Assembly: GCA_001898035.1 (NCBI GenBank)
Contig: MKRX01000015.1
Coordinates: forward strand, 149,614 to 213,613
Direction of reading: 5' to 3'
DNA from: Armatimonadetes bacterium 55-13
GTDB lineage: Bacteria; Armatimonadota; Fimbriimonadia; Fimbriimonadales; Fimbriimonadaceae
Length of the DNA stretch: 64,000 nucleotides
Shown here: positions 1-64,000 of the stretch, piece after piece
Layout of the letters: each line of letters begins with the position of its first letter
Position numbering within the stretch: position 1 is the stretch's first letter
Notes under the pieces: generated by a model
Seen by the model: only the letters and a program-made list of their open reading frames with translations
Databases searched by the model: none
What the model was told of the DNA's origin: nothing
Position numbers and translations under genes: made by a program

Positions 1-1
1 C

Positions 2-673
2 TTCTTGGCCATCGTCATCGGTTACATTCCGGTTCTTTACACTCATTTCTCCACCCGAGAGCATCAAATTATGCTTTTGGACTCCAAAGCGGGGTCCGAT
101 CCCACGGCCACAGAACTCCTTCGTCGCCACGGGGCGGCAGGGGCGATGGAGGACTTGATTGTGCTCTTGAAGGAGTGGGAAGCCTGGTCGGCTCATCAAC
201 TCGAGGCATATCTCTCTTATTCTTCGCTCGCCTATTATCGTTCCCAGCACGATCATCAAAGCTGGCTCTGCGCCCTCACTTCGATCCTAGATGCTTGCGC
301 CCTTATTTCAATTGGATTTGAGGGAGAACACGAATGGGATAAGAGACTTCGTTTCCAAGCACAGGCAACTTTCGCTATGGGCCGACACGTGATTGTCGAT
401 CTGGCCTACATTCTCAACGTGCCTCCATCAGATAACGCTCCGAGCCGGATGACCCCGGGTGACTGGACTCGTCTTCACGACCTTCTGAGAGAAGCGGGGA
501 TACCGCTCAGGCAAGACTGTGGGCCGGCGTTTAAAGAATTTTGCGCACTCTATGAGCCTTACTGCGTAAGCTTGGCGAGGGATCTGTTCTTTCAGCTTCC
601 GGCTTGGGTTCCCGAGCAGGCGAAACTCGATAATTGGCAGGTTACGGCGTGGGACCGCCCCCATCACTTCTAG
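2..673 (+). CDS. Ion-channel-like membrane protein, 3' part only
   Basis: The reading frame is open at the left edge, so the N-terminus and most of the membrane part lie outside the window. The visible part begins with the end of a hydrophobic helix (AIVIGYIPVLYTHF), then a REHQIMLLDSKAGSDPTATELL stretch and about 170 soluble residues with many Trp and His. A GY-PVLY helix end followed by LLD-AGS-PTA is a pattern I associate with two-TM potassium-channel-like proteins that carry a soluble C-terminal domain. That assignment is from memory and the function is inferred. It converges on the DNA glycosylase gene, overlapping its end by 4 bp. Confidence 0.5.
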   Translation, partial: FLAIVIGYIPVLYTHFSTREHQIMLLDSKAGSDPTATELLRRHGAAGAMEDLIVLLKEWEAWSAHQLEAYLSYSSLAYYRSQHDHQSWLCALTSILDACALISIGFEGEHEWDKRLRFQAQATFAMGRHVIVDLAYILNVPPSDNAPSRMTPGDWTRLHDLLREAGIPLRQDCGPAFKEFCALYEPYCVSLARDLFFQLPAWVPEQAKLDNWQVTAWDRPHHF

Positions 674-1317
674 ACTTCAAAATTGTGGGGCCGAGAAACC
701 CAACGCAACTTTTCTCCATCGGCAAAGCGCCAAGGAAAGTCGTGGGCTTTGCCAATCGCGATCCCAACGCGGGGGCCAACCAATACATGCGTAGATCGTT
801 CGCCTGACTCGATGCGGAGAGGCGAGCTTGCTGAAAGAAGATCGAGATCGTTGTCCTCATTCGTGATCCCGAAGGCCGTTGCGAGTTTGCCAGGACCCGA
901 GAGAAGGTCGGTATCTTTGTGCGCTTTGGGTCTGCGCTCCCGAAAAGTCTCAATTCCGCTTAAAGGTTCGGCGGCTCTAATCAATATCCCTGCGGCATCG
1001 CCTGCTGAGTGAGCGCTGATATTGAGCATCCAGTGAGTGCCGTAGCAAAAGTAAATGTAACTTCGACCCGGCGCTCCGAATAGCACCATATTCTTCATTC
1101 TCGTTTTGCCATGGGCATGACACGCAGAGTCATCGAGGCTGCGATAGGCCTCCACCTCGACAATTCGTGCCGATAGGTTGCCCCGCCGCAAAACGGCTCC
1201 CAAAAGGAGAGGCGCCGCTCCCACCACATCGGCGGCGAGAGCGTTTCTGATTTCTTCTTGGAAGTCCACGATCGTTTGATTAGGATTAAGCGCTAGACCG
1301 TGCGATCCGGATTCCAA
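670..1317 (-). CDS. DNA-3-methyladenine glycosylase (AAG/MPG family)
   Basis: Base-excision repair enzyme that removes alkylated purines such as 3-methyladenine. The AAG-family core is visible: the ARIVEVEAYRSLDDSACHA segment with the catalytic Glu region, GAPGRSYIYFCYGTHWMLNI, then ILIRAAEP and LLSGPGKLATAFGI. At 215 aa the length suits the family. The longest start is TTG at 1317, inside the upstream dehydrogenase gene (32 bp overlap). A GTG at 1269 would begin right where the family fold starts (VDFQEEI) and is a serious alternative; neither has a well-placed Shine-Dalgarno. It is probably co-transcribed behind the saccharopine-dehydrogenase-like gene. Confidence 0.88.
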   Translation of the reverse strand: MESGSHGLALNPNQTIVDFQEEIRNALAADVVGAAPLLLGAVLRRGNLSARIVEVEAYRSLDDSACHAHGKTRMKNMVLFGAPGRSYIYFCYGTHWMLNISAHSAGDAAGILIRAAEPLSGIETFRERRPKAHKDTDLLSGPGKLATAFGITNEDNDLDLLSASSPLRIESGERSTHVLVGPRVGIAIGKAHDFPWRFADGEKLRWVSRPHNFEV

Positions 1318-2452
1318 TGCCTCTCTTCTGGATTTCGTCCACGAACTTCACCCCGGTCATCGCCGTTTCATAACGATGGCAACCGGGATTGCAGCCTCCG
1401 TCAGCTAGGTGCTTTGCGTAGGTGGCGGTAGAAAATCCGGTGAGACGCTCCATGGCGGTAAATTCTGTTTCATCATCGTGCTTTTCGTGAATGTCCATTT
1501 GGACACAAAGCCTTTGTCCGTCTTTCATCCCCACGCCGACTCCCCTGACGATAACTTGGTCTTTGTCGTTTGGATCTCTTAGGGCCTCCCCCATCAGCTT
1601 GTGGAACAAGTGGATCGGTATGACTTCACCACTGCGCGTGTGGACAGGCTCCATATCCCAAAAGCCATAGTCCTTAAACAGGCGCATCCGTTCGCAATGG
1701 CCGGGAAATCGGATCGTCTTGTATTCGTAATTACCGAGTTGTCCCTCAAGAGTAAAGGGCGCGGTAGAGGCGCCTCCGGAAGTGGTAAATGCCTCCATCT
1801 CGCCCAACCCATCGACATGGATTGTCTCCAGTTCCGCTAAAGTATCGACCTGTACGACTTTGCCATCCCGAATGACGTCCGCTTGGTGGCTATATTCGGT
1901 CACAAGCCCTTCTATGTTGAATACAAGTTTGTAGTTGAAAGGCGGCTTGGGGTTTTGCGGGAGACCGCCACAATAAAGTTTCACCGACTCGGTTCGATCG
2001 AACTGCTCCATGAGATATGAACCGAGATCGTTGACCAATCCAGGGGCAAGACCGGTATCCGGGACAATAGCCACTCCTTCCGCCTTGGCCTGAGCATCGA
2101 GTTTGAGAGTCTCCCAAGCGACGGCAGTATCGCCTCCCATGTCGACCATGTTCACACGGTGGCGAATCGCGATTGCAGCGATCCGGGGATGCATCCAATA
2201 GGGGACGCAACTGAGCACCACATCTACGCCCTCAAGGAACTTGCCCAAATCCTCAGGATCTAATGCGTCGACGGCATATGCGTGGCAGACGTTCCGTCCG
2301 ACCAGTGTATTTACTCGATCCGAACTTTTCTGGGCCTGCTCACGGGATTGGTCGCCCATCTTTATTTGAGCGGCTTCGGCATGGCGAGCAAGATCGTAGG
2401 CGGCGGCGGTTCCTTGCATACCGGAACCGAGAATTGCAAAGGTTTTGGTCAT
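1286..2452 (-). CDS. Saccharopine dehydrogenase / lysine 6-dehydrogenase-like reductase
   Basis: NAD(P)-dependent oxidoreductase of the saccharopine dehydrogenase family, 388 aa. The N-terminal Rossmann fold shows FAILGSGMQGTAAAYDLARH; further motifs are DVVLSCVPYWMHPRIA and a catalytic-domain stretch VPDTGLAPGLVNDLG. Relatives act in lysine degradation or as uncharacterised carboxynorspermidine/saccharopine-type reductases; the substrate cannot be read here. I chose the ATG at 2452, preceded by a GGAG Shine-Dalgarno about 5 nt upstream, rather than the in-frame codon at 2554, because the extra 34 residues precede the Rossmann motif and look non-coding. It is divergent from the DivIVA gene. 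Confidence 0.82.
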   Translation of the reverse strand: MTKTFAILGSGMQGTAAAYDLARHAEAAQIKMGDQSREQAQKSSDRVNTLVGRNVCHAYAVDALDPEDLGKFLEGVDVVLSCVPYWMHPRIAAIAIRHRVNMVDMGGDTAVAWETLKLDAQAKAEGVAIVPDTGLAPGLVNDLGSYLMEQFDRTESVKLYCGGLPQNPKPPFNYKLVFNIEGLVTEYSHQADVIRDGKVVQVDTLAELETIHVDGLGEMEAFTTSGGASTAPFTLEGQLGNYEYKTIRFPGHCERMRLFKDYGFWDMEPVHTRSGEVIPIHLFHKLMGEALRDPNDKDQVIVRGVGVGMKDGQRLCVQMDIHEKHDDETEFTAMERLTGFSTATYAKHLADGGCNPGCHRYETAMTGVKFVDEIQKRGIGIRIARSSA

Positions 2453-2592
2453 TAGCTCTCCGTGGACGTCTTTGTCGTCGGAATCGTCCTTACGTAACCA
2501 GGTTACCCCTGCCCATGACCATTGGACGAACGGCTTAACGGTTCTTTCTCTCAAGGGAAACTGGGCTACACTTGAGGCGTTCGAGGAATCAG

Positions 2593-3093
2593 ATGGAACG
2601 CATGATGCCGATCGATTTAGAGCGCGCCGAGCTCAAGAAGAGCGTAAGCGGCTACGATAAGGGACAGGTGCAGGGGCTCTTGCAGCGCGCCGCCAAGGAG
2701 ATGTCAACCCTTCGAGGAGAAGTGGAGTCTCTGCAAGCAGAAAACGCGAAGTTACAACGCGAACTTGAGACCCATCGGAGCCAGGAGCATACGCTCAAAG
2801 AAGCACTTATCTTGGCTCAACGCGCTGCGGATGAGACTCGCGCGTCGGCGCACAAAGAAGCCGACCTCATCGTGAACGACGCTCGGCAAAAAGCGTCGGA
2901 AATCGAACAGCAGAATCAAACGAAGATTAACGATCTTCGATGGGAATTAGAGCGACTTCGACTCGAGAAGCAAAAATTCCTCAGCCAGTTTCGAGCGATG
3001 CTGGAGGCGCAACTGCGCGATGTCGCCGAACTTGGTGGATTCTCCGTAGTGGACGGCGAGCTTAACGCGGAAGAGGATGCAGCCCAAGCCTAG
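2593..3093 (+). CDS. DivIVA-domain coiled-coil protein
   Basis: Cell-pole/division-site scaffold of the DivIVA/GpsB type, 166 aa. The N-terminus (MPIDLERAELKKSVSGYDKG, then QVQGLLQRAA) matches the membrane-binding DivIVA domain, and nearly all the rest is a charged heptad-rich coiled coil (about residues 30-145). I chose ATG 2593 for the GAGGA eight bases upstream; ATGs at 2602 and 2605 are possible. The 3' end overlaps the DUF167 gene by 17 bp, which suggests co-translation, as is common for divIVA/yggU-type neighbours in division clusters. The function as a polar or septal scaffold is family knowledge. Confidence 0.85.
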   Translation: MERMMPIDLERAELKKSVSGYDKGQVQGLLQRAAKEMSTLRGEVESLQAENAKLQRELETHRSQEHTLKEALILAQRAADETRASAHKEADLIVNDARQKASEIEQQNQTKINDLRWELERLRLEKQKFLSQFRAMLEAQLRDVAELGGFSVVDGELNAEEDAAQA

Positions 3094-3370
3094 CCGGGCA
3101 GTTTTCAGAGTCCGAGTTCAACCCCGAAGCAGTCGTAACCGCATCCAAGTCGTTAGCGACGGAGAACTCAAGATTTGGGTCACCGCCCCACCGGTAGATG
3201 GAGAGGCGAACGATGCGGTCTGCAAACTCTTGGCGAAAATCCTTAGGGTGGCAGGAAGCGCCATCACGATCCGTACTGGAGCCGCATCCAAACACAAAAT
3301 CATTGAAATTCTTGGACTTAGTCCTCTCCAAGTCCTGGAGTGCGTTCACAGGGAAAACCGATCTGTATAA
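3077..3370 (+). CDS. DUF167 / YggU family protein
   Basis: Small protein (97 aa) of the UPF0235/YggU family. Recognisable features are VRVQPRSSRNRI near the N-terminus, LKIWVTAPPVDGEANDAVCKLLAKIL in the middle (written here as the PPVDGEAN family signature with its flanks) and the SKHKIIEI strand. The biochemical role is unknown for the family. It overlaps the end of the DivIVA gene by 17 bp, so it is almost certainly in the same transcript. No terminator is obvious before the PEP-CTERM gene 142 bp downstream. Confidence 0.85.
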   Translation: MQPKPSRAVFRVRVQPRSSRNRIQVVSDGELKIWVTAPPVDGEANDAVCKLLAKILRVAGSAITIRTGAASKHKIIEILGLSPLQVLECVHRENRSV

Positions 3371-3512
3371 CTTTTGATTTGCATTACGCAAAAATGCCAG
3401 TTTTTTAGGCCCAATTGATGATGTACCGTCTAGAACATCGGTCTAGCACAAATTATGCGGTTAAATTGAAGTCCTTGTCGTTCGCTAAGGCGCTTACTTT
3501 TTGGAGAAATAG

Positions 3513-4205
3513 ATGAAGTTATCAAGGCTGTTTTTGTTTGGCCTCTTGGCCGTTCCCGCTTTTAGCAGCGCGGTTTTATTCTCGAAGTCGATTGCATTTA
3601 ACGATCCTGACGGGACCTACACTTATTCCGGTAGCGTCCAATTCACCCAGTCGGGAAATCTGCTCAACGTAGTTCTGACCAATACCGCGACCGATCCCGC
3701 TAACTTTAAGCGACGTGTCTTAACAGGCGTTTTCTGGGATATTTCCGGGTCTCCCAGCATCACGGCTAACTCGGCCGCCTACACGTCCGGTTCAGTCCAA
3801 CTTAATGGCGGCGATACCGCGGCGAACATTGGTAAGCACTGGGGCTACAAGCAAGGACTTGCCGCCAACCAGTGGGGAAATGCGAACTACGGCATTAGCG
3901 CCACCGGCCTGGGCTACTTCGGTCCGCCAAACGCGTTTATTTCGGGAACGGCCCAGCAAGGAATCGATTACGGTCTAGTTCCTGCCGCTGGTACCTCGCT
4001 CGGCGACACCGTTGTCAAGAATTCAATGACGTTCGCGTTAAACCTGCCGACGGGATATGTACTCAACGAAGGCGATATCAAAAACGTATGGTTTCAGTAT
4101 GGATCCGATGTCAGCGAATTCTATGCCAGCGTTCCTGAGCCAGGTTCGATGGCGGCTCTTGCCATTGGCGCAGCAGCCTTTTTCCGACGCCGACGAAAGC
4201 GCTAA
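3513..4205 (+). CDS. PEP-CTERM sorting-domain protein
   Basis: Exported protein of 230 aa. It has an N-terminal signal peptide (MKLSRLFLFGLLAVPAFSSA), a beta-rich body with Thr/Asn/Gly-rich strands, and a C-terminal PEP-CTERM tail: VPEPGS, a short hydrophobic helix (MAALAIGAAAFF) and RRRRKR. Such tails are recognised by exosortase/archaeosortase-type enzymes and processed at the cell surface. The body is of a choice-of-anchor-like type with no enzyme motif that I can see. Shine-Dalgarno GGAGA lies 7 nt before ATG 3513. A perfect 36-bp palindrome follows the stop codon. Confidence 0.85.
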   Translation: MKLSRLFLFGLLAVPAFSSAVLFSKSIAFNDPDGTYTYSGSVQFTQSGNLLNVVLTNTATDPANFKRRVLTGVFWDISGSPSITANSAAYTSGSVQLNGGDTAANIGKHWGYKQGLAANQWGNANYGISATGLGYFGPPNAFISGTAQQGIDYGLVPAAGTSLGDTVVKNSMTFALNLPTGYVLNEGDIKNVWFQYGSDVSEFYASVPEPGSMAALAIGAAAFFRRRRKR

Positions 4206-4225
4206 CCAATTTCGTCAAAATTACG

Positions 4226-4261
4226 ACAAAGGGCAACCAACGCGCGTTGGTTGCCCTTTGT
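4226..4261 (+). terminator. Perfect 36-bp palindromic terminator
   Basis: Two 18-base arms (4226-4243 and 4244-4261) are exact reverse complements with no unpaired spacer; the apex is ACGCGCGT. The run TTCTTT follows. It sits 20 bp after the PEP-CTERM stop codon and so most likely ends that transcript. The symmetry would also allow a protein dimer to bind. Confidence 0.75.
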
Positions 4262-4320
4262 TCTTTACAAGTCGGCGTAAACTTCCGACAATCCTAGTAA
4301 CGTCCGTATAAGAAGAGCCT

Positions 4321-5232
4321 ATGTCCGACGCCAACCGAACCCAGATGCTGTCCACCGATCCGAATCGCACGCAACTCGGCGCACCACCGATGCTGGATCC
4401 TAACAAAACGATGATGGGGACGGCCCCGACTCTGAATGCGACGGTGACGATCAAGCCCGTTCAGTGCACAGTCTGTAAAACCTTTAACCCGGCCGGCGTG
4501 ATGTTCTGCGTCGATTGCGGTCTGATCTTCGATCGAGCCTTACCCGCCGATGCCTTCGGGGCGCCAGCAATCCAACTCCCTATGCTGGTTGAACAAAGTG
4601 GCCGAGAGCATCCCATTCGGCCGGGCACCAATGTCATTGGGCGAGAGGGCGACGTCTTATTGGCGGACGGCAGGTGTTCGAGGCGGCATGCTCAGATCAC
4701 CTCGACGGATGGGGTGTTGACTCTGGAAGACCTCGGTTCCACCAACGGCACCAAAGTCAATGGAACGGCCCTGGCGGCGGGTGAGAAGAAGATTTTGAGC
4801 GGAGGCGATACTCTCTCATTTGGCGGAGTCGAGTTAAAGCTCTCTCTGCCTGGAACAGCCGGGGCGAATGCCACGGCCGTCATTTCCTCGAATAAGACTG
4901 CGGCGATCGCGACGCCTCCAAAGGTTGAAGTTGCACCCGCCACGTTAGTAGGCCCGGATAAGGAGTATCCGTTGAAGGCAGGGCTCAACTCGTTTGGCCG
5001 TAAATCGGACAACGATGTATCGATTACCGACCCCTACGTCAGCGGCAAACACGGTGTTATCGAGATTACGGACAACGGCTACTTCCTGACTGATATCGGA
5101 AGCACCAATGGCACCATGCTTAACGACGCGAAACTCTCTCCGAATATGCGAACGGCCATTACCGCTGAGGACGTCATCCGCTTGGGGAGTCTGGAGTTGC
5201 GGATTCGCAGCAATGAGACGACGGGTTCGTAA
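4321..5232 (+). CDS. Zinc-ribbon protein with two FHA domains
   Basis: Phospho-threonine-reading protein of 303 aa. The N-terminus (residues 1-40) carries three copies of an N[RK]T motif (ANRTQML, DPNRTQLG, DPNKTMMG), possible kinase sites. A zinc ribbon follows with Cys49, Cys52, Cys63 and Cys66. Two FHA domains lie at about 85-175 and 205-295; each shows the GR, SR/S-KH and STNGT core (GREGDV..RCSRRHAQ..GSTNGT; GRKSDND..VSGKHG..GSTNGT). The PP2C phosphatase gene begins 31 bp after its stop, so the pair is likely one operon. TATAAG at 4307-4312 lies 8 nt before the ATG with no clear Shine-Dalgarno. Confidence 0.88.
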   Translation: MSDANRTQMLSTDPNRTQLGAPPMLDPNKTMMGTAPTLNATVTIKPVQCTVCKTFNPAGVMFCVDCGLIFDRALPADAFGAPAIQLPMLVEQSGREHPIRPGTNVIGREGDVLLADGRCSRRHAQITSTDGVLTLEDLGSTNGTKVNGTALAAGEKKILSGGDTLSFGGVELKLSLPGTAGANATAVISSNKTAAIATPPKVEVAPATLVGPDKEYPLKAGLNSFGRKSDNDVSITDPYVSGKHGVIEITDNGYFLTDIGSTNGTMLNDAKLSPNMRTAITAEDVIRLGSLELRIRSNETTGS

Positions 5233-5263
5233 GGAAATCCGGTAACTTTCAAACCAATAGCGA

Positions 5264-6100
5264 ATGGACGAGATCACCGCCGAATACACCACCGAGCAAC
5301 TTATCGCTCCCACCTCTCTCACGGTTCGCCCTCGCGTCACCGTGGCGTGCAAGACCGATCTCGGTCGCGTGCGCGAGAACAATGAGGACAAGTTCGAATA
5401 TTACATTCCTGAGGAAGAATCGACGCTTGCTTCCCGAGGCATGGTCTTCTTGGTGTGCGATGGAATGGGTGGTCACGCGGCAGGGCAAATTGCGAGCGAA
5501 CTGACCGCCAAGACATTTATCGAGGTCTATCTCAATCACCCAGCGACGGAACCAACGGTCGCCATGGCTGGGGCCGTGGCCGCCGCCAATCGATTTGTCC
5601 TCGATGTTGCCCGAGCCGTTCCCGCCCGGCGGGGAATGGGAACGACGTTGAGTGGTTTAATGGTCATTCAGGATAAGGCCTATACGGTGCAGGTAGGCGA
5701 CTCCCGCGTCTATCGACTGAGAGCGGGCGAACTAACGCCGCTCACACACGATCACACCTGGATCGAGGAGGCCGTTCGGCTTGGCACTCTGACCTACGCC
5801 GAAGCAGAGAATCATCCCTACAAGCATGTTCTAACCCGAGCGGTTGGAACGGAAGGCGAAGTAACACCCGATATCGAGGGACATGACCTCAAGCCCGGCG
5901 ACACTTTTCTCCTCTGCTCGGACGGGCTGCTCAACCACGTAAACGACGAACAAATATCCGATGTCATGCGCGCCTGCGCCCCAGCCGAAGCGGCGTGGAA
6001 ATTGGTGGCGATGGCCCTCTTAGGCGGCGGTAGCGATAATACGACAGTGCTGATTGTAAGGATCGACGATCTCGAAGAAATCGTTCGATTCGAAGACTGA
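5264..6100 (+). CDS. PP2C-family protein serine/threonine phosphatase
   Basis: Metal-dependent protein phosphatase (PrpC/Stp type), 278 aa, cytoplasmic. Motifs in order: RENNED (residues 38-42 region), FLVCDGMGGHAAG (metal ligand Asp66), RRGMGTTLSG, VQVGDSRVYRLR, THDHTWIEEA, HVLTRAVG, LLCSDGL and GGGSDNTTVLIV. Residues 1-20 precede the domain and look disordered. It is the eraser partner expected for the FHA protein just upstream; the cognate Ser/Thr kinase is not in the window. Confidence 0.92.
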   Translation: MDEITAEYTTEQLIAPTSLTVRPRVTVACKTDLGRVRENNEDKFEYYIPEEESTLASRGMVFLVCDGMGGHAAGQIASELTAKTFIEVYLNHPATEPTVAMAGAVAAANRFVLDVARAVPARRGMGTTLSGLMVIQDKAYTVQVGDSRVYRLRAGELTPLTHDHTWIEEAVRLGTLTYAEAENHPYKHVLTRAVGTEGEVTPDIEGHDLKPGDTFLLCSDGLLNHVNDEQISDVMRACAPAEAAWKLVAMALLGGGSDNTTVLIVRIDDLEEIVRFED

Positions 6101-6142
6101 TCCCGATTTGACGTTTCGTTCGTAGTCGGTAATACTAATAAT

Positions 6143-6904
6143 ATGACTGGCTCAGACGCGCTCGTTCCCTTTGGATTTACCGCCCTTGAGTCGGAGATCT
6201 ACGTCTTTCTGCTAGGCGAATCGCCCGCGACCGGCTATCGGGTAGCCCAGGGGATTAATAAGCCCGCTGCCAACACCTATAAGGCGATTCAGACGCTGCA
6301 GTCCAAGGGAGCCATCTTAGTGGAAGAGGGCTCCAGTCGGTTCTGCCGCGCCGTTCCCATCGAAGAATTGATGGGACGTCTTCAGAAAGACTTCGAGGCT
6401 CGCCGCGTCCAGACGGTCAAGGCTCTGAAGTCCGCCGGGCGCCCTCAAGAAGACGAGCGACTTTATCATCTCAAGTCTCGCGATCAGATTCTCAATCGAG
6501 CCCGTGAGATGCTCGCGGAAGCGACCTCAGAGGCGCTGATCCAAATGCCGGCTTTTGGTGTCCATGCCATAGAAGGCGCGATTGAAAAAGCGGCAGATCG
6601 GGGGATTGAAGTCTTTGTTCTGACAACCGAATCGATCATCATCGAGGGGGCAGAGGTCGCCGTGGCCGAGGATCCTGCCGGTTTGCTATGTGTAGTGATC
6701 GATGGAACCCAAACACTCGCTGGAAAGATATCGCAAGATGAAGAATCAGACGCCCTTTGGACCCGGTACCCCACTCTCGCCCAGATTCATCATGGCGCTC
6801 TTTCCGCCGAAATTACCCTGGCGAACGTCTCCGGCCTTCTGGCCGCCGATGAAAAGAGAAGTCGAATTCAGAAAGCCGTAGATGCCCGTAGAAGGCTCAC
6901 TTAA
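6143..6904 (+). CDS. TrmB-like winged-helix transcriptional regulator
   Basis: Predicted sugar-type regulator of 253 aa. Residues 6-75 form a TrmB winged helix (FGFTALESEIYVFLLGESPATGY.. then ANTYKAIQTLQSKGAILV), and the C-terminal part (about 100-250) resembles the TrmB effector/phospholipase-like domain (RAREMLAEATSEALIQMP). The ligand is unknown. The start follows TAATACTAATAAT directly and has no Shine-Dalgarno, suggesting a leaderless message. The gene converges with the PagL-like gene, overlapping by 4 bp at the stop codons. Confidence 0.75.
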   Translation: MTGSDALVPFGFTALESEIYVFLLGESPATGYRVAQGINKPAANTYKAIQTLQSKGAILVEEGSSRFCRAVPIEELMGRLQKDFEARRVQTVKALKSAGRPQEDERLYHLKSRDQILNRAREMLAEATSEALIQMPAFGVHAIEGAIEKAADRGIEVFVLTTESIIIEGAEVAVAEDPAGLLCVVIDGTQTLAGKISQDEESDALWTRYPTLAQIHHGALSAEITLANVSGLLAADEKRSRIQKAVDARRRLT

Positions 6905-7494
6905 AAGCGCCAACCATACATCAAATAGACCTGATTCTGTCCTTGGTTCGGGGGCACCGTTCCAGCATTGGAGATATGCAGCAGCCCCAATCCCAGGCTG
7001 GCTTCGCCATTACTGGTATCCCATGTCAATCCGACTCCCAGCATTGGGGTTGAGTTGATCTTGCTGCTCAGATCGACGGTTTGCTGGTTCGAATACTGTA
7101 GCCCTAACCCCACATTGACGTAATAACCGAGTTTCTTACTCACGGAAGCGGCGTATCGAGCGTAGACCAGAAATCCGAGAGATTCCACCTGATTGGGACC
7201 TTCTCCACTTGCTCCACGGCTGCCTGTATGGTCGTAATACACGGAGTAAACCAGTTCGGCTTTGACTTTCTTAAACGTAAAACGAGGTTCGGGGCGCCCC
7301 CATCCCAATCCAACGCCGATTCCAACCCTACGATCTTCCGAGCCGAGGATGAGAGCGGACTGGCCACCGAATATATTGAAGTAGTAGTGAGGTCGACGAG
7401 TGTCAGTATTAACTGGCAGAGATACCTCGTCGGAGGCCATTGCGACCGAAGCCAAAGCAACTACCCCACCCAGGACACATCCACGAAAATTCAT
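6901..7494 (-). CDS. PagL-like lipid A deacylase / acyloxyacyl hydrolase family outer-membrane protein
   Basis: Predicted outer-membrane beta-barrel of about 197 aa with a signal peptide (MNFRGCVLGGVVALASVAMA). The C-terminal part carries HISNAG (His-x-Ser plus Asn) followed by QVYLMYGWRF ending in Phe, the arrangement of the catalytic His-Ser region and last barrel strand of PagL-type lipid A 3-O-deacylases. Alternating aromatic/polar strands precede it. I prefer ATG 7494 over TTG 7515 because the signal peptide starts there. Its presence argues for an LPS-type outer membrane. Enzyme activity is inferred from the family. Confidence 0.62.
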   Translation of the reverse strand: MNFRGCVLGGVVALASVAMASDEVSLPVNTDTRRPHYYFNIFGGQSALILGSEDRRVGIGVGLGWGRPEPRFTFKKVKAELVYSVYYDHTGSRGASGEGPNQVESLGFLVYARYAASVSKKLGYYVNVGLGLQYSNQQTVDLSSKINSTPMLGVGLTWDTSNGEASLGLGLLHISNAGTVPPNQGQNQVYLMYGWRF

Positions 7495-7572
7495 ATTTCT
7501 TACTAACGATTTCAACCGGCCAGAAGTCTGAGGGACCTATCGGCAAGTGGGGTACCCTCCAAGCCATTCCCC

Positions 7573-8919
7573 ATGTCTTCTAAATTGCCCGTAGTGGTTA
7601 TTGTTGGTCGCCCGAATGTCGGGAAGAGTACGCTCTTCAACCGGCTTATTAAAAAGCGCGTTGCCGTAGTTGAAGACACCCCGGGAATCACTCGTGACCG
7701 ACTCTATGCCGAGGCAGAGTGGAACGGTAAGAAGTTCACCGTCGTGGACACAGGGGGAATTGTCTTCCAAGAAGAGGATCCACTCGCCGAGCAGATTCGT
7801 GTGCAAGCGGATGTGGCACTGGCGGAAGCGGACGCCGTCCTCTTCCTCGCGGATGTTACAAGCGGCGTGAACCCAGACGATCGCGATCTCGCCAATAAAC
7901 TTCGCGGAATCACCACTCCCGTCTACATCGTGGTTAACAAAGCCGACCATCCCGGTCGTGACTCCTTCGTTACCGAGTTCTACGAGTTGGGTTTAGGAGA
8001 GGTTTGGCCAGTCTCCGGTCTGCACGGTCGTGGCGTAGCCGATTTACTTGACGAGGTCGTGGCCAAGCTGCCGGAGGGCAAAGCAGAGGAGGACCAGCGC
8101 GAAGAGATTCGGATTGCCATCGTCGGTCGCCCAAATGTTGGAAAGTCCTCGCTTGTGAATGCGTTTACAGGTGAACAGCGAATGATCGTTTCCGATATTG
8201 CAGGAACGACGCGAGACGCCATCGACACTGTTTTGGAATACCAAGGCGAGAAATTCCGACTGATCGATACGGCGGGTATTCGCCGCCGCGGCAAGATCCA
8301 AGGCACCGTCGAATACTACATGGTGAACCGCGCTCAAAGAGCAATTGAACGATGCGATTGTGCGCTCGTGGTGATCGATGGCGAGGAAGGGCTTACCGAT
8401 GGCGACAAGCGAATCGCTAAGCTTGCCTACGATGCCGGAAAGGCCTGCGTATTCGCCGTGAACAAGTGGGATACCCAAGAACCCCCTGACGGCCTTCCCC
8501 GACGAAAGTCTCCGAACAAGAAGGAGATGACGCAGACGATACACGATCATTTGCCTGAACTCTCCTACGCAAAGATTGCCTTCACCAGCGCGAAAGAAAG
8601 CGCAGGGCTTGAACCGGTGCTGGACGCGGTGATTCAGGCAGTCGAAAACTTTTCCTTCAGATTGTCTACGGGCCAGCTCAATCGACTTATTCAGGATGCG
8701 CTATTCTCGCGTCCCTACACTTCGAAGGGCAAGGCACTCAAGGTTTACTACTCAACCCAGGTCATCACTCGGCCGCCGACCTTTGCCCTTTTCTGTAACG
8801 ATCCCGAATTGTTGCACTTTAGCTACGAGCGATACCTCATCAACAAGATTCGAGCGGCGTATCCGCTAGAAGGAACTCCCATCCGCATTTCAGCGCGCAA
8901 TAGCCACAAAAAAGAGTAG
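7573..8919 (+). CDS. der: Ribosome-assembly GTPase Der (EngA)
   Basis: Essential double GTPase for 50S maturation, 448 aa. Two G domains are visible: GRPNVGKSTLFNRL near residue 12 with DTPGITRD, DTGG and NKAD, and GRPNVGKSSLVNAF near residue 183 with GTTRDAID, DTAGIRRRGK and NKWD. A C-terminal KH-like domain follows (RPPTFALFCNDPELLHFSYERYL region). Length and order match Der throughout. The small hypothetical gene begins 4 bp after the stop. Confidence 0.97.
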   Translation: MSSKLPVVVIVGRPNVGKSTLFNRLIKKRVAVVEDTPGITRDRLYAEAEWNGKKFTVVDTGGIVFQEEDPLAEQIRVQADVALAEADAVLFLADVTSGVNPDDRDLANKLRGITTPVYIVVNKADHPGRDSFVTEFYELGLGEVWPVSGLHGRGVADLLDEVVAKLPEGKAEEDQREEIRIAIVGRPNVGKSSLVNAFTGEQRMIVSDIAGTTRDAIDTVLEYQGEKFRLIDTAGIRRRGKIQGTVEYYMVNRAQRAIERCDCALVVIDGEEGLTDGDKRIAKLAYDAGKACVFAVNKWDTQEPPDGLPRRKSPNKKEMTQTIHDHLPELSYAKIAFTSAKESAGLEPVLDAVIQAVENFSFRLSTGQLNRLIQDALFSRPYTSKGKALKVYYSTQVITRPPTFALFCNDPELLHFSYERYLINKIRAAYPLEGTPIRISARNSHKKE

Positions 8920-8923
8920 TTCA

Positions 8924-9322
8924 TTGGTGCGTATTACAGAAGCATCCGGTGACTTCCTTGAGTGGGAGCCCTTACGCGCCGACGGCGATGTTCTTTGGTT
9001 AAGCGTTCGAGGTGGCACTCGCTGGATATCCCTCTCTACAGAAGAGGTGATTCACCGTTCGGAACTTAGTGGATTGATCAAGCAACTCCAAGCCCTGCAA
9101 ACGGCCAATTGCGGTGCGGTTATCTTTCGCGCTCAAGAGAACTGGATCAACCTGACCTTTGCGATGGGCAAGCGAGAAGATCTAGCGATCACCGCAGTGA
9201 TCCAGAGTCGACCCGATTTTCTGCACGAAGTACGACTGGTGCTTAATATTCCCCAGGCATTGCTTGGCCAGATCATCGAAAGTTTTTGTCGCCTTTTAGA
9301 GTTTTCCGACGGCCCATCATAG
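8924..9322 (+). CDS. Hypothetical protein behind der
   Basis: I do not recognise this 132-aa protein. It starts with TTG (8924) or GTG (8927) just after der, so it is likely co-transcribed. The sequence is soluble and mixed alpha/beta, with ETWE-like aromatic strands near the N-terminus (GDFLEWEPL, VLWLSVRGGTRW) and a Leu-rich C-terminal helix (FLHEVRLVLNIPQALLGQIIESF region). No signal peptide, membrane segment or metal motif is visible. The 3' end runs up to the palindrome in front of the fucosidase gene. Confidence 0.6.
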   Translation: MVRITEASGDFLEWEPLRADGDVLWLSVRGGTRWISLSTEEVIHRSELSGLIKQLQALQTANCGAVIFRAQENWINLTFAMGKREDLAITAVIQSRPDFLHEVRLVLNIPQALLGQIIESFCRLLEFSDGPS

Positions 9323-9324
9323 GG

Positions 9325-9343
9325 GCCGCGATATAATCGCGGC
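9325..9343 (+). promoter_or_regulatory. Palindrome centred on a -10 box, upstream of the GH29 gene
   Basis: GCCGCGAT-ATA-ATCGCGGC is a perfect 8-bp inverted repeat. The hexamer TATAAT (9332-9337) lies in its centre, 9 nt before ATG 9347. I read it as the -10 element of a near-leaderless promoter embedded in an operator. No good -35 hexamer is seen 17 bp upstream. Regulation by a dimeric sugar repressor is inference; an mRNA hairpin is the alternative. Confidence 0.5.
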
Positions 9344-9346
9344 GTC

Positions 9347-10624
9347 ATGATGCAGTCCTGGTTTTCCGACGCCAAGTTAGGGATTTTCATTCACTACGGT
9401 ATCTATGCCGTCGATGGGATTGCCGAGTCTTGGTCCTTCTACAACGGGCAGGTGACCTATGACGAGTACATGAAACAGCTCGACGGGTTCACCGCAAGCC
9501 AATACGATCCCGAAGCCTGGGCAGATCTCTTTGTCCGAGCGGGTGCGAGGTACTCCGTATTAACCACCAAGCATCATGATGGAGTTGCCCTCTGGGACAC
9601 CCAGGCAAACGATCTGAGCGTCGTCAAGAAAACGCCTGCGGCGCGGGATCTTCTTACTCCTTGGACGGAGGCTATCCGTAGCCGAGGACTGAAGGTTGGC
9701 TACTACTTCTCCCAACTCGACTGGAGCCATCCAGACTACGCGACGGTTCGTCCGGCTCGCCACCGCGAAGATGCTGACGACCAACTGAATGCTTATGGCT
9801 ATGCTCGAAGAGGCAAAGAAGATCCGGCCCGGTGGGAAAAATTCCTGAGATTTCACCGAGCGCAACTGAAAGAGCTCTGTACTCAGTTTGGGAAGATCGA
9901 TCTTCTTTGGTTCGATGGCGACTGGGAGCGAGACCCGGAACAGTTCAGAATGAAAGAGCTTCGGGACGAGCTACATGATATGCAACCGGACGTCGTTTTG
10001 AATTCCCGCATGCTGGGGTATGGCGACTATGCAACCCCCGAGCAAGGGCAACCCGTGGTGGCGCCCAATGGTCCCTGGGAGTTCTGCGTTACGATTAATG
10101 ACAACTGGGGATACTTCAAGGGCGACCATAACCACAAGTCCGTTCGACAGATCGTACGCATCTGCGCCGAATGCTTTGGGATGGGAGGAAATGTACTCCT
10201 CGACATTGGTCCCCACGCCGATGGGTCGCTTCAACCGGAACAAGTGGATCGCTTGGAGGGCCTTGGTCGATGGATGCACAAGCACGGAGAAGCTATCTAT
10301 GGGTCTCGCGCCGGACTCCCAGGAGGCCTTTTCTATGGTCCAAGCACCCTGAGCGCCGATGGCAAGAGCCTATATTTGTTCTTCTTCGATCAACCCGTCG
10401 ATGAGTTGGTCGTTCGAGGCGTTCGGGGCAAGGTGCTTTGGGCCTCCATTGTCGGAACGGGCGAGTCGCTGGGACACTATCGCCGAGGGAGCGCCGATTG
10501 GAATGAGGTGCCGGGCAATCTGTACATTGACTTTAAGGACAGGCAAATCGACCCAGATTGCACCGTTATCAAACTGGAATTCGAATCGCCAGTGGAAACG
10601 GTACTCGCGGCCGGGCGCACTTGA
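9347..10624 (+). CDS. Alpha-L-fucosidase-like glycoside hydrolase (GH29)
   Basis: Glycosidase of 425 aa with the GH29 barrel: WFSDAKLGIFIHYGIYAV, ARYSVLTTKHHDGVALWDT, GLKVGYYFSQLDWSHPDY, and IDLLWFDGDWERDP, where the Asp of the WFDGDW motif is the usual nucleophile. GGNVLLDIGPHADG follows. No signal peptide is visible, so it should act in the cytoplasm on imported fucosides or related sugars. Start ATG 9347 (a second ATG follows at 9350). It is preceded by a TATAAT-bearing palindrome. It converges with the MlaE gene with no gap. Confidence 0.9.
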   Translation: MMQSWFSDAKLGIFIHYGIYAVDGIAESWSFYNGQVTYDEYMKQLDGFTASQYDPEAWADLFVRAGARYSVLTTKHHDGVALWDTQANDLSVVKKTPAARDLLTPWTEAIRSRGLKVGYYFSQLDWSHPDYATVRPARHREDADDQLNAYGYARRGKEDPARWEKFLRFHRAQLKELCTQFGKIDLLWFDGDWERDPEQFRMKELRDELHDMQPDVVLNSRMLGYGDYATPEQGQPVVAPNGPWEFCVTINDNWGYFKGDHNHKSVRQIVRICAECFGMGGNVLLDIGPHADGSLQPEQVDRLEGLGRWMHKHGEAIYGSRAGLPGGLFYGPSTLSADGKSLYLFFFDQPVDELVVRGVRGKVLWASIVGTGESLGHYRRGSADWNEVPGNLYIDFKDRQIDPDCTVIKLEFESPVETVLAAGRT

Positions 10625-11452
10625 TCATCGGTACATGACGGAAGCAAGGACGTAATCTACGACGTAGACGAGGACCATCGAGATCACAACCGCGTTGGTC
10701 GTGGCCCGCCCTACTCCCACCGCGCCGTCCTTCGTCCTCATACCTTGCTGACAAGCGACCAGAGCGATCACCAGTCCAAAGAAAGGGGCTTTTTCCATGC
10801 CAGAGATAAAGTCTTCGGGTTTGGTGAACTGGGTAAGCGAGTTCATAAAGGTGCCGCCACTCACCCCTTTGGTCAATCCGATGACATATCCACCGAAGAT
10901 GCCGCTCCACATTCCGATCAAAGCAAGGATCGGAAGCATGGTGATGGAAGCGATCGTTCTTGGGATGACGAGGTAGTTCGTAGGGTGGACCGAAAGCATC
11001 CGCAAGGCATCTATTTGCTCAGTAACGGCCATGGTTCCAATTTGGGCCGCCATGGCCGAGCCACAGCGAGCGGCCACCATCAGGCCCGCCAGCACGGGGC
11101 CAATCTCTCTCGTTAAGGTTAGACCGATGGTGGCGCCGACAAACGTGGTAGCTCCGTATTCGGAAAGAAACTGTGATAGATACAGCGAGAGAACGGCGCC
11201 GGCAAAGAACGAAGTTAGCGCGACGATGGGAACGGAAGATACGCCGATGAACGCCATCTGATCCACGGTCTCTTTCCACTCCACGGGACGACGAAAGAGG
11301 CGGCGGACGGAATCTAGAAAGATGAGTGAGATTTCACCCACAAAGGTGAAGAGAGCCAGAAAGGGAGAGCCAACCCAAGTGAGGACTCGAGAGACTCCGC
11401 CAGATACCATTCGATGACGATACCCAACGGTCCCAGTTTTCTCAGACCGCAC
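10625..11452 (-). CDS. MlaE-family ABC transporter permease
   Basis: Integral inner-membrane permease of 275 aa (about five to six TM helices) for phospholipid/lipid trafficking across the envelope. Family signatures: FAGAVLSLYLSQFL, TREIGPVLAGLMVAARCGSAMAAQIGTM (split here as TREIGPVLAGL and ARCGSAMAAQIG), VTEQIDALR and FGLVIALVACQQG near the C-terminus. The usual partners, an MlaF ATPase and an MlaD-type substrate-binding protein, are not adjacent. The gene stands alone on the minus strand between plus-strand genes. Confidence 0.9.
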   Translation of the reverse strand: MRSEKTGTVGYRHRMVSGGVSRVLTWVGSPFLALFTFVGEISLIFLDSVRRLFRRPVEWKETVDQMAFIGVSSVPIVALTSFFAGAVLSLYLSQFLSEYGATTFVGATIGLTLTREIGPVLAGLMVAARCGSAMAAQIGTMAVTEQIDALRMLSVHPTNYLVIPRTIASITMLPILALIGMWSGIFGGYVIGLTKGVSGGTFMNSLTQFTKPEDFISGMEKAPFFGLVIALVACQQGMRTKDGAVGVGRATTNAVVISMVLVYVVDYVLASVMYR

Positions 11453-11528
11453 AAGCGATAAGACTCAGACCTTTGACCGATGGCGAGCCGACCATTTCTA
11501 GGCGATCATGATGGCGTGAGGCAATCCA

Positions 11529-11693
11529 ATGAATATGATCAACGACATTTTGAACACCGTTTGTAACATTAGCGTCATCTTCGCAAGCGTCTTGATTCCG
11601 GCGATCGGGCTCGATTGTTGGGCAAGACGTTGCAGCAAACGTCGTGCAAAGGCCGCTCGAAATCTGAAGGCGGGTCCCACCGCGCTCTGCTAG
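11529..11693 (+). CDS. Possible small membrane protein (54 aa)
   Basis: A short open frame MNMINDILNTVCNISV... with one hydrophobic helix (residues about 8-28) followed by a strongly basic, cysteine-containing tail (CWARRCSKRRAKAARN). GAGG lies 7 nt before the ATG, a well-placed ribosome site. It fills an otherwise empty gap between the divergent mlaE and dedA genes. No family is recognised and conservation is unknown, so it could be a chance frame. Confidence 0.35.
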   Translation: MNMINDILNTVCNISVIFASVLIPAIGLDCWARRCSKRRAKAARNLKAGPTALC

Positions 11694-11734
11694 AGCGGCT
11701 ATATTGTTAGGACCTTTCTCGAGCGAGGCCGACC

Positions 11735-12400
11735 CTGGACTTCATCCTTCACATCGATCGATACATCTTTGAACTTATCAAAGAACACGGCGCTTGGATT
11801 TACGGGATTTTATCGGCCGTTATCTTTGCCGAAACAGGACTGGTCGTGATGCCTTTCCTCCCGGGGGATACGCTCCTTTTTGCGGCTGGAGTCTTTACCG
11901 ACAACGCCGGTGGGCTCAACTTCTTTCTTCTGGGGCTATGTTTGAATATTGCCGCGGTGGCGGGGGACAATGTGAACTATTGGGTGGGACGCACGCTTGG
12001 TCCCCGGCTGTTCAAGAACGAGAATTCCCGAATCTTTAAGCGCTCCAATCTGGAGAAGACAGAGAAGTTCTTCGCCAAATACGGCGGAAAGACACTGATC
12101 CTTGCTCGCTGGGTCGCCATTGTTCGCACCTTCGCTCCGTTTGTTGCCGGAATGGGGAAAATGCCGTATCGACAATTTCTTGCCTACAGTGTGGCCGGAG
12201 GAGCCTTTTGGGTTTGGACTCTGATCACTGCAGGACACTTCTTAGGGCGTATTCCCTGGGTTAAGGACAACCTGGAGATCGTCATCCTTCTGATTGTCTT
12301 CGCAACCGTGCCTATCGCTATCCTTGAGGCAAAAAAGGAGAAGAAGCGGGCCGAACGCGAGGCGGCAGAGGCGAAGTTGGCGGCACAACCGGAGGCCTAG
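11735..12400 (+). CDS. DedA-family membrane protein with a probable CTG start
   Basis: Polytopic membrane protein of 221 aa in the DedA (undecaprenyl-phosphate/phospholipid flippase-like) family. The family N-terminus reads LDFILHIDRYIFELIKEHG, then IFAETGLVVMPFLPGDTLLF, and continues with ARWVAIVRTFAPFVAGMGKM and YRQFLAYSVAGGAFWV. The first in-frame ATG/GTG (GTG 11846) would cut off 37 conserved residues. Upstream there is no ATG, GTG or TTG before the in-frame TAG at 11708; CTG 11735 has GAGG six bases ahead and is the best start. The Crp/Fnr gene begins at the base after the stop, so they form an operon. A sequencing error is the alternative for the missing start. Confidence 0.82.
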   Translation: MDFILHIDRYIFELIKEHGAWIYGILSAVIFAETGLVVMPFLPGDTLLFAAGVFTDNAGGLNFFLLGLCLNIAAVAGDNVNYWVGRTLGPRLFKNENSRIFKRSNLEKTEKFFAKYGGKTLILARWVAIVRTFAPFVAGMGKMPYRQFLAYSVAGGAFWVWTLITAGHFLGRIPWVKDNLEIVILLIVFATVPIAILEAKKEKKRAEREAAEAKLAAQPEA

Positions 12401-13102
12401 GTGGCGGTCGATATTCACCGCCTTTGGTATCTGAGGAACGTTGATCTCTTTAGGAACCTGCCTCCTCCAGCACAAGAGGAACTGGTCAAATCTTCATCAA
12501 TTGTCGAATTCAAACGCGGGGACGAAGTGTGTACGGCAGGTGTTGGCCATGAACGAGCCTACATCGTCAAGGAAGGCAACGTTCGTCTCATCGTCCATTC
12601 TCCCAACGGGAAGAAACTGACGGTGGCCATTCTCAAACCAGGAGATCTGATCGGAGGTGCAGATCTCTTTCATTCAGAAACCGTTGGCGAAAGTGCTGAA
12701 GCGATGTCCGCATGCGTTCTCTATTCCCTTCCCATCCAGATTCTGCGGAGATTTGCCAACGATCACCTCGAATTCGCCGTTCGGATTACCAAAGAGATCG
12801 ACAAAAGTCGAACCTTAATCCTCAATCGAATGCAGGACATCCTTTTCCTGACCGTTCCAGAAAGACTTGCGAGGTTGTTTTTGCGCCTCGCCGATCAGTT
12901 CCCAGGCACGACAAAGTCCGGCAAACGATTCCTGAACCTTCGCCTCACGCACCAGGAAATTGCCGATCTGATTGGGGCCAATCGCGAGGCGGTGAGTGCG
13001 GCCCTGATAGGACTTCGAAGGGAGAAATGCGTATCTGCCGTACAAGGCTACATCGTCCTCAATCACGAGGAATCCCTCAGAAAGTCCGCGCATGTCGACT
13101 GA
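12401..13102 (+). CDS. Crp/Fnr-family transcriptional regulator
   Basis: Cyclic-nucleotide-type regulator of 233 aa. An N-terminal cNMP-binding beta roll (about residues 15-130; GDEVCTAG, GNVRLIVHSPNGKKLTVAIL, GDLIGGADLF) is followed by a long dimer helix and a C-terminal helix-turn-helix (about 160-225; LTHQEIADLIGANREAVSAAL). No Fnr-type cysteine cluster is present. GTG start directly after the dedA stop indicates translational coupling. The effector is unknown. Confidence 0.88.
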   Translation: MAVDIHRLWYLRNVDLFRNLPPPAQEELVKSSSIVEFKRGDEVCTAGVGHERAYIVKEGNVRLIVHSPNGKKLTVAILKPGDLIGGADLFHSETVGESAEAMSACVLYSLPIQILRRFANDHLEFAVRITKEIDKSRTLILNRMQDILFLTVPERLARLFLRLADQFPGTTKSGKRFLNLRLTHQEIADLIGANREAVSAALIGLRREKCVSAVQGYIVLNHEESLRKSAHVD

Positions 13103-13271
13103 CGAAGCCCCAGAAAACGGCCATCGTCCGAACCGATTCACCCTCTTCACGACGTAGAGGGTATTTGTTGCCCGGCACACCGTACATCGACTGGATTCGA
13201 TCAACAGCCTCGCACATCAATCATCATGATAGGCAAACAGTCCGCTTTAGCCGAGCGCCATAGTAGATCTT

Positions 13272-13694
13272 GTGGCAGTAGGTGGTCGCGTTTTGGAAAA
13301 TAGCGAGCGAAAAGGACGGCTTGTTCGGCCGCTATTCTTAGTGCTGGGCATGCTCTGCGTGGGCCTTGGCTATATTGGAGTTCTCGTTCCTGGCATGCCC
13401 TCTACCGTTTTCTTCATCTGCGCCGTATGGGCGTTTAAGCGATCTTCGCCTAAGTTTGAGCAATGGCTTCTGAATCACCGTGTTTTCGGCCCCACCCTCA
13501 GGGATTGGGAGGAAAGTCGAAGCATCAAACTCCGGACCAAATTGATCGCGATCGCGATGATCTGGGTTTGCATAGGAACCTCGATGGTCTTCATTCACCG
13601 CCCGGTCGGACGGATCATCCTAGGCGTGACGGCGGTTGCCCTCACCTTATTTCTGGCTACTAGAAAGACCAAAGTGGTCGATTCTGACGTTTAG
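13272..13694 (+). CDS. DUF454 (YbaN-like) inner-membrane protein
   Basis: Small membrane protein of 140 aa. The DUF454 hallmarks are FLVLGMLCVGLGYIGVLVPG, the MPST-F turn, WAFKRSSPKFEQWLLNHRVFGP and WEESRSI, followed by two hydrophobic helices. Function is unknown for the family. The GTG at 13272 is the longest start; a TTG a few codons later is possible. The 169 bp between it and the Crp/Fnr gene show nothing I can name. Confidence 0.82.
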   Translation: MAVGGRVLENSERKGRLVRPLFLVLGMLCVGLGYIGVLVPGMPSTVFFICAVWAFKRSSPKFEQWLLNHRVFGPTLRDWEESRSIKLRTKLIAIAMIWVCIGTSMVFIHRPVGRIILGVTAVALTLFLATRKTKVVDSDV

Positions 13695-13820
13695 CCAGAC
13701 CACAATTTTCAATACCTGGCGTTTTGGTTGATCGTTTTGGTCCTCTGCGTCTGCTAATCTTAGGCTCGGACTGGGCAATCAATTTGGGCAACGAAATCGC
13801 ATCTAGAAGGAATTGTTCCT

Positions 13821-14966
13821 GTGAGTAAAAGCCAGTCTCCCCTGGTTCAATCCGTGGTCCGAGGTCTGTCTAAGCAGATCGACGAAGGCATTCTGGGCGA
13901 AGGAAAACGATTGCCTAGCGAAAGAGAGCTCGGCGTTCAATTTCATGTCAGCCGTGCGATCATTCGCAACGCTATTCAGATTCTGGAAGACCAAGGGCTT
14001 ATCGTTTGCCGCGTCAACTGCCGTCCTGTCGTTGCTCACCGGAAACGAAGTCGTCAGGAACTCGCCGCGCCCAGCTATCGATACCTGGGAATCTGGATGT
14101 GGCCCAATCCTGCCGATTTTGGTGCTCAACTAATGGTGAAGGGCATTCAGCGAGCCGTCAAAGATCCTGATTTGCGTATTGTCATCAGCAATGCGGTTGG
14201 AGAAGATTGGATGCACCGCGAAGAGTCCGAGGGGCACTTCCTCCGGCGCATGGCGAACGACCCTCATGCGGTTGGCGCGATTGTCTACTTGATCGGAGGA
14301 GAGAATAACCTTGACGCTCTGCGTGCTTTGAGAGAAGCCGACATCCCCTTGGTTTTTGTTGATCGCCTTCCGCCGAGCCATTTCGAGGCCGACTATGTCG
14401 GTACCGACAATGTGGGCGCGATGCGACAAGCGGTGAAGCACCTCATCGATTTTGGCCACCGCCGGATTGCCTTTGTGACAAATGACGACGGAGCGTCCTC
14501 CGTCGCGGAACGAATCGAAGGATATCGGCAAGCGCTGGATAGCGCAGGCATTCCCTTCGATCCAGCCAACATCGTCTATTTTCACGTCGATGTGTTCGAC
14601 ATGGACGGCGAGAGTTCGCTACCACTTATTGACAGACTGGAAGCCATGCCAGACCGCCCTACGGCGGTTGTCTGCGTGAATGATGTTATTGGCTTCCCCT
14701 TCATTCAGGCAGCCCGCCGACGTGGCTATCGAATCCCCGAGGACATGTCCGTAGTGGGATTTGACGGCCTCTCCCGCTTTATCCCGGGGGGTGGGGGGCT
14801 TACAAGTCCCACTCAATCATTCGAACGCATCGGCGAACAAGCGGCGGAACTGGTCCTTCAGCGGATAAAGCAGGGCACACCTCAGTCCTACCGACATATC
14901 ATCTTGGATGCCCCCCTGGTGGATTGGGGCTCGACGGGAAGAGCATCCATCTCACCGAAGAGATAG
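13821..14966 (+). CDS. GntR-LacI hybrid transcriptional regulator
   Basis: Predicted sugar-responsive regulator of 381 aa. Residues 1-75 form a GntR winged helix (RGLSKQIDEGILGEGKRLPS, then VSRAIIRNAIQILEDQGLI), and residues about 90-375 a LacI/GalR periplasmic-binding-protein fold (YVGTDNVGAMRQAVKHLIDFGH, GYRQALDSAGI, VCVNDVIGF, SVVGFDG). This AraR-like combination usually represses carbohydrate genes. Start GTG 13821 has AAGGA 9 nt upstream, and that site lies in the small inverted repeat AGGAA-TTG-TTCCT (13808-13820), a possible self-operator. Nearby GH29, GH31 and GH51 genes are candidate targets by inference. Confidence 0.87.
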   Translation: MSKSQSPLVQSVVRGLSKQIDEGILGEGKRLPSERELGVQFHVSRAIIRNAIQILEDQGLIVCRVNCRPVVAHRKRSRQELAAPSYRYLGIWMWPNPADFGAQLMVKGIQRAVKDPDLRIVISNAVGEDWMHREESEGHFLRRMANDPHAVGAIVYLIGGENNLDALRALREADIPLVFVDRLPPSHFEADYVGTDNVGAMRQAVKHLIDFGHRRIAFVTNDDGASSVAERIEGYRQALDSAGIPFDPANIVYFHVDVFDMDGESSLPLIDRLEAMPDRPTAVVCVNDVIGFPFIQAARRRGYRIPEDMSVVGFDGLSRFIPGGGGLTSPTQSFERIGEQAAELVLQRIKQGTPQSYRHIILDAPLVDWGSTGRASISPKR

Positions 14967-14997
14967 GTCCAAAAATTTTTTTGTCTAAAACTGAAAC

Positions 14998-15026
14998 TTA
15001 ACAGTGATAGACTCACGTTATATATT
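14998..15026 (+). promoter_or_regulatory. Sigma-70-type promoter of the hsp20 gene
   Basis: TTAACA (14998-15003), a 17-bp spacer, and TATATT (15021-15026) match the vegetative consensus well. Transcription should start near 15033, giving a leader of about 40 nt that contains the AGGAGG ribosome site. No CIRCE-like inverted repeat is seen. Confidence 0.6.
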
Positions 15027-15072
15027 GATAGTAGTAGCTAACGAAGTGATGCTACCCATTAAAGGAGGAACT

Positions 15073-15549
15073 ATGAAAACACTCGTACATGTGAACCCGC
15101 TAGCCGAATTCCGATCGATGGATGACATGTTTGACCGCCTCTTTGGTCGACCTTTGGCAACGGCCCCCAATGTCACGACGCTGCCTGTCGATGTCTATGA
15201 AGCCGATGGGAAGTTCACCATCAAGGCTTCCGTTCCGGGAGTTGACCCAGCCAATCTTGACGTTCAGATCGAGAACAACATTCTCACAATTCGTGGCGAA
15301 GTGAAATCCGACTACGAAAACTCAGATGCCAAGGTCTATCGTCGTGAGGTTTCCTATGGCTCTTTTGCTCGCAGTCTTCGATTGCCAGAGAACCTCAACC
15401 TCGATGAAGTGAATGCTGAATTCGCCAACGGCTTCGTCACCATCGCCATCCCTCGACAGGTCGAGGAAAAGCCTAAGGCTTTGAAGGTGACCGTGAGGAA
15501 CGTTTCCGAGCCCTCCAGCGACCCGCAAATCGTTCCAAGCGAGAATTAA
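15073..15549 (+). CDS. Small heat-shock protein Hsp20
   Basis: ATP-independent holdase chaperone of 158 aa, cytoplasmic. The alpha-crystallin domain covers about residues 35-135 (LPVDVYEADGKFTIKASVPG, VDPANLDVQIENNILTIRGE, YGSFARSLRLPENL, ANGFVTIAIPR). The N-terminal arm is short (MKTLVHVNPLAEFRSMDDMF). ATG 15073 has a textbook AGGAGG 6 nt upstream, so the longer frame from 15004 is rejected. It has its own promoter and a hairpin terminator. Confidence 0.95.
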   Translation: MKTLVHVNPLAEFRSMDDMFDRLFGRPLATAPNVTTLPVDVYEADGKFTIKASVPGVDPANLDVQIENNILTIRGEVKSDYENSDAKVYRREVSYGSFARSLRLPENLNLDEVNAEFANGFVTIAIPRQVEEKPKALKVTVRNVSEPSSDPQIVPSEN

Positions 15550-15573
15550 CCCCTCTTCTCTCTCTCTCCCAAT

Positions 15574-15596
15574 CGGCCCCTTCGGGGGCCGTTTCT
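15574..15596 (+). terminator. Rho-independent terminator after hsp20
   Basis: CGGCCCC-TTCG-GGGGCCG (15574-15591) is a 7-bp GC stem with a tight UUCG-type tetraloop, followed by TTTCT. It ends the hsp20 transcript and lies just before the stop of the convergent DCC-family gene, which it may also serve. Confidence 0.8.
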
Positions 15597-16014
15597 ATGT
15601 TTCGAGAAACTTCGCGCGGTCCTTTGGTGAGGGAATTCTGCAGGCGTCCAGTTTGCCGAAGAGACGGTAGCGAATGTTTGCCACCCTGTCATAGCCCCAA
15701 TCTCGGATTCGGTGGGGAAAGAGAGATATCAAGATCGACAATATCTTAGCTCCACCCCCAAGAGCGCCAAAGATGCGCCTGGCCGCATCGGACTTCTGGA
15801 GAACTTGCTCCTGAGGGCCATTCCAATCCACGAGGAGATAAAGAGTATTGAGGTCTTTCGGATTCTTCCCATGTTTGGGAAGCAGTTCTTTGGCTAACTC
15901 CCCTTGTAAAGTTGCAAAGCGAAACTGATCTCGATGATCCCGTTCCAGCACGAACTGTACGGTCTTGTCACAGAATCCGCATAGCCCGTCATAGAACAGG
16001 ATCATCGGTGTCAT
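15595..16014 (-). CDS. DCC-family (DUF393) thiol-disulfide protein
   Basis: Thioredoxin-fold-like protein of 139 aa with the family signature FYDGLCGFCDKTVQFVLERD, whose C-G-F-C pair is the presumed redox site. ATLQGELAKELL and a basic C-terminal half (DWGYDRVANIRYRLFGKLD) follow. The molecular role is unknown for the family. It is adjacent to the GH31 gene on the same strand (29 bp gap downstream of that gene), so it may be the last gene of that transcript. Confidence 0.85.
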   Translation of the reverse strand: MTPMILFYDGLCGFCDKTVQFVLERDHRDQFRFATLQGELAKELLPKHGKNPKDLNTLYLLVDWNGPQEQVLQKSDAARRIFGALGGGAKILSILISLFPHRIRDWGYDRVANIRYRLFGKLDACRIPSPKDRAKFLET

Positions 16015-16043
16015 CGCTTTTTTCTACTACGATTCTATAGAGA

Positions 16044-18641
16044 CTATTTCGAAGTCGATCTCACAGACTTGAACTCCAGACGGACCGTTTTAGAGGGGTC
16101 TCGACGTGTAGTCGAAACCTCCGCGCCCGTTACGGGGAAGGGAATGACTTGAACTTTTCCTTCCGGCTTGATCGACCGCAGGCTCTTTCCGTTCGCCGTA
16201 GTACTGACGTTCGGCCAAGAACTGGGGGCATAAATGCGGATCCCCCACGTCTTCGGCGCGAGCTTCTTGAGCGGACCTTGGGTGGGAAGGATTTCTACAG
16301 TGACTCTGCCGTCCTTTCTCGTCAGACGAACGGGAGTTTTCGCATACTGCCCCGACTTATAGGTGTTGGTATGGCCGTCGTCCTGATACAGCGTCCTTAA
16401 AAACACGCCGTCCTTGCTGGGGATAACGACATTCAAGGTCACGCGATCCAAAGGTTTCTGACCGGTGTATTGCAAGGTTGGCCCGGTGAAAACCACACCT
16501 CCGCAACGAACCCACATAGGCATTTGTTGGAGGGTCGCCTTCGCCGTCACCACTTTCGGACCGATTACCCGAGCGCCAGTCCACAAGTTTTGCCACTCTC
16601 CAGGCGGAATCCAAACAGAGCGCTTGCTCTCGCGGATTTCCTGGCCAAGCACCTTGGTCCAACCAAACTTAACCTTGGCTTGCCCCCCTTCCTCGTAGTA
16701 TTCGATCTTAACGTCGTGAGTTGAGCCTTGTTCAAAATGGATCTTCTTCTCAAAGATCCCATTGTCGGTCGGCTTCCAGTTGTCGATGACCAATTGTCCA
16801 TCGATCCAAAGTCGTGCGCCATCATCGACGTTGATTTGGAGGTTATAGTCACCCGTACTCGGAATCGGACCAAGCTTTCCGGTCCAACGAACCGAGAAGT
16901 TATCGTTGGGCATGCCCTGAGGTCCCCGACCGCCCCAATCGAAGTCGACATTCGCATCGGTCTTGACGAACTTTGGCTCGCCGGAGAGATCCTTATTGTT
17001 GAAGTACTCTCCCTTCAATCCGCCCATGAAGAGACTTGCTGGAACGGGTTTTGCCAAGGGTGTCATGCTCTCGATAATCGGTGCAACGAGCACATCGTCG
17101 CCCAGCAGGTACTGCGTGTCATCGGCAGCTTGGGGGAAGGAGGGCCATTCAAGATCGCATCGACGCAGGATGGGTGTTCCATCTTCAAAGTTTCTTCGGG
17201 CGGCCGAATAGATAGTGGGCAAGAGGCGGTAGCGAAGTTTAATGTAGTCCGATACCGTTTTTTCGGCATCCGCACCAAAATCCCAGGGGTGTCGAAGCAA
17301 ATTGTAGGTGCAGTGGACGCGAGTGATGGGGCTAAGACAACCATACTGGAGGAATCGCGTGTAGAGTTCGGGACTGGGCGTACCGGCATGTCCGCCTAGA
17401 TCGTCGTTCACGTATGCATGAAGCCTCTCCACACCGCTTCGAACTCCATTTTCGACGCATCGCTCCAAGAATGCCCAGGTGGACTGCGTATCTCCGGTCC
17501 ATTGAATGGGATACCGATGGCTTGCTGGATGCGGGGCATAGTTCCACATTCCATTGTCGATGCCCTGCACATTGGTCATGATCAAGGGTCGTTCGGTGGG
17601 ACGATTCGCCAAGGTGATGTCTCGGTAAAGAGCTTGCCCCCAGACTTCGGGTCGAATACCCGGCATGGGCTCCTTCAGGTGGGTGTGCCAGTTTCGGTCG
17701 TACCACCAGACGTCCATTCCCAATTTCAAGAGCGAAGACAGACCGTCCCACCGGGTCTTGAGTTCTTCCTCGCTCAACGCATCCGTAATGGGGTTGGGAT
17801 GATCGTTGAACATCAGTCGAACATTGCGTTTGTGGGCTTCCTTGATGAAACGCCCCATGTCTGGAAACAGGTCCGTGGCAATCTTGTAACCGTCGGATCC
17901 ATTCACGCGCCAATCGGTGTCGCACACAAAGCCATCCAGCGGAATGCCCCTCTTTCGATATTCGTCGATCGAAGCAAGCGCGGATTGTTCGGTGTACTTG
18001 TACCACCGGCTATCGATGAAACCAAAGATGTAGTAGGGGGGTAACTCGGTTGGGCCGGTAAGGCGAAGAAATTCGCTTCTCAGCTTGCTGTAATTCGGGT
18101 TATAGAAGACATAGACATCGTCCGCGTTATTCCCGGTATCCCACCCCGACGTTTCGGGGAATAGCTTGTTGCCAGCCGGTGCGGGCACGGCACCCCAAGG
18201 GGCGGGAATGAGGCGGGGGGAATCTGAGACGACATAGGAGTTGACGCGACCAGGAGCTGGAAAGAAGGTATTTGCCGGAGGCTTAGGGCCGCCCGTAAAA
18301 ATTGCCTTCGTAAGAACCGCTCCTTTTTTGGGTCCAGTGACACCGAATACGGCCACGCCTTGCAGCGTGGTAGCCCCTGAAGGAACATGAACTACCAAAT
18401 CTCCCGAGCGAAGGATCACCATCCCATTGGATGTCGATCGTGTGGCTTTGCTACCAGACCAATCCCGCTCAACGACCGTAAACGTCTTTCGATCCTCGAA
18501 GCCCTTAGGCCCCTTCTGCTCGATACGGACGAGCGTGGGTGAAAGAAACTGAATGCGTAAGTCCCCTTCCACAAAAGTGGTTGGCGCGGCATGCGCTGCG
18601 ACGCATGCGAGCGCAAGGGCGGACAATCCCCAAATCCTCAT
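16044..18641 (-). CDS. Secreted GH31 alpha-glycosidase with a PA14 insertion
   Basis: Exported glycoside hydrolase of 865 aa. Signal peptide MRIWGLSALALACVAAHA; N-terminal GH31 beta domain (to about 180); (beta/alpha)8 barrel with IDSRWYKYTEQSALASIDEY, GMDVWWYDRNWH (the Asp is the presumed nucleophile) and IQWTGDTQSTW (acid/base Asp). A PA14 domain sits around residues 570-700 (GLKGEYFNNKDLSGEP, DDGARLWIDGQLVIDNW), followed by C-terminal beta domains with DDGHTNTYKSGQ (DUF5110-like). The PA14 domain probably binds carbohydrate. ATG 18641 is chosen because the signal peptide starts there; the 31 codons upstream are not convincing. Substrate (glucoside or xyloside) cannot be told. Confidence 0.88.
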   Translation of the reverse strand: MRIWGLSALALACVAAHAAPTTFVEGDLRIQFLSPTLVRIEQKGPKGFEDRKTFTVVERDWSGSKATRSTSNGMVILRSGDLVVHVPSGATTLQGVAVFGVTGPKKGAVLTKAIFTGGPKPPANTFFPAPGRVNSYVVSDSPRLIPAPWGAVPAPAGNKLFPETSGWDTGNNADDVYVFYNPNYSKLRSEFLRLTGPTELPPYYIFGFIDSRWYKYTEQSALASIDEYRKRGIPLDGFVCDTDWRVNGSDGYKIATDLFPDMGRFIKEAHKRNVRLMFNDHPNPITDALSEEELKTRWDGLSSLLKLGMDVWWYDRNWHTHLKEPMPGIRPEVWGQALYRDITLANRPTERPLIMTNVQGIDNGMWNYAPHPASHRYPIQWTGDTQSTWAFLERCVENGVRSGVERLHAYVNDDLGGHAGTPSPELYTRFLQYGCLSPITRVHCTYNLLRHPWDFGADAEKTVSDYIKLRYRLLPTIYSAARRNFEDGTPILRRCDLEWPSFPQAADDTQYLLGDDVLVAPIIESMTPLAKPVPASLFMGGLKGEYFNNKDLSGEPKFVKTDANVDFDWGGRGPQGMPNDNFSVRWTGKLGPIPSTGDYNLQINVDDGARLWIDGQLVIDNWKPTDNGIFEKKIHFEQGSTHDVKIEYYEEGGQAKVKFGWTKVLGQEIRESKRSVWIPPGEWQNLWTGARVIGPKVVTAKATLQQMPMWVRCGGVVFTGPTLQYTGQKPLDRVTLNVVIPSKDGVFLRTLYQDDGHTNTYKSGQYAKTPVRLTRKDGRVTVEILPTQGPLKKLAPKTWGIRIYAPSSWPNVSTTANGKSLRSIKPEGKVQVIPFPVTGAEVSTTRRDPSKTVRLEFKSVRSTSK

Positions 18642-18660
18642 AGACCCTAAGCATATCCTT

Positions 18661-18723
18661 TTCCACAAATCGTCAAGAAACCCGCAAAAACCACTAATGG
18701 ACCGATTGCCTAAATTTGTGGAA
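18661..18723. repeat. 10-bp inverted repeat between GH31 and argH
   Basis: TTCCACAAAT (18661-18670) and ATTTGTGGAA (18714-18723) are exact reverse complements separated by 43 bp. They lie in the divergent promoter region of the GH31 and argH genes. A looped operator or hairpin is possible. AAATTTGTGG recurs at 23636-23645 in the other divergent region (holin-like/mutS). Confidence 0.55.
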
Positions 18724-18757
18724 CGCGTTTGCATCCATGGGCTAAGCTTCTAGGCCG

Positions 18758-20146
18758 ATGAGGAAGCTTTGGGGTGGCGCATTCGCCGAGGACTCGGACG
18801 GGCTGGTAAACCGGTTCGGACAGTCTATTCATACAGATTTGAACTTTTGGCAGGAGGACCTGATTGGTTCGGTGGCCCATGCTCGTATGTTGGGTGCCAA
18901 AGGAATCATCTCGGCGGAAGAATCGGAAACGCTGATTCGCGGCCTGGAATCGATCCATGAAGACGGCCCTGAGAGCCTTCCGATGGACGTCGAAGACATC
19001 CACACAGCGATCGAAGTCCGGCTAGGTGAGAAAGTTGGCGAAGTCGCGGGAAAACTCCATACCGCTCGAAGCCGCAACGATCAGGTGGCCACCGATACTC
19101 GCCTCTATCTTCACAATCAACTCATTGAGCTGTTCGACCTCATCAAGAAGCTTCAGGCCCTGCTCCTCACTCTGGGCGACAAACACAAGGCCGACTTGAT
19201 GCCCGGCTGGACTCACCAGCAGCGCGCCCAACCGATCACCCTTGGTTTCCACCTCATGGCTCACTTCTGGGCGCTCCAACGACACGGATGGCGAGCAGAA
19301 AGACTCTCCGAGTTGGCCAATTATTGCCCGCTTGGCTCAGCGGCCCTTGCCGGAACTAGTTTTCCTATCGACCGCGAAATGACATCGCATGAACTAGGAT
19401 TCAATGGTCCAATCCCCAACGCGCTGGACGCCACAAGCGACCGCTCCTACATTCTGGATGCCCTCGGCCTTTGCGCCAATCTCATGATTGACCTGAGTCG
19501 GATTAGTCAAGAGCTCGTCCTTTGGTCGGGACGCGAGTTTGGGTTCGTCTCTCTGTCCGATGCGGTGACGACCGGATCATCTATCATGCCGCAGAAGCGA
19601 AATCCGGACATGGCCGAACTCATTCGGGGTCGCTCCGGTCGAGTTATCGCTAACTGGGTAACCCTAGCCACGACGATGAAGGCCCTTCCGCTAGGTTACA
19701 ACCGAGATACCCAAGACGATAAGCCACCCCTTTTCGATTCCTTGACGAAGGTTAAGGACTCCATCAAACTCGTTCACCTGATGCTTGAATCGGCGACCTG
19801 GCGGCTAGATCGAATGCGAGATTCGATCCGTGGGGACTTTTCGACGGCAACAGACCTTGCCGACTTCCTTGCCAGCACAGGCATGCCATTCCGGCGGGCG
19901 CATGAAGTCGTGGGACAAATCGTGCGAGGCTGCGATGAGCGAAAGATCACTTTGGAAGCACTCGATAAGGAAACGCTTCATGCGATAGCCGCCGATGTGC
20001 CGGAGACAGCCCTATCCGTGCTTTCCCCTGAAGGCAGCGTGCAGCGCCGAGAGTCGCTTGGCGCCCCAGGGCCGAACGCGATGGAGAAGCAGCTGTCTCA
20101 CGCTCAGTGGCTTCACAAGTGTGAAGGCTTCCCGAAGATCGCTTAG
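18758..20146 (+). CDS. argH: Argininosuccinate lyase
   Basis: Last enzyme of arginine biosynthesis: argininosuccinate to arginine and fumarate; cytoplasmic homotetramer of 462 aa. It begins KLWGGAFAEDSDGLVNRFGQS, as ArgH does, and carries HTARSRNDQV, TPGWTHQQ-like (MPGWTHQQRAQPITLG) and the fumarase/aspartase-superfamily signature GSSIMPQKRNPDMAE. The other arginine genes here, argC and argJ, are 7-8 kb away on the other strand. No Shine-Dalgarno is obvious at ATG 18758. Its stop overlaps the end of coaBC by 4 bp (convergent). Confidence 0.97.
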   Translation: MRKLWGGAFAEDSDGLVNRFGQSIHTDLNFWQEDLIGSVAHARMLGAKGIISAEESETLIRGLESIHEDGPESLPMDVEDIHTAIEVRLGEKVGEVAGKLHTARSRNDQVATDTRLYLHNQLIELFDLIKKLQALLLTLGDKHKADLMPGWTHQQRAQPITLGFHLMAHFWALQRHGWRAERLSELANYCPLGSAALAGTSFPIDREMTSHELGFNGPIPNALDATSDRSYILDALGLCANLMIDLSRISQELVLWSGREFGFVSLSDAVTTGSSIMPQKRNPDMAELIRGRSGRVIANWVTLATTMKALPLGYNRDTQDDKPPLFDSLTKVKDSIKLVHLMLESATWRLDRMRDSIRGDFSTATDLADFLASTGMPFRRAHEVVGQIVRGCDERKITLEALDKETLHAIAADVPETALSVLSPEGSVQRRESLGAPGPNAMEKQLSHAQWLHKCEGFPKIA

Positions 20147-21312
20147 TTCGCGATCTTTTCCAGAAGCCACAGCGCTACCTGCAGCTTGCTCGCCAACGGA
20201 CTCACCTCTTGAGAGCCGTTGGCCAAGATCAGGGTGAGCTGATTCTTGTCTGACTCAAACCCAATTGCCGGATTGGAGACATCGTTATGGGCGATGGCGT
20301 AAAGACCTTTTCGGACGATTTTTGCCTTAGCTTCCGAGAGGTCCATGGTCGGTTCTGCAGCAAAGCCCACCGTTCTTTTACCTAGCTTCGCCAGCGCAGC
20401 TATGATGTCTGGATTAGGGGTCAATTCGAGGTGGATATCCACAGATTTCCGACGGATCTTTCCCTCCGCTTGATGGACTGGGCGATAGTCCGCCACCGCC
20501 GCGGCCCCAATCACCATATCGGCCTCGCCAGCGGCTTCGGCCGCCTCTTCCAGCATCTGATTTGCCGTACGTACGTGAATGACCCTGGCGAGGCGAGGGT
20601 ACAAGGTCGCTGAGGGGCCTGCGATCACGGTAACCTGCGCTCCCATCAGCAGCGCCGCCTGAGCGATGGCTGCCCCCATTTTTCCTGAGGAACGATTGGT
20701 CAAAAACCGCACGTCGTCGATTGGCTCCTGAGTCGGGCCGCTGGTAATCAGCACGCGCTTACCGGCATAGAGCGATCGGGCGCTCAGCACCGTTGACGCC
20801 GCCATCACGATCTCGGAGTTCGCCGCCAACTTTCCTTGCCCGTGCTCCCCCACCACCACATCGCCTTCGGTTGGCTCCACGATCAGAACCGCTCGCTCTG
20901 CCAACGTTCGCATCGCGGTAATCGTCGCATCGTGCGAGTACATCGCAGGGTTCATGGCGGGCGCTACCACCATCGGCCCTTCATAAGCCAAGGCCATGGT
21001 AGTCAGCATATCGTCGGCGATCCCGGCAGCAAGCTTATTGAGGGTGTTTGCGCTGGCTGGAGCAATCAACAAGAGATCTGCTTGACGCGCCCAATCCAGG
21101 TGTGCCATCCGCCCTCTTTCGGGCTCTTCGAAAGCGCCAATCAGGCACGGCTGGCCTGTAAGAGTTTCAAAGAGCATGGGAGTAACAAACTTTTGCGCGG
21201 CATCCGTTAGACAAACCCGAACAACGTGACCGGCGCGCATCAAGTCTCTGGCGAGATCGGCGGCGCGATAACAAGCAATAGATCCGCAGACGCCCAAGAC
21301 GATGTTAGCCAC
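20143..21312 (-). CDS. coaBC: Bifunctional CoaBC (coenzyme A biosynthesis)
   Basis: Phosphopantothenate-cysteine ligase and phosphopantothenoylcysteine decarboxylase in one chain of 389 aa. The N-terminal flavoprotein domain shows VLGVCGSIACYRAADLAR, DWARQADLLLIAPASANTLNK and PAMNPAMYSH; the CoaB domain (from about 180) shows KRVLITSGPTQEPIDDVRFL, NRSSGKMGAAIA, AAVADYRP and NPDIIAALAKLG. Start GTG 21312 has AGGAG upstream and overlaps the gmk stop by two codons (GTGGCTAA), a classic coupling; the frame upstream to 21336 is unlikely. It is the last gene of the holin-like/yvcK/gmk/coaBC operon. Confidence 0.96.
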   Translation of the reverse strand: MANIVLGVCGSIACYRAADLARDLMRAGHVVRVCLTDAAQKFVTPMLFETLTGQPCLIGAFEEPERGRMAHLDWARQADLLLIAPASANTLNKLAAGIADDMLTTMALAYEGPMVVAPAMNPAMYSHDATITAMRTLAERAVLIVEPTEGDVVVGEHGQGKLAANSEIVMAASTVLSARSLYAGKRVLITSGPTQEPIDDVRFLTNRSSGKMGAAIAQAALLMGAQVTVIAGPSATLYPRLARVIHVRTANQMLEEAAEAAGEADMVIGAAAVADYRPVHQAEGKIRRKSVDIHLELTPNPDIIAALAKLGKRTVGFAAEPTMDLSEAKAKIVRKGLYAIAHNDVSNPAIGFESDKNQLTLILANGSQEVSPLASKLQVALWLLEKIAN

Positions 21313-21859
21313 CGGCGATCTCCTGAAGTTCCGCAATCACCCTTTCAATATCGTCGTTGACGATTCGCCTCTGGTAGCGATCGGCCAAGGCAATCTCCTC
21401 GCGAGCATTTTTCAGGCGTTTCTCAATCACCGAGTGGTCATCCGTTCCTCGTGAACGAATCCGGCGTTCAAGCTCCTCCGTCGAAGGCGGAAGCAGAAAG
21501 ATCGTCGTAGCATCCGATCGAAGCTTCATAACCGCCAGGGCGCCCTGAACATCGATCTTTAAGATGGCGATCTGACCTGCCTCCAACATTCCCTCCATGT
21601 CGTGAAGGGGAGTGGCATAGTAATTTCCGTGAACTTCCTTATGCTCAAGGAAGGCGCCCTCCTCAACAAGTTGGAGGAATCGAGCGACGCTGACAAAATG
21701 GTAATCGGTTCCATTTGTTTCACCCTGGCGAGGTGAACGGGTGGTATAGGCAACTACCCTCTTTACATAAGGATTGACGGCTCGCCAGCGATCAATGACG
21801 GTGTCCTTGCCTACGCCACTTGGGCCACTGAGGATCACCAACCTTCCACGTTCCGCCAT
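21305..21859 (-). CDS. gmk: Guanylate kinase
   Basis: Phosphorylates GMP to GDP with ATP; 184 aa. Motifs: LSGPSGVGKDTVIDRW (P-loop), YTTRSPRQGETNGTDYHFVS (GMP-binding), FLEHKEVHGNYYATPL and ILKIDVQGALAV. The RIRSRGTDD lid is present. It sits between yvcK (19-bp gap) and coaBC (overlapping), a pairing with coaBC seen widely; the intervening rpoZ gene found in many genomes is absent here. Confidence 0.97.
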   Translation of the reverse strand: MAERGRLVILSGPSGVGKDTVIDRWRAVNPYVKRVVAYTTRSPRQGETNGTDYHFVSVARFLQLVEEGAFLEHKEVHGNYYATPLHDMEGMLEAGQIAILKIDVQGALAVMKLRSDATTIFLLPPSTEELERRIRSRGTDDHSVIEKRLKNAREEIALADRYQRRIVNDDIERVIAELQEIAGG

Positions 21860-21878
21860 GCCGCTTAACGTACCACCT

Positions 21879-23189
21879 TTACTTTGAGATCAGCTTGAGG
21901 AGGCGCTCTGCCACCCGCATTGGATCGTGACGGACCACGTCGGTTTCGCTCATGAAGTTGCCCGCCAGAACCCGAAAGCCCATAGCGCGAATCCGGTCCA
22001 TATCAGGTTCGACGAAATGCTGACCCGCTTCACGATACGTATCGATTGCCGTTTCGCTCGGGTTGGCCGTATTGATCATGATGTAGTCGAAGATCCGCAT
22101 TTCCACGTTGTTTAGAACGGCGGTCACATGCTCGCTCGCCGAGAAGCTATCGCTTTCCCCTGGCTGCGTCATGACGTTGCAGATATAGACTTTCGGGGCA
22201 TCGGAAGCTTTGATCGCTTCGACAATTCCTGGCACCAGCAGATTTGGAATGACGCTAGTGAACACGCTGCCGGGTCCAACGACAATGAGGTCGGCATCTT
22301 GAATAGCCTCCAGCGCACCTTCATGTGGGTGGACACTGGCAGGTTCAAGAAAGATTTTGCGGATTCTTTTGCCCGCCTGAACTATGGCCGTCTCGCCGCA
22401 TATCTCGTCTCCATTGTCCAAAAGAGCGCGCAATCCAACGTGCTCCAAGGTTGACGGCACCACCTTTCCACGGATCGCCAAGACTGAGCTCGCCGTCTCC
22501 ACCGCCTGCTCAAAATCCCCGTGGGACTGATCCACAAGAGCCGCGATCAGAAGATTCCCCATCGAGTGGCCGCTCAGACTCCCGCTATCCTTCTTAAATC
22601 GATGCTGAAAGAGGTCAGTCATCGACTTTTCGGCGTCAGCCAAGGCGACCAAACAGTTTCGAATATCCCCCGGGGGAATCATTCCCTTATCGCGCATCAA
22701 TTGGCCGCTTGATCCGCCATCGTCGGTTACCGTAACGATGGCAGTGATGTTGGACGAGTGATGCTTCAAGCCCCGCAAAAGCGTACTAAGACCCGTTCCC
22801 CCACCAAGAGCAACGATGTGAGGGCCCTGCGCTAGTTGTTGACGGCGCTTATATTCATTGGCGATGCCGTGCGAATGCCCCGGATTGATAGTATCGATGA
22901 CCTTGCGAGTGGCCATCCTCAAGCCCATGAAAAGGATGTACCCGCCCAAGAGAAGCAATCCGCCACCCATTAAGTGAGCGCTCAAATCAGCGTCTTCTTT
23001 TGAAACAGCAAATTGCAGTACGGATTGCGCCCAATCTGCCAGTCGATTCATAAAGGGCAAGATGACGGCTCTAAAGCTGAGGGCTGAACCCACGAGGAAG
23101 GTAACGAAACCAAGTAATAGAACCAGGATCGGCTTCCATAGACCGGCTGTCGGGGCGAGCAGCCTCCGGACCTTATAACGATTAATCAT
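21879..23189 (-). CDS. YvcK/CofD-like protein with N-terminal membrane helices
   Basis: Member of the YvcK (gluconeogenesis factor, CofD-like) family, 436 aa. About residues 15-100 hold two hydrophobic helices (LWKPILVLLLGFVTFLVGSA and GGGLLLLGGYILFMGLRMA). The Rossmann-like YvcK domain then begins IVALGGGTGLSTLLRGLK and continues with TVTDDGGSSGQLM, PPGDIRNCLVALAD and VCNVMTQPGESDSFSA-like residues. In B. subtilis the protein is needed for growth on gluconeogenic carbon and for envelope precursor supply. ATG 23189 overlaps the stop of the holin-like gene (ATGATTAA), hence coupled translation. Confidence 0.88.
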   Translation of the reverse strand: MINRYKVRRLLAPTAGLWKPILVLLLGFVTFLVGSALSFRAVILPFMNRLADWAQSVLQFAVSKEDADLSAHLMGGGLLLLGGYILFMGLRMATRKVIDTINPGHSHGIANEYKRRQQLAQGPHIVALGGGTGLSTLLRGLKHHSSNITAIVTVTDDGGSSGQLMRDKGMIPPGDIRNCLVALADAEKSMTDLFQHRFKKDSGSLSGHSMGNLLIAALVDQSHGDFEQAVETASSVLAIRGKVVPSTLEHVGLRALLDNGDEICGETAIVQAGKRIRKIFLEPASVHPHEGALEAIQDADLIVVGPGSVFTSVIPNLLVPGIVEAIKASDAPKVYICNVMTQPGESDSFSASEHVTAVLNNVEMRIFDYIMINTANPSETAIDTYREAGQHFVEPDMDRIRAMGFRVLAGNFMSETDVVRHDPMRVAERLLKLISK

Positions 23190-23580
23190 CGGCTTTGTCG
23201 TCTGGAAGGAAGACTCCAAGGACGCCGTTGATAAACGCGATGATGACGCTCGCTACCAAGGCGGCAAGAAATGCCTTCCAACCTTGATCCGTGATCTCAA
23301 AGCCGATCTTGAGACTTGCCGCCAGCATAAGGACCGCCGCGTTCACAACAATAGAAAACAAACCCAACGTCAGACAGCTGAGCGGCAGGGTCATGAATTT
23401 GATGAACCGACCGAGGGTGGCGTTGAAAAAACTGAGAACGGCAACGCCGATCAGGAGAGGAAGAAGATCGGAAACTTCGTGGTACTTAACCTTGAAGCCC
23501 AAGCCGATGGCCTGACTCACCAGAGAAGCCGCGAACACGGAAAAGGCAAGCAGTATCCATCTCAGCAGCAGCTTTCCCAA
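23182..23580 (-). CDS. Four-TM membrane protein of the holin-like superfamily (PF04020 type)
   Basis: Membrane protein of 132 aa with four hydrophobic segments (residues about 5-25, 35-55, 65-90, 105-127) and the family patterns LPLLIGVAVLSFFNATLGRF and LPLSCLTLGLFSIVVNAAVL. Despite the phage-holin family name these are mostly ordinary bacterial membrane proteins of unknown role, and no prophage genes are near. TTG start at 23580 with GAGG six bases upstream. First gene of the operon leading to yvcK, gmk and coaBC. Confidence 0.85.
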   Translation of the reverse strand: MGKLLLRWILLAFSVFAASLVSQAIGLGFKVKYHEVSDLLPLLIGVAVLSFFNATLGRFIKFMTLPLSCLTLGLFSIVVNAAVLMLAASLKIGFEITDQGWKAFLAALVASVIIAFINGVLGVFLPDDKADD

Positions 23581-23761
23581 TCGTTTCCTCTTCTTGCGGG
23601 ACGTCCAACACTATTTGACGAATCAGATCTGTCGCAAATTTGTGGTTCTTTTCACGGACGATGAACCCTCAGATACGTTGTACCACGGGTTCCACATGTT
23701 CCACTGCGAAGTGGGCGCATAGTCGCGGCGGGGAGCCCTCCGGGGCTTCATAATAGTCCCC

Positions 23762-26341
23762 GTGACGGCCCGAACTCCCATGCTTCAGCAGTACTTCCGC
23801 GCGAAGGAAGAGCATCCGGGAGTGCTTCTGGCCATGCGGGTGGGCGACTTTTATGAGTTCTACGGGGACGACGCCGAAACGGCGGCGACCGCCCTGGAGA
23901 TCACCCTTACCGGTCGAGAAGACGGCGGCAATCGCATCGCCATGGCCGGAGTACCGTTCCACTCTGTCGAGAAGTACCTCGCCCGACTTCTTCAGAAGGG
24001 CTTGAAGGTCGCCCTTTGCGATCAACTTGAAGATCCTAAGGCTGCCAAAGGCCTGGTGAAACGAGGCGTTACCCGGGTCTTGACCCCCGGAACGCTTATG
24101 GAAGACTCCATGCTGAGCGCCGGGCAAAGCAGTTTCTTGGCCGCCCTTTGCGTTCAGGAAGGTCGAGCCGGCTTGGCGATCTTAGAACCCTCAACGGGCG
24201 AGTTCACCGTCACCGAACTCAGCGGCGAAGGAATCCAAGAGCGACTCCTGCAAGAATTAGCACGGGTTCGTCCTGCGGAGCTATTGGTAGGCGCCCAAGG
24301 CGAAGATTATGGGGCGCTCGCCCGAGAGTCCCTCGGGGCCACAGTGACGGACTTGGCCTCTCCTTCCTTGGATCGTGCGACCCGGCGGCTTCTGGATCAA
24401 TTCCACGTCGCTAATCTTCAAGGCTTCGGCTGCGATGACAAGCCTAGCGCCATCGTGGCGGCCTCGATGATCCTGGCCTACGCGGAGAAGAACCGACTTC
24501 CGCTTTCCCATGTCGACTCGATTTCGACGTACTCGGTCGATGCCTACATGCGGCTTGATCCGGCGACCCGCCGGTCTTTAGAACTCTCCCAAAACATGGC
24601 GGATGGATCTAAGAAATACACGCTGCTGGAGGTACTGGATCAGACCGTGACTTCAATGGGCTCTCGGTTGATGCGACGGTGGATCGAGCAGCCCTTGCTC
24701 GATCTGGGCGCGATTCATTCTCGGCAGGACGCGGTGGAACGCCTGGTAGGGCACGCCCTCGTTCGGAGCGATATTCGAGAGGGGCTTAAAAAGCTCTCAG
24801 ACATGGAACGACTGGTTTCACGAGTCTCGACCGGACTCGCGGGGCCTCGCGACCTGGCCGCTTTGCGTACCACGCTTTTGGCGCTGCCCCACCTCGCCGA
24901 GCCGTTTCGTAAGATTGGCGTCGGACGGTTGGAGGAATTGCGGTCCCAGATTTCGGATCACCACGACCTCGCTCATCTCTTGGATTCAGCGGTGGTGGCG
25001 GAGCCGCCTCACGCCTTGAGGGATGGTGGCGTCATTAAGGAAGGATTTGATCTGGAGTTAGACAAGCTTCGGGATCTATCCAAGAATGGGAAGTCGTACA
25101 TTGCTAGCTTAGAGCAAGCCGAGCGCGAATCCACGGGTATCTCGAACCTGAAGGTGGGTTTCAATTCGGTGTTCGGCTACTACCTCGAAGTTTCCAAGAG
25201 CAATCTGGACAAGGTGCCTGGCCACTACATCCGTAAGCAAACCACCGCGAACGCCGAACGGTACATCACTGCCGAACTGAAGGAGCATGAGTCGTTGGTG
25301 CTGGGCGCCCAAGAGAAGGCGGTGGCCTTGGAGTCGGAGCTTTTCCAGAGACTCCGGCAGCGAATCGCCGAGCACACGCGGGCGCTTTTGCAAACGGCTC
25401 GAGCCTTGGCCGAATACGATGTTCTGGCTTCTCTGGCCGAGGTTGCGTCTCGGAGTGGCTATGTCAAACCGGAGATCGTAGCGCAAGATGTGCTGGAGTT
25501 AGAGTCGGGTCGTCACCCGGTAGTAGAAGCGCAGAGCAGCGGATTCGTACCCAACGATCTGCACATTGATGCGACCGAAGGGGGAACCCGGTCGCGAATG
25601 CTCATCTTGACCGGGCCGAACATGGCAGGCAAGTCGACTTACCTTCGGCAAGCGGCCTTGATCGTCCTGATGGCCCAGATTGGATCGTTCGTTCCCGCCA
25701 AGTCGTGCCGAATCGGTCTTTGTGACCGGATCTTCGCCCGCATTGGCGCCAAGGACGAGTTGGCGCTGGGGCAATCCACCTTTATGGTGGAGATGATCGA
25801 GAGCGCGAACATTCTCAACCATGCATCAGACCGCTCGCTGGTGATTCTCGATGAAGTCGGGCGAGGAACCTCGACTTACGACGGTCTGGCCATCGCGTGG
25901 GCCATGGTGGAGCACCTGGTGGAGATCGGATCCAAGACGATGTTTGCCACTCACTACCACCAACTCAACGCGCTTGCCGACCAGATGCCCGGCGTGGCGA
26001 ACTACCGCGTGGCGGTGGAAGAGTTTGGCGATGACATCGTTTGGACCCACAAGGTCTTGCCCGGTGGCACCGACCGGTCCTACGGCATCCACGTCGCCCG
26101 AATGGCAGGCGTCCCCAGTTCGGTTCTGGGACGAGCGACCGAGATTCTGGCCGAACTGGAAGAGAAATCCGAGGCGCCAAAGGCCATTCCCGCCTCGACT
26201 CAGCGTCTGCAGCTATCGCTTTTCGAAGTCGAAGAACCTCCGGTGGTGAAGGCGCTTCAAAAGCTGGACGTAAACCAGCTAACTCCCCTTGAGGCTCTGC
26301 GACTCCTCGACGAGTGGAAGCGAAAGTTCGGTGGCAAGTAG
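23762..26341 (+). CDS. mutS: DNA mismatch repair protein MutS
   Basis: Mismatch-recognition ATPase, 859 aa. The mismatch-binding domain is plain: TPMLQQYFRAKEEHPGVLLA and the Phe-x-Glu wedge in RVGDFYEFYGDDAETAA. Core and clamp domains follow (MRLDPATRRSLELSQN; YYLEVSKSNLDKVPGHYIRK). The ATPase has TGPNMAGKSTYLRQ, the QSTFMVEM ABC-like signature, LVILDEVGRGTSTYDG and THYHQL. GTG start; a TAATAG box lies 5 nt before it with no Shine-Dalgarno. No mutL follows in the window. Confidence 0.97.
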   Translation: MTARTPMLQQYFRAKEEHPGVLLAMRVGDFYEFYGDDAETAATALEITLTGREDGGNRIAMAGVPFHSVEKYLARLLQKGLKVALCDQLEDPKAAKGLVKRGVTRVLTPGTLMEDSMLSAGQSSFLAALCVQEGRAGLAILEPSTGEFTVTELSGEGIQERLLQELARVRPAELLVGAQGEDYGALARESLGATVTDLASPSLDRATRRLLDQFHVANLQGFGCDDKPSAIVAASMILAYAEKNRLPLSHVDSISTYSVDAYMRLDPATRRSLELSQNMADGSKKYTLLEVLDQTVTSMGSRLMRRWIEQPLLDLGAIHSRQDAVERLVGHALVRSDIREGLKKLSDMERLVSRVSTGLAGPRDLAALRTTLLALPHLAEPFRKIGVGRLEELRSQISDHHDLAHLLDSAVVAEPPHALRDGGVIKEGFDLELDKLRDLSKNGKSYIASLEQAERESTGISNLKVGFNSVFGYYLEVSKSNLDKVPGHYIRKQTTANAERYITAELKEHESLVLGAQEKAVALESELFQRLRQRIAEHTRALLQTARALAEYDVLASLAEVASRSGYVKPEIVAQDVLELESGRHPVVEAQSSGFVPNDLHIDATEGGTRSRMLILTGPNMAGKSTYLRQAALIVLMAQIGSFVPAKSCRIGLCDRIFARIGAKDELALGQSTFMVEMIESANILNHASDRSLVILDEVGRGTSTYDGLAIAWAMVEHLVEIGSKTMFATHYHQLNALADQMPGVANYRVAVEEFGDDIVWTHKVLPGGTDRSYGIHVARMAGVPSSVLGRATEILAELEEKSEAPKAIPASTQRLQLSLFEVEEPPVVKALQKLDVNQLTPLEALRLLDEWKRKFGGK

Positions 26342-26396
26342 AAAACTCTGACGGTTTCCCGAAAACCATGTGCCCAAAGTTGGCCAGCAGAGCAGG

Positions 26397-26546
26397 CTAG
26401 TTCCTCGTACCTGAAACAAACTCCACTTCCACCTTGCGCACCCCCTGCTGAGCAGGAAGCACCCAGAACGCATAGATGCTGCCTAAGAGAAGAAGGAACA
26501 GCACCCAGGGGAAGGTTCGCTTTGGTTTGCCGTAGATGCGGCTCAC
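26397..26546 (-). CDS. Small single-pass membrane protein
   Basis: A 49-aa frame from GTG 26546: VSRIYGKPKRTFPW, one strong hydrophobic helix (VLFLLLLGSIYAFWVLP) and a charged tail (QQGVRKVEVEFVSGTRN). The positive N-terminal side and one TM helix look like a real membrane microprotein. I find no ribosome site. The longer frame to 26636 runs through the inverted repeat and is not believed. No known family. Confidence 0.4.
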   Translation of the reverse strand: MSRIYGKPKRTFPWVLFLLLLGSIYAFWVLPAQQGVRKVEVEFVSGTRN

Positions 26547-26564
26547 GGTTGGATTATGACAGGA

Positions 26565-26657
26565 GCTGGATTGCTTGATTGCTCGGACGGGTGGAGCGAG
26601 CCATACTTGGCGCCTGCTAGCCCTCCGTCCGAGCAATCAAGCAATCAACAATCCAGC
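26565..26657. repeat. Long imperfect inverted repeat downstream of argJ
   Basis: The arm 26565-26590 (GCTGGATTGCTTGATTGCTC and GGACGG) pairs with 26625-26657. Twenty-one bases nearest the loop match perfectly; the outer GCTGG/CCAGC pair is set off by seven extra bases (CAACAAT) in the right arm. The loop is about 34 bp. It starts 7 bp after the argJ stop (minus strand) and could end the argCJ transcript, although no T-run follows. Repeats of GATTGCTT inside the arm suggest growth by slippage or a mobile REP-like unit. Confidence 0.7.
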
Positions 26658-26663
26658 AATGCC

Positions 26664-27809
26664 TCAGGTGTGGTACTCGGCATTGATCCGTACGTAGCCG
26701 TAGCCGAAGTCACAGGTGTAGATGGTGGCAGTCTCGCCTTCTCCAACCTTGAGGTCAATGACCACGTAATCCGACTTCAGCGCGGTTGAAACCCGCTTGG
26801 GATCGAAGGCGGCGGGGGCGCCGTTTTCGAAGAGGAGATGATCTTCGCCATTCGCTTGGATCGTCAGCACGGTCTCTTCCTTTGAAAAGGGTACGCCAGC
26901 TCGACCGGCCGCCATCAGGACGCGGCCCCAGTTGGGGTCACAGCCGAACATTGCAGTCTTGACCAGCGGCGAATCGGCAATGGTGCGCGCGATCTTCTTC
27001 GGGTCCGAACTTCCGGTTACTACGACTTCCACCAACTTGGTCGCACCTTCCCCGTCTCTGGCAACCTGCTTGGCCAAGGAAACCAGCACCTCGGTGAGCG
27101 CGGCTTCAAAGTCCGCCTCTGAGGGCTTCTCGCCAGACGCTCCGTTGGCCAACACGATGACCATATCGTTCGTGGAAGTGTCTCCATCGACGGTCATGCA
27201 GTTGAAGCTCTTGTCATTGGCCCGCTTGAGGATGGCGGGGAGATCCAGATGCTCGACATCGGCGTCGGTGGTGATGTAAGCCAGCATCGTCGCCATGTTA
27301 GGAGCGATCATGCCTGAGCCCTTGGCCACGCCATAGACGGCGGCGTTCCCGACGGTGGTTCCCGCCTCTTTCTCTACCAAGTCGGTGGTGAGAATGGCGT
27401 CCATGAACGGTCGTGGATCCTCGCCAAGTTTGGTTCCTGCCTCGGCAATTCCCTTCTCGACTTTAACCATGTCCAACAGTTGACCGATGACACCAGTCGA
27501 ACCCACGACCAGATCGTCCGACTGAACGCCGAGAGCGGTGGCGGCCAATTCGGCCATCTTTGCGGTATCTCGCTCGCCTTGTTCGCCAGTGCAGCAGTTG
27601 GCGTTGCCACTATTGACGACCACCCCACGCAGAACGCCCTTGGCAATCGCGGTTCGCGAGTAATCGACACATGCCGCACGAACCTGATTCGTGGTGAACA
27701 TGCCCGCCGCGCGGGCTGGGGTCTCACTCAAGATCAGGCCGATATCGTTTCTCTTGTTCTTGAGTCCACATCGGACGCCAGCGAATTTAAATCCTTTAGG
27801 TACGTTCAT
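26664..27809 (-). CDS. argJ: Glutamate N-acetyltransferase ArgJ
   Basis: Ornithine acetyltransferase of arginine biosynthesis (and possibly N-acetylglutamate synthase), 381 aa. The proenzyme self-cleaves before the Thr in NMATMLAYITTDA-like residues (here MATMLAYITTDADV). Other motifs: SGNANCCTGEQG, VGSTGVIGQLLDM, KGSGMIAPNM, SFNCMTVDGDTSTND and GCDPNWGRVLMAAGR. Length is slightly below the usual 390-410. The start abuts the argC stop directly (TAAATG), so the two are one operon. Confidence 0.96.
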   Translation of the reverse strand: MNVPKGFKFAGVRCGLKNKRNDIGLILSETPARAAGMFTTNQVRAACVDYSRTAIAKGVLRGVVVNSGNANCCTGEQGERDTAKMAELAATALGVQSDDLVVGSTGVIGQLLDMVKVEKGIAEAGTKLGEDPRPFMDAILTTDLVEKEAGTTVGNAAVYGVAKGSGMIAPNMATMLAYITTDADVEHLDLPAILKRANDKSFNCMTVDGDTSTNDMVIVLANGASGEKPSEADFEAALTEVLVSLAKQVARDGEGATKLVEVVVTGSSDPKKIARTIADSPLVKTAMFGCDPNWGRVLMAAGRAGVPFSKEETVLTIQANGEDHLLFENGAPAAFDPKRVSTALKSDYVVIDLKVGEGETATIYTCDFGYGYVRINAEYHT

Positions 27810-28823
27810 TTAGGGCCACACTCCGTTCAGTGGCAAGCCGGTTTCTTCAGGCAGACCGGCCATAAGATTCATATTTTGGATGGCCTGACCAGCCGCTCCC
27901 TTGACAAGGTTGTCCAGCACGCTGGAAATCACCGCAAAGCCCACGCGGGCATCGAAGTCCACCGAGATATCCACCCGATTGGTGCCTTCCACTTGCTTGA
28001 TGCTCGGGGTCTGATCCACCACATTGACAAACACCGAACCGGCATAGGCCTGAGTCAACGCGTCAATGATCGCTTCCTGTGTTGTCCCTTGACTCACTTG
28101 GACGTGGGTGGTGGAGTAGATTCCTCGGGCGGCTGGGATGAGGTGTGGCGTGAACCGAATCGTCATCCCTGCGGTTTGCTCGATCTCCGGCGTGTGCCGA
28201 TGCCCGGTGATGGCGTAAGCCTTGAAGTTGCTCGTCATCTCGGAGAACAGATAGTCAGTCTCCTTGCGAGACCGACCGGCCCCGCTCACTCCCGACTTCG
28301 CATCGATCACCGGGACACCCTGAATCAAGCCCGCCTTGACGAGGGGCGTGATGGAAAGGGCGGCGGCGGTGGCATAGCAACCGGGGTTCGCAATCAGTCG
28401 AGCCTTTCGAATCGAGTCTCGATCAACCAGTTCCGGCAAACCGTAGATAGGCTGATCTTCCAATCCTGGCGACTCCCACTCTCGCTTGTAGTACTCGCGA
28501 TAGACCTCTTTGTCCTCCAGTCGAAAATCGGCGGACAGGTCAATGACCTTCGCCTTCTTCAACAGCGCCGGGGCGTGCTTCATGGCGAAGCCAGCCTCCT
28601 GGGCGAGGAAGACAAAGTCAACGTCGAGCTTCTCAGGGTCAAAGGCTTCGAGAACGAGATCGGATGCCAGCCAAGGACAATCACGACGGAGGCGCGTGCC
28701 GGCCAAACGCTCGGACGTCACGGTGACGACCTCGGCCGAGGGATGGTTCGCGAGCAAGCGTACGAGTTCGGCTCCGCCGTACCCGGTTGCTCCAACGATC
28801 GCAACACGCGCTTTCGTATTCAT
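27810..28823 (-). CDS. argC: N-acetyl-gamma-glutamyl-phosphate reductase
   Basis: Third step of arginine biosynthesis, NADPH-dependent, 337 aa. Motifs: RVAIVGATGYGGAELVRLL, DLSADFRLED, YGLPELVDRDSIRKARLIAN with the catalytic Cys in NPGCYATA, and SGAGRSRKE. ATG 28823 fits the family start; the GTG at 28850 gives nine extra residues and a GGAAGGG upstream region that is too distant to decide. argJ follows with zero spacing. Confidence 0.96.
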   Translation of the reverse strand: MNTKARVAIVGATGYGGAELVRLLANHPSAEVVTVTSERLAGTRLRRDCPWLASDLVLEAFDPEKLDVDFVFLAQEAGFAMKHAPALLKKAKVIDLSADFRLEDKEVYREYYKREWESPGLEDQPIYGLPELVDRDSIRKARLIANPGCYATAAALSITPLVKAGLIQGVPVIDAKSGVSGAGRSRKETDYLFSEMTSNFKAYAITGHRHTPEIEQTAGMTIRFTPHLIPAARGIYSTTHVQVSQGTTQEAIIDALTQAYAGSVFVNVVDQTPSIKQVEGTNRVDISVDFDARVGFAVISSVLDNLVKGAAGQAIQNMNLMAGLPEETGLPLNGVWP

Positions 28824-28882
28824 GGAGCTATGTAATTTACCCTTCCGCACACCTAGTCCGTAGTCCCTGGTACAACGGGCGA

Positions 28883-30115
28883 ATGGGATTGGGGTTCGCG
28901 CTTAGGGCAGAGTCGAAATCAAAAGGGTTTCTTGGTCTAGGAAAAGGCAAATCGCCAACTGTTGAAACGGTGAAACAATGGTTCGCGGAGCAGCCCTCGG
29001 TTAACCCGTTGGTTTTGGCGGTCGATCCTTCTCGAACACTCTTTGTTGGTCTCGTTCCCTATGAAGAAGAGCTGACGGTTCAGGAAGCTCAAGGGCAGTT
29101 GGTGTTTTCCGCGCGGACTTCGACCGCAGGCCCTGGCTATCACGCCTACCTCTGCAAACTCCTAAGAATGTTGGGAACGGACCTTTCCTTAAGTTGGGTG
29201 ACTAGCGAAGAGTCATGTGACGAAACTGGCTACTGGGAATCCGGACGCGAAGACCAACTCCAATTCGAGATGAAGGAGTGGTTAACCGCGGTGGCAAAGA
29301 TGGTGGTGGAACGATGGCCAGAGAAACTCGACGGACAAATCTCCATTTGCATGCCCACGGACAAGCAATTCGTGGCCCCTGGCGCGATCCACATGCCGAT
29401 GGGCATCCGCGACCGGGAGTGGTGGACGGCATTGGCGACCACGGGTGACGGAGCAGAGTTCTGGCCCTGGCCAGATTTGGCAGACACCGCGAGAAACGCA
29501 GTCAATCAGGCAGTCGTCCAGATGTGGACCGATGTGCGCTGGCGAGCACCCCAAACTGAGGCGGAATCAAGAACTTTGGGCTCAGTCAACCAGTTGCTCG
29601 AAAAGGCCAGGTCGCTCGATCCCCACATCCCCGTTCCAGTTCGCGAATGGCTTGAAGTCATGGGATTGTTGAATCTAGCGCCCAGCCCAGATTTGATAGA
29701 AGAAGCCAAGGCTCAGGTGGGTCCGCTGATTGGCTACTATCGCCACAAGGTCCGCTTTCACCCTTCGAAGTTCTGGTCCATCGAACTTCCAGGAGATGTT
29801 TGGATAACTCCGGACCAGGGAAGCACGTTCGAAGCCCAGGCGGCAGATCTTGGAGTCTGGGTGACGACGTACCTTTCAAAAGAGCCGGTTACCCAAGTTT
29901 CTCAGGAGCCGGAAGGCGAAAAATTCGAGCTTGGCGATTCCTACTTGGGAGGAGCCGCGATCGCTTGGAGTGCTTCCTCAAATTCCTGGATCACAACGGT
30001 GATCATCGCAAGGGACCGATCCCTGATGACCTGCACGATTCAAGTCGTTGGCGAGGAGTCCAAAGATCTCGCCATTCAAATCGCCCAATCCATCAAATAC
30101 AAGGGGAAATCGTGA
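28883..30115 (+). CDS. Unrecognised 410-aa cytoplasmic protein
   Basis: I do not recognise this protein. It is soluble, rich in Trp and acidic residues, with no signal peptide. Features: a Gly/Lys-rich start (FALRAESKSKGFLGLGKGK), VLAVDPSRTLFVGLVPYEEE, a central segment WWTALATTGDGAEFWPWPDL, and a C-terminal beta-rich part (AIAWSASSNSWITTVIIARD). The ATG at 28883 is chosen because upstream codons overlap the argC promoter region; TACAAC lies 6 nt before it. It is divergent from argC and followed by the Cys-rich gene. Confidence 0.65.
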   Translation: MGLGFALRAESKSKGFLGLGKGKSPTVETVKQWFAEQPSVNPLVLAVDPSRTLFVGLVPYEEELTVQEAQGQLVFSARTSTAGPGYHAYLCKLLRMLGTDLSLSWVTSEESCDETGYWESGREDQLQFEMKEWLTAVAKMVVERWPEKLDGQISICMPTDKQFVAPGAIHMPMGIRDREWWTALATTGDGAEFWPWPDLADTARNAVNQAVVQMWTDVRWRAPQTEAESRTLGSVNQLLEKARSLDPHIPVPVREWLEVMGLLNLAPSPDLIEEAKAQVGPLIGYYRHKVRFHPSKFWSIELPGDVWITPDQGSTFEAQAADLGVWVTTYLSKEPVTQVSQEPEGEKFELGDSYLGGAAIAWSASSNSWITTVIIARDRSLMTCTIQVVGEESKDLAIQIAQSIKYKGKS

Positions 30116-30143
30116 AGTCTTCTTCCGGTAATCTATTGCAATC

Positions 30144-30512
30144 ATGAAGCTTTTGGTTACCCTCATCGTTGCGGCCGCTTCCGTCGCTTCATTCGCCCAA
30201 TGCCCCGCCTGTGGTAAGGAAAAGCAGCCTTCCGCTGACGAGCTGTTCCTCAAGCAAGCACGCGAGATGGAGATGGCTGCGGAAGGAAAGAAGGCTTGTT
30301 GCCGTACTACCGCCGAGAAATCCGTGGAAAAAGGCGAAGCCGGGTGCTGCAACGCCAAGGGCGAAATAGCAAAGTTCAAGGTCTTTGTGGCCGGTTCTGG
30401 CTATAAGTTCTTTGGCTGTGAAGACAGCGCTGCTCAGGGCCGCAAAGAGCTAATGGCATCGGGTGTGAAGGTCGGTCAAGTCCAGAAAGTTCTGGGCAAA
30501 GTCGCCATCTAA
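30144..30512 (+). CDS. Secreted cysteine-rich small protein
   Basis: A 122-aa protein with signal peptide MKLLVTLIVAAASVASFAQ. The mature part has CPAC right after the cleavage site, then CC (KKACCRT), CC (AGCCNAKG) and a lone Cys (FFGCEDS). This resembles a metal-binding periplasmic protein; the VAGSGYKFFGCEDSA stretch recalls YHS-type metal domains, but weakly. TAATCT lies 9 nt before the ATG and no Shine-Dalgarno is seen. It is closed by a hairpin terminator ahead of sdhA. Confidence 0.65.
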   Translation: MKLLVTLIVAAASVASFAQCPACGKEKQPSADELFLKQAREMEMAAEGKKACCRTTAEKSVEKGEAGCCNAKGEIAKFKVFVAGSGYKFFGCEDSAAQGRKELMASGVKVGQVQKVLGKVAI

Positions 30513-30533
30513 GCTCGATTCAGAAGAATTGAC

Positions 30534-30563
30534 GAAGGGTCCCCTTGGGGCCCTTCTTTGTTT
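30534..30563 (+). terminator. Rho-independent terminator after the Cys-rich gene
   Basis: GAAGGG-(T)-CCCC-TT-GGGG-CCCTTC (30534-30556) is a GC-rich stem with one bulged T, followed by TTTGTTTA. It isolates the upstream gene from sdhA. Confidence 0.75.
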
Positions 30564-30630
30564 ATTGAGGGTCCAGACCCGGCCAATCCCGGTTTCGACG
30601 GGTTCAAAAAGCGTAGAATAAGGGGCAGCA

Positions 30631-32559
30631 ATGGCTGCTCAAAGAACTATTGTCGTTGTAGGCGGAGGCCTGGCGGGCCTCATGGCCACCATGAAGCTCG
30701 CGGAAGCTGGGCACAAGGTCAAACTTTTCTCCTTGGTGCCGGTCAAGCGATCACACAGCGTATGCGCTCAAGGCGGCATTAACGGCGCCGTGAACCTCCG
30801 GGGTGAGGGAGACTCTCCTTACCTTCACTTCGAAGACACCATCACCGGCGGCGACTTCCTCAATCACCAGCCCCCCGTCATGCGCATGGCGGAGCGAGCT
30901 CCCGCGATCATTTACTTACTAGATCGCATGGGCGTTCCGTTCAACCGAACTTCCGAGGGTCTGTTGAGCTTCCGCCGCTTTGGCGGCACCCTCAAGCACC
31001 GCACCGCCTATGCGGGTGCGACCACCGGCCAGCAATTGCTCTACGCCTTGGATGAGCAGGTTCGCCGTTGGGAAGCCTCCAACGCAGTCGAGAAATACGA
31101 GGGCTGGGAATTCCTTGGCATCGTGAAAGATGCTGACGGCAAGTGCGTCGGTATCACGGCTCAGAACCTTCGCACGATGGAGATCGAAGCCTTCGCCTGT
31201 GACGCCGCGATCGTGGCCACCGGCGGAAACGGCGTCATCTTCGGCAAATCCACCAACTCCATCATCAACACGGGCGCGGCGGTTTCCATTTGCTACCAGC
31301 AAGGCGTGAAGTACGGCAACCCGGAGATGGTGCAGATTCACCCCACCGCGATCCCTGGTGAAGATAAGTGTCGTCTGATGTCGGAGTCGGTCCGCGGAGA
31401 AGGCGGTCGCCTTTGGACCCCGCGCGATCCAATGGACTCTCGTCGCCCGGTTGATATCCCTGAAAAAGATCGCTGGTACTTCTGCGAAGAACTCGACCCG
31501 GTTTACGGAAACCTTCTCAGCCGAGACCTCGTCAGCTTTGCCATCTACTGCGTCTGCAAGAAGGGCGCAGGCGTCGGCGGACGCCAGCAGGTTTATCTCG
31601 ACATCACTCAACTTCACCAGAGCCGGGGCGGTCCTCACACCCGAGAAATCATCAACGACAAGTTGGAAGGCGTCCTTGAGATTTACGAGAAGTTCATGCG
31701 CGAGGATCCGATCGAGACACCGATGCGCATCTACCCGGCTGTTCACTACACTATGGGTGGCCTTTGGGTCGACTACAACTTGAATCCGGACGGCTCTTGG
31801 AACGTGGATGAACCGCGAAACCAGATGACAAACATCCCGGGTCTCTATGCCGCAGGCGAGGCGGACTTCCAATACCACGGGGCGAATCGACTGGGAGCCA
31901 ATGCCCTTCTGTCGTGCTTGGTCGGAGGGGAGATCGCCGCCCAGGGCGTGCTTTCCTATATCAAGGATGCCAAGCCAGACGAAGCGGCACAAGGATTGCT
32001 CAGCGATGCCCAAAAGCAGCGCCAAGCCGAATACGACGGGCTCCGCTCCAGCAACGGAAAGGAAAACCCGTACCAGCTTCATGCCGAACTGGCGGACGTC
32101 ATGTGGAACAACTGCGGCATCTGGCGTTTGCAGTCAGACCTCCTCAACGCCCGAACGAAGTTGGACGATTTGGCATCCCGAGCGCGTCAATGCGATTTGG
32201 TCGATGACAGTGGCTGGACCAACCAAGCCGTCCCGTTCACTCGCGCCGTGATCAACATGATTGAGCAATCCAAGGCGATTGTCGGCGGTGCGATCATTCG
32301 CGACGAAAGCCGTGGAGCGCACTTCAAGATGGACACCCCTCAGCGCGACGACCAGAATTGGCTCAAGACCACCGTCGCAACTTGGGGAGAAAAGTCGCCA
32401 TCCTTCGACTTTGAGTCCATTGATGTTCGCTACATCGCGCCACGTGCCCGAAAGTATCGAATCAACCAGAACATGGTCGTAAAGGAAATTTTGGGCGAGG
32501 AATACCTCAAGGTGACTCCCCCTGCCGCAACCGCTCAGCCGGTGCCCAGCGGCGAGTAA
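30631..32559 (+). CDS. sdhA: Succinate dehydrogenase / fumarate reductase flavoprotein subunit
   Basis: FAD-linked catalytic subunit of complex II, 642 aa. It has the FAD dinucleotide fold (IVVVGGGLAGLMATMKLAE), the SHSVCAQGGINGAVNLRGEG flavinylation region (the His before SVCAQGG), catalytic HPTAIPG, and HYTMGGLWVDYN, GLYAAGEADFQYHGANRLGA. The length and the HGANRLGANALL form fit the B. subtilis/epsilon-type SdhA. The iron-sulfur and membrane subunits are absent on both sides, which is unusual. TAGAAT (30614-30619) and AAGGGG precede the ATG. Confidence 0.95.
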   Translation: MAAQRTIVVVGGGLAGLMATMKLAEAGHKVKLFSLVPVKRSHSVCAQGGINGAVNLRGEGDSPYLHFEDTITGGDFLNHQPPVMRMAERAPAIIYLLDRMGVPFNRTSEGLLSFRRFGGTLKHRTAYAGATTGQQLLYALDEQVRRWEASNAVEKYEGWEFLGIVKDADGKCVGITAQNLRTMEIEAFACDAAIVATGGNGVIFGKSTNSIINTGAAVSICYQQGVKYGNPEMVQIHPTAIPGEDKCRLMSESVRGEGGRLWTPRDPMDSRRPVDIPEKDRWYFCEELDPVYGNLLSRDLVSFAIYCVCKKGAGVGGRQQVYLDITQLHQSRGGPHTREIINDKLEGVLEIYEKFMREDPIETPMRIYPAVHYTMGGLWVDYNLNPDGSWNVDEPRNQMTNIPGLYAAGEADFQYHGANRLGANALLSCLVGGEIAAQGVLSYIKDAKPDEAAQGLLSDAQKQRQAEYDGLRSSNGKENPYQLHAELADVMWNNCGIWRLQSDLLNARTKLDDLASRARQCDLVDDSGWTNQAVPFTRAVINMIEQSKAIVGGAIIRDESRGAHFKMDTPQRDDQNWLKTTVATWGEKSPSFDFESIDVRYIAPRARKYRINQNMVVKEILGEEYLKVTPPAATAQPVPSGE

Positions 32560-32584
32560 GCCTCGGAGAGATATGCAGATGCGA

Positions 32585-32618
32585 GGGGATTGCTGAACTT
32601 CCAGCAATCCCCTTCTTT
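32585..32618 (+). terminator. Rho-independent terminator after sdhA
   Basis: GGGGATTGCTG-AACTTC-CAGCAATCCCC (32585-32612), an 11-bp perfect stem, followed by TTCTTTC. It shows that sdhA is transcribed as a single gene. Confidence 0.85.
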
Positions 32619-32699
32619 CGTTCCAATGCCCGCCCGAAAAGAGGTGCTTTCGGGTAGCTTAAATCGTCTAGCCAAGGTCGGTTAGATTTCCCTTCTCAG

Positions 32700-34499
32700 A
32701 TGCTCACGGAAGACGTAGCGCCCTTGCGCTTGAATCCATCTCCCATCGTGCTGCGGCCCTATCAGGACCGGGCGATGTCGATGATTCTTGCTTGCCGCGA
32801 TCGCGGCATGGAGCGGGTTATCGTGGTTATGCCAACAGGCACAGGAAAGACCACTCTCTTTAGTGCGCTGATTGGCGAATTCGATCGAACTTACGATGTG
32901 GGCGCACTGGTATTGGCGCACCGGCGCGAACTTCTCGACCAAGCTCATCGACGAATAGGTCTGCAGAATAAAGGGATTCATGTAGCTGTCGAAGGTGGCG
33001 GCAAGGCTGCTTCTGGAAATCCCCGGGTCGTAGTCGCAAGCGTCCAAGCGGTTGGAAGGCCCGAATCGGCTCGACTCAGCGATTTCGAGCCTGGTCTCAT
33101 GATCATTGACGAGGCCCACCACGCAGCTGCCGCGACCTATCAAAGGGTCATGCAGAGATTTGGGTGCTATGAGGGCCGATGCTTCACGGTCGGGGTCACC
33201 GCGACGCCCCACCGAATGGATAATCAACAACTCCATGGGTCCAACGAGGCGATTTTTCAGGAGGTGGCGTTTAGCTACACGCTTCGGGAAGCGATTCTCG
33301 ATGGGTGGTTGGCGGACGTTAAAGGTTATCGAGTTGCGACGGGTATCGACCTCTCCCGGGTCAAGGTCACCCGTGGCGATTACAACGCCCATCAACTCCA
33401 GCAGGCAGTCAACACCGAGGAGCGAAACGAAGCGGCATACATGCATTGGGCGGATGTCGCGCGAGATCGGCGGACCATTGTTTTCTGCACGGGTGTCGAG
33501 CACGCCGAAGACGTTGCGAAACTTTTCCGAGATCGGGGCATCACCTCTGAGTCCGTGAATGGCGCCATGGCTATCGCTGAGCGCGAAGCCGTCATCGGTC
33601 GCTTTGTCAGCGGCCGCACCCAAGTGCTCACCAATGTGGACATTGCCACCGAAGGCTTTGACCTTCCAGAGGTGGATTGCGTTTTGATGCTCCGCCCAAC
33701 GCAGAGTTGGGCGCTCTACACCCAGATGGTAGGACGAGGTCTAAGAGTTCTGCCTAACACCATCGACGGATTGATCACGGCCGATGCTCGAAAGGCCGCC
33801 GTTCGGAGCAGCGCCAAACCCGACTGTATCGTCATCGATATCGTCGATAACGGCGATAAAGTGACGGTTCCCAAAGAGCCCGGCGTTGATCCGAAAGAGA
33901 AGCCCAGCATGGCGGCGGTCGTCGGATTGCCCTCGGACTTCGATCTGGAAGGGCACACTTTGGAGGAAGCGCTTAGGAAGTGGGATGCGCTGCCCCCGGG
34001 AAGTCGGGCCGTCATGTTTCGCCGCCCCACCAAGTTTGAAGACTTGGGAGAAACGCTTACGGCGGTGGACATCTTGGCTGAGTTGTCCGTTCCAGAATCC
34101 ATGGGCCACTCCAGCCGCAATGCCTGGATGAAAATTGGAGATGGAGTCTATCTTCTTCCGTGTGGTTCGTCGGGCATCGAGTCCAATCGAACTGCGAGGT
34201 TGGAATGCGACACACTGGGCCGATTTCAAGTGGTGTTATCTGCCGATTCCGGTGGGGCGGAGGTTTACTCGTGCGGTACGGAATTGCAGCGTGCCTTCGA
34301 ATTTGCCGATCGAAAGGTTAAAGACCGTTGGCCATTCTCGGGTGGCTTCACCTCCAGTAAAGGACTTTGGCGCAACGAGGCGGTCACTGAGCACCAAAAA
34401 GAGGAACTCAGACAACTGGGTGTAGACCGTGCGATGATCGAACTCATTGAGACGGCAGGCCAAGCTTGGAGTCTGATCGAACTCAAGCGACGAGGTTAA
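32700..34499 (+). CDS. DEAD/DEAH-box (SF2) helicase
   Basis: Cytoplasmic SF2 helicase/translocase of 599 aa, XPB/type I-R-like. Motifs: LRPYQDRAM (Q-like), VMPTGTGKTTLF (Walker A), LVLAHRRELLDQA, IIDEAHHAAAATY (DEAH), GVTATPHRMD, then domain 2 with TNVDIATEGFDLPEVDCVLM and QMVGRGLRVL. The last 170 residues form an unrecognised C-terminal domain. Such proteins occur both as DNA-repair accessories and in defence loci; nothing nearby decides. It ends with a strong terminator. Confidence 0.88.
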   Translation: MLTEDVAPLRLNPSPIVLRPYQDRAMSMILACRDRGMERVIVVMPTGTGKTTLFSALIGEFDRTYDVGALVLAHRRELLDQAHRRIGLQNKGIHVAVEGGGKAASGNPRVVVASVQAVGRPESARLSDFEPGLMIIDEAHHAAAATYQRVMQRFGCYEGRCFTVGVTATPHRMDNQQLHGSNEAIFQEVAFSYTLREAILDGWLADVKGYRVATGIDLSRVKVTRGDYNAHQLQQAVNTEERNEAAYMHWADVARDRRTIVFCTGVEHAEDVAKLFRDRGITSESVNGAMAIAEREAVIGRFVSGRTQVLTNVDIATEGFDLPEVDCVLMLRPTQSWALYTQMVGRGLRVLPNTIDGLITADARKAAVRSSAKPDCIVIDIVDNGDKVTVPKEPGVDPKEKPSMAAVVGLPSDFDLEGHTLEEALRKWDALPPGSRAVMFRRPTKFEDLGETLTAVDILAELSVPESMGHSSRNAWMKIGDGVYLLPCGSSGIESNRTARLECDTLGRFQVVLSADSGGAEVYSCGTELQRAFEFADRKVKDRWPFSGGFTSSKGLWRNEAVTEHQKEELRQLGVDRAMIELIETAGQAWSLIELKRRG

Positions 34500-34502
34500 A
34501 AA

Positions 34503-34532
34503 GAAGGGGCGAGGCCAAAGCCTCGCCCCTTC
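34503..34532. terminator. Bidirectional terminator between helicase and cheX
   Basis: GAAGGGGCGAGGC-CAAA-GCCTCGCCCCTTC is a perfect 13-bp stem (34503-34515 with 34520-34532). It lies 3 bp after the helicase stop and 22 bp from the cheX stop on the other strand, so it can end both converging transcripts. Confidence 0.85.
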
Positions 34533-34554
34533 ATGTTCCAAACGAATGTTTCGC

Positions 34555-35034
34555 TTAGGCTGCCTGAGCGAGTCGCTCCTGCAGACTAACGTTGATCTCA
34601 AACGTGCCGATTTCAGGAAGGCTCATCGGGATCACGATCGCCGGAATGTCGAGCGTCGTCACGCTCACGTTAGTTCCGCGGATGATGGTGGGAGGCGTAA
34701 TATCGCACTGGTAACCCTCTGCCGCAAGAAGCGAAGCACTGTGGCCGGAAATCATGTTTCCAAGTTCCGCGATAGCGCTTGCCGCAAGCTGGTCGAATGT
34801 CACAACCGGAGATCCGATCATTTTGGATGCGATTTTGTCGGCGGTAATCATGGACATTCCGTAGATCACCAACCCTTCAACCCTGCCCGTTATCCCGCAG
34901 ACGATGTTGATCTGCTGGCTTGTGAACATTTGCGGACGGGCGCTGAGCGAGCCACGCTCAGGCTTGCATCCAATCAACATCTCAAAGACGTTAACCGATG
35001 CCTCCGCAAATGGACTGACGTATTGGACCTTCAT
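34555..35034 (-). CDS. cheX: CheX-like chemotaxis phosphatase
   Basis: CheY-phosphate phosphatase family protein, 159 aa. It shows the single CheX/CheC active-site helix in the C-terminal half (SAIAELGNMISGHSASLLA: Glu-x2-Asn) and the family start VQYVSPFAEASVNVFEMLIG. It is the last gene of the chemotaxis operon, 5 bp after the CheY-like gene. Together with CheC below it gives two potential CheY-P phosphatases. Confidence 0.88.
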   Translation of the reverse strand: MKVQYVSPFAEASVNVFEMLIGCKPERGSLSARPQMFTSQQINIVCGITGRVEGLVIYGMSMITADKIASKMIGSPVVTFDQLAASAIAELGNMISGHSASLLAAEGYQCDITPPTIIRGTNVSVTTLDIPAIVIPMSLPEIGTFEINVSLQERLAQAA

Positions 35035-35039
35035 GGTAT

Positions 35040-35405
35040 TTAAGCCGCGAGAAGTTTGCTAACGGCCTCCAAAACTCGCTCTGCCTGGAATGGTTTCACA
35101 ATGAAGTCTTTCGCGCCCGCTTGAATGGCCTCAACGACCATGTTCTTCTGTCCCATAGCCGTGCACATTACGACGTTGGCTGTGGGGTCGTGGGCTTTGA
35201 TTTGCTTCAATGCCGCGATACCGTCCATTTCCGGCATCGTGATGTCCATGGTCACAAGATCCGGCTTGAGCTGCTTATAGAGCTCGACCGACTCCGAACC
35301 GTTAGTCGCTTCACCCACAACTTCGTAGCCGTTCTGAGTGAGGATGTTCTTTAATGTGACGCGCATGAAAAGCGCGTCATCCGTGATTAAGATGCGTTTC
35401 GCCAT
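35040..35405 (-). CDS. cheY: CheY-like response regulator
   Basis: Single receiver domain, 121 aa: ITDDALFMRVTL (acidic pair), VTMDITMPEMDG (phospho-acceptor Asp), NVVMCTAMGQK (Thr/Ser) and DFIVKPF (Lys). Its position between cheR and cheX marks it as the chemotaxis response regulator. The 5' end overlaps cheR by 19 bp. Confidence 0.93.
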   Translation of the reverse strand: MAKRILITDDALFMRVTLKNILTQNGYEVVGEATNGSESVELYKQLKPDLVTMDITMPEMDGIAALKQIKAHDPTANVVMCTAMGQKNMVVEAIQAGAKDFIVKPFQAERVLEAVSKLLAA

Positions 35406-36202
35406 GCTGTAGCCTTCCCTTCCATAGGTTTTTGGTAAAAAAACGGGATTGTTGTAGTAAATCCGAGCTCTTTTGCCGAAAAAATCCTTTCCGTGCTCCC
35501 AACGAACAAGATGCCGCCGGGTTTGAGAGCGTCGAAGAACTTCGAATAGAGGTTCTCCTTCGCTGCGTCCGTAAAGTAGATGACTACGTTACGGCACATG
35601 ATGAGATCGAAACCGGTCTCAAACCGATCCGCCAAGAGATCGCCTCGCTTAAAAGTGAGATACTTCTTCAAGCTGGGCTTCGCCTGCCAGCCGTTCGCGG
35701 TGCGCTCAAAGTATTTGTCTTGGTAGTTCTTAGGAACGAATCGAATGTCGTTCTCCGTAAACTCGCCTCGCTTCGCTTGGTCCAAAGCAGCGGCGTCGAT
35801 ATCCGAACCCATGACAGTGTGCTGACCGGAAAACTTCTCGTCGAGAATCGCTGCTAGGGTATGTGCTTCCGCGCCATAGGAACAACCGGCGCTCCAGCAT
35901 CGCAGTCGATTAGAACGAGAAAGCAGTTCAGGGAGAATGATGTTCTCCATCTCCCGCCATTTCTCCGGATTTCGGAACAACTCGGACACATTAATCGCGA
36001 GTTTGTCCATAAACCATTGGACTTCCGTGTCGCTGGTACCGATGATTTTCCAAAAACCATCCAGGTCCTTAGCGCCCTTGGTGTCCATCATGCCCAAGAT
36101 GCGTCGCTGCAACTGGTCTTGCTTGTAAAGATTTAGATCTAGGCCAGATCGCTTCTTCATCTGGCTATAAAACGATGTCCAGTCTTCGGTTTTAGGCGGC
36201 AC
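35387..36202 (-). CDS. cheR: Chemoreceptor methyltransferase CheR
   Basis: SAM-dependent glutamate methyltransferase for receptor adaptation, 271 aa. An N-terminal helical domain (LDLNLYKQDQLQRRILGMM) precedes the catalytic domain with NVSELFRNPEKWREM, WSAGCSYGAEAHTLAAIL (SAM motif, with GAEAH where GEEPY is common), GSDIDAAALDQAKRGEF and DLIMCRNVVIYFT. It overlaps cheB by 11 bp and cheY by 19 bp. Confidence 0.94.
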   Translation of the reverse strand: MPPKTEDWTSFYSQMKKRSGLDLNLYKQDQLQRRILGMMDTKGAKDLDGFWKIIGTSDTEVQWFMDKLAINVSELFRNPEKWREMENIILPELLSRSNRLRCWSAGCSYGAEAHTLAAILDEKFSGQHTVMGSDIDAAALDQAKRGEFTENDIRFVPKNYQDKYFERTANGWQAKPSLKKYLTFKRGDLLADRFETGFDLIMCRNVVIYFTDAAKENLYSKFFDALKPGGILFVGSTERIFSAKELGFTTTIPFFYQKPMEGKATAWRNAS

Positions 36203-37226
36203 GATTCACTCTCCCTGCCACCGCCGCTACCAGCGCGTGACCAATCTCGTGGATGGGAAACTCTGCCGCGACCGCCCCGATTTCTTTGGCGGCACGGGGC
36301 ATCCCATACACCGTACACGTCGATTCTGCCTCGCCAAAAACAGCTCCGCCCAGCTTCTTGATGGCCAAGCTTCCGGCGGCTCCGTCTTTCCCCATGCCGG
36401 TCAGCACGGCCGCAACGCATTTAGTTCCAAAGCGTTGCGCGGCAGATTCAAAAAGATGATCTGCTGCCGGCTTTACCCCGTGCAATGTTGGTCCATCGAA
36501 TAATGTGATTCGATCATCATTACCGACCTTCATATGAAGTCCACCCGGAGCCAAGAGAGCTTCTCCCGGTTTGAGTTGGTCTCCTTCCGAAGCCTCTCGA
36601 CAAGGAACTGTCCCAATTCGATCCAACCGAGCTGCCAGGCTCGTTGTGAATCCGGCCGGCATGTGCTGAACGATCAGAAGCGGTACATTCCAGTCCTTTG
36701 GCAATGTCTCAAACAGACATGTTAGAGCGCGTGGACCACCCGTGGAACTTGCGATGAGCACAACCTTATCTGTGCTTTTTCGAGGTTGCGCTGCTCGTAC
36801 CGGCGCATGAAATTTGTTTCCAACGGAAGCCGTTTTAGCGTGACGGATTTTGGTCACCAGCTCTTGCTGAACCTCTCTCAACGCCGCGGCGCTGCCTGCT
36901 CTCGGCTTGCAAACGAAGTCGATTGCTCCCCGCTCAAGCGCTTGGATGGTGGCCGTTGCCCCAACCGAAGTTCGGGTCGAAACCATCACAACGGGGACTG
37001 GCCGCTCCGCCATGATCGAAATCAAGGCATCCAGGCCCGTCATCTTGGGCATCTCCACGTCAAGGGTGATTAGGTCGGGTTTGAGCTCCCGAGCCTTTCC
37101 AATAGCCTCTACGCCGTCTTTCGCCACACCCACGACTTCCAAATCCGCCTCGGCGGACAACATATCGATGAGTACCTGACGGATCAACGGGGAATCGTCA
37201 ACAACTAAGATGCGAGTTTTGCTCAC
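36192..37226 (-). CDS. cheB: Chemotaxis methylesterase/glutamine deamidase CheB
   Basis: Receptor demethylase of 344 aa. Receiver domain at 1-120 (VVDDSPLIRQVLIDML, LITLDVEMPKMTGLDAL, STRTSVGATATIQALERGAIDFVCKP) and catalytic domain from about 150 (ASSTGGPRALTCLFE with Ser, IVQHMPAGFTTSLAARLD with His, VLTGMGKDGAAGS with Asp). It overlaps the HDOD gene by 4 bp. Confidence 0.96.
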   Translation of the reverse strand: MSKTRILVVDDSPLIRQVLIDMLSAEADLEVVGVAKDGVEAIGKARELKPDLITLDVEMPKMTGLDALISIMAERPVPVVMVSTRTSVGATATIQALERGAIDFVCKPRAGSAAALREVQQELVTKIRHAKTASVGNKFHAPVRAAQPRKSTDKVVLIASSTGGPRALTCLFETLPKDWNVPLLIVQHMPAGFTTSLAARLDRIGTVPCREASEGDQLKPGEALLAPGGLHMKVGNDDRITLFDGPTLHGVKPAADHLFESAAQRFGTKCVAAVLTGMGKDGAAGSLAIKKLGGAVFGEAESTCTVYGMPRAAKEIGAVAAEFPIHEIGHALVAAVAGRVNRAA

Positions 37227-38098
37227 GCTGCGTCCTCAAAGAGCTTTTCATGTTGATCGTAAGACAACATGAATTCGTCTGCGAGCTGGTCAAATGATTC
37301 CGGCGTAAGACCAAGGCGGAATAACGCCTCCTCTTGGAAATCGTAGCGAAGTCCATCGCCACCCAGACCGAGCCCCATGCTCATAGTTAGATAGTCGGCA
37401 ACATGAACGCAATCCACTAGTGGATTTGCGGGCTCGCAAGCAGAAGGATTGTGGTGATACCGCATCGCCTCGATCAGCGGCTTAGGCAGATTCCATCCCT
37501 CACCCATATGAGCGCCGACATCGCAGTGATCAAATCCGAGAATCTTTCGTTCGACCTGATCGAAGGTGAGACCCTCTCGGCAGGCAATCGCCAACATTCC
37601 CGCCATCTTATCTTCCAGCCAAATGCTCAACGCAACTTTGCCCAGGTTATGGAGCAGTCCCGCCGTAAAGGCCTGATCGCCCACAGTAGAACGAGATTTA
37701 TTAGCCACAAGCTGAGCGCCGACGGCGACGGCGAATGAGTGCGTCCACATCTCCTTCGGACCGAGCCCATACCCTTTAAGAGGCTTGACCATCCATGGAT
37801 AGGTGGATGCCACCATACAAAGATTGCGGATACAGCGCATACCCAACACCACCACGGCGTCCGAGACGTCCATGATCTGCCGAGCAAGGCCGTAATAGGC
37901 GCTGTTTGCCAAACGCAGGATGCGGGCGGTTAAAGCCTGGTCCTGAGACAGATAGCGCGCAATGCTCTGGGCCGTTCCGGTCGGCGAATCCGTTTCCCGC
38001 ATGACCGCCAGCGCCGCCGCAGGCAGCGAAGGAAGATCACTTGTCTTTGCGACGATATCTTCCAGGGTCAGCGTCGGAGTCGACGAGTGGTCTTTCAT
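37223..38098 (-). CDS. HDOD-domain signalling protein in the chemotaxis operon
   Basis: A 291-aa HDOD protein (PF08668 type; a degenerate HD hydrolase fold without the full metal site). Motifs: LPSLPAAALAVMRETDSPTG, YLSQDQALTARILRLANSAYY, VLGMRCIRNLCM, AFTAGLLHNLGKVALSIWL and HCDVGAHMGEGWNLPKPLIEAMRYHH. Start ATG 38098 overlaps the cheD stop as ATGA; an ATG five codons earlier (38113) has AGGTG about 10 nt upstream and is an alternative. Its role between cheD and cheB is unknown; HDOD proteins often link motility to second messengers. Confidence 0.88.
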   Translation of the reverse strand: MKDHSSTPTLTLEDIVAKTSDLPSLPAAALAVMRETDSPTGTAQSIARYLSQDQALTARILRLANSAYYGLARQIMDVSDAVVVLGMRCIRNLCMVASTYPWMVKPLKGYGLGPKEMWTHSFAVAVGAQLVANKSRSTVGDQAFTAGLLHNLGKVALSIWLEDKMAGMLAIACREGLTFDQVERKILGFDHCDVGAHMGEGWNLPKPLIEAMRYHHNPSACEPANPLVDCVHVADYLTMSMGLGLGGDGLRYDFQEEALFRLGLTPESFDQLADEFMLSYDQHEKLFEDAA

Positions 38099-38607
38099 CC
38101 CTTCAAGTTGCATAGCGTTTTTTCACCTGAGGTAACCGTGCGAACTGTGTAGTCGCCTGTATCGATTGAGAAACTGATGGTTCGCCCGTTGTTTCCGCCC
38201 GTGTCTTGTCCCACGATGCGCATGCCGAGTTGCTTTAAGATTTGGGTTACTGCCTGGGCATTGCGGGCGCCAATGTCGAGCTTGGAATCGGCGTTTGCGC
38301 CGAACTTAAAGACTTGGGCGCCCCCCGCCATGGCGAAGATAATTCGCGAACGTTCGGCTCCTGCTTTCACCATCGCATCGATCAGAGCTGGAACTCCGGT
38401 ATTGGCAAACTTGCCTGGCTTATCGACCGACTTGTCGGCGAAGGCTTCGGGAAGCATGATGTGCACAACCCCCGCGACCTTGGTGACCGGATCGAAGCCG
38501 CAGAGTCCTATACAACTCCCGAGACCGAGGCATCCAACTTGGCCAGTGTGTTTGATCACTTGAATATCGGCCATTCCCACGAGAACGGCGCTACCTACTG
38601 CGGGCAT
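38095..38607 (-). CDS. cheD: Chemoreceptor glutamine deamidase CheD
   Basis: Deamidates receptor glutamines and, with CheC, tunes CheY-P; 170 aa. The catalytic Cys lies in GCLGLGSCIGLCGFDP and the His in AGVVHIMLPEAF; AGGAQVFKFGANADSKLDIGARNA matches the rest of the family. Start ATG 38607 is directly after the cheC stop with GGAGG nine bases upstream. Confidence 0.94.
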   Translation of the reverse strand: MPAVGSAVLVGMADIQVIKHTGQVGCLGLGSCIGLCGFDPVTKVAGVVHIMLPEAFADKSVDKPGKFANTGVPALIDAMVKAGAERSRIIFAMAGGAQVFKFGANADSKLDIGARNAQAVTQILKQLGMRIVGQDTGGNNGRTISFSIDTGDYTVRTVTSGEKTLCNLKG

Positions 38608-39231
38608 TTATGCGGCCTCCGCAATACCCAGACTGCTGAACAGAGTTCGCAGTCCGCCAAGCGATGGAATGTAGACGAAGAAACCTTCAAAAGAACCCTC
38701 AAAATCATGAATCAACGTTCGAATGGCAAGAGCAACGTGATCGTTCATGCTCGCCTCGACGGCGATGCTATCGAGAATGGCTCCCGACATTTCGACCGCC
38801 AACAGAGGAGGAGTAGCGTGCATCGTCAAATTCGTCATGTCGGAAATAGCGTTCAGGAAGCTGCTGTTAATGATGTTGCCGATCTCGAGGATGCTGGATG
38901 CATCCATCTCTGAGATTTCACTCGGCTCGCTTGGTTCAGCTCCTAGGATCATGCGCCAAAGGGACTGGACACTGGTCCAAGGCATAAGAAATCCAATGTG
39001 TCCGCTTACATCCCCTTCAATGGTCATGTAGATGCCAGCGCAGAAGCTTTCACTTCCTCCCAACAACTCGGGAATGCGGTCGAGGTTGACCGATTCGACT
39101 TCGGGAACGCTCATATTGAACGACCTTCCCGTCATCGTCGCCAAGGCTGTCGTTGCGTTGCCGAGGCCGATGTTGGTCATCTCTTTGACAACCGACAGTT
39201 CCATTAATCCTAACTCTAGTTCGCTCGCCAT
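38608..39231 (-). CDS. cheC: CheY-P phosphatase CheC
   Basis: Two-site CheC phosphatase, 207 aa. Both active-site helices are present: VVKEMTNIGLGNATTALATM and SILEIGNIINSSFLNAISDM (each Glu-x2-Asn). ATG 39231 has GGAGGG 3-8 nt upstream and is preferred over the GTG/ATG frame from 39252. It is the first gene of the operon cheC-cheD-HDOD-cheB-cheR-cheY-cheX; no flagellar or receptor gene is adjacent. Confidence 0.93.
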   Translation of the reverse strand: MASELELGLMELSVVKEMTNIGLGNATTALATMTGRSFNMSVPEVESVNLDRIPELLGGSESFCAGIYMTIEGDVSGHIGFLMPWTSVQSLWRMILGAEPSEPSEISEMDASSILEIGNIINSSFLNAISDMTNLTMHATPPLLAVEMSGAILDSIAVEASMNDHVALAIRTLIHDFEGSFEGFFVYIPSLGGLRTLFSSLGIAEAA

Positions 39232-39419
39232 CGTCCCTCCAAACACGCCCATCTCTCTTATCGGCAGATTCCGCAGAAACTCACCGGTTTTCTCTGGCGC
39301 GTAGGTGTTGCGAAAGAGTCATTCCATGGCCCGGTACGAATAACGCAGGTATTTTTGCGGATGACACGGCAAAATTGGGCCCACTATGGAATCGTTTCTT
39401 GTTAAATGGTGTCTTTAAA

Positions 39420-39537
39420 TTTAACAGCGAGAGTCATCACAAAAAAGAAGGTGACCGATTTAGACGCGTTGAATAAACGCTTTCTCCTCTCCAAGGAATG
39501 CTCTGGAACCCTCAAGCGGAGCATTCCTTCTTTTTGT
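39420..39537 (+). ncRNA. Candidate small RNA or leader ending in a terminator
   Basis: Three consecutive plus-strand stem-loops: 39433-39438 with 39450-39455 (one G-U pair), GCGTT-GAATA-AACGC (39466-39480), and the strong AAGGAATGCTC/GAGCATTCCTT stem (39493-39503 with 39519-39529) followed by CTTTTTGT. A terminator with no upstream plus-strand gene implies a short transcript or an attenuator. The 5' end is a guess; no clear promoter was found. Confidence 0.35.
39493..39537 (+). terminator. Rho-independent terminator without an upstream gene
   Basis: An 11-bp perfect stem AAGGAATGCTC/GAGCATTCCTT with a 15-nt loop, then CTTTTTGT on the plus strand. The nearest plus-strand gene upstream is the helicase, 5 kb away, so it must terminate an unannotated transcript or guard the AccB-like promoter. 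Confidence 0.75.
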
Positions 39538-39579
39538 CTCCCGGGTCCCGTTCATCTCGGCGGGTAAACTCTGCCCCTC

Positions 39580-39984
39580 ATGGCAAGCTTGGATCCCGAG
39601 GTTCTCAGGCACGCGCTACAAGTCGCAAGGCGACAGGGCTACGCGGAAGTTGAAGTCGGAAATGGTGAATCCGAGTTCCGAGCAAAACTCGAGCCGACCC
39701 CCAAATCGGTTAAGAAGTCAACCGTTGCCGCCAGCCCCGCTGGAATGTCTTCGGAGCCAGCGCTTCTACCGATTAAGGCAAACCAGGTGGGTTACTACCG
39801 CCCCGCAGGCAAACCGCTTGAGGTTGGACTAACGGTCAGCAAGGGAGACGTGGTCGCGGTGATCTCCGCCCTCGGCTTGGCCAATGACCTTGAATCACCC
39901 GTTGAAGGCGAGGTCGTTGAAGTATTAGTCGCCGATGGAGAGCCCGTTCAGTTTGGTCAGGTGTTGGCTCAGGTGAAACCATGA
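39580..39984 (+). CDS. AccB-like biotin carrier protein lacking the biotinylated lysine
   Basis: A 134-aa protein with the layout of the acetyl-CoA carboxylase carrier AccB: an N-terminal helix-strand (VLRHALQVARRQGYAEVEVG), a Pro/Ala/Lys linker, and a C-terminal biotinyl/lipoyl beta-barrel (VGYYRPAGKPLEVGLTVSKG, VEGEVVEVLVADGEPVQFGQ). At the hairpin where EAMKLMNEI is expected it reads SALGLANDL (residues 96-104): Gly99 replaces the biotin-accepting Lys. It therefore should not be biotinylated. It heads the operon containing accC. TAAACT lies 9 nt before the ATG with no Shine-Dalgarno. A non-biotinylated structural or regulatory subunit is inferred. Confidence 0.8.
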   Translation: MASLDPEVLRHALQVARRQGYAEVEVGNGESEFRAKLEPTPKSVKKSTVAASPAGMSSEPALLPIKANQVGYYRPAGKPLEVGLTVSKGDVVAVISALGLANDLESPVEGEVVEVLVADGEPVQFGQVLAQVKP

Positions 39985-40361
39985 GACGGCAAGGTGGTCA
40001 CACCCTTGCGGCCACCCTTGTGGTCATCGCAATTATCGCCGTTCTTGCCGTTGTTTTCATGAAGGGTTCAGGGGCTTTCGGAGTCTCTAAGTCACCTCGA
40101 GCAGATGGCAAAGGAACGACGGTTCCGGGACTAGTGAAGGCCAAGGCTCAGGATGAGGTGTGTAAATCCAATCTGAACCAAGTACGTCTTTCCCTCCAGA
40201 TTGCTCATGATTCCACGGGCGACGAAGATTGGCCACAGAAAATAGAAGAAACGCGGATTGGTCAGGACTTTTATCGTTGTCCTATGGGTAAGGAGCCTTA
40301 CCAATACAACCCCCAAACCGGAGAGGTGCACTGCGTCCACCCCGGTCACGAGAAATATTGA
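39981..40361 (+). CDS. Prepilin-like protein between the AccB-like gene and accC
   Basis: A 126-aa protein starting MRRQGGHTLAATLVVIAIIA, then VLAVVFMKGSG. This resembles a type IV prepilin N-terminus (basic leader, Gly-Gly, TL, VVIAIIA) but lacks the conserved Glu at position 5 (Ala instead) and has His after the Gly. The globular part has VCKSNLNQVRLSLQIAHDST and DFYRCPMGKEPYQYNPQTGE, typical of small pseudopilins with a Cys pair. It overlaps both neighbours by 4 and 1 bp, so it is embedded in the acc operon. Confidence 0.7.
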   Translation: MRRQGGHTLAATLVVIAIIAVLAVVFMKGSGAFGVSKSPRADGKGTTVPGLVKAKAQDEVCKSNLNQVRLSLQIAHDSTGDEDWPQKIEETRIGQDFYRCPMGKEPYQYNPQTGEVHCVHPGHEKY

Positions 40362-41713
40362 TGCTGAAGAAGGTTTTAGTCGCCAATCGTGGTGAAATCG
40401 CCTGCCGTGTAATGCGGGCTTGTCGTGAATTAGGGATTCAGAGCGTTGCCATTTACAGCGAAGCCGATCGCGATAGTCTTCACGTCAAACTTGCCGACGA
40501 AGCGATCTGCGTAGGCGCGGGGACGAACACAGACAGCTACCTTAATCTGGCCAACGTTCTGATGGCGACCCAGATATCCGGCGCCGATGCTGTCCACCCG
40601 GGATACGGCTATTTCAGCGAGCGCGCAAACTTCGCCGTCGCTCTCAACTCCCTAGGCGTCACGTTTATCGGCCCGCCTACCGTTGCAATCGAGGCAATGG
40701 GTGACAAGGCAAGCGCCAAAACTGCCGCAATCAAAGCCGGTTGCCCGGTTGTCCCGGGGTCTGACGGTGCAGTACCTACCGATGCTGAAGCCATTAAGGT
40801 CGCTGAGGAGATTGGATATCCAGTTCTACTCAAAGCTGTCGCGGGTGGCGGCGGACGTGGGATTCGCCGAGTTGATTCTCCCGATGAGCTTGCCGGCCTC
40901 TGGAAGACTGCCTCCGCAGAAGCTCAGGCTAGCTTCGGTTCCGGCGAGATGTTGATTGAAAAGTGTGTACTGGAACCTCGGCACGTTGAGATCCAGATCA
41001 TTGGCGACTCGCACGGGAACATGGTTTATCTTGGCGAGCGCGAGTGCTCGATCCAGAACCTCCGCCATCAGAAGATTGTCGAAGAAGCTCCCTATGCCGA
41101 CCTCCCCGATGCCGTCCGCAAGGAGATGGGAGAGGCAGCAGTACGGGTTGCTCAGAGCGTCGGCTACCAAAATGCCGGAACCGTGGAGTTCTTGGTCGAC
41201 AAAGAGAACAAGTTCTACTTCCTGGAGATGAACACTCGACTTCAAGTCGAGCACCCGGTTACTGAGGAGATTACGGGGTACGACTTGGTCTACTTTATGC
41301 TGGCGATTGCTGCTGGTGAGAAGCTGCCGATCACCCAAGAAGACGTCAATCTCAAGGGTCACTCCATCGAGGCCAGAATTACTGCCCAAGATCCCGACAA
41401 GGACTTTGCTCCGAGCACCGGTTGTATCACCCACTGGATTCCGCCTTGCGGTCGAGGTGTCCGAATGGAAACCCACTGCTACGCAGGCTTCACGGTCTCT
41501 CCTTACTACGATCCGCTTCTTGCCAAGCTCATTGTCACAGGCCGCGATAGGGCGGAAGCCGTTCGCAAGTTGCGAGGGGCTCTGCACGAATTCGAGGTGG
41601 GCGGGATTGCAACCAATATTCCCTTCTTGCGGCGATTGGTGGAAAGTCCCGAGTGGATTAAGGGTGAGTTCGATACCGGGTTTGTGCCGCGGTTCCTAAG
41701 TTCCAATGGCTAA
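40361..41713 (+). CDS. accC: Acetyl-CoA carboxylase biotin carboxylase subunit
   Basis: ATP-grasp biotin carboxylase, 450 aa. Motifs: KVLVANRGEIACRVMRACRE, HPGYGYFSERANFA, LLKAVAGGGGRGIRRV (glycine loop), LGERECSIQNLRHQKIVEE, FYFLEMNTRLQVEHPVTEEI and GHSIEARITAQDP. ATG 40361 shares one base with the preceding stop (TGATG). nusB overlaps its end by 8 bp. Its only adjacent carrier-like partner lacks the biotin lysine. Confidence 0.95.
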   Translation: MLKKVLVANRGEIACRVMRACRELGIQSVAIYSEADRDSLHVKLADEAICVGAGTNTDSYLNLANVLMATQISGADAVHPGYGYFSERANFAVALNSLGVTFIGPPTVAIEAMGDKASAKTAAIKAGCPVVPGSDGAVPTDAEAIKVAEEIGYPVLLKAVAGGGGRGIRRVDSPDELAGLWKTASAEAQASFGSGEMLIEKCVLEPRHVEIQIIGDSHGNMVYLGERECSIQNLRHQKIVEEAPYADLPDAVRKEMGEAAVRVAQSVGYQNAGTVEFLVDKENKFYFLEMNTRLQVEHPVTEEITGYDLVYFMLAIAAGEKLPITQEDVNLKGHSIEARITAQDPDKDFAPSTGCITHWIPPCGRGVRMETHCYAGFTVSPYYDPLLAKLIVTGRDRAEAVRKLRGALHEFEVGGIATNIPFLRRLVESPEWIKGEFDTGFVPRFLSSNG

Positions 41714-42281
41714 ATCCAGACGTCGAGCACGAGAACTGGCGCTCCGCGCTTTGTATGAAATGGACATTACGGGCGTGAGTGCGGCGGAAGCCTACCGCGA
41801 CACGATCCATGAGCACGAGGCGCATTTTGAGCAACGTAACTACGCGGAGCAGGTGCTCCGTGGGTATCAGGACAACGCTCAGCAGATCGATACGATCCTT
41901 GCGGACCGGATTCCCGACTACGACTTTAAGCGCATTGCCACCGTCGACCGAAACGTGCTGCGGCTCGCGACTTACGAACTCTATTTTGAGCCCGCGATTC
42001 CTCCGGCGGTGACGATTAATGAGGCGGTGGACATTGCGAAGAAGTACTCCACGGCAGAGAGTGGGAAGTTTGTGAACGGCGTTTTGGGGAAGGTGGTCAA
42101 TGATTCGCCCAAGGCGAATTGGGATCCGAAGTCGGCGCCGGTTGAGGCGGTTGAAGAGCCTCCTGCCGAGCCAGAACCTGAGATGGAGATTGAGGAGCGG
42201 TTCATCGAAGAGGGCTCCGACGAAGAGAAGAGTTTGGCCCGCATTGCCGGGTGGAAGCTTCGGACGGAGGATGTTGATTGA
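41706..42281 (+). CDS. nusB: Transcription antitermination factor NusB with acidic tail
   Basis: RNA-binding factor for rRNA antitermination, 191 aa. Residues 1-140 are the NusB fold: RRRARELALRALYEMDITGV, NYAEQVLRGYQDNAQQIDTI, RIATVDRNVLRLATYEL, PPAVTINEAVDIAKKYSTAE and FVNGVLGKV. An extra 50-residue Pro/Glu-rich C-terminal tail (EEPPAEPEPEMEIEERFIEE) is unusual and probably disordered. It overlaps accC by 8 bp and folD by 4 bp. Confidence 0.93.
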   Translation: MAKSRRRARELALRALYEMDITGVSAAEAYRDTIHEHEAHFEQRNYAEQVLRGYQDNAQQIDTILADRIPDYDFKRIATVDRNVLRLATYELYFEPAIPPAVTINEAVDIAKKYSTAESGKFVNGVLGKVVNDSPKANWDPKSAPVEAVEEPPAEPEPEMEIEERFIEEGSDEEKSLARIAGWKLRTEDVD

Positions 42282-43132
42282 GCGCACAGATTCTTGACGG
42301 CAAAGTTCTTTCGCAAGAGATTAGGGCCAGCTTGAAAGAGCGGGTAGCCGTATTACGAGAGAAGGGCATCGTTCCTCGCCTTGACGTACTGGTTGCCATC
42401 CAAGACCCGTCCAGCCTTGCCTATGTTCGCATGAAGCGGAAGTGGGCGGAAGCGGCGGGGATGGAGGGTGAGAGTTTTGAGGTTGGGGAGCACACCACTC
42501 AAGAAGAACTCCTTTCCAAGATCGCTGAGCTCAATGCCAATCCGAAGGTCCACGGCGTCCTGATTCAGCATCCTCTTCCCAAGCATCTGGACGAGCATGC
42601 GGCGCTGATGGCGCTGGGGGCGGAGAAGGATGTGGACGGGATTACGCCGCAGTCATTGGGGCGGCTGGTGGCGGACTTGCCGGGGTTCCGGTGTGCGACG
42701 CCTTTAGGAATCACCAAGATCATTGACCGCTATGAGATTCCGGTGGAAGGCAAGCGGGCGGTGGTGATTGGGCGGAGTGTGATTCTTGGGAAGCCGATGG
42801 CGTTGATGCTTTTGCAGCGGAACGCGACGGTGACGATTGCTCACTCCCGAACTCAGAATCTTCCTGACCTTTGCCGAGAGGCGGACATCTTGGTGGCGGC
42901 GGTGGGCCGGGCGGAGATGGTGAAGGGGGATTGGATCAAGCCGGGGGCGGTGGTGATCGATGCGGGCTATAACAAAGTCGAGGGGCGCCAGGGAGATGTG
43001 GGCGATGTGGACTTTGAGTCGGCGAAAGAAGTGGCGGGATGGATTACGCCGGTACCGGGGGGCGTGGGGCCTATGACGGTGGCGAGTCTGTTGAACAATT
43101 GTGTCGATGCGGCGGAAGCGACGTTGGCGTAA
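42278..43132 (+). CDS. folD: Methylenetetrahydrofolate dehydrogenase/cyclohydrolase FolD
   Basis: Bifunctional one-carbon enzyme of 284 aa. Motifs: ASLAYVRMKRKWAEAAGMEG-like (SSLAYVRMKRKWAEAAGM, catalytic Tyr-x3-Lys region), VHGVLIQHPLPKHLDEHAAL, DVDGITPQSLGRL, KRAVVIGRSVILGKPMALML (NADP site) and TPVPGGVGPMTVASLLNNCV. TTG start overlapping the nusB stop (TTGA). The gene is markedly G-rich at third positions. Confidence 0.96.
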   Translation: MSAQILDGKVLSQEIRASLKERVAVLREKGIVPRLDVLVAIQDPSSLAYVRMKRKWAEAAGMEGESFEVGEHTTQEELLSKIAELNANPKVHGVLIQHPLPKHLDEHAALMALGAEKDVDGITPQSLGRLVADLPGFRCATPLGITKIIDRYEIPVEGKRAVVIGRSVILGKPMALMLLQRNATVTIAHSRTQNLPDLCREADILVAAVGRAEMVKGDWIKPGAVVIDAGYNKVEGRQGDVGDVDFESAKEVAGWITPVPGGVGPMTVASLLNNCVDAAEATLA

Positions 43133-43952
43133 GGTGACTTATTTCCTGGTGGGGCTGTTTGTTGCCTACTGGGTTGGTTGCTATTATTTGGCGGTCAAAT
43201 ATGTCCGCCCGGGGACGGTTAATGAGAGTGGTCCCCCGGATACCCTAAGATCGATTGGTAACCCCATAGTGTGGGCGACGCCGGGTTTGGCGGAGGGGGT
43301 TGGCTCTAAGCCGGTTTTTGTGGTGGTGCATGGTTATCGGGGGTCCCAGTCGGGGTGGGCTAAGGTTGCCGATTCGTTAAGCAAGCGGGGGTTTGAGGTG
43401 GTGGTGCCGGCGTTGCCGGGGCATGACTCTCGGACGGATGAGACCTCGGGGTTTGGGCGTAAAGAGTCGCAGGTGGTGGTGGATTGTGTGGCTTGGGCTC
43501 GGAAGCAGAGTGTGAAGCCGCCGAAGGTTTATCTGTTGGGGGTTTCGATGGGGGGCGCGGCTTGTTGGCTGGCTTCCGAGAAAGATCCGACGGTGGATGG
43601 CGTCGTCACGGAGGGGTGTTTTGCCCGGTTGGACGAGGCGACGCGGGATTGGTTTGATCGGAAGGCGCCGGGGTCCAGTGTTTACCTTCGGCCGGTGATC
43701 TGGTTTGCCTCGTGGATGTCCGGAGTGGACCCTAAGACGGTGAATCCGGTGGAAGCGGCGGCGGCTTGGAAGGGGAAACCGAGCCTGATCATTCATGGCG
43801 AGGACGACCAGTTGTTCCCTACGAGTAACGGTCGGACTTTGGCAGGGGCATCGGGTGGGGAGCTTTGGATTGTGCCGGGGGCGAAGCATGCGGAGTGCTC
43901 CAATGTGGCCTTTGATGAGTACCTCAATCGGTTGGTCGCCTTTACCAAATAG
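43101..43952 (+). CDS. Membrane-anchored alpha/beta hydrolase
   Basis: Serine hydrolase of 283 aa with an N-terminal anchor helix (YFLVGLFVAYWVGCYYLAV, residues about 14-32). Catalytic elements: FVVVHGYRGSQSGW (oxyanion region), LLGVSMGGAACW (nucleophile elbow Ser), IIHGEDDQLFP (Asp) and PGAKHAEC (His). Substrate unknown; resembles YqkD/BAAT-type hydrolases. The start overlaps folD by 32 bp; a GTG at the folD stop region could also serve. Confidence 0.82.
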   Translation: MSMRRKRRWRKVTYFLVGLFVAYWVGCYYLAVKYVRPGTVNESGPPDTLRSIGNPIVWATPGLAEGVGSKPVFVVVHGYRGSQSGWAKVADSLSKRGFEVVVPALPGHDSRTDETSGFGRKESQVVVDCVAWARKQSVKPPKVYLLGVSMGGAACWLASEKDPTVDGVVTEGCFARLDEATRDWFDRKAPGSSVYLRPVIWFASWMSGVDPKTVNPVEAAAAWKGKPSLIIHGEDDQLFPTSNGRTLAGASGGELWIVPGAKHAECSNVAFDEYLNRLVAFTK

Positions 43953-44092
43953 GTCCTGGGCTCGCTGATTTGTGCGGTTAGAATAGAAGCGTTATGCGCA
44001 CGACTTTCCTTCTTTAACGACGGCTTTTGCCCGTTCTTCGATCTTTCGCGACGCTGCAATGCGATCGAACCGCTCCTTAAGGAAAGTTTCCC

Positions 44093-45358
44093 GTGCCCTC
44101 CAATTTCTTACCTATTCTCCGTTACAAGGCCTTCCGCGACCTCTGGCTAGGTCAGGCGATTTCCCAGTTTGGCGACGCGTTTTACTACGTCACCTTTATG
44201 TTCATGGCCGAAAGGCTAACCGGCAAGATTGAGACGGTGGGCTGGGTGGGCGCGCTGGAGGCGATTCCGTATTTGTTTTTTAGCGCCTACGCAGGGGTCT
44301 TGGCAGACCGGATCGACCGAAAGAAAATCATGCTGCTGAGCGATATCGTCAGCGGCCTGGCGCTGTTGATGTTTGGCGCGTATTTGTTCTTCGACGCGGC
44401 CCCGCCGGTGTGGACGCTGCTGGTGATGTCGTTTGTGCTGAGCACGGTTCGGTGCTTTTTCCTGCCGGCAAAGAGTGCGGCGATTCCGAATGTGGTCCCG
44501 GAGGAGAAGGTGCTGGAGGCGAATGCCTTTAGCATGACCACTCAGAGTTTGATGCCGATGCTGGGGCTGGCGTTCTCGGCGGCGTTTATCACTCCGCTTT
44601 ACGCGCTCTCGCCCACCCGGTTCTTTCTGTCTTGCGTGCTGGTGAACGCGGTTTCGTTCTTTGGGTCGGCTTACTTTATTGGGCGGTTGCCGAAGATCGA
44701 GCCCCTGGGGATTACTCCGGTGGAGGACGGTTTGGAGAAATCCGGGGCGAACTTCCGGGACGGGTTGCGGTACATCAAGGGTCGGCGGGAGTTGGTGGTG
44801 CTGATCGCGATGCTGACGGTGTTCCGGCTGATGGTCTCGCCGTTCTTTGTAGTCTACGTGGCGACGAACAAGCAGTGGTTTAACGGGGAGCCGGCGACCT
44901 TGATGTGGCTGGAGTTCTCGTTCTTCGTGGGAATGATTGTGATGAGCCCATTGGTGGGCAAGATGAACATTCGTCGGCCCACGGTGACCTTCGCGCTGGG
45001 ATTGGCGGCGGTAGGGACGTTTGTGGCGATCATGGCGTTCAGTCCGAACTTTTGGCTGATCGTGCTGTGGAACATCGGGTGTGGGTTAGCGATTCCGCTG
45101 GCGGACATTCCGATCAATGCGTACTTGCAGGTGAGTGTGCCGGACAACTATCGGGGACGCGTGAACTCGGTGATCTCGATGATTGGAATGGGCATCATGC
45201 CGGTGGGGATGCTGATCGCGGGGTCCATTCTTTCCGCCTGGGGATTGGTGACGGCGTACCTGATTATGGGATTGGGGATGGTGGGCGCGGCGCTGGCCGG
45301 ACTGACCGACCGGACCTATCGCGAAGCCCGAATGCCAGAAACCGCGCCGGTCAGTTAG
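44093..45358 (+). CDS. Major facilitator superfamily transporter
   Basis: Polytopic inner-membrane protein of 421 aa with about 12 TM helices. N-terminal signature LRYKAFRDLWLGQAISQFGD and the loop 2-3 motif GVLADRIDRKKIM are typical of the MFS_3/enterobactin-exporter-like group. The central loop (KIEPLGITPVEDGLEKSGAN) separates the halves; SVPDNYRGRVNSVISMIGMG is the C-terminal equivalent. Substrate unknown; efflux is likely. GTG start with AAGGA 8 nt upstream. Confidence 0.88.
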   Translation: MPSNFLPILRYKAFRDLWLGQAISQFGDAFYYVTFMFMAERLTGKIETVGWVGALEAIPYLFFSAYAGVLADRIDRKKIMLLSDIVSGLALLMFGAYLFFDAAPPVWTLLVMSFVLSTVRCFFLPAKSAAIPNVVPEEKVLEANAFSMTTQSLMPMLGLAFSAAFITPLYALSPTRFFLSCVLVNAVSFFGSAYFIGRLPKIEPLGITPVEDGLEKSGANFRDGLRYIKGRRELVVLIAMLTVFRLMVSPFFVVYVATNKQWFNGEPATLMWLEFSFFVGMIVMSPLVGKMNIRRPTVTFALGLAAVGTFVAIMAFSPNFWLIVLWNIGCGLAIPLADIPINAYLQVSVPDNYRGRVNSVISMIGMGIMPVGMLIAGSILSAWGLVTAYLIMGLGMVGAALAGLTDRTYREARMPETAPVS

Positions 45359-45371
45359 ACTAATTTTGGCG

Positions 45372-45884
45372 ATGGATTTTGAGAAGTTAGCGCAGAAGCA
45401 TAAGGACGCGGTCTATCGACAGATGGTGCGGGCCTGCGGGAACTACGATGACGCGGAAGACGTGCTGATTCAGGCGCTCTTGAGCGCCTACAAAGCCCTG
45501 CCGACCCTGAAGGACGAGGGGGCGTTTCAGGCGTGGCTGGCGATTATCGGTCAGCGCGTCTGCACCCGGATCAAGAAGCGCGAGGCACTGCGCCCGGTGC
45601 TCTCCCTAAGCGGATTCTCGCCGGAGGACCTGGAGGTACCGGACACCTCGGCGGATGTGGAAGGGGCGGCAGAGACTCGGAACATCACCGAGTGCGTGAA
45701 GGGGGCGGTCTCCAGCCTGCCGGAGCCGATGCGCGAGGTTTATGAACTGCGGGAGCTTCAGGGGTTCAAGGCGGAGGAGACGGCGGAAAAGCTGGGGATC
45801 ACGGTCGCGGCGGTGAAGTCTCGCCTTCACCGGGCTCGGGAGCATGTGCGTCGGCAGTTGGATGAGAGCGTTTGCGGGGGCTGA
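45372..45884 (+). CDS. ECF-type RNA polymerase sigma factor
   Basis: Sigma-70 family protein of 170 aa with regions 2 and 4 only. Region 2: VYRQMVRACGNYDDAEDVLI and AFQAWLAIIGQRVCTRIKKR; region 4: SLPEPMREVYELRELQGFKA, EETAEKLGITVAAVKSRLHR. No anti-sigma gene is adjacent. TAATTT lies 5 nt before the ATG without a Shine-Dalgarno. A GGAACTT motif followed by TATAGT lies 126 bp downstream and could be one of its targets. Confidence 0.9.
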   Translation: MDFEKLAQKHKDAVYRQMVRACGNYDDAEDVLIQALLSAYKALPTLKDEGAFQAWLAIIGQRVCTRIKKREALRPVLSLSGFSPEDLEVPDTSADVEGAAETRNITECVKGAVSSLPEPMREVYELRELQGFKAEETAEKLGITVAAVKSRLHRAREHVRRQLDESVCGG

Positions 45885-46009
45885 GGGAAAGAACCAAAAT
45901 CTATGAGGTGCGTTTCAATTCTTGAATATAGCTTGCATTGACTTGGCGCCAACAAAGGTTCATCGCTAGGTTTCTGCTTTCAACTATGTCAAATCACTCC
46001 TTAGTCTAG

Positions 46010-46038
46010 GGAACTTTCCACCACAAGCCGAGTATAGT
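46010..46038 (+). promoter_or_regulatory. Possible ECF-type promoter
   Basis: GGAACT(T) at 46010-46016 and TATAGT at 46033-46038 are separated by 17 bp. GGAAC is the usual -35 core of ECF sigma factors, and an ECF sigma gene ends 126 bp upstream. It would drive the short hairpin RNA that follows. Confidence 0.35.
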
Positions 46039-46044
46039 ATGTTT

Positions 46045-46110
46045 AGGACCTAGACCAGTGAAATGTGATGGTCCTCCAGGGCTCACGACGAAAGTCGGGG
46101 CCCTATTTTA
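46045..46110 (+). ncRNA. Candidate two-hairpin small RNA
   Basis: First stem AGGACC/GGTCCT (46045-46050 with 46070-46075). Second stem AGGGCTC-A-CGAC-GAAA-GTCG-GGGCCCT (46078-46104), 11 pairs with one bulged A and a GNRA tetraloop, followed by ATTTTATA as in a terminator. No frame is present. It ends exactly where the convergent DUF3800 gene stops, so the second hairpin may instead serve as a shared terminator. Confidence 0.4.
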
Positions 46111-46959
46111 TACGTAGTGTATTTGTGCGATATTTGGGTTTCTCGGGTCTGGGCACCGTTGTGAGATATCGTTCAATCCGTGCTCTGCATTAAGTGAGAC
46201 AATCACATTGTTTGGTTGCACCTGCTGGAGCATAAAATACGCGCAAACATCGGCAAGCTGAACGCCATGATATTCGTCAGACTTGACGGCAATTGGGGCA
46301 AGTGGCTGTTTTGGCAAACTATGGCAAAGCGACCTATGGAGCGCTCGTACCGATCCAATTTGATTTTCATCCACTAGGGCGTGACCTTTCATTCCACGGT
46401 TGAGAAGAACTGCATCGAACTCAGACAGCAGTTTTGCAAAAACATCTAAGCGCATCTGTCGCTGAAGCTGGTTCTTGTCACGATTCGACTTTCCTACAAC
46501 GACTCTTGGCGTGCTTGAATCGGCAAGTACGTTTATGATGGCAATATTAGGGACAGTTGAGCAATTTGCCATAAAACGGCGAAGCCAATGAACCCGCACG
46601 CCGACGTGAGTTCCAGTTGGAAAGCCGTGGCCGTGGTGAACCCAGTCGACCGCATGAATCTCCATAGCACTGTTGGCGCCGTAGACTCCAAGAGCATTTC
46701 GAAACTGCAAGCAACAATCTTCGAAATTGCTTTGAGCTATTTTCGGAACGAAGACCCCCGTGGCACCAACATAGAATCGGGACGAAGATGAGGGAGGGCT
46801 TCCTGTTTCGTCGACATAGAGCCATCCACCAAATGTTCTTTCATGCCACTTAGGCACAAGTTTGTCATTCCAATAAACTTTGATAGGCTGAGTTCGCTTT
46901 ACAGCCCACTTTCTTGGCTCGCGCAGCAGGCGCAATACAAACCGCGCTGATTTGTGCAA
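46108..46959 (-). CDS. DUF3800 protein, third gene of the putative defence operon
   Basis: A 283-aa protein with a DUF3800 core: GWLYVDETGSPPSSSSRFYV (Asp-Glu-x-Gly), IIN-VLADSS strand, and the C-terminal KSDEYHGVQLADVCAYFMLQ (Gln-x2-Asp). DUF3800 is thought to have an RNase-H-like fold and is often found beside abortive-infection and restriction genes; the biochemical role is not established. TTG start 46959 has GAGGA eight bases upstream and lies 3 bp after the methyltransferase stop, so it belongs to that operon. Its codon usage is more A/T-tolerant than the flanking sigma and MFS genes. Confidence 0.75.
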   Translation of the reverse strand: MHKSARFVLRLLREPRKWAVKRTQPIKVYWNDKLVPKWHERTFGGWLYVDETGSPPSSSSRFYVGATGVFVPKIAQSNFEDCCLQFRNALGVYGANSAMEIHAVDWVHHGHGFPTGTHVGVRVHWLRRFMANCSTVPNIAIINVLADSSTPRVVVGKSNRDKNQLQRQMRLDVFAKLLSEFDAVLLNRGMKGHALVDENQIGSVRALHRSLCHSLPKQPLAPIAVKSDEYHGVQLADVCAYFMLQQVQPNNVIVSLNAEHGLNDISQRCPDPRNPNIAQIHYV

Positions 46960-46962
46960 TTC

Positions 46963-49900
46963 TCAGTCCTCACCCTTTTGGCGACGCACCCACCAATGGG
47001 CAGTATCAGCCGGCGACATTACTCTGCTTTCACCGTCCCGCCGAATGTAAACCTTGTCATCAAAGGTGAACATGGTTGAGCGATCTGGTTTTATGTCGAC
47101 ACGCGCGATCGTTTTTCCATCAATGGGAATAAACCTTACGCGAACGAGGTCGCTGGGGTCGGGGCGGAGTTTGACTCCGAATGCCTCCTGCAGTTTCCGT
47201 TGAAACTTGTCGGCGGTTTCCAGTTTTTCAAGGTCGCGGTCAATACCGACGATCTGGGCATCGTCATTCACCCCGATGAGGATCGTCCCACCCTCACGGT
47301 TAAGCATCGCACAGATCGCTTTCATCACATCCTGAACCCGGTCACCGTGCACGGCTCCTAAGCGGACATCATGCCAAAGGGTCTCCTTAAATTCAAGGGT
47401 TACGGTTTCTAGCCTCTGGCGAAGAAGCATCCGGATATCAGACTGATCCCTAGAAACGGCGTCTTCGTAAGAGTCGCCTTCTCCAAAGTAAAGGAACTCA
47501 ACACGTTTATTGATCTCCGCTTCTAGCTTACTAACGTCGGTTTCAGCATTAAGCTTTTTTTTATCCAGAATCTGCTGAACTAAGCTCGTCAGTTTTCCCT
47601 TTTCTAAATCTGGTGGATTGACAATCGGAAGGCGCTCAACTTCCTGCGACCGGAGTTCAAAAGTGCTGCCCTGCAGCGGCGAACAGATACTTACCAGGTA
47701 TTCCCATACAGAATCACTATTAAGAACGGCTAACAGCCAAAGATCATTTGCAGTGTAAATGAATCCCTTATCATTGGTCACACCTCCAGGTTGAGTTAAG
47801 GCAAACCTCGGCTCTGTCACCATGACCGGATAGATAATGTTTGAACTATCAAATGCTTCCCAATAGGCAATATCATCTTGTATTTCAAACCACTTGTAAT
47901 TACCCGCCTTTCTACCTGGCCAGCTCCTCTCTGAATCGTTCCAGTCTGACGGCTTTGGCTCCAAACGATCCCTGTACTTTAGCAAGTGTTTCTTTACAGC
48001 AGAATAGTTATCAATTTGAATACCCCGTCTTGTAAAAACCAACCAGCGATCATTATCCTCCACCACCCACCGCCGAATATCCCTTCCAATCGCTAGCGGC
48101 TTTATGATTTCTGCGCTCTTCGGGTCTTCAGCGATTAGTTCGGCACGCTTCGCGCCATCGATCACGAAAACTCCTTCCTTTCGCACGACTCGCACCCCAG
48201 ACGGGACAGATTTCCCGTACATCTTGCCGTCGTCACCGATCTTCACTTCGTTGAGCCCGGTTAGAATGCCGCGATATATTCGGCCCTTCACATACTCGCC
48301 GAGGGGCACTCCTCGCTCCCGCATCTTAGCCAACTTTTGGGCGGCCTCACCTATCTCCAGTCTCCACGTTCCCTCCCGGCCAAGGGAGCCCACTGGTAAG
48401 TCCCCGCCCCATTCTGCAATCGCAGTCGGCAAGTCTGGATACGGAGGGTTAAGCGATGTCACGGCGGTGAAGCGAGTTGTGGACTCGCTCTTGTCGCCCT
48501 CTATCCGCTTAGTTGCCAAAGTGATCAGTGGGTAAGCGATCGTGCCCTGAAAAATTGGTAGATCCCCGAAATCGATCAACTGCCGAACATGGCTTCGGAC
48601 GGCGATTTGTCCCCTAAGTTTCTGACCATACGCCGCTTTTAACCACTTGTTGCTAGTGATGAACGCGAACTGCCCCCCCGGGCGCAAAAGATCTAAGGAA
48701 CGGTCCATGAAATAGACCAGCAGATCGGCGGTCCCGGTGGCGGTCTTGGGATAGGCGGCGACGAGGGCGGACTTGTAGTCGCTGCCAACCGAACGCAAGA
48801 GTTCTCCTGAGTTCACATAGGGGGGATTCGCTACGACAATGTCGAAGCCGGGAAAACGACGAGTTCGAGTGGCGAGTTCCCCTTGGCCGCGACGCCCTGC
48901 CTCCACATCGAGATTCAGAGCGCCACCCATTGTTTCTTCCGAATCTTGAGGATCAAAGACTTCGGCAAACTCCACCTCCCAGTCGAACGGCATTTGTGAG
49001 AGGGACCGCAGACTGCTCCTGGACAATTCGCCCTCGAAAGCATCCGAAATCCTGGTCCGTTGTTTTTTCATTTGTTCCCGAGTCGGTCGGGTTTCACCAG
49101 GCTTCGGGTGGAAAAATCTTCCCTTCAATCGTGTGTACTCTCGTATCTCTTCACGCGGATACCCCAGCACGTTTTGTGCAGGAAAGAGGGGGGAGGCTAT
49201 TGAATCTCCCTGCATAATCAAGAAATCGAAGTTCGGCAATGGCTCCGGCTTCTCCCCTTTGTTCTCAACGACCAAAGAGAGCCAGACGCGAAGACGTGCC
49301 AAGCGAATCCCCGTCTCGCTTAAATCAACACCATAGACGCATCGCTGAAGAATGCGGAGTTTGGTTTCGTAGAGGTGCTTCTGGTTTACGTTGCGTCCCT
49401 TATCCCGACTCACCTCGACCCGGTCCACGAGATCAAAGATGCGCTGTAGCAACATTAAGAGATAGGCACCGGATCCGCAAGCAGGATCGACGGCTCGGAT
49501 CTCGAACAACCATTCAAGGGTGTCTTGCAACTCAGACGGAAGAAATGCGGGGCCATCCTCTCCTTTTTGGGGTTCGACACGGTCCTCATCCACGAGAATC
49601 GCAGCTTTCTCGGCACTTAAACCACGATCAACAAGGTAGCCCTTGATCGCCTCATTCACCATGAACTCAACGATTGGACGAGGGGTGTAATAAGTGCCGC
49701 TCCCATGTCGTTCAGACGCGATGATCAGACGCTCAAAGATCTTGCCCAGCATTTCCGGGTCCACGGCAACTTCTTGATCGAGCGGGGTGGATTCGGTGAC
49801 CGTAAAGTTGTAGCGGGCGAAGAGCCCACCGGTCTCGGAGAGAACTTCGCCAAATGCTGTATCCGGCAGTTCAATGCCTGGGATATCTAGAGGGTCGTCT

Positions 49901-50790
49901 CGATCAAACAGGCCACCGTTCAGGTAGGGAACGTCACCAATATCCGCACTGAACTTTCCTTTCGTCGGACTAGAATCTTCCGTATCCAACTCGGCAAAAA
50001 CGGCGCGGAGCATTCCGTAGAAAGTCTTGAAGCTACCGCGTGGTCCTTTAAAGAGATCGAACAGGTACCCGTCTTTCGAACCATTGGGCGCGCGCAACCA
50101 CCCCATTCTTTGGATGAACGCGATAAAGAGGAGGCGATTGAACAACAATTGTGTCCAGGCGTGCGCCTGCTTGTCGTCCGCCGCTCCTTTTACCTGGCTG
50201 AGGACATTGGCAAATACTTGCGCGTAGTCTCGATAAAACTGCTCCGTGAGCCCTTCCACGTCCCAAGCCTTGTCCCAATTGACACGCGCCGACCATTCGA
50301 GCCGTTCGAGGTTATGAGTTAAGACGGTTCGACCAATGAATTCCCGCCGCCAACCAAAAGATCGGATGCGAGGCACCCGTTTTTCTTGCTCTTCAAAGAG
50401 CACAAAACGCACGTCAGCAAATGGACTTGCATCCTTGTCCGATGGCGCGGCGACAATGAAGATCGTATCTCCGATGCCGGTGTGGTCTTCAAAGCGGCCC
50501 GTTTCCCGAATGATGCCTTTAAGAGACCTCAGAAGTTCTCGGAGGTCGCGCCGCACGTAGGGTTGACTAAACTCAGCCAGCAGGATGAGCCGCTCTCCTT
50601 CAACGCCCGCGGGAACAAGCCTTGAGACGGACACTTCGCTCCCAAACTTGACGCCTTGAGCAATCTCCGGCTCCTCCTGAAACGCTTCTTCAGGATCGAC
50701 CGGCCATCCTAAACCTACTTTCAGGAGGTCGGCGAGAGAAGAACGGTCTTGAACCGCGTCGACGAGGTCTTTGAGGGAGGGGGGAGGCAT
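46963..50790 (-). CDS. N6-adenine DNA methyltransferase with C-terminal Schlafen AlbA_2 domain
   Basis: A 1275-aa protein of the Eco57I/PglX-like type. Residues 1-350 are a largely alpha helical N-terminal region; GTYYTPRPIVEFMV (about 365) opens the methyltransferase, with SAM motif I DPACGSGAYL (435-444), VYGVDLSE and catalytic motif IV NPPY (655-658). Residues about 800-1100 resemble a TaqI-like target-recognition domain (LAIGRDIRRW, WFEIQDDIAYWEAF, LQGSTFELRSQEVERLPI). From 1132 to the end an AlbA_2 domain follows (LEFKETLWHDVRL, AICAMLNREGGTILIGVNDD). It could combine modification with a nuclease or nucleotide-sensing unit. The start follows TAATACCT repeats with no Shine-Dalgarno. Confidence 0.88.
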   Translation of the reverse strand: MPPPSLKDLVDAVQDRSSLADLLKVGLGWPVDPEEAFQEEPEIAQGVKFGSEVSVSRLVPAGVEGERLILLAEFSQPYVRRDLRELLRSLKGIIRETGRFEDHTGIGDTIFIVAAPSDKDASPFADVRFVLFEEQEKRVPRIRSFGWRREFIGRTVLTHNLERLEWSARVNWDKAWDVEGLTEQFYRDYAQVFANVLSQVKGAADDKQAHAWTQLLFNRLLFIAFIQRMGWLRAPNGSKDGYLFDLFKGPRGSFKTFYGMLRAVFAELDTEDSSPTKGKFSADIGDVPYLNGGLFDRDDPLDIPGIELPDTAFGEVLSETGGLFARYNFTVTESTPLDQEVAVDPEMLGKIFERLIIASERHGSGTYYTPRPIVEFMVNEAIKGYLVDRGLSAEKAAILVDEDRVEPQKGEDGPAFLPSELQDTLEWLFEIRAVDPACGSGAYLLMLLQRIFDLVDRVEVSRDKGRNVNQKHLYETKLRILQRCVYGVDLSETGIRLARLRVWLSLVVENKGEKPEPLPNFDFLIMQGDSIASPLFPAQNVLGYPREEIREYTRLKGRFFHPKPGETRPTREQMKKQRTRISDAFEGELSRSSLRSLSQMPFDWEVEFAEVFDPQDSEETMGGALNLDVEAGRRGQGELATRTRRFPGFDIVVANPPYVNSGELLRSVGSDYKSALVAAYPKTATGTADLLVYFMDRSLDLLRPGGQFAFITSNKWLKAAYGQKLRGQIAVRSHVRQLIDFGDLPIFQGTIAYPLITLATKRIEGDKSESTTRFTAVTSLNPPYPDLPTAIAEWGGDLPVGSLGREGTWRLEIGEAAQKLAKMRERGVPLGEYVKGRIYRGILTGLNEVKIGDDGKMYGKSVPSGVRVVRKEGVFVIDGAKRAELIAEDPKSAEIIKPLAIGRDIRRWVVEDNDRWLVFTRRGIQIDNYSAVKKHLLKYRDRLEPKPSDWNDSERSWPGRKAGNYKWFEIQDDIAYWEAFDSSNIIYPVMVTEPRFALTQPGGVTNDKGFIYTANDLWLLAVLNSDSVWEYLVSICSPLQGSTFELRSQEVERLPIVNPPDLEKGKLTSLVQQILDKKKLNAETDVSKLEAEINKRVEFLYFGEGDSYEDAVSRDQSDIRMLLRQRLETVTLEFKETLWHDVRLGAVHGDRVQDVMKAICAMLNREGGTILIGVNDDAQIVGIDRDLEKLETADKFQRKLQEAFGVKLRPDPSDLVRVRFIPIDGKTIARVDIKPDRSTMFTFDDKVYIRRDGESRVMSPADTAHWWVRRQKGED

Positions 50791-50798
50791 GGGAGTGA

Positions 50799-50828
50799 GG
50801 TATTAGGCAGTAGGTATTAGGTATTAGG
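50799..50828. repeat. GGTATTAGG tandem units at the helicase-methyltransferase junction
   Basis: GGTATTAGG occurs at 50799-50807 and as an overlapping double unit at 50813-50828 (GGTATTAGGTATTAGG), joined by CAGTA. They fill the 33-bp gap between the helicase stop codon (itself inside the repeat) and the methyltransferase start. Related GGTGTTAGG units occur after the SGNH gene. Confidence 0.65.
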
Positions 50829-53800
50829 CTCCAGTGACGATATTTGGGGACTTTTGAAGTTCCATCCAGCATACCAATTCGACCGCCACGGCTTGGGTAC
50901 GGTCGGGGATGGACGCGAGGGCCTGGGACCTTAGTTTTTTGAGTCCGGCCTTGAGCAAATCCAAATTCTCGGGCTTTCCACTCGGTTCACCGAGGACAGT
51001 TTGGGACAGCAGATCCAGGAGAGCGGCCGGGTCCGAAAGGATGCGACCCGAATCATCCAGGAACAGGAAACGGGGGGCGCCGATGACCGATTGGAAACGA
51101 CGTAGATCGGGAGGGGATACCGTATCTTCCGGTTGCCAGTCCTTTCCGGCTCCCTCGGGCCGCCGCCAAACAACTCTAAAGAGAGTGAATATCCCCTTCC
51201 TTGGAGCCCTTTCCCAGACTCCCAGCCCGCCCAAGGGAAGCTGATTCACCAGTGCCCTTTCTTCCGAATCAAGGGCTACTTGTCTAACGTATTCAATAAG
51301 TTGGGATTCCCGTGGGGTGGTCCCGCCTTCATAGAGAGCATTGAACTCCTTGAGCGTTCCGGCGGCATCGGTGCTCTTAAAGAAAGAGGCATCGAGACCA
51401 AGAAGGTAACTTATTTTACGCTGTCGGTTTTCGACGGTATCCACCAAGCCAATCACGCTGTTAATTGCGGCGGGCGGAAAAACATTGAGGATATCGAATT
51501 CATGATCGGGATCTTCATCTCGGAGTCGCCTATCGACACGGCCGATGCGCTGAATCAGGCGGGTAGGATTCCAATGGAGGTCGTAGTTAAGGATGCAACC
51601 TGCTTCCTGTAAATTGACGCCCTCGGCCAAGACATCCGTGGTGACGAGAATGTGCAATTCCTCCAAAGGGGCCATTTCAAGTAGCCCGCCTTTTCGGGGA
51701 AGGTCGTTATACTTCGGGGAGAAGGCATTGAGGATCCTGGCCCGAGTATCGCCGCCAACCTCTGCGGTCACTAAGCCGACCTTTTCTTTCACTAACTTGG
51801 GAAGCTCTCTCTGAATGTAGTCGGCGGTTCGCCGACTTTGGCTAAAGAGGAGCACTTTTCGTCCCAGATTCCGCTGAGCTAAGACGTGGCGGGCGACCTC
51901 ATGGAGTTTTGAATCCGTCTCTCTTTGGGCACTGAGACACTTTGAGTGAATGCTTTCCAGGTGCTCCAGATCACGGAGGATATCGTCTCGCCAGGCATCC
52001 ACCCGGTGGGTTTTGGCACTGAATTCAAGCTCTTGCAGACGTTTAATGGCTCGCTTTTCTTCACGGCAGATGTAGTCATCCGTTTCGCCGCCACTGGCTT
52101 CATCCGATACCGCATCTTCAGCCTCGAAGCCCAGATCGGGCTCTGGCTCAGGGTTCGCGGGGAGACGCGTCCACTGCTCATGCCGCTGGAGCGCGGATTG
52201 CACTTTAGGCTCTTCTCCACAGTAGTGGCGCAGGCGAAGCGCTAAGCCCTGACCCAGGGCCTCGATGATCGATTGGAACGCGACGGTGGAACTTTCCAAC
52301 TGCTTCATCACATTGATGAAGACCATCTTCGCAAGAAACGCCTCGATCTGGGCCTGGCGGTTGCCGATGGACTTGGACCTGAGAAACAGATTAGGAAGAT
52401 AGCCGCTGAATTTGAGGCCGTGCTGTGGCGCAGGACCGAAATTGGCCTTAACCTCGCGGTCCGATTCGCTGGCCTTACTGACTTCGGCAGTGTACTTAGC
52501 GAGATATTTGCCAAGTTCTTCAAAGCGCAGAGTCGCCTCACGGATGAGAGATTCGTGACCATCACCCAGTTCGTATCGAATCTCTTGAGGATCTGTCCGG
52601 TGCGGAAAGCGGAGCCGCTTTCCAGCAGCTTCCGCAAGCTCACGGCAGGTCTTTCTCGAACGCTGGATGGCCACCGATTCGAGCGCGGCTCCCAGTAAGG
52701 TATCCGTTAGGAGGGAATCATAGTCAAACAATGAATCTTGGTCCGGTGGTGGTCCGGCTTTAGCAACCTCTTTGTCTCGATTTCTGGCCTGGCGACTCAG
52801 TTGGAGTCGCGCGATTCCAGAGATCGTTCCACCCTCGTGGGTCAGTAGTTGGAATTGGTTGGTTAGGTCTTCATACCGCGTATTTACGGGCGTAGCGGTC
52901 AAGAGAATGATCTTCTTTCGGCCCCTTTCGTTCGGCGCTACGGCTTCGTAGAGATTCTTGTAGCGTTGAGTTGCGGAATTGCGGAAGTTGTGCGACTCAT
53001 CGATAACCACCACATCGAAGTTCTGGATAAGATCTCGCAATCCTTCGGCATCCTCCGTGTCCTTTTCAGGATCAAATCCAAACCATGTCATGGGGAGCCC
53101 TTGAATGCTCTTCGAGAACTGCCGGTTGTAGGATCCCAAGTATCGCCGGAGATATCCTTCCCACGAACTCTTTAGAATGGCCTTCGGCGCAACGAGGAGG
53201 ACTCTGGAACCTTCGCTGAGCCAATGCTCCATGAGGGCAAGCGCTACAAAGGACTTACCCAAGCCCACACCATCGCAAACCATGACGCCGGGTTCGCGTT
53301 GTAAGATCCGAAGCGCTTGGCGATAGGCATGCTCTTGGTGAGGATCAAGGAGGGGAAGAATCTCAAGTGGTTTAAGGGGCGCCCGTCCCTGCACATGGTC
53401 GCCCCAGGCGAGGAGAGCTTTTAGATAGATGGCGTGTGGCTCGTAGAGACGAATCTGCCGCTCTAGATACTCCGCGAGAACCTCCGTAAAGTCGTCTTCT
53501 TCGGCCTCTTCCCACTTTGCCTGGTACCACGCCACTAGCTTTTCGGTCTGTTCCTCTTGCGTTTTAAGGTTGAGCTCAACGTTTTTGGTAAGTCCACTGC
53601 GCGTGAAGTTCCCGCTGCCAACGATGCTGGAGATTGGCGGCTCGCCGGTGCGATGCGAAATGTAGAGCTTGGCGTGGAAGTTTTCTTTGCGGTAGATGCG
53701 GGCTTCGAGACGGCCCTCTTCAATGAGTCGCTTAGCGCATTGGAGACCTTGCAGAAGCGGGTCTTCTTTCCGGTCTTCCAGTAAGTTCTCGTCGGACTGA

Positions 53801-54045
53801 GTTTGCAAGGCTTGCAGGATCGCATTGCGCTGCCTGGGATTGGCCTCCGCGCCGTATAGCAGCCGGATCTTATCGGCCTTCAGGAGGTTCTCGCCGACAA
53901 GGTTGAGCGCATCAAGAGAAAAGAATGCGGTTGCAATCCAGAGTTCGCGCCCGTCAACCGTGATTTTTTCCAGCGCCTTCTGAAGCGTGTTGTCGCCTTG
54001 ATTGTCGACGATGCTGGTGAGGGAGAGGGGAAGCACAACGGACAT
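50824..54045 (-). CDS. PLD nuclease-SNF2-type helicase fusion of the putative defence operon
   Basis: A 1073-aa protein. Residues 30-160 form a phospholipase-D-like domain with one HxK motif (NFHAKLYIS, His124/Lys126) and SIVGSGNFTRSGL (Ser144, Asn146), as in BfiI-type nucleases. The SF2/SNF2 helicase follows: Walker A GVGLGKS (259-265), DESH (349-352), TATP (383-386), LFSQSRRTADYIQREL, TTDVLAEGVNLQEA and QRIGRVDRR (832-840). Residues 900-1073 are unassigned. ATG 54045 is correct: the 254 codons upstream are Arg/Pro/His-rich antisense of the SGNH gene. It is the first gene of the operon and likely the motor and nuclease. Confidence 0.9.
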   Translation of the reverse strand: MSVVLPLSLTSIVDNQGDNTLQKALEKITVDGRELWIATAFFSLDALNLVGENLLKADKIRLLYGAEANPRQRNAILQALQTQSDENLLEDRKEDPLLQGLQCAKRLIEEGRLEARIYRKENFHAKLYISHRTGEPPISSIVGSGNFTRSGLTKNVELNLKTQEEQTEKLVAWYQAKWEEAEEDDFTEVLAEYLERQIRLYEPHAIYLKALLAWGDHVQGRAPLKPLEILPLLDPHQEHAYRQALRILQREPGVMVCDGVGLGKSFVALALMEHWLSEGSRVLLVAPKAILKSSWEGYLRRYLGSYNRQFSKSIQGLPMTWFGFDPEKDTEDAEGLRDLIQNFDVVVIDESHNFRNSATQRYKNLYEAVAPNERGRKKIILLTATPVNTRYEDLTNQFQLLTHEGGTISGIARLQLSRQARNRDKEVAKAGPPPDQDSLFDYDSLLTDTLLGAALESVAIQRSRKTCRELAEAAGKRLRFPHRTDPQEIRYELGDGHESLIREATLRFEELGKYLAKYTAEVSKASESDREVKANFGPAPQHGLKFSGYLPNLFLRSKSIGNRQAQIEAFLAKMVFINVMKQLESSTVAFQSIIEALGQGLALRLRHYCGEEPKVQSALQRHEQWTRLPANPEPEPDLGFEAEDAVSDEASGGETDDYICREEKRAIKRLQELEFSAKTHRVDAWRDDILRDLEHLESIHSKCLSAQRETDSKLHEVARHVLAQRNLGRKVLLFSQSRRTADYIQRELPKLVKEKVGLVTAEVGGDTRARILNAFSPKYNDLPRKGGLLEMAPLEELHILVTTDVLAEGVNLQEAGCILNYDLHWNPTRLIQRIGRVDRRLRDEDPDHEFDILNVFPPAAINSVIGLVDTVENRQRKISYLLGLDASFFKSTDAAGTLKEFNALYEGGTTPRESQLIEYVRQVALDSEERALVNQLPLGGLGVWERAPRKGIFTLFRVVWRRPEGAGKDWQPEDTVSPPDLRRFQSVIGAPRFLFLDDSGRILSDPAALLDLLSQTVLGEPSGKPENLDLLKAGLKKLRSQALASIPDRTQAVAVELVCWMELQKSPNIVTGA

Positions 54046-54055
54046 GCGAACCTTA

Positions 54056-54085
54056 AGTATAGGATTTTTAGTGACTTTTGGGCAA
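54056..54085 (-). promoter_or_regulatory. Promoter of the putative defence operon
   Basis: On the minus strand TTGCCC (54085-54080), an 18-bp spacer and TATACT (54061-54056) precede ATG 54045 by 10 nt. Transcription would begin about 4 nt before the ATG, so the message may be nearly leaderless, although AAGG is also present just upstream. Confidence 0.55.
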
Positions 54086-54114
54086 CGGCGGCTGGGAGGT
54101 TGTAAGTTGAGGGA

Positions 54115-54879
54115 GTGATAGAACCGGTTTTGCAGAGGTTTCCGGCGGATGTGGCTCGGGCTCGGGGGGATGAGAATTCTTTGGTGGCGCATCGGGAGTT
54201 GGTGGCGAAGGCGAAGAAGGGGGGGATTGACCTTTACTTTGTGGGGGATTCGATCACGCGTCGGTGGGGGACGAGTGATGCGGTTTGGAAGCCGATGCTG
54301 GAGAACTGGACGGCGAACTTCTTTGGGTGGAACGCGGGGAATTTTGGGTGGGGGGCGGACATGACCCAGAACATCCTTTGGCGGCTCCAGAATGGCGAAT
54401 TGGACGGGGTGAACCCCAAGGTCATCGTGCTGATGGCGGGGACCAACAACGTGGGGGCGGGCTATAGCGCGGAGCAGGTGGCGAACGGGGTCTCGGCGAT
54501 CCTCAAGGTGTGCCACGAGAAGGCGGGCAAGGCGACGATCGTGCTCACCGGGATCACGCCTCGAAACGACCAGATGAAGTTTCTGCCGGTGATTCGGGAG
54601 ACGAACGCTCGGTTGGCGAAATTGGCAGATGGGAAGCGGGTTCGGTTCTTGGATGTGAATTCGGGGCTGGCGGACGGCCAGGGGAAGCTGTTTGAGGGGA
54701 TGACGGTGGACGGGCTCCACTTGAGCGCGAAGGGGTACCAGGTGTGGGCGGATGGGCTGCGGCCGATCTTGACGGACCTGCTGGGTCCGCGGGCGAAGAC
54801 GGATCATGCGCCGGAGCCGACGGGAGACCCTAGTGTTGGGGGACGGGGTGCGGGGGGCGGGGTGCCGGGAACTTCGTGA
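54115..54879 (+). CDS. SGNH/GDSL hydrolase without signal peptide
   Basis: A 254-aa SGNH-fold esterase of the PAF-acetylhydrolase/sialate-esterase-like type. Block I FVGDSITRRWG (Ser), Gly block GWNAGNFGWGADMTQN, Asn block MAGTNNVGAG, and block V DGLHLSAKGYQVW (Asp-x2-His). Relatives are normally exported, but this frame begins GTG 54115 with no signal peptide, and an in-frame TAA lies at 54103. The start is 69 bp from the divergent defence operon, so the N-terminus may have been lost at the island edge. The C-terminal 30 residues are Gly/Pro low complexity. Confidence 0.82.
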   Translation: MIEPVLQRFPADVARARGDENSLVAHRELVAKAKKGGIDLYFVGDSITRRWGTSDAVWKPMLENWTANFFGWNAGNFGWGADMTQNILWRLQNGELDGVNPKVIVLMAGTNNVGAGYSAEQVANGVSAILKVCHEKAGKATIVLTGITPRNDQMKFLPVIRETNARLAKLADGKRVRFLDVNSGLADGQGKLFEGMTVDGLHLSAKGYQVWADGLRPILTDLLGPRAKTDHAPEPTGDPSVGGRGAGGGVPGTS

Positions 54880-54880
54880 A

Positions 54881-54997
54881 GGGACTGCGCACTTCGTGCA
54901 GGGACTTCGCCGCTACGCGGCAGGGACTGCGCACTTCGTGCAGCGGCAAGGTGTTAGGTGTTAGGGCGCTTCGCGTTAGGTGTTAGGGTCGCTTCGC
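54881..54997. repeat. Tandem hairpin repeats after the SGNH gene
   Basis: Two families of short tandem units. GGGACTGCGCACTTCGTGCA occurs exactly at 54881-54900 and 54923-54942, with a variant (54901-54922) between them; each unit contains a small hairpin (GCAC-TTC-GTGC or CCGC-TAC-GCGG). Then GTTAGGTGTTAGGG(T)CGCTTCGC occurs at 54953-54974 and 54975-54997, each ending in a CGC-TTC-GCG hairpin. Confidence 0.75.
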
Positions 54998-55014
54998 GAC
55001 TTGGGCGTTTCTCT

Positions 55015-55043
55015 TTGAAATTGTTCTTGTTTGCGTATATTAT
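55015..55043 (+). promoter_or_regulatory. Sigma-70-type promoter of the GH51 gene
   Basis: TTGAAA (55015-55020), a 17-bp spacer and TATTAT (55038-55043), in an AT-rich patch that stands out from G-rich surroundings. GAGGT and ATG 55079 follow. Confidence 0.6.
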
Positions 55044-55078
55044 TATCATTCCTAAATAAGTCAGAGGTAACGAAGCCC

Positions 55079-56986
55079 ATGATCTTGCTTGCACTACTTG
55101 CTCAGTCAGTCACAACCCTTTCCCTCGATTTCTCCAAGCCCGGCGTGGCGGTGAGTCCGACGCTTTATGGACTCATGACGGAGGAGATTAATCATTCTTA
55201 CGACGGCGGCCTTTATGGGGAGCAGGTTCGGAATCGGTCGTTTAAGGACCATCGGGAGCAGGCTCCGCATTGGAGGGCGGTTGGCGAGGGGGCTTCGATT
55301 GCTTTGGAGCCGACCGGCGGGATCAATGCGGCGATGCCGGCTTGCCTGAAGGTGAAGGGCGGGGCGGCGAATGAGGGGTACTGGGGGTTTAGGATTCAGC
55401 CCGGGACCCGATACAAGCTCTCGGTTTGGGCGAAGGCGGACCGGGCGGGGAGTATCGAGGCTTCGCTAGAGTCGGCGGACGGGAGCAAGGTTTACACGAA
55501 GACGACTTTGACCGGGGTTGGCAGTGGGTGGTCGAAGCTGGAGGGGACGCTGGAGACGAGTCGGTCGGTTCCGGCAACGACCGACGGGCGTTTGGTACTG
55601 AAGACGGGGGCAGATCGGACGACTTGGCTGGGGATGGTTTCGCTGTTTGGCCCAACCTTTAATAACCGTCCCAACGGGAACCGGCCGGACCTGATGCAAC
55701 TGCTGGCCGATATGAAGCCGAAGTTCTTGAGATTCCCGGGGGGCAACTACCTGGAAGGGAGCACCTTCAAGGATCGGTTTAATTGGAAGAAGACCTTGGG
55801 ACCGATCGAGACTCGGCCAGGGCACCAGGCGCCTTGGGGTTATCGTTCGACGGATGGCATGGGGCTGCTGGAGTTTTTGGAGTGGGCCGAGGACATGGGC
55901 TCGGAGCCAGTGCTGGGGGTCTTTGCGGGTTACGTCTTGAACGGAGACGTGATTGAGGCGGGGACGGAGCTGAGCGGGTTTGTTCAGGACGCTCTGGATC
56001 AGGTTGAGTACATCACGGGCGGGCCGAAGACGAAATGGGGCGCGCAGCGGGTGAAAGACGGGCATCCGAAGCCGTTTCCCTTGCGGTACGTGGAAGTTGG
56101 CAACGAGGACGCGTTTGACGTCTCGGGGAGCTATGAGGGGCGGTTTGTTCAGTTCTATGACGCGATCAAGAAGAAGTATCCGAAGATCAAGGTGATCTCG
56201 ACGACGGGGGGCAAGGACTGGCTGGGACGTCGATTCCCGATTACGGCTCGGAAGCCGGACTTGCTGGATGAGCACTACTATTCCAGCACTTGGGAAATGA
56301 TGGCCATGGCGACCCAATACGACGCCTATGACCGGAAGGGGCCGAAGATCTTTGTGGGCGAATGGGCGGCGCAGGACGTGCCGGAGCCCTGGAAGGATGC
56401 CGCGAAGAAGGGGCCGACCCCGAACCTGAAATGCGCGTTGGCGGATGCGGCGTTTATGACGGGGATGGAGCGGAATTCGGACGTGGTGGAGATGGCTTGC
56501 TACGCGCCGCTCCTGGTGAACGTGAACCCGGGCGGACGGCAGTGGGCGGTGAATCTCATTGGGTATGACGCGCTCTCTAGCTTTGGTTCGCCCTCCTACT
56601 ACGCGCAGAAGATGATGATGGAGCGCGTGGGGGATCGGACGGTGCCGGTGAGCCTCTCGGGGGCGCCTACCCAGAGCGAGGGTGGAAGGACACTGCCGGG
56701 GATCTTTACTTCGGCGACTCGGGATACGAAGTCCGGGAAGGTTTATGTGAAGATCGTCAACGCGTTGCCGACGGCGCAGGAGATCCAGTTTGAGGTGAAG
56801 GGCGCGAAGGTGGCGAGTTCGGGGTCGATCACGTTCTTGAGCGGGCAATTGCCGGACGTGAATTCGATTGAGGAGCCGTTTAAGGTTGCGCCGAAACAAG
56901 AAGCGGTGACGGGGCTATCGGGGTCGTTCCGTCGGACGGTGCCGGGGTATTCGGTGAGCGTTTTGGAGCTTCGTGTTAACGAGTAG
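55079..56986 (+). CDS. Exported alpha-L-arabinofuranosidase-like glycosidase (GH51)
   Basis: A 635-aa glycoside hydrolase. Short signal peptide MILLALLAQSVTTLS; a substrate-binding start (LYGLMTEEINHSYDGGLYGE), a carbohydrate-binding-like beta domain at about 90-200 (YKLSVWAKADRAGSIEASLE), then the (beta/alpha)8 domain: KFLRFPGGNYLEG, VEVGNEDAF (acid/base Glu), LDEHYYSS and FVGEWAA (nucleophile Glu), and a C-terminal beta domain. ATG 55079 chosen for the signal peptide and GAGGT upstream; the frame opens at 55031 inside the promoter. Releases arabinose from plant polysaccharides by family inference. Confidence 0.9.
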   Translation: MILLALLAQSVTTLSLDFSKPGVAVSPTLYGLMTEEINHSYDGGLYGEQVRNRSFKDHREQAPHWRAVGEGASIALEPTGGINAAMPACLKVKGGAANEGYWGFRIQPGTRYKLSVWAKADRAGSIEASLESADGSKVYTKTTLTGVGSGWSKLEGTLETSRSVPATTDGRLVLKTGADRTTWLGMVSLFGPTFNNRPNGNRPDLMQLLADMKPKFLRFPGGNYLEGSTFKDRFNWKKTLGPIETRPGHQAPWGYRSTDGMGLLEFLEWAEDMGSEPVLGVFAGYVLNGDVIEAGTELSGFVQDALDQVEYITGGPKTKWGAQRVKDGHPKPFPLRYVEVGNEDAFDVSGSYEGRFVQFYDAIKKKYPKIKVISTTGGKDWLGRRFPITARKPDLLDEHYYSSTWEMMAMATQYDAYDRKGPKIFVGEWAAQDVPEPWKDAAKKGPTPNLKCALADAAFMTGMERNSDVVEMACYAPLLVNVNPGGRQWAVNLIGYDALSSFGSPSYYAQKMMMERVGDRTVPVSLSGAPTQSEGGRTLPGIFTSATRDTKSGKVYVKIVNALPTAQEIQFEVKGAKVASSGSITFLSGQLPDVNSIEEPFKVAPKQEAVTGLSGSFRRTVPGYSVSVLELRVNE

Positions 56987-56988
56987 GG

Positions 56989-57125
56989 GTTAGGGGCGCT
57001 TCGCGCCGGGCGTTGGGCGCTCCTTTTGCGCAACCCCCTTGGGGTTGATTTCGATCTCGGTTCATTACCAGGGTAGGCAGCTTTGCTGCCAACCTTTCGC
57101 TAGAGTGCGGAACCCCTGTGGGGTT
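56989..57125. repeat. Hairpin-rich interval after the GH51 gene
   Basis: A third GTTAGGG-CGCTTCGCG unit at 56989-57006, then CAACCCC-CTT-GGGGTTG (57031-57047), GGCAG-CTTTG-CTGCC (57076-57090) and AACCCC-TGT-GGGGTT (57111-57125) followed by CTTTGATT. The last is a plausible terminator for GH51. No frame is present. Confidence 0.6.
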
Positions 57126-57165
57126 CTTTGATTCCTTGCAACCCGTCAAGGGCGGGGCGACCGTG

Positions 57166-57756
57166 CTACTTTTGGTCGATCCAGGTGAAGAAGGATTGGA
57201 CGGTGGATTCGGTGGGTTGGGTGGCGTCTAGGATGTGCCAGCGGGCTGGGTCGGCGTGGGCGAGGGAGAGGAAGCCAGCGCGGACTTTTTGATGGAACGA
57301 TAGGGGTTCTTGGTCGAGGCGATCTTTGGTTTGGATTCTGGAGAGGCCAATTTGGGGGTCCAGGTCCAGGAGAAAGGTGGCGTCTGGGATGAGGCCGCTG
57401 GTGGCGAAGCGATTGGCGGCGGCGACGAATTCGGGGTCGAGGCCGCGGACGATGGCTTGGTAGACGTAGGTGGAATCGGCGTGGCGGTCGCAGAGGACAA
57501 TTTTGCCTTCGGCGAGGGCGGGGCGGATGATGGTCTCAACGTGGTTGGCGCGATCGGCGAGGAAGAGGAAGAGTTCGCTCTTGGGGGGCATGGCTTCGCC
57601 GTGGAGGAGGAGTTCCCGGATGCGGGCTCCAAATTCGCCGGAACCGGGCTCTCGGGTGACGAGCACTTCCCTGCCTTCTTCACGCAAACGGTGCGCGATG
57701 GCGGCGATGGCGGTGGTCTTTCCGGCTCCTTCGGGTCCCTCAAACGTTACGAACAC
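57166..57756 (-). CDS. tmk: Thymidylate kinase
   Basis: Phosphorylates dTMP to dTDP; 196 aa. Motifs: FVTFEGPEGAGKTTAIAAIA (P-loop), VTREPGSGEFGARIRELLLH (DR/E-P region), LFLFLADRANHVETIIRPAL, VLCDRHADSTYVYQAI and FLLDLDPQIGLSRI. The coding strand is C-rich at third positions while neighbouring plus-strand genes are G-rich, so the bias follows the DNA strand rather than the gene. It is divergent from glcD. Confidence 0.95.
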   Translation of the reverse strand: MFVTFEGPEGAGKTTAIAAIAHRLREEGREVLVTREPGSGEFGARIRELLLHGEAMPPKSELFLFLADRANHVETIIRPALAEGKIVLCDRHADSTYVYQAIVRGLDPEFVAAANRFATSGLIPDATFLLDLDPQIGLSRIQTKDRLDQEPLSFHQKVRAGFLSLAHADPARWHILDATQPTESTVQSFFTWIDQK

Positions 57757-57835
57757 GGGTGGATGATACTCGTCTAGCTAGCTTAGGTTCCCGGCAGGCG
57801 GGTAAACCTTGGAGATGCCCATTCCCGAGGACGCG

Positions 57836-59263
57836 ATGGTTTCTCAGTTGTCCGCGATCCTCTCCCCCGACCAAGTGCTGTCCGGCCCTTCCGTTCAGCG
57901 CGCTTATGACTGCGACGCCTACACCGTGGACCGATCCAAGCCGACGGCGGTGGTGATGCCCGATTCGACCGAGCAGGTGGCGGCGGTGGTGCGGTGGTGC
58001 GTGGCCAACGAGGTTCCCTTTACCGGTCGCGGGGCGGGGACGGGGTTGAGTGGAGGAGCCCTGCCAGCTTTGGGCGGGGTGGTGATCTCGACGAAGCGGC
58101 TGACGCAGATTTTGGAGATCGACCTTGAGAATCGGTGTTTGAAGGCGCAGGCGGGGATTGCGAATAAGCGGATATCCGATTCGGTGAAGACGGAGGGGCT
58201 GCACTTTGCGCCGGACCCCTCTTCACAGACGGTTTCGACCTTGGGTGGGAACATAGCCGAGAACGCGGGGGGACCGCACACCTTGAAGTACGGGGTGACG
58301 GCGCAACACATTCTGGGCGTGACACTGGTGGATCCGACGGGCGAGATTTTGGAGTTGGGAGGCAAGGTTTCGGGCGGACCGGGGTTTGACTTTGTTTCGC
58401 TGGTGGTGGGGTCCGAGGGGACGCTGGGGATTGTGACGGAGGCTTGGGTGAAGTTGACGCCCTTGCCGACAGCGGTGAAGACGGCGCTCGCCGCATTTTC
58501 GACCGTGCGAGACGCGACGGAATCGGTGGCGGTGATTATTGCTTCGGGGACGATTCCGGCGGCGCTGGAAGTGATGGACAAGGGGATTTTGCATGCGCTG
58601 GAGGCGGCGTTTGGGTTGAAGTATCCGGTGGGGACGGCGGCGCTTTTGCTGGTGGAATGCGACTCCAATGACGCGGATTCAGCGCACGAGATCGTGGAGC
58701 GGGAGATGGAGACGGTGGAGGCGATCTGCAGGGCGAATCGGGCAATGGAGATCTCGGTGGCGGCGGATGAGGCGGAGCGGCAGCGGCTTTGGACGGCGCG
58801 GAAGAAGGGGGTCGGGGCGATGGGGCGGATTGCGCCTTCGATCGTGACTCACGACGGGGTGATCCCTCGCTCGAAGCTCCCGGACATGCTGGACTTTGTT
58901 TACGATGTGGCGGCTCGGCACGGGGGGGGGGTGGCGAACCTGTTTCACGCGGGGGACGGGAACTTGCATCCTTGCTTCTACTTCGACGATCGCGATCCGG
59001 TACAGGTGAAGGCAGTGGTGGAGGCGGGTGAGGAGATCATTCGCCGGTGTCTGGAATTGGGGGGATCGATTACCGGCGAGCATGGGATCGGGGTAGAGAA
59101 GATCGATTTAATGCCGCTAATGTTCTCGGAAGACGATTTGCGGTTGCAGGCGATGGCGAAGTCGATTTTCAACTCGGGGGAGCTTTGCAATCCGTGCAAG
59201 GTTTTGCCGAACCAGAAGAGTTGCGTGGAGCACAAAAAGCGGTGGCGCGGGGTGGCTTGGTGA
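57836..59263 (+). CDS. glcD: Glycolate oxidase FAD subunit GlcD
   Basis: FAD-linked oxidase (VAO/FAD-binding-4 family), 475 aa. FAD domain: PTAVVMPDSTEQVAAVVRWC, TGRGAGTGLSGGALP, FAPDPSSQ, GGNIAENAGGPHTLKYGVT and GSEGTLGIVTEAW; C-terminal cap: VANLFHAGDGNLHP and GEHGIGVEK, ending MAKSIFNSGELCNPCKVLPN-like. ATG 57836 has GAGGA just upstream; ATG 57815 is an alternative. A run of ten G (58922-58931) lies in the frame. Oxidises glycolate or D-lactate with GlcE and GlcF downstream. Confidence 0.93.
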   Translation: MVSQLSAILSPDQVLSGPSVQRAYDCDAYTVDRSKPTAVVMPDSTEQVAAVVRWCVANEVPFTGRGAGTGLSGGALPALGGVVISTKRLTQILEIDLENRCLKAQAGIANKRISDSVKTEGLHFAPDPSSQTVSTLGGNIAENAGGPHTLKYGVTAQHILGVTLVDPTGEILELGGKVSGGPGFDFVSLVVGSEGTLGIVTEAWVKLTPLPTAVKTALAAFSTVRDATESVAVIIASGTIPAALEVMDKGILHALEAAFGLKYPVGTAALLLVECDSNDADSAHEIVEREMETVEAICRANRAMEISVAADEAERQRLWTARKKGVGAMGRIAPSIVTHDGVIPRSKLPDMLDFVYDVAARHGGGVANLFHAGDGNLHPCFYFDDRDPVQVKAVVEAGEEIIRRCLELGGSITGEHGIGVEKIDLMPLMFSEDDLRLQAMAKSIFNSGELCNPCKVLPNQKSCVEHKKRWRGVAW

Positions 59264-60288
59264 TGGTGGTTCGCGAGGAATGCCCGAAGAGCACCGAGGA
59301 ACTGGCAGAAGTTGTCCGGCGGGAGCAGACGGTTATTTGCGGGGCTTCTGGTCCGTTCTCGATGCCAACGCCGTATTTGGAAGCAATTCGATCTAAGAGC
59401 ACTGAGCGATTGAATCGTGGGCTACCGGATGATCTCAAGCTGGATTCAAGTGAGATCGACACGTCTCAGTTACCCGCCCCCGAAAGCTACGTCCACATAA
59501 AGATGTCTGAACTATCCAGCATCACGAAGCTCTCTAAAGAAGACTTGGTGGTTTCGGTTCAGGCGGGGATGAGCCTCGGCCGATTACAGGATGAATTGGC
59601 TGAGCATGACCTCTGCTTGCCGGTTTCCCTGCAATCGGGCTATCCCGGGCAGGAGGATTCAGACGAGTTCGACGCGGGGACGTGGTTGATGGACATCAAT
59701 CCTTTGGAATGGTATGTGAACTTCGATCTTCCCCATGGCAACGAGAGTCTGCATGGGTCATGGCGCGACTGGATTTTGGGGATGACAGTGGTATTGGCCG
59801 ACGGAACCATTGCCAAGGCGGGAAGCTCCGTGGTGAAGAATGTGGCGGGTTACGACCTGCATCGATTTTTGATTGGGGCTCGTGGGACTCTGGGGATCGT
59901 TACCGAGTTGACACTCAAGGTTTTGCCTCGAAAAACACTCTTGCCCTGCCCCGTTCAATTCTCGCCGAAAGTGAGAGCGGGAAATGGACCGGCCCTCATT
60001 GATGCAAAGATTGGCATTCATCGCGTTCCTCGCTCGGAGTTTCAGCAAGCAATGGAGTTCTATGGTGGTAGAGCTCTGGCTTGGGATTCTGAAACGGGCA
60101 CGATTTGGGCTGATTTGAATCACGATGAATCAAGTCCAGGGATATCAGGTGGATGGGTGGTTCGCCGCTTTTGCGGCCCTCGCAATCTGGAGGTCGCTGA
60201 TCCGGCGATGGTGAAGTTGATGCGGCGGGCGAAAGAGGTCTTTGATCCGGGGCATAAGTTGAATCCGGGGGCGATGGGGATTTTTTGA
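59263..60288 (+). CDS. glcE: Glycolate oxidase subunit GlcE
   Basis: Second FAD-binding subunit of glycolate oxidase, 341 aa. It begins VREECPKSTEELAEVVRREQ and has LVVSVQAGMSLGRLQDELAE, LILGMTVVLADGTIAKAGS-like (WILGMTVVLADGTIAKAG), VVKNVAGYDLHRFLIGARGT and a C-terminal FDPGHKLNPGAMGIF. ATG overlaps the glcD stop (TGATG). Its base composition is less G-skewed than glcD, but the gene is plainly in the operon. Longer frames upstream to 59047 lie inside glcD and are rejected. Confidence 0.9.
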   Translation: MVVREECPKSTEELAEVVRREQTVICGASGPFSMPTPYLEAIRSKSTERLNRGLPDDLKLDSSEIDTSQLPAPESYVHIKMSELSSITKLSKEDLVVSVQAGMSLGRLQDELAEHDLCLPVSLQSGYPGQEDSDEFDAGTWLMDINPLEWYVNFDLPHGNESLHGSWRDWILGMTVVLADGTIAKAGSSVVKNVAGYDLHRFLIGARGTLGIVTELTLKVLPRKTLLPCPVQFSPKVRAGNGPALIDAKIGIHRVPRSEFQQAMEFYGGRALAWDSETGTIWADLNHDESSPGISGGWVVRRFCGPRNLEVADPAMVKLMRRAKEVFDPGHKLNPGAMGIF

Positions 60289-61481
60289 TGAAGGACCTGA
60301 CCGATCTGACGACGCAGTGCATCCGATGTGGGTTCTGTTTGGAGTCTTGTCCGACGTTTGTGGTGACGGGCAAGGAGACGGAGTCGCCTCGGGGGCGGAT
60401 TTATCTTTCTCGGAGCGCCGAGGAAGGCAAGATCGCTTGGGAAGAGGCGCGGCCGCATTTGAATGCTTGTTTGGGGTGCCGGGCTTGTGAGACGGCTTGC
60501 CCGAGTGGCGTCCACTATGGCGAGATTTTGGAGTTGGCGCGGGATCGACTGGAAAAGCGGCACGGGAGCTTTGCCAAGAAGGCGCTGCTGGCGGGGATGA
60601 CAAAGCCAGGGCGGCTGCGGATGCAGTTGGGGTTGGCGAAGCTCTTGCCCGGGAAACGTATTCCGGGAGTCTTAAGTCGGCTCTTGAGTGGTCAGGCTCC
60701 GGAAGCGGACCGACCGGTGGCGCCGTCGGCTTACTCGTTTCCTCCGCTTGATGAGGCCCCCCTACCGCCCATCAAGGGAGAAGTTTACGTGCTGGAAGGG
60801 TGCGTGATGCGGGTGCTATACGGGCGCGTGAATGAGATTACGAAGCGTCTGCTCCGGCAGGTGGGATTCGCGGTTCGGGTGGTGGATCAAGGGTGTTGTG
60901 GGGCCTTACACGCACACAACGGGTACCTGGACGCGGCGCGGTCGATGGGGCAAGGGCTTTCGGCTCAGTTCTCGGACGATCTGCCGATCGTGGTGAATTC
61001 GGCGGGTTGCGGGAGCACGATGAAGGAGTACGAGAACCTTGGCGTTGCCTTGAGGGGGCGAGTGTTCGATGCGGCGGAATTCCTGGCGGCGAATGGCTTG
61101 GGAGAGGTTCTATCGACGCGCGGAAAGCTAGAGGCAACGGTGACGTATCACGACGCTTGCCACCTTTCGCATGGGCAGGGGATTCGGCGGGAGCCTCGGG
61201 AACTGTTGGCAGCGATTCCGGGGGTGACGATGGTGGAGCTTAACGAGGCGGAAATGTGCTGCGGGAGCGCAGGAATTTATAACCTGACCCAGCCGAAGAT
61301 GGCGCGGACGCTTTTGGAAAGGAAGTGGGGCAACGTGGAGCAGACAGGCGCCTCGATTGTGGCGACGGGAAATCCAGGTTGCCATGCTTGGATCTCGCAG
61401 GCGGCCCGGGAGCATGGGCAAACAGTGGAAGTGCTCCACACCTTGGAAGTGCTCGAGCGTGCGCTTAGCGGCTCCAGCTAA
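60288..61481 (+). CDS. glcF: Glycolate oxidase iron-sulfur subunit GlcF
   Basis: Fe-S electron-transfer subunit, 397 aa. Two ferredoxin-type 4Fe-4S motifs (CIRCGFCLESCPTF at about 11-24 and CLGCRACETACPSG at about 60-73) and two CCG domains (VDQGCCGALHAHNG; AEMCCGSAGIYN) with conserved NSAGCGSTMKEY and TGNPGCHAW. ATG overlaps the glcE stop (TGATG). Ends 17 bp into the convergent caspase-like gene. Confidence 0.93.
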   Translation: MKDLTDLTTQCIRCGFCLESCPTFVVTGKETESPRGRIYLSRSAEEGKIAWEEARPHLNACLGCRACETACPSGVHYGEILELARDRLEKRHGSFAKKALLAGMTKPGRLRMQLGLAKLLPGKRIPGVLSRLLSGQAPEADRPVAPSAYSFPPLDEAPLPPIKGEVYVLEGCVMRVLYGRVNEITKRLLRQVGFAVRVVDQGCCGALHAHNGYLDAARSMGQGLSAQFSDDLPIVVNSAGCGSTMKEYENLGVALRGRVFDAAEFLAANGLGEVLSTRGKLEATVTYHDACHLSHGQGIRREPRELLAAIPGVTMVELNEAEMCCGSAGIYNLTQPKMARTLLERKWGNVEQTGASIVATGNPGCHAWISQAAREHGQTVEVLHTLEVLERALSGSS

Positions 61482-61959
61482 AGCGGGACCAGAATCCGAG
61501 ACGACCGGGATCGTAGTCGATTGGTTTTCGGTAGGTGTGCATCGGGTGGATGAAAGGCGGGACCGCGGAGGCGGTGACGTCGGGGAAACAATGAACGACC
61601 TCGGCAAGGCTCAGCCAGCGGTTGATGTACTCGCCTTTGGAGCCGGAATAGCAAGCGCGGACTTCGGCGACTTCTAGGCGAGGTTTGCCAAGGACGGCGC
61701 GGCGGGAGATCACTTCTTCGAGATCTTGCTGGCGGAACCGCTCGGTTGGTGTGAGGTGGAGGGCACCCCCTTTATCGCCGTGGCCATAGAAGAAAAATCC
61801 GTCTGCTTCAACGAGGGCTTCCTTTAGGCTTTCGGCAGTGGGTTGAACGAGAAGATCGCCGCCTCGCCTACCGAGACAGAAGCCAAAGGCCATGTCTGAA
61901 AAGGGCACCCGGGCCTCATCTCCGCGAACGATGACGAACTTGTTCAAGGTCCCATTCAT
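61465..61959 (-). CDS. Small protein with caspase-like His/Cys motifs
   Basis: A 164-aa protein of no family I can name with certainty. Residues 52-62 read DGFFFYGHGDKGG-like (hydrophobic strand, then His-Gly), and about 40 residues later EVAEVRACYSGSKGEY (strand, then Ala-Cys-x-Ser-Gly). This spacing of His-Gly and Ala-Cys after beta strands is the clan CD (caspase/CHAT/gingipain) signature. No other domain, signal peptide or membrane helix is present. It is a single gene convergent with glcF. The peptidase idea is inference. Confidence 0.6.
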   Translation of the reverse strand: MNGTLNKFVIVRGDEARVPFSDMAFGFCLGRRGGDLLVQPTAESLKEALVEADGFFFYGHGDKGGALHLTPTERFRQQDLEEVISRRAVLGKPRLEVAEVRACYSGSKGEYINRWLSLAEVVHCFPDVTASAVPPFIHPMHTYRKPIDYDPGRLGFWSRFSWSR

Positions 61960-62071
61960 TATCCACGGCGGTGGTTTTGGGGGAAACTATATGGCCTAAG
62001 GAACCGAAACATCCTTGCTTGACTTCCGTAGAAGAAGCGGTATGTCACCGCGCGAGGAAGCCGTTCAGACT

Positions 62072-62869
62072 ATGAGTAACTCCCCTAAGCAAACGCTCGT
62101 GGATATCCAGAGCAGCCACGACGAACGCAATATTGCCATCGATAAGGTGGGCGTTCGCAATGTGAAGTATCCGATGTACGTGCGGGAGCGCGACAACGGG
62201 CCTCAACACACTCATGGCGTTTTCACGCTGACGGTGGATTTGCCACGTGAATACAAGGGCACCCACATGAGTCGGTTCTTGGAGGTACTAGGGGATCACA
62301 ACCACGATCTGAGCGTGGAAACGATTCCACATGTCTTGGCCAAGCTTCGTGAGAAATTGCACGCCGATACGGCTCACTTGGAAGTCCGATTTACGCTCTT
62401 CCGCGAAAAGGCGGCACCGGTAACCGGAAAGGTCGGAATGATGGGATATGAGTGTGGCTTTTCGGCAACCGGGGGAACGACCAACTGCTTCGAACTTTTG
62501 TTGACAGTACCGGTCACGACGCTCTGCCCGTGCAGCAAAGAGATCAGTTCATTTGGCGCGCACAACCAACGAGGATACGTTTCCGTTCGGGTCAAACCCA
62601 ATGGCGAAACGCTCTGGCTGGAAGATGTGATCGACATGATCGAGGCTTGTGGCTCGGCGCAGTTGTATCCGGTCTTGAAGCGACCAGACGAGAAGTTTGT
62701 GACAGAGCAGGCTTACGAGAATCCTCGGTTTGTCGAGGACATGGTTCGTGAAGTGGCGCTGGCGTTCGACAAGGACGACCGGGTGAAGGCCTACGAAATC
62801 GAGGTGGAAAACCACGAGTCGATTCACGATCACAACGCCTACGCCTTCCTGAAGCGAGAGAAAGAGTGA
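62072..62869 (+). CDS. folE2: GTP cyclohydrolase FolE2
   Basis: Type IB GTP cyclohydrolase I, first step to tetrahydrofolate and queuosine precursors; 265 aa. Features: DERNIAIDKVGVRNVKYPM, TLTVDLPREYKGTHMSRFLE, LTVPVTTLCPCSKEISSFGA with the metal/active-site Cys, AHNQRGYVSVRV and EVENHESIHDHNAYA. ATG 62072 matches the family start; upstream ATG 62042 is possible. It is followed directly by a secreted hypothetical gene. Confidence 0.94.
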   Translation: MSNSPKQTLVDIQSSHDERNIAIDKVGVRNVKYPMYVRERDNGPQHTHGVFTLTVDLPREYKGTHMSRFLEVLGDHNHDLSVETIPHVLAKLREKLHADTAHLEVRFTLFREKAAPVTGKVGMMGYECGFSATGGTTNCFELLLTVPVTTLCPCSKEISSFGAHNQRGYVSVRVKPNGETLWLEDVIDMIEACGSAQLYPVLKRPDEKFVTEQAYENPRFVEDMVREVALAFDKDDRVKAYEIEVENHESIHDHNAYAFLKREKE

Positions 62870-62871
62870 AG

Positions 62872-63372
62872 ATGCGGCGAGGCGGGTGGCTATCCATCTT
62901 AGCAGCGGTTCCGTGCATTGCCCTCTGCGCGCAAACGACGGTCAATATCGAGAAGGTGTTTCGATACAGCGCTCCTAAGGGATATGGGCGTGATGATTCG
63001 CGAGCGGCAGGGGGACGAATTGGATTCTATGTCCTTTCCAAGGACGAGTACACGACCAACATTACCATTCGCTCCCTCAAGACCTCCGAAACATCTGCCG
63101 TGACTTTCGGCCGAGAAGCCCTTCCAAGCTTGAAGAAAGACCCGGAGATGAAAATTCTTGGGACCAAGACTTTTCAAGTTGGCGGTACGGAGGCGTTCGG
63201 GATCGCATCAGAGCGACAGGTGAGCAAAACCATGACGGTGGATCAATACCAAGTGATTGCCATCCGTAAGGGAATATTGGCCATCTTCACATTTTCGACG
63301 CTCAAGAAGAACTATGCCCGTGAATGGCCCATGTTTATGGCGTCTCTGAAGTCGGTCCGTTGGGCAAATTAA
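62872..63372 (+). CDS. Secreted hypothetical protein behind folE2
   Basis: A 166-aa protein with signal peptide MRRGGWLSILAAVPCIALCA. The mature part is beta-rich (VFRYSAPKGYGRDDSRAAGG, TNITIRSLKTSE, FQVGGTEAFGIASERQVSKT, VIAIRKGILAIFTFSTLKKN), like a PsbP/DUF1795-type or stress-response extracytoplasmic domain, but I cannot name it. It starts 2 bp after folE2, hence probably co-transcribed. It ends 4 bp into the convergent carbinolamine dehydratase gene. Confidence 0.65.
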   Translation: MRRGGWLSILAAVPCIALCAQTTVNIEKVFRYSAPKGYGRDDSRAAGGRIGFYVLSKDEYTTNITIRSLKTSETSAVTFGREALPSLKKDPEMKILGTKTFQVGGTEAFGIASERQVSKTMTVDQYQVIAIRKGILAIFTFSTLKKNYAREWPMFMASLKSVRWAN

Positions 63373-63659
63373 GAAATAGCATCGACCCTTCGAGCTAGCT
63401 CGAAATCGTAGGGCGAGATTCCATTTACATCGTGGGTATTCACGGCAACTTTCACGCGGCAGTAGCCAATGTGTATGTCTGGATGGTGGTTAAGGACATC
63501 GGCGGCATTTCCCACGGAAACCGCAAAGTCGATGCCTTCTTTGTAGGTCTCAAAGGTATAGGTTCGGGTCAGCTTGTCGTTTTGAATTGTCCAACCAGGT
63601 AAATCGGACAAGGCTTTCTGGACTTGTTCTTCGTTGAGTTTCGTATAGGCCAGTTCCAT
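63369..63659 (-). CDS. Pterin-4a-carbinolamine dehydratase
   Basis: PCD/DCoH family enzyme of 96 aa that dehydrates 4a-hydroxytetrahydropterin. Signature: LPGWTIQNDKLTRTYTFETY, DVLNHHPDIHIGYCRVKVAV and NTHDVNGISPYDFELARRVD. No aromatic amino-acid hydroxylase is adjacent; nearness to folE2 is a loose pterin link. Confidence 0.93.
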   Translation of the reverse strand: MELAYTKLNEEQVQKALSDLPGWTIQNDKLTRTYTFETYKEGIDFAVSVGNAADVLNHHPDIHIGYCRVKVAVNTHDVNGISPYDFELARRVDAIS

Positions 63660-63791
63660 TTAGCAATGTTACACCCGATTTGAGCCTAAGATTCGGTGAG
63701 GGAGTCGGACTCCCGGCCCAAGGGCTGAGGAGGGCACAGGTACAATTTTTGTCAACGCGCGGACCTTTACCTGGTCGCGAGGAACCTGACA

Positions 63792-64000
63792 ATGCCGTCC
63801 ACCCAGAGCATATCACCCGTAGACTTATCCACTGCATCTGAAGTTTTTTACAATCTGAGCGTCGAAGAACTCGTCGACCATGCCCTCCTCTCGGACAATG
63901 CCGTCCAAGCCTCGAATGGAGCCCTCGTCTGCCGATCTGGCAAGTACACCGGTCGAACGCCAAAGGACAAGTACACCGTTCGCGAGCCTGGATCCGAGGC
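63792..64000 (+). CDS. pckA: Phosphoenolpyruvate carboxykinase (ATP), N-terminal part
   Basis: The frame opens at ATG 63792 (AGGAA eight bases upstream) and runs off the right edge. The visible 69 residues include FYNLSVEELVDHALLSDNAV, ASNGALVCRSGKYTGRTPKD and KYTVREP, which match the start of ATP-dependent PEP carboxykinase (the GKYTGRSPKDKF region). It converts oxaloacetate to PEP in gluconeogenesis. Confidence 0.9.
   Translation, partial: MPSTQSISPVDLSTASEVFYNLSVEELVDHALLSDNAVQASNGALVCRSGKYTGRTPKDKYTVREPGSE

Follow-up and report, generated by a model that had tools for sequence, protein, structure and literature searches.

A predicted ATP-dependent restriction-modification operon of Armatimonadetes bacterium 55-13 pairs a PLD nuclease-SNF2 motor protein with a methyltransferase module that is exchanged among relatives

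The types of restriction-modification (RM) systems are usually defined by fixed sets of subunits. In Type ISP enzymes a single chain includes an Mrr nuclease (PMC3874165), and SauUSI is a dimeric enzyme with a single HxK site (PMC7913695). Fusions of a motor to a PLD nuclease were reported earlier in SauUSI (PMC7913695), PbeA (PMC10853773) and BREX-related type 2 systems, the last of which require a DUF499 ATPase and DUF3780 (PMC12839542). The same architecture is catalogued in PADLOC as 'HKD+Snf2'. The PLD-motor fusion of the locus analysed here is not new in itself, a point on which a preliminary description of this DNA needs amendment.

The window, the whole stretch of DNA that was analysed, comprises 64,000 nucleotides of contig MKRX01000015.1. 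Three open reading frames lie on its minus strand at 46108-54045, and the intergenic gaps are 33 bp (HEL/MTase) and 3 bp (MTase/DUF3800), as had been described for a three-gene operon. The genes and the candidate promoter are as follows.

50824..54045, minus strand: gene 1, PLD nuclease-SNF2 motor fusion (HEL), 1073 aa, ATG at 54045 (Pfam, PADLOC, AlphaFold)
46963..50790, minus strand: gene 2, putative N-terminal adaptor, Eco57I-type N6-adenine methyltransferase (MTase), TaqI_C target recognition domain (TRD) and AlbA_2, 1275 aa (Pfam, PADLOC)
46108..46959, minus strand: gene 3, DUF3800 protein, 283 aa, TTG start (Pfam)
54056..54085, minus strand: candidate sigma-70 promoter TTGCCC-18-TATACT, about 10 nt ahead of the HEL ATG

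The TTG start of gene 3 is backed by an alignment from residue 1 with the homologue in genome G094. The TTGCCC-18-TATACT sequence at 54085-54056 was the sole sigma-70-like site of note. Because the count of such sites in the region was not above chance (5 versus 4.6 in shuffles) and the mRNA would be nearly leaderless, we consider it only plausible that this candidate promoter drives the operon. The contrast in codon use with the G-skewed flanks, which had been pointed out before, was confirmed: GC3 was 0.46-0.60 in the operon but 0.67-0.80 across nine genes of the flanks, whose strong strand-linked G skew the operon does not show. This shift in composition fits acquisition. The flanking genes were taken, by eye from their translations, for housekeeping genes (nusB, folD, MFS, sigma factor, GDSL), and a comparison of flanking genes for empty sites showed a family without conserved synteny. 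At 46037-46112 on the plus strand, a GC-rich hairpin with a T-rich tail overlaps the end of the DUF3800 gene; it gave a sub-threshold Rfam match to BjrC68 (E 0.23) and is perhaps the terminator of the convergent sigma-factor gene that ends at 45884.

The first gene of the operon carries the following parts.

53506..54012, minus strand: PLD nuclease half-site domain (HxK = H124/K126, GSxN = G143-N146, E157)
53668..53676, minus strand: codons of the HAK catalytic motif, read from the sequence
51529..53349, minus strand: SNF2/SF2 motor (Walker A G261xGK264, DESH 349-352, motif VI QRIGRVDRR 832-840)
50827..51180, minus strand: HEL C-terminal domain, residues 956-1073, replaced together with the MTase in genomes G118/G119

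Pfam matched HEL with PLDc_2 (5e-8), SNF2-rel (1e-8) and Helicase_C (2e-17), and the PLD model RE_NgoFVII also matched it. In an alignment of 30 diverse HEL homologues with about 22-45% identity to the window protein, the residues of the single PLD half-site (H124, K126, G143, S144, N146 and E157) were invariant, as were those of the motor, namely G261, G263 and K264 of Walker A, D349, E350 and H352 of DExH, and motif VI. The AlphaFold model of HEL (pLDDT 79.8, pTM 0.70) had its best PDB matches in RapA and SNF2 remodellers. The PADLOC profile 'HKD+Snf2' (C3a139) matched residues 80-871 with 159 bits (3.2e-47), while homologues from Achromobacter and an Enterococcus plasmid reached 430-444 bits with E values down to 1e-133. 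Judging from these profile scores, the HEL of the window is a divergent branch of the PADLOC HKD+Snf2 family. Pfam found no TRD in HEL.

The second gene was divided as follows.

50281..50790, minus strand: N-terminal adaptor domain (putative), residues 1-170 of the MTase, no Pfam family (phmmer, phylum profile search)
48541..49536, minus strand: gamma-type N6A methyltransferase domain (Pfam), motifs intact
47623..48096, minus strand: TaqI_C-like target recognition domain (Pfam, slightly below the cut-off)
47017..47409, minus strand: Schlafen AlbA_2 domain, E1128-x4-E1133 and D1176/D1177, SLFN13-like triad

Here Pfam reported Eco57I (2e-31), SLFN_AlbA_2 (4e-19) and TaqI_C, the last with E 1.2e-5 and 26.0 bits, just under the cut-off of 26.5 bits. 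The MTase motifs are intact (DPACGSG at 435 and NPPY at 655), and the best PADLOC assignment is REase_MTase_IIG (3e-79). The enzyme had been called PglX/Eco57I-like; of the two it lies closer to Eco57I, since Type IIG/Eco57I models scored 265 bits and PglX 49. The AlbA_2 residues E1128-x4-E1133 and D1176/1177 parallel the triad of the SLFN13 RNase, E205-x4-E210 and D248 (PMC5862951), and the two glutamates are kept in most copies of which the N-terminal part was covered. Thus one operon contains an MTase with a TRD, an NTPase motor and a nuclease, which is the content of an ATP-dependent RM system in the broad sense.

At 1e-20, relatives of HEL were found in 82 of the 291 genomes of the phylum, about a dozen of them full-length or nearly so with more than 40% identity. 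Such relatives are also spread over very many further phyla, and plasmids and viral contigs carry them too. Within the close clade, the MTase was the next gene after HEL in all 12 loci with downstream sequence (the window, L032-L038, L040-L042 and L067). Across 122 HEL loci of all degrees of relationship, an MTase was in the operon in 86 and nearby in 96, and many distant loci had other genes between HEL and the MTase. The objection that the homologues never co-occur, raised beforehand as a check on unrelated genomes, thus fails.

Several neighbouring genes were seen in these loci. In the distant operon L109 (13300-14343), the gene of about 350 aa between HEL and the MTase is the PADLOC candidate PDC-S02 with a PD-DExK match. 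A separate DUF4391 gene follows the PLD-SNF2 gene on an Enterococcus faecium conjugative plasmid (L230) and in many IMG/VR loci (L153-L224). In L230 it stands between HEL and a Type III-like Mod/Res pair, and L142 and L145 are alike by gene size. Proteins of 174 aa just downstream of the module in L032/L033 have a HELLH-type zinc-peptidase-like motif, and an IrrE/M78 peptidase is also found downstream in genome G097 (L250).

Since a RapA/SNF2-like helicase and a PglX/DrmMI-like MTase also form a pair in DISARM class 1, ARMADA (PMC12458937) and BREX-related type 2, the last with an HKD-Snf2 fusion as well (PMC12839542), we considered that the operon might have arisen from DISARM, ARMADA or the BREX-related (DUF499) group by degeneration or divergence, with loss of the other genes. 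Weak DrmD and DrmMI matches point in this direction. However, HEL scored only 88 bits on DrmD against 159 bits on 'HKD+Snf2', and 135 bits on the PLD anti-phage protein model NF042964, the cut-off of which is 1100. Moreover, DUF499 (PF04465) was absent from the window genome and never stood on a HEL contig in 32 genomes, and the two-gene form of the locus is common and widespread. We therefore regard such an origin as very improbable.

The N-terminal domain of the MTase was characteristic of this family of loci. In genome G119, the first 180 or so residues of a Type ISP-type MTase matched the N-termini of the Eco57I-type partners (phmmer, best whole-protein E 7e-24 to 7e-25), whereas the catalytic parts of the two types barely matched. 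A profile of the domain found 30 places at E < 1e-20 in the 291 genomes, and all 30 adjoin a HEL gene. A weaker match (E 2e-18) was a standalone protein of 204 aa directly after HEL in L251. Because the domain is common to two MTase classes and every strong match adjoins HEL, we think that it is a probable docking adaptor between MTase and HEL, as its genomic linkage suggests. AlphaFold, run from 4 sequences, gave the domain a pLDDT of 51.5 and no PDB match. Its direct profile link to DUF4391 was not significant (A4 versus A8, E 0.15); distant-MTase N-termini were weakly linked to DUF4391 (E 1.7e-4) and to A4 (E 2.4e-4), by which a shared origin of the adaptor and DUF4391 is weakly suggested.

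The domain also occurs N-terminal to proteins resembling sigma-70 regions 2/4, in L035:12949-14298 (G094) and L250:3318-4685 (G097:C21). In G094, the run of genes continues from DUF3800 through a GmrSD_N protein to this fusion; in G097, the fusion comes after a Type ISP-type MTase starting at the contig edge.

These observations bear on another explanation, according to which the MTase would be a Type IIG enzyme that works by itself, with a nuclease of its own at the N-terminus and the PLD-SNF2 protein is an independent, Type IV-like neighbour. The PADLOC assignment to REase_MTase_IIG agrees with this, and SauUSI, a PLD-SF2 enzyme, works without an MTase (PMC7913695). The N-domain, however, has no nuclease-like set of conserved acidic and lysine residues, its invariant columns being L27, W29, R84 and W147. 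Its strong matches lie only beside HEL and on two MTase classes, HEL has no TRD by Pfam, and the HEL-MTase pairing is kept across phyla. Such independence of the two proteins is thus improbable in our opinion.

Exchange of the MTase as a module was seen in G118 and G119, which are of one genus. Their DNA is 96-97% identical in HEL and on either flank, all within single contigs, but the MTase modules between these conserved flanks are non-homologous. G118 has an Eco57I-type MTase with AlbA_2. G119 has a Type ISP-type MTase (727 aa), an ORF of 176 aa and a Type_ISP_C specificity protein (E 1.5e-76). At L033:11546-13521 (G119), the 176-aa ORF, with a possible membrane segment, splits the ISP-type MTase from Type_ISP_C; in other loci these two form a single chain. 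In a tree of HEL built without its C-terminal part, the ISP-type partner requires five changes, at least four of them on well-supported branches. The motor is kept and the class of MTase is swapped; this modularity is the new part of our findings, and the two genomes provide an unusually clear case of exchange.

The breakpoint of the exchange lies inside the C-terminus of HEL, where identity falls from 96-100% to 37% over the last 120 or so codons. This hinted that the HEL C-terminus is a dock specific to the MTase type. L035, however, does not bear this out: its partner is of the Eco57I type, yet its HEL C-terminus resembles that of the ISP-type locus L033. Because L035 breaks the correlation with type, the position of the breakpoint may be accidental, and co-adaptation of the HEL C-terminus with the MTase type is no more than a possibility.

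From gene content, intact motifs and the pairing across genomes, which support the earlier proposal of ATP-dependent modification-restriction by a system that has a nuclease of its own, the PLD domain, we consider it likely that the operon works as an R + M~S system in the following manner. The M~S protein, an Eco57I-type MTase with a fused TRD, would methylate adenine at one asymmetric site as a self mark. At an unmethylated site it would recruit the R protein, probably through the N-terminal adaptor and the R C-terminal domain. The SNF2 motor would then translocate on duplex DNA, and a pair of PLD half-sites would meet, either as dimers of the SauUSI/BfiI type or by a Type I/ISP-like collision, and cut the invader; an anti-phage effect may be expected. 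AlbA_2 and DUF3800 would be additional nucleases that most likely act on RNA as back-up effectors.

The data on DUF3800 were as follows. Gene 3 matched the Pfam model with 1.5e-6, and its conserved residues were D50, E51, E100, D197 and D237. An exact twin of the three-gene operon was found in one other genome, G094 (L035), with identities to the window of 44% for HEL, 53% for the MTase, 71% for AlbA and 56% for DUF3800; outside G094, no DUF3800 homologue of the window kind was found in the 291 genomes or on plasmids. In the G222 locus, two DUF3800 genes accompany HEL, the MTase and one further ORF, and standalone DUF3800 genes lie four or fewer genes from HEL in L063, L084, L088, L137 and L149. 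Three loci, L114 (Akkermansiaceae), L131 (Lentisphaerae) and the viral contig L150, carry DUF3800 as a C-terminal fusion on the MTase itself, at residues of about 1330-1520. Our local DUF3800 profile had matched these long MTases, and Pfam showed them to be genuine fusions, ruling out drift of the profile as the source of the matches. The MTase tail can thus bear AlbA_2 or DUF3800. A search for RNAs associated with DUF3800 gave no Rfam match. The standalone neighbours and the fusions indicate that the association of DUF3800 with the system is not due to chance, yet it is not essential. DUF3800 is a recurrent accessory rather than a core part, and the most fitting view of the locus is that PLD-SNF2 and MTase make up a two-gene core to which the third gene is an accessory. 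The fusions also supply a concrete functional partner for DUF3800.

An alternative is that the system is primarily abortive, the DNA RM part serving as a sensor and AlbA_2 and DUF3800 killing or arresting the cell by cutting RNA. The SLFN13-type E-x4-E...D triad kept in AlbA_2, the description of DUF3800 as an RNase H-fold nuclease family found in CRISPR loci (PMC10910872, PMC12669027) and its fusion to the MTase in three loci all favour this. But most homologous loci lack the two domains, while the PLD and motor motifs are invariant, so neither is required for the basic function. We hold an abortive main role to be unlikely, and prefer DNA cleavage by the PLD-SNF2 protein with the accessory nucleases as a back-up.

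What these results mean for RM systems can be considered as follows. Between G118 and G119 the MTase is of a different class although the motor-nuclease is conserved, so the recognition part is exchangeable wholesale, and a swap at the same chromosomal place suggests a plug-in design. We speculate, with about even confidence for the whole picture, that a conserved PLD-SNF2 'engine' takes unrelated modification and recognition modules through a dedicated adaptor, and that the classical RM types would be interchangeable front ends. The modules would be of the Eco57I/IIG type and the Type ISP type; plasmid and viral loci would add Type III Mod together with DUF4391. We count the Type III-like Mod/Res as a third sort of front end for the PLD-SNF2 motor. 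The adaptor could be part of the MTase, a protein by itself, or joined to another product of the operon, for example the sigma-70-like factor. Perhaps such a short domain might serve to re-target a translocating nuclease. In the open-access papers that were searched, we found neither the adaptor nor the IIG-to-ISP exchange described, and no account of MTase-DUF3800 fusions.

Judged from its sequence, the operon is best read as an ATP-dependent RM system that is neither DISARM nor BREX-related and, by the content of the operon, probably not BREX. As had been noted before, it contains none of drmA/B/C or the brx/pgl genes; pglZ and brxC are absent from its three-gene content. DISARM class 1 and ARMADA likewise pair a RapA-like helicase with a PglX-like MTase (PMC12458937), but they add a YprA-family helicase. 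The window operon has no such partner and is therefore neither of them; its SNF2 protein bears a nuclease, and its matches to DrmD and DrmMI are weak only. BREX-related type 2 likewise has an HKD nuclease N-terminal on a Swi2/Snf2 helicase together with an N6-MTase (PMC12839542). The window operon does not belong there because DUF499 is absent from the genome, and Pfam found no DUF3780 domain in the three proteins.

NgoAVII and CglI likewise consist of a PLD nuclease, an ATPase and an MTase; in these the PLD protein carries a B3 TRD and the ATPase is separate and of the Z1 type, whereas in the window PLD and SNF2 are one protein and the TRD is on the MTase, with no B3 or Z1 match by Pfam in the three proteins. 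Unlike Type I systems, the operon has no HsdS, the TRD being fused to the MTase. The Type ISP enzymes LlaGI and LlaBIII likewise couple a gamma-MTase and a TRD to an SF2 motor and a nuclease, but the window has two proteins, a separate SNF2 motor, a PLD nuclease and a TaqI_C-like TRD; Type_ISP_C is not found in the window and occurs only in relatives such as G119. SauUSI likewise fuses a PLD nuclease to an SF2 translocase; unlike the window system, it is a Type IV enzyme that recognises 5mC through a TRD of its own and has no MTase (PMC7913695). PADLOC HKD+Snf2 with its REase_MTase_IIG MTases has the same PLD-SNF2 architecture, the window protein being an HKD nuclease-Snf2 helicase fusion that matches the profile; this is a component name without a described mechanism, of which the window clade is a divergent branch. 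Taken together, the proposed working mode resembles that of SauUSI and the Type I/ISP enzymes, and the layout differs from each of them.
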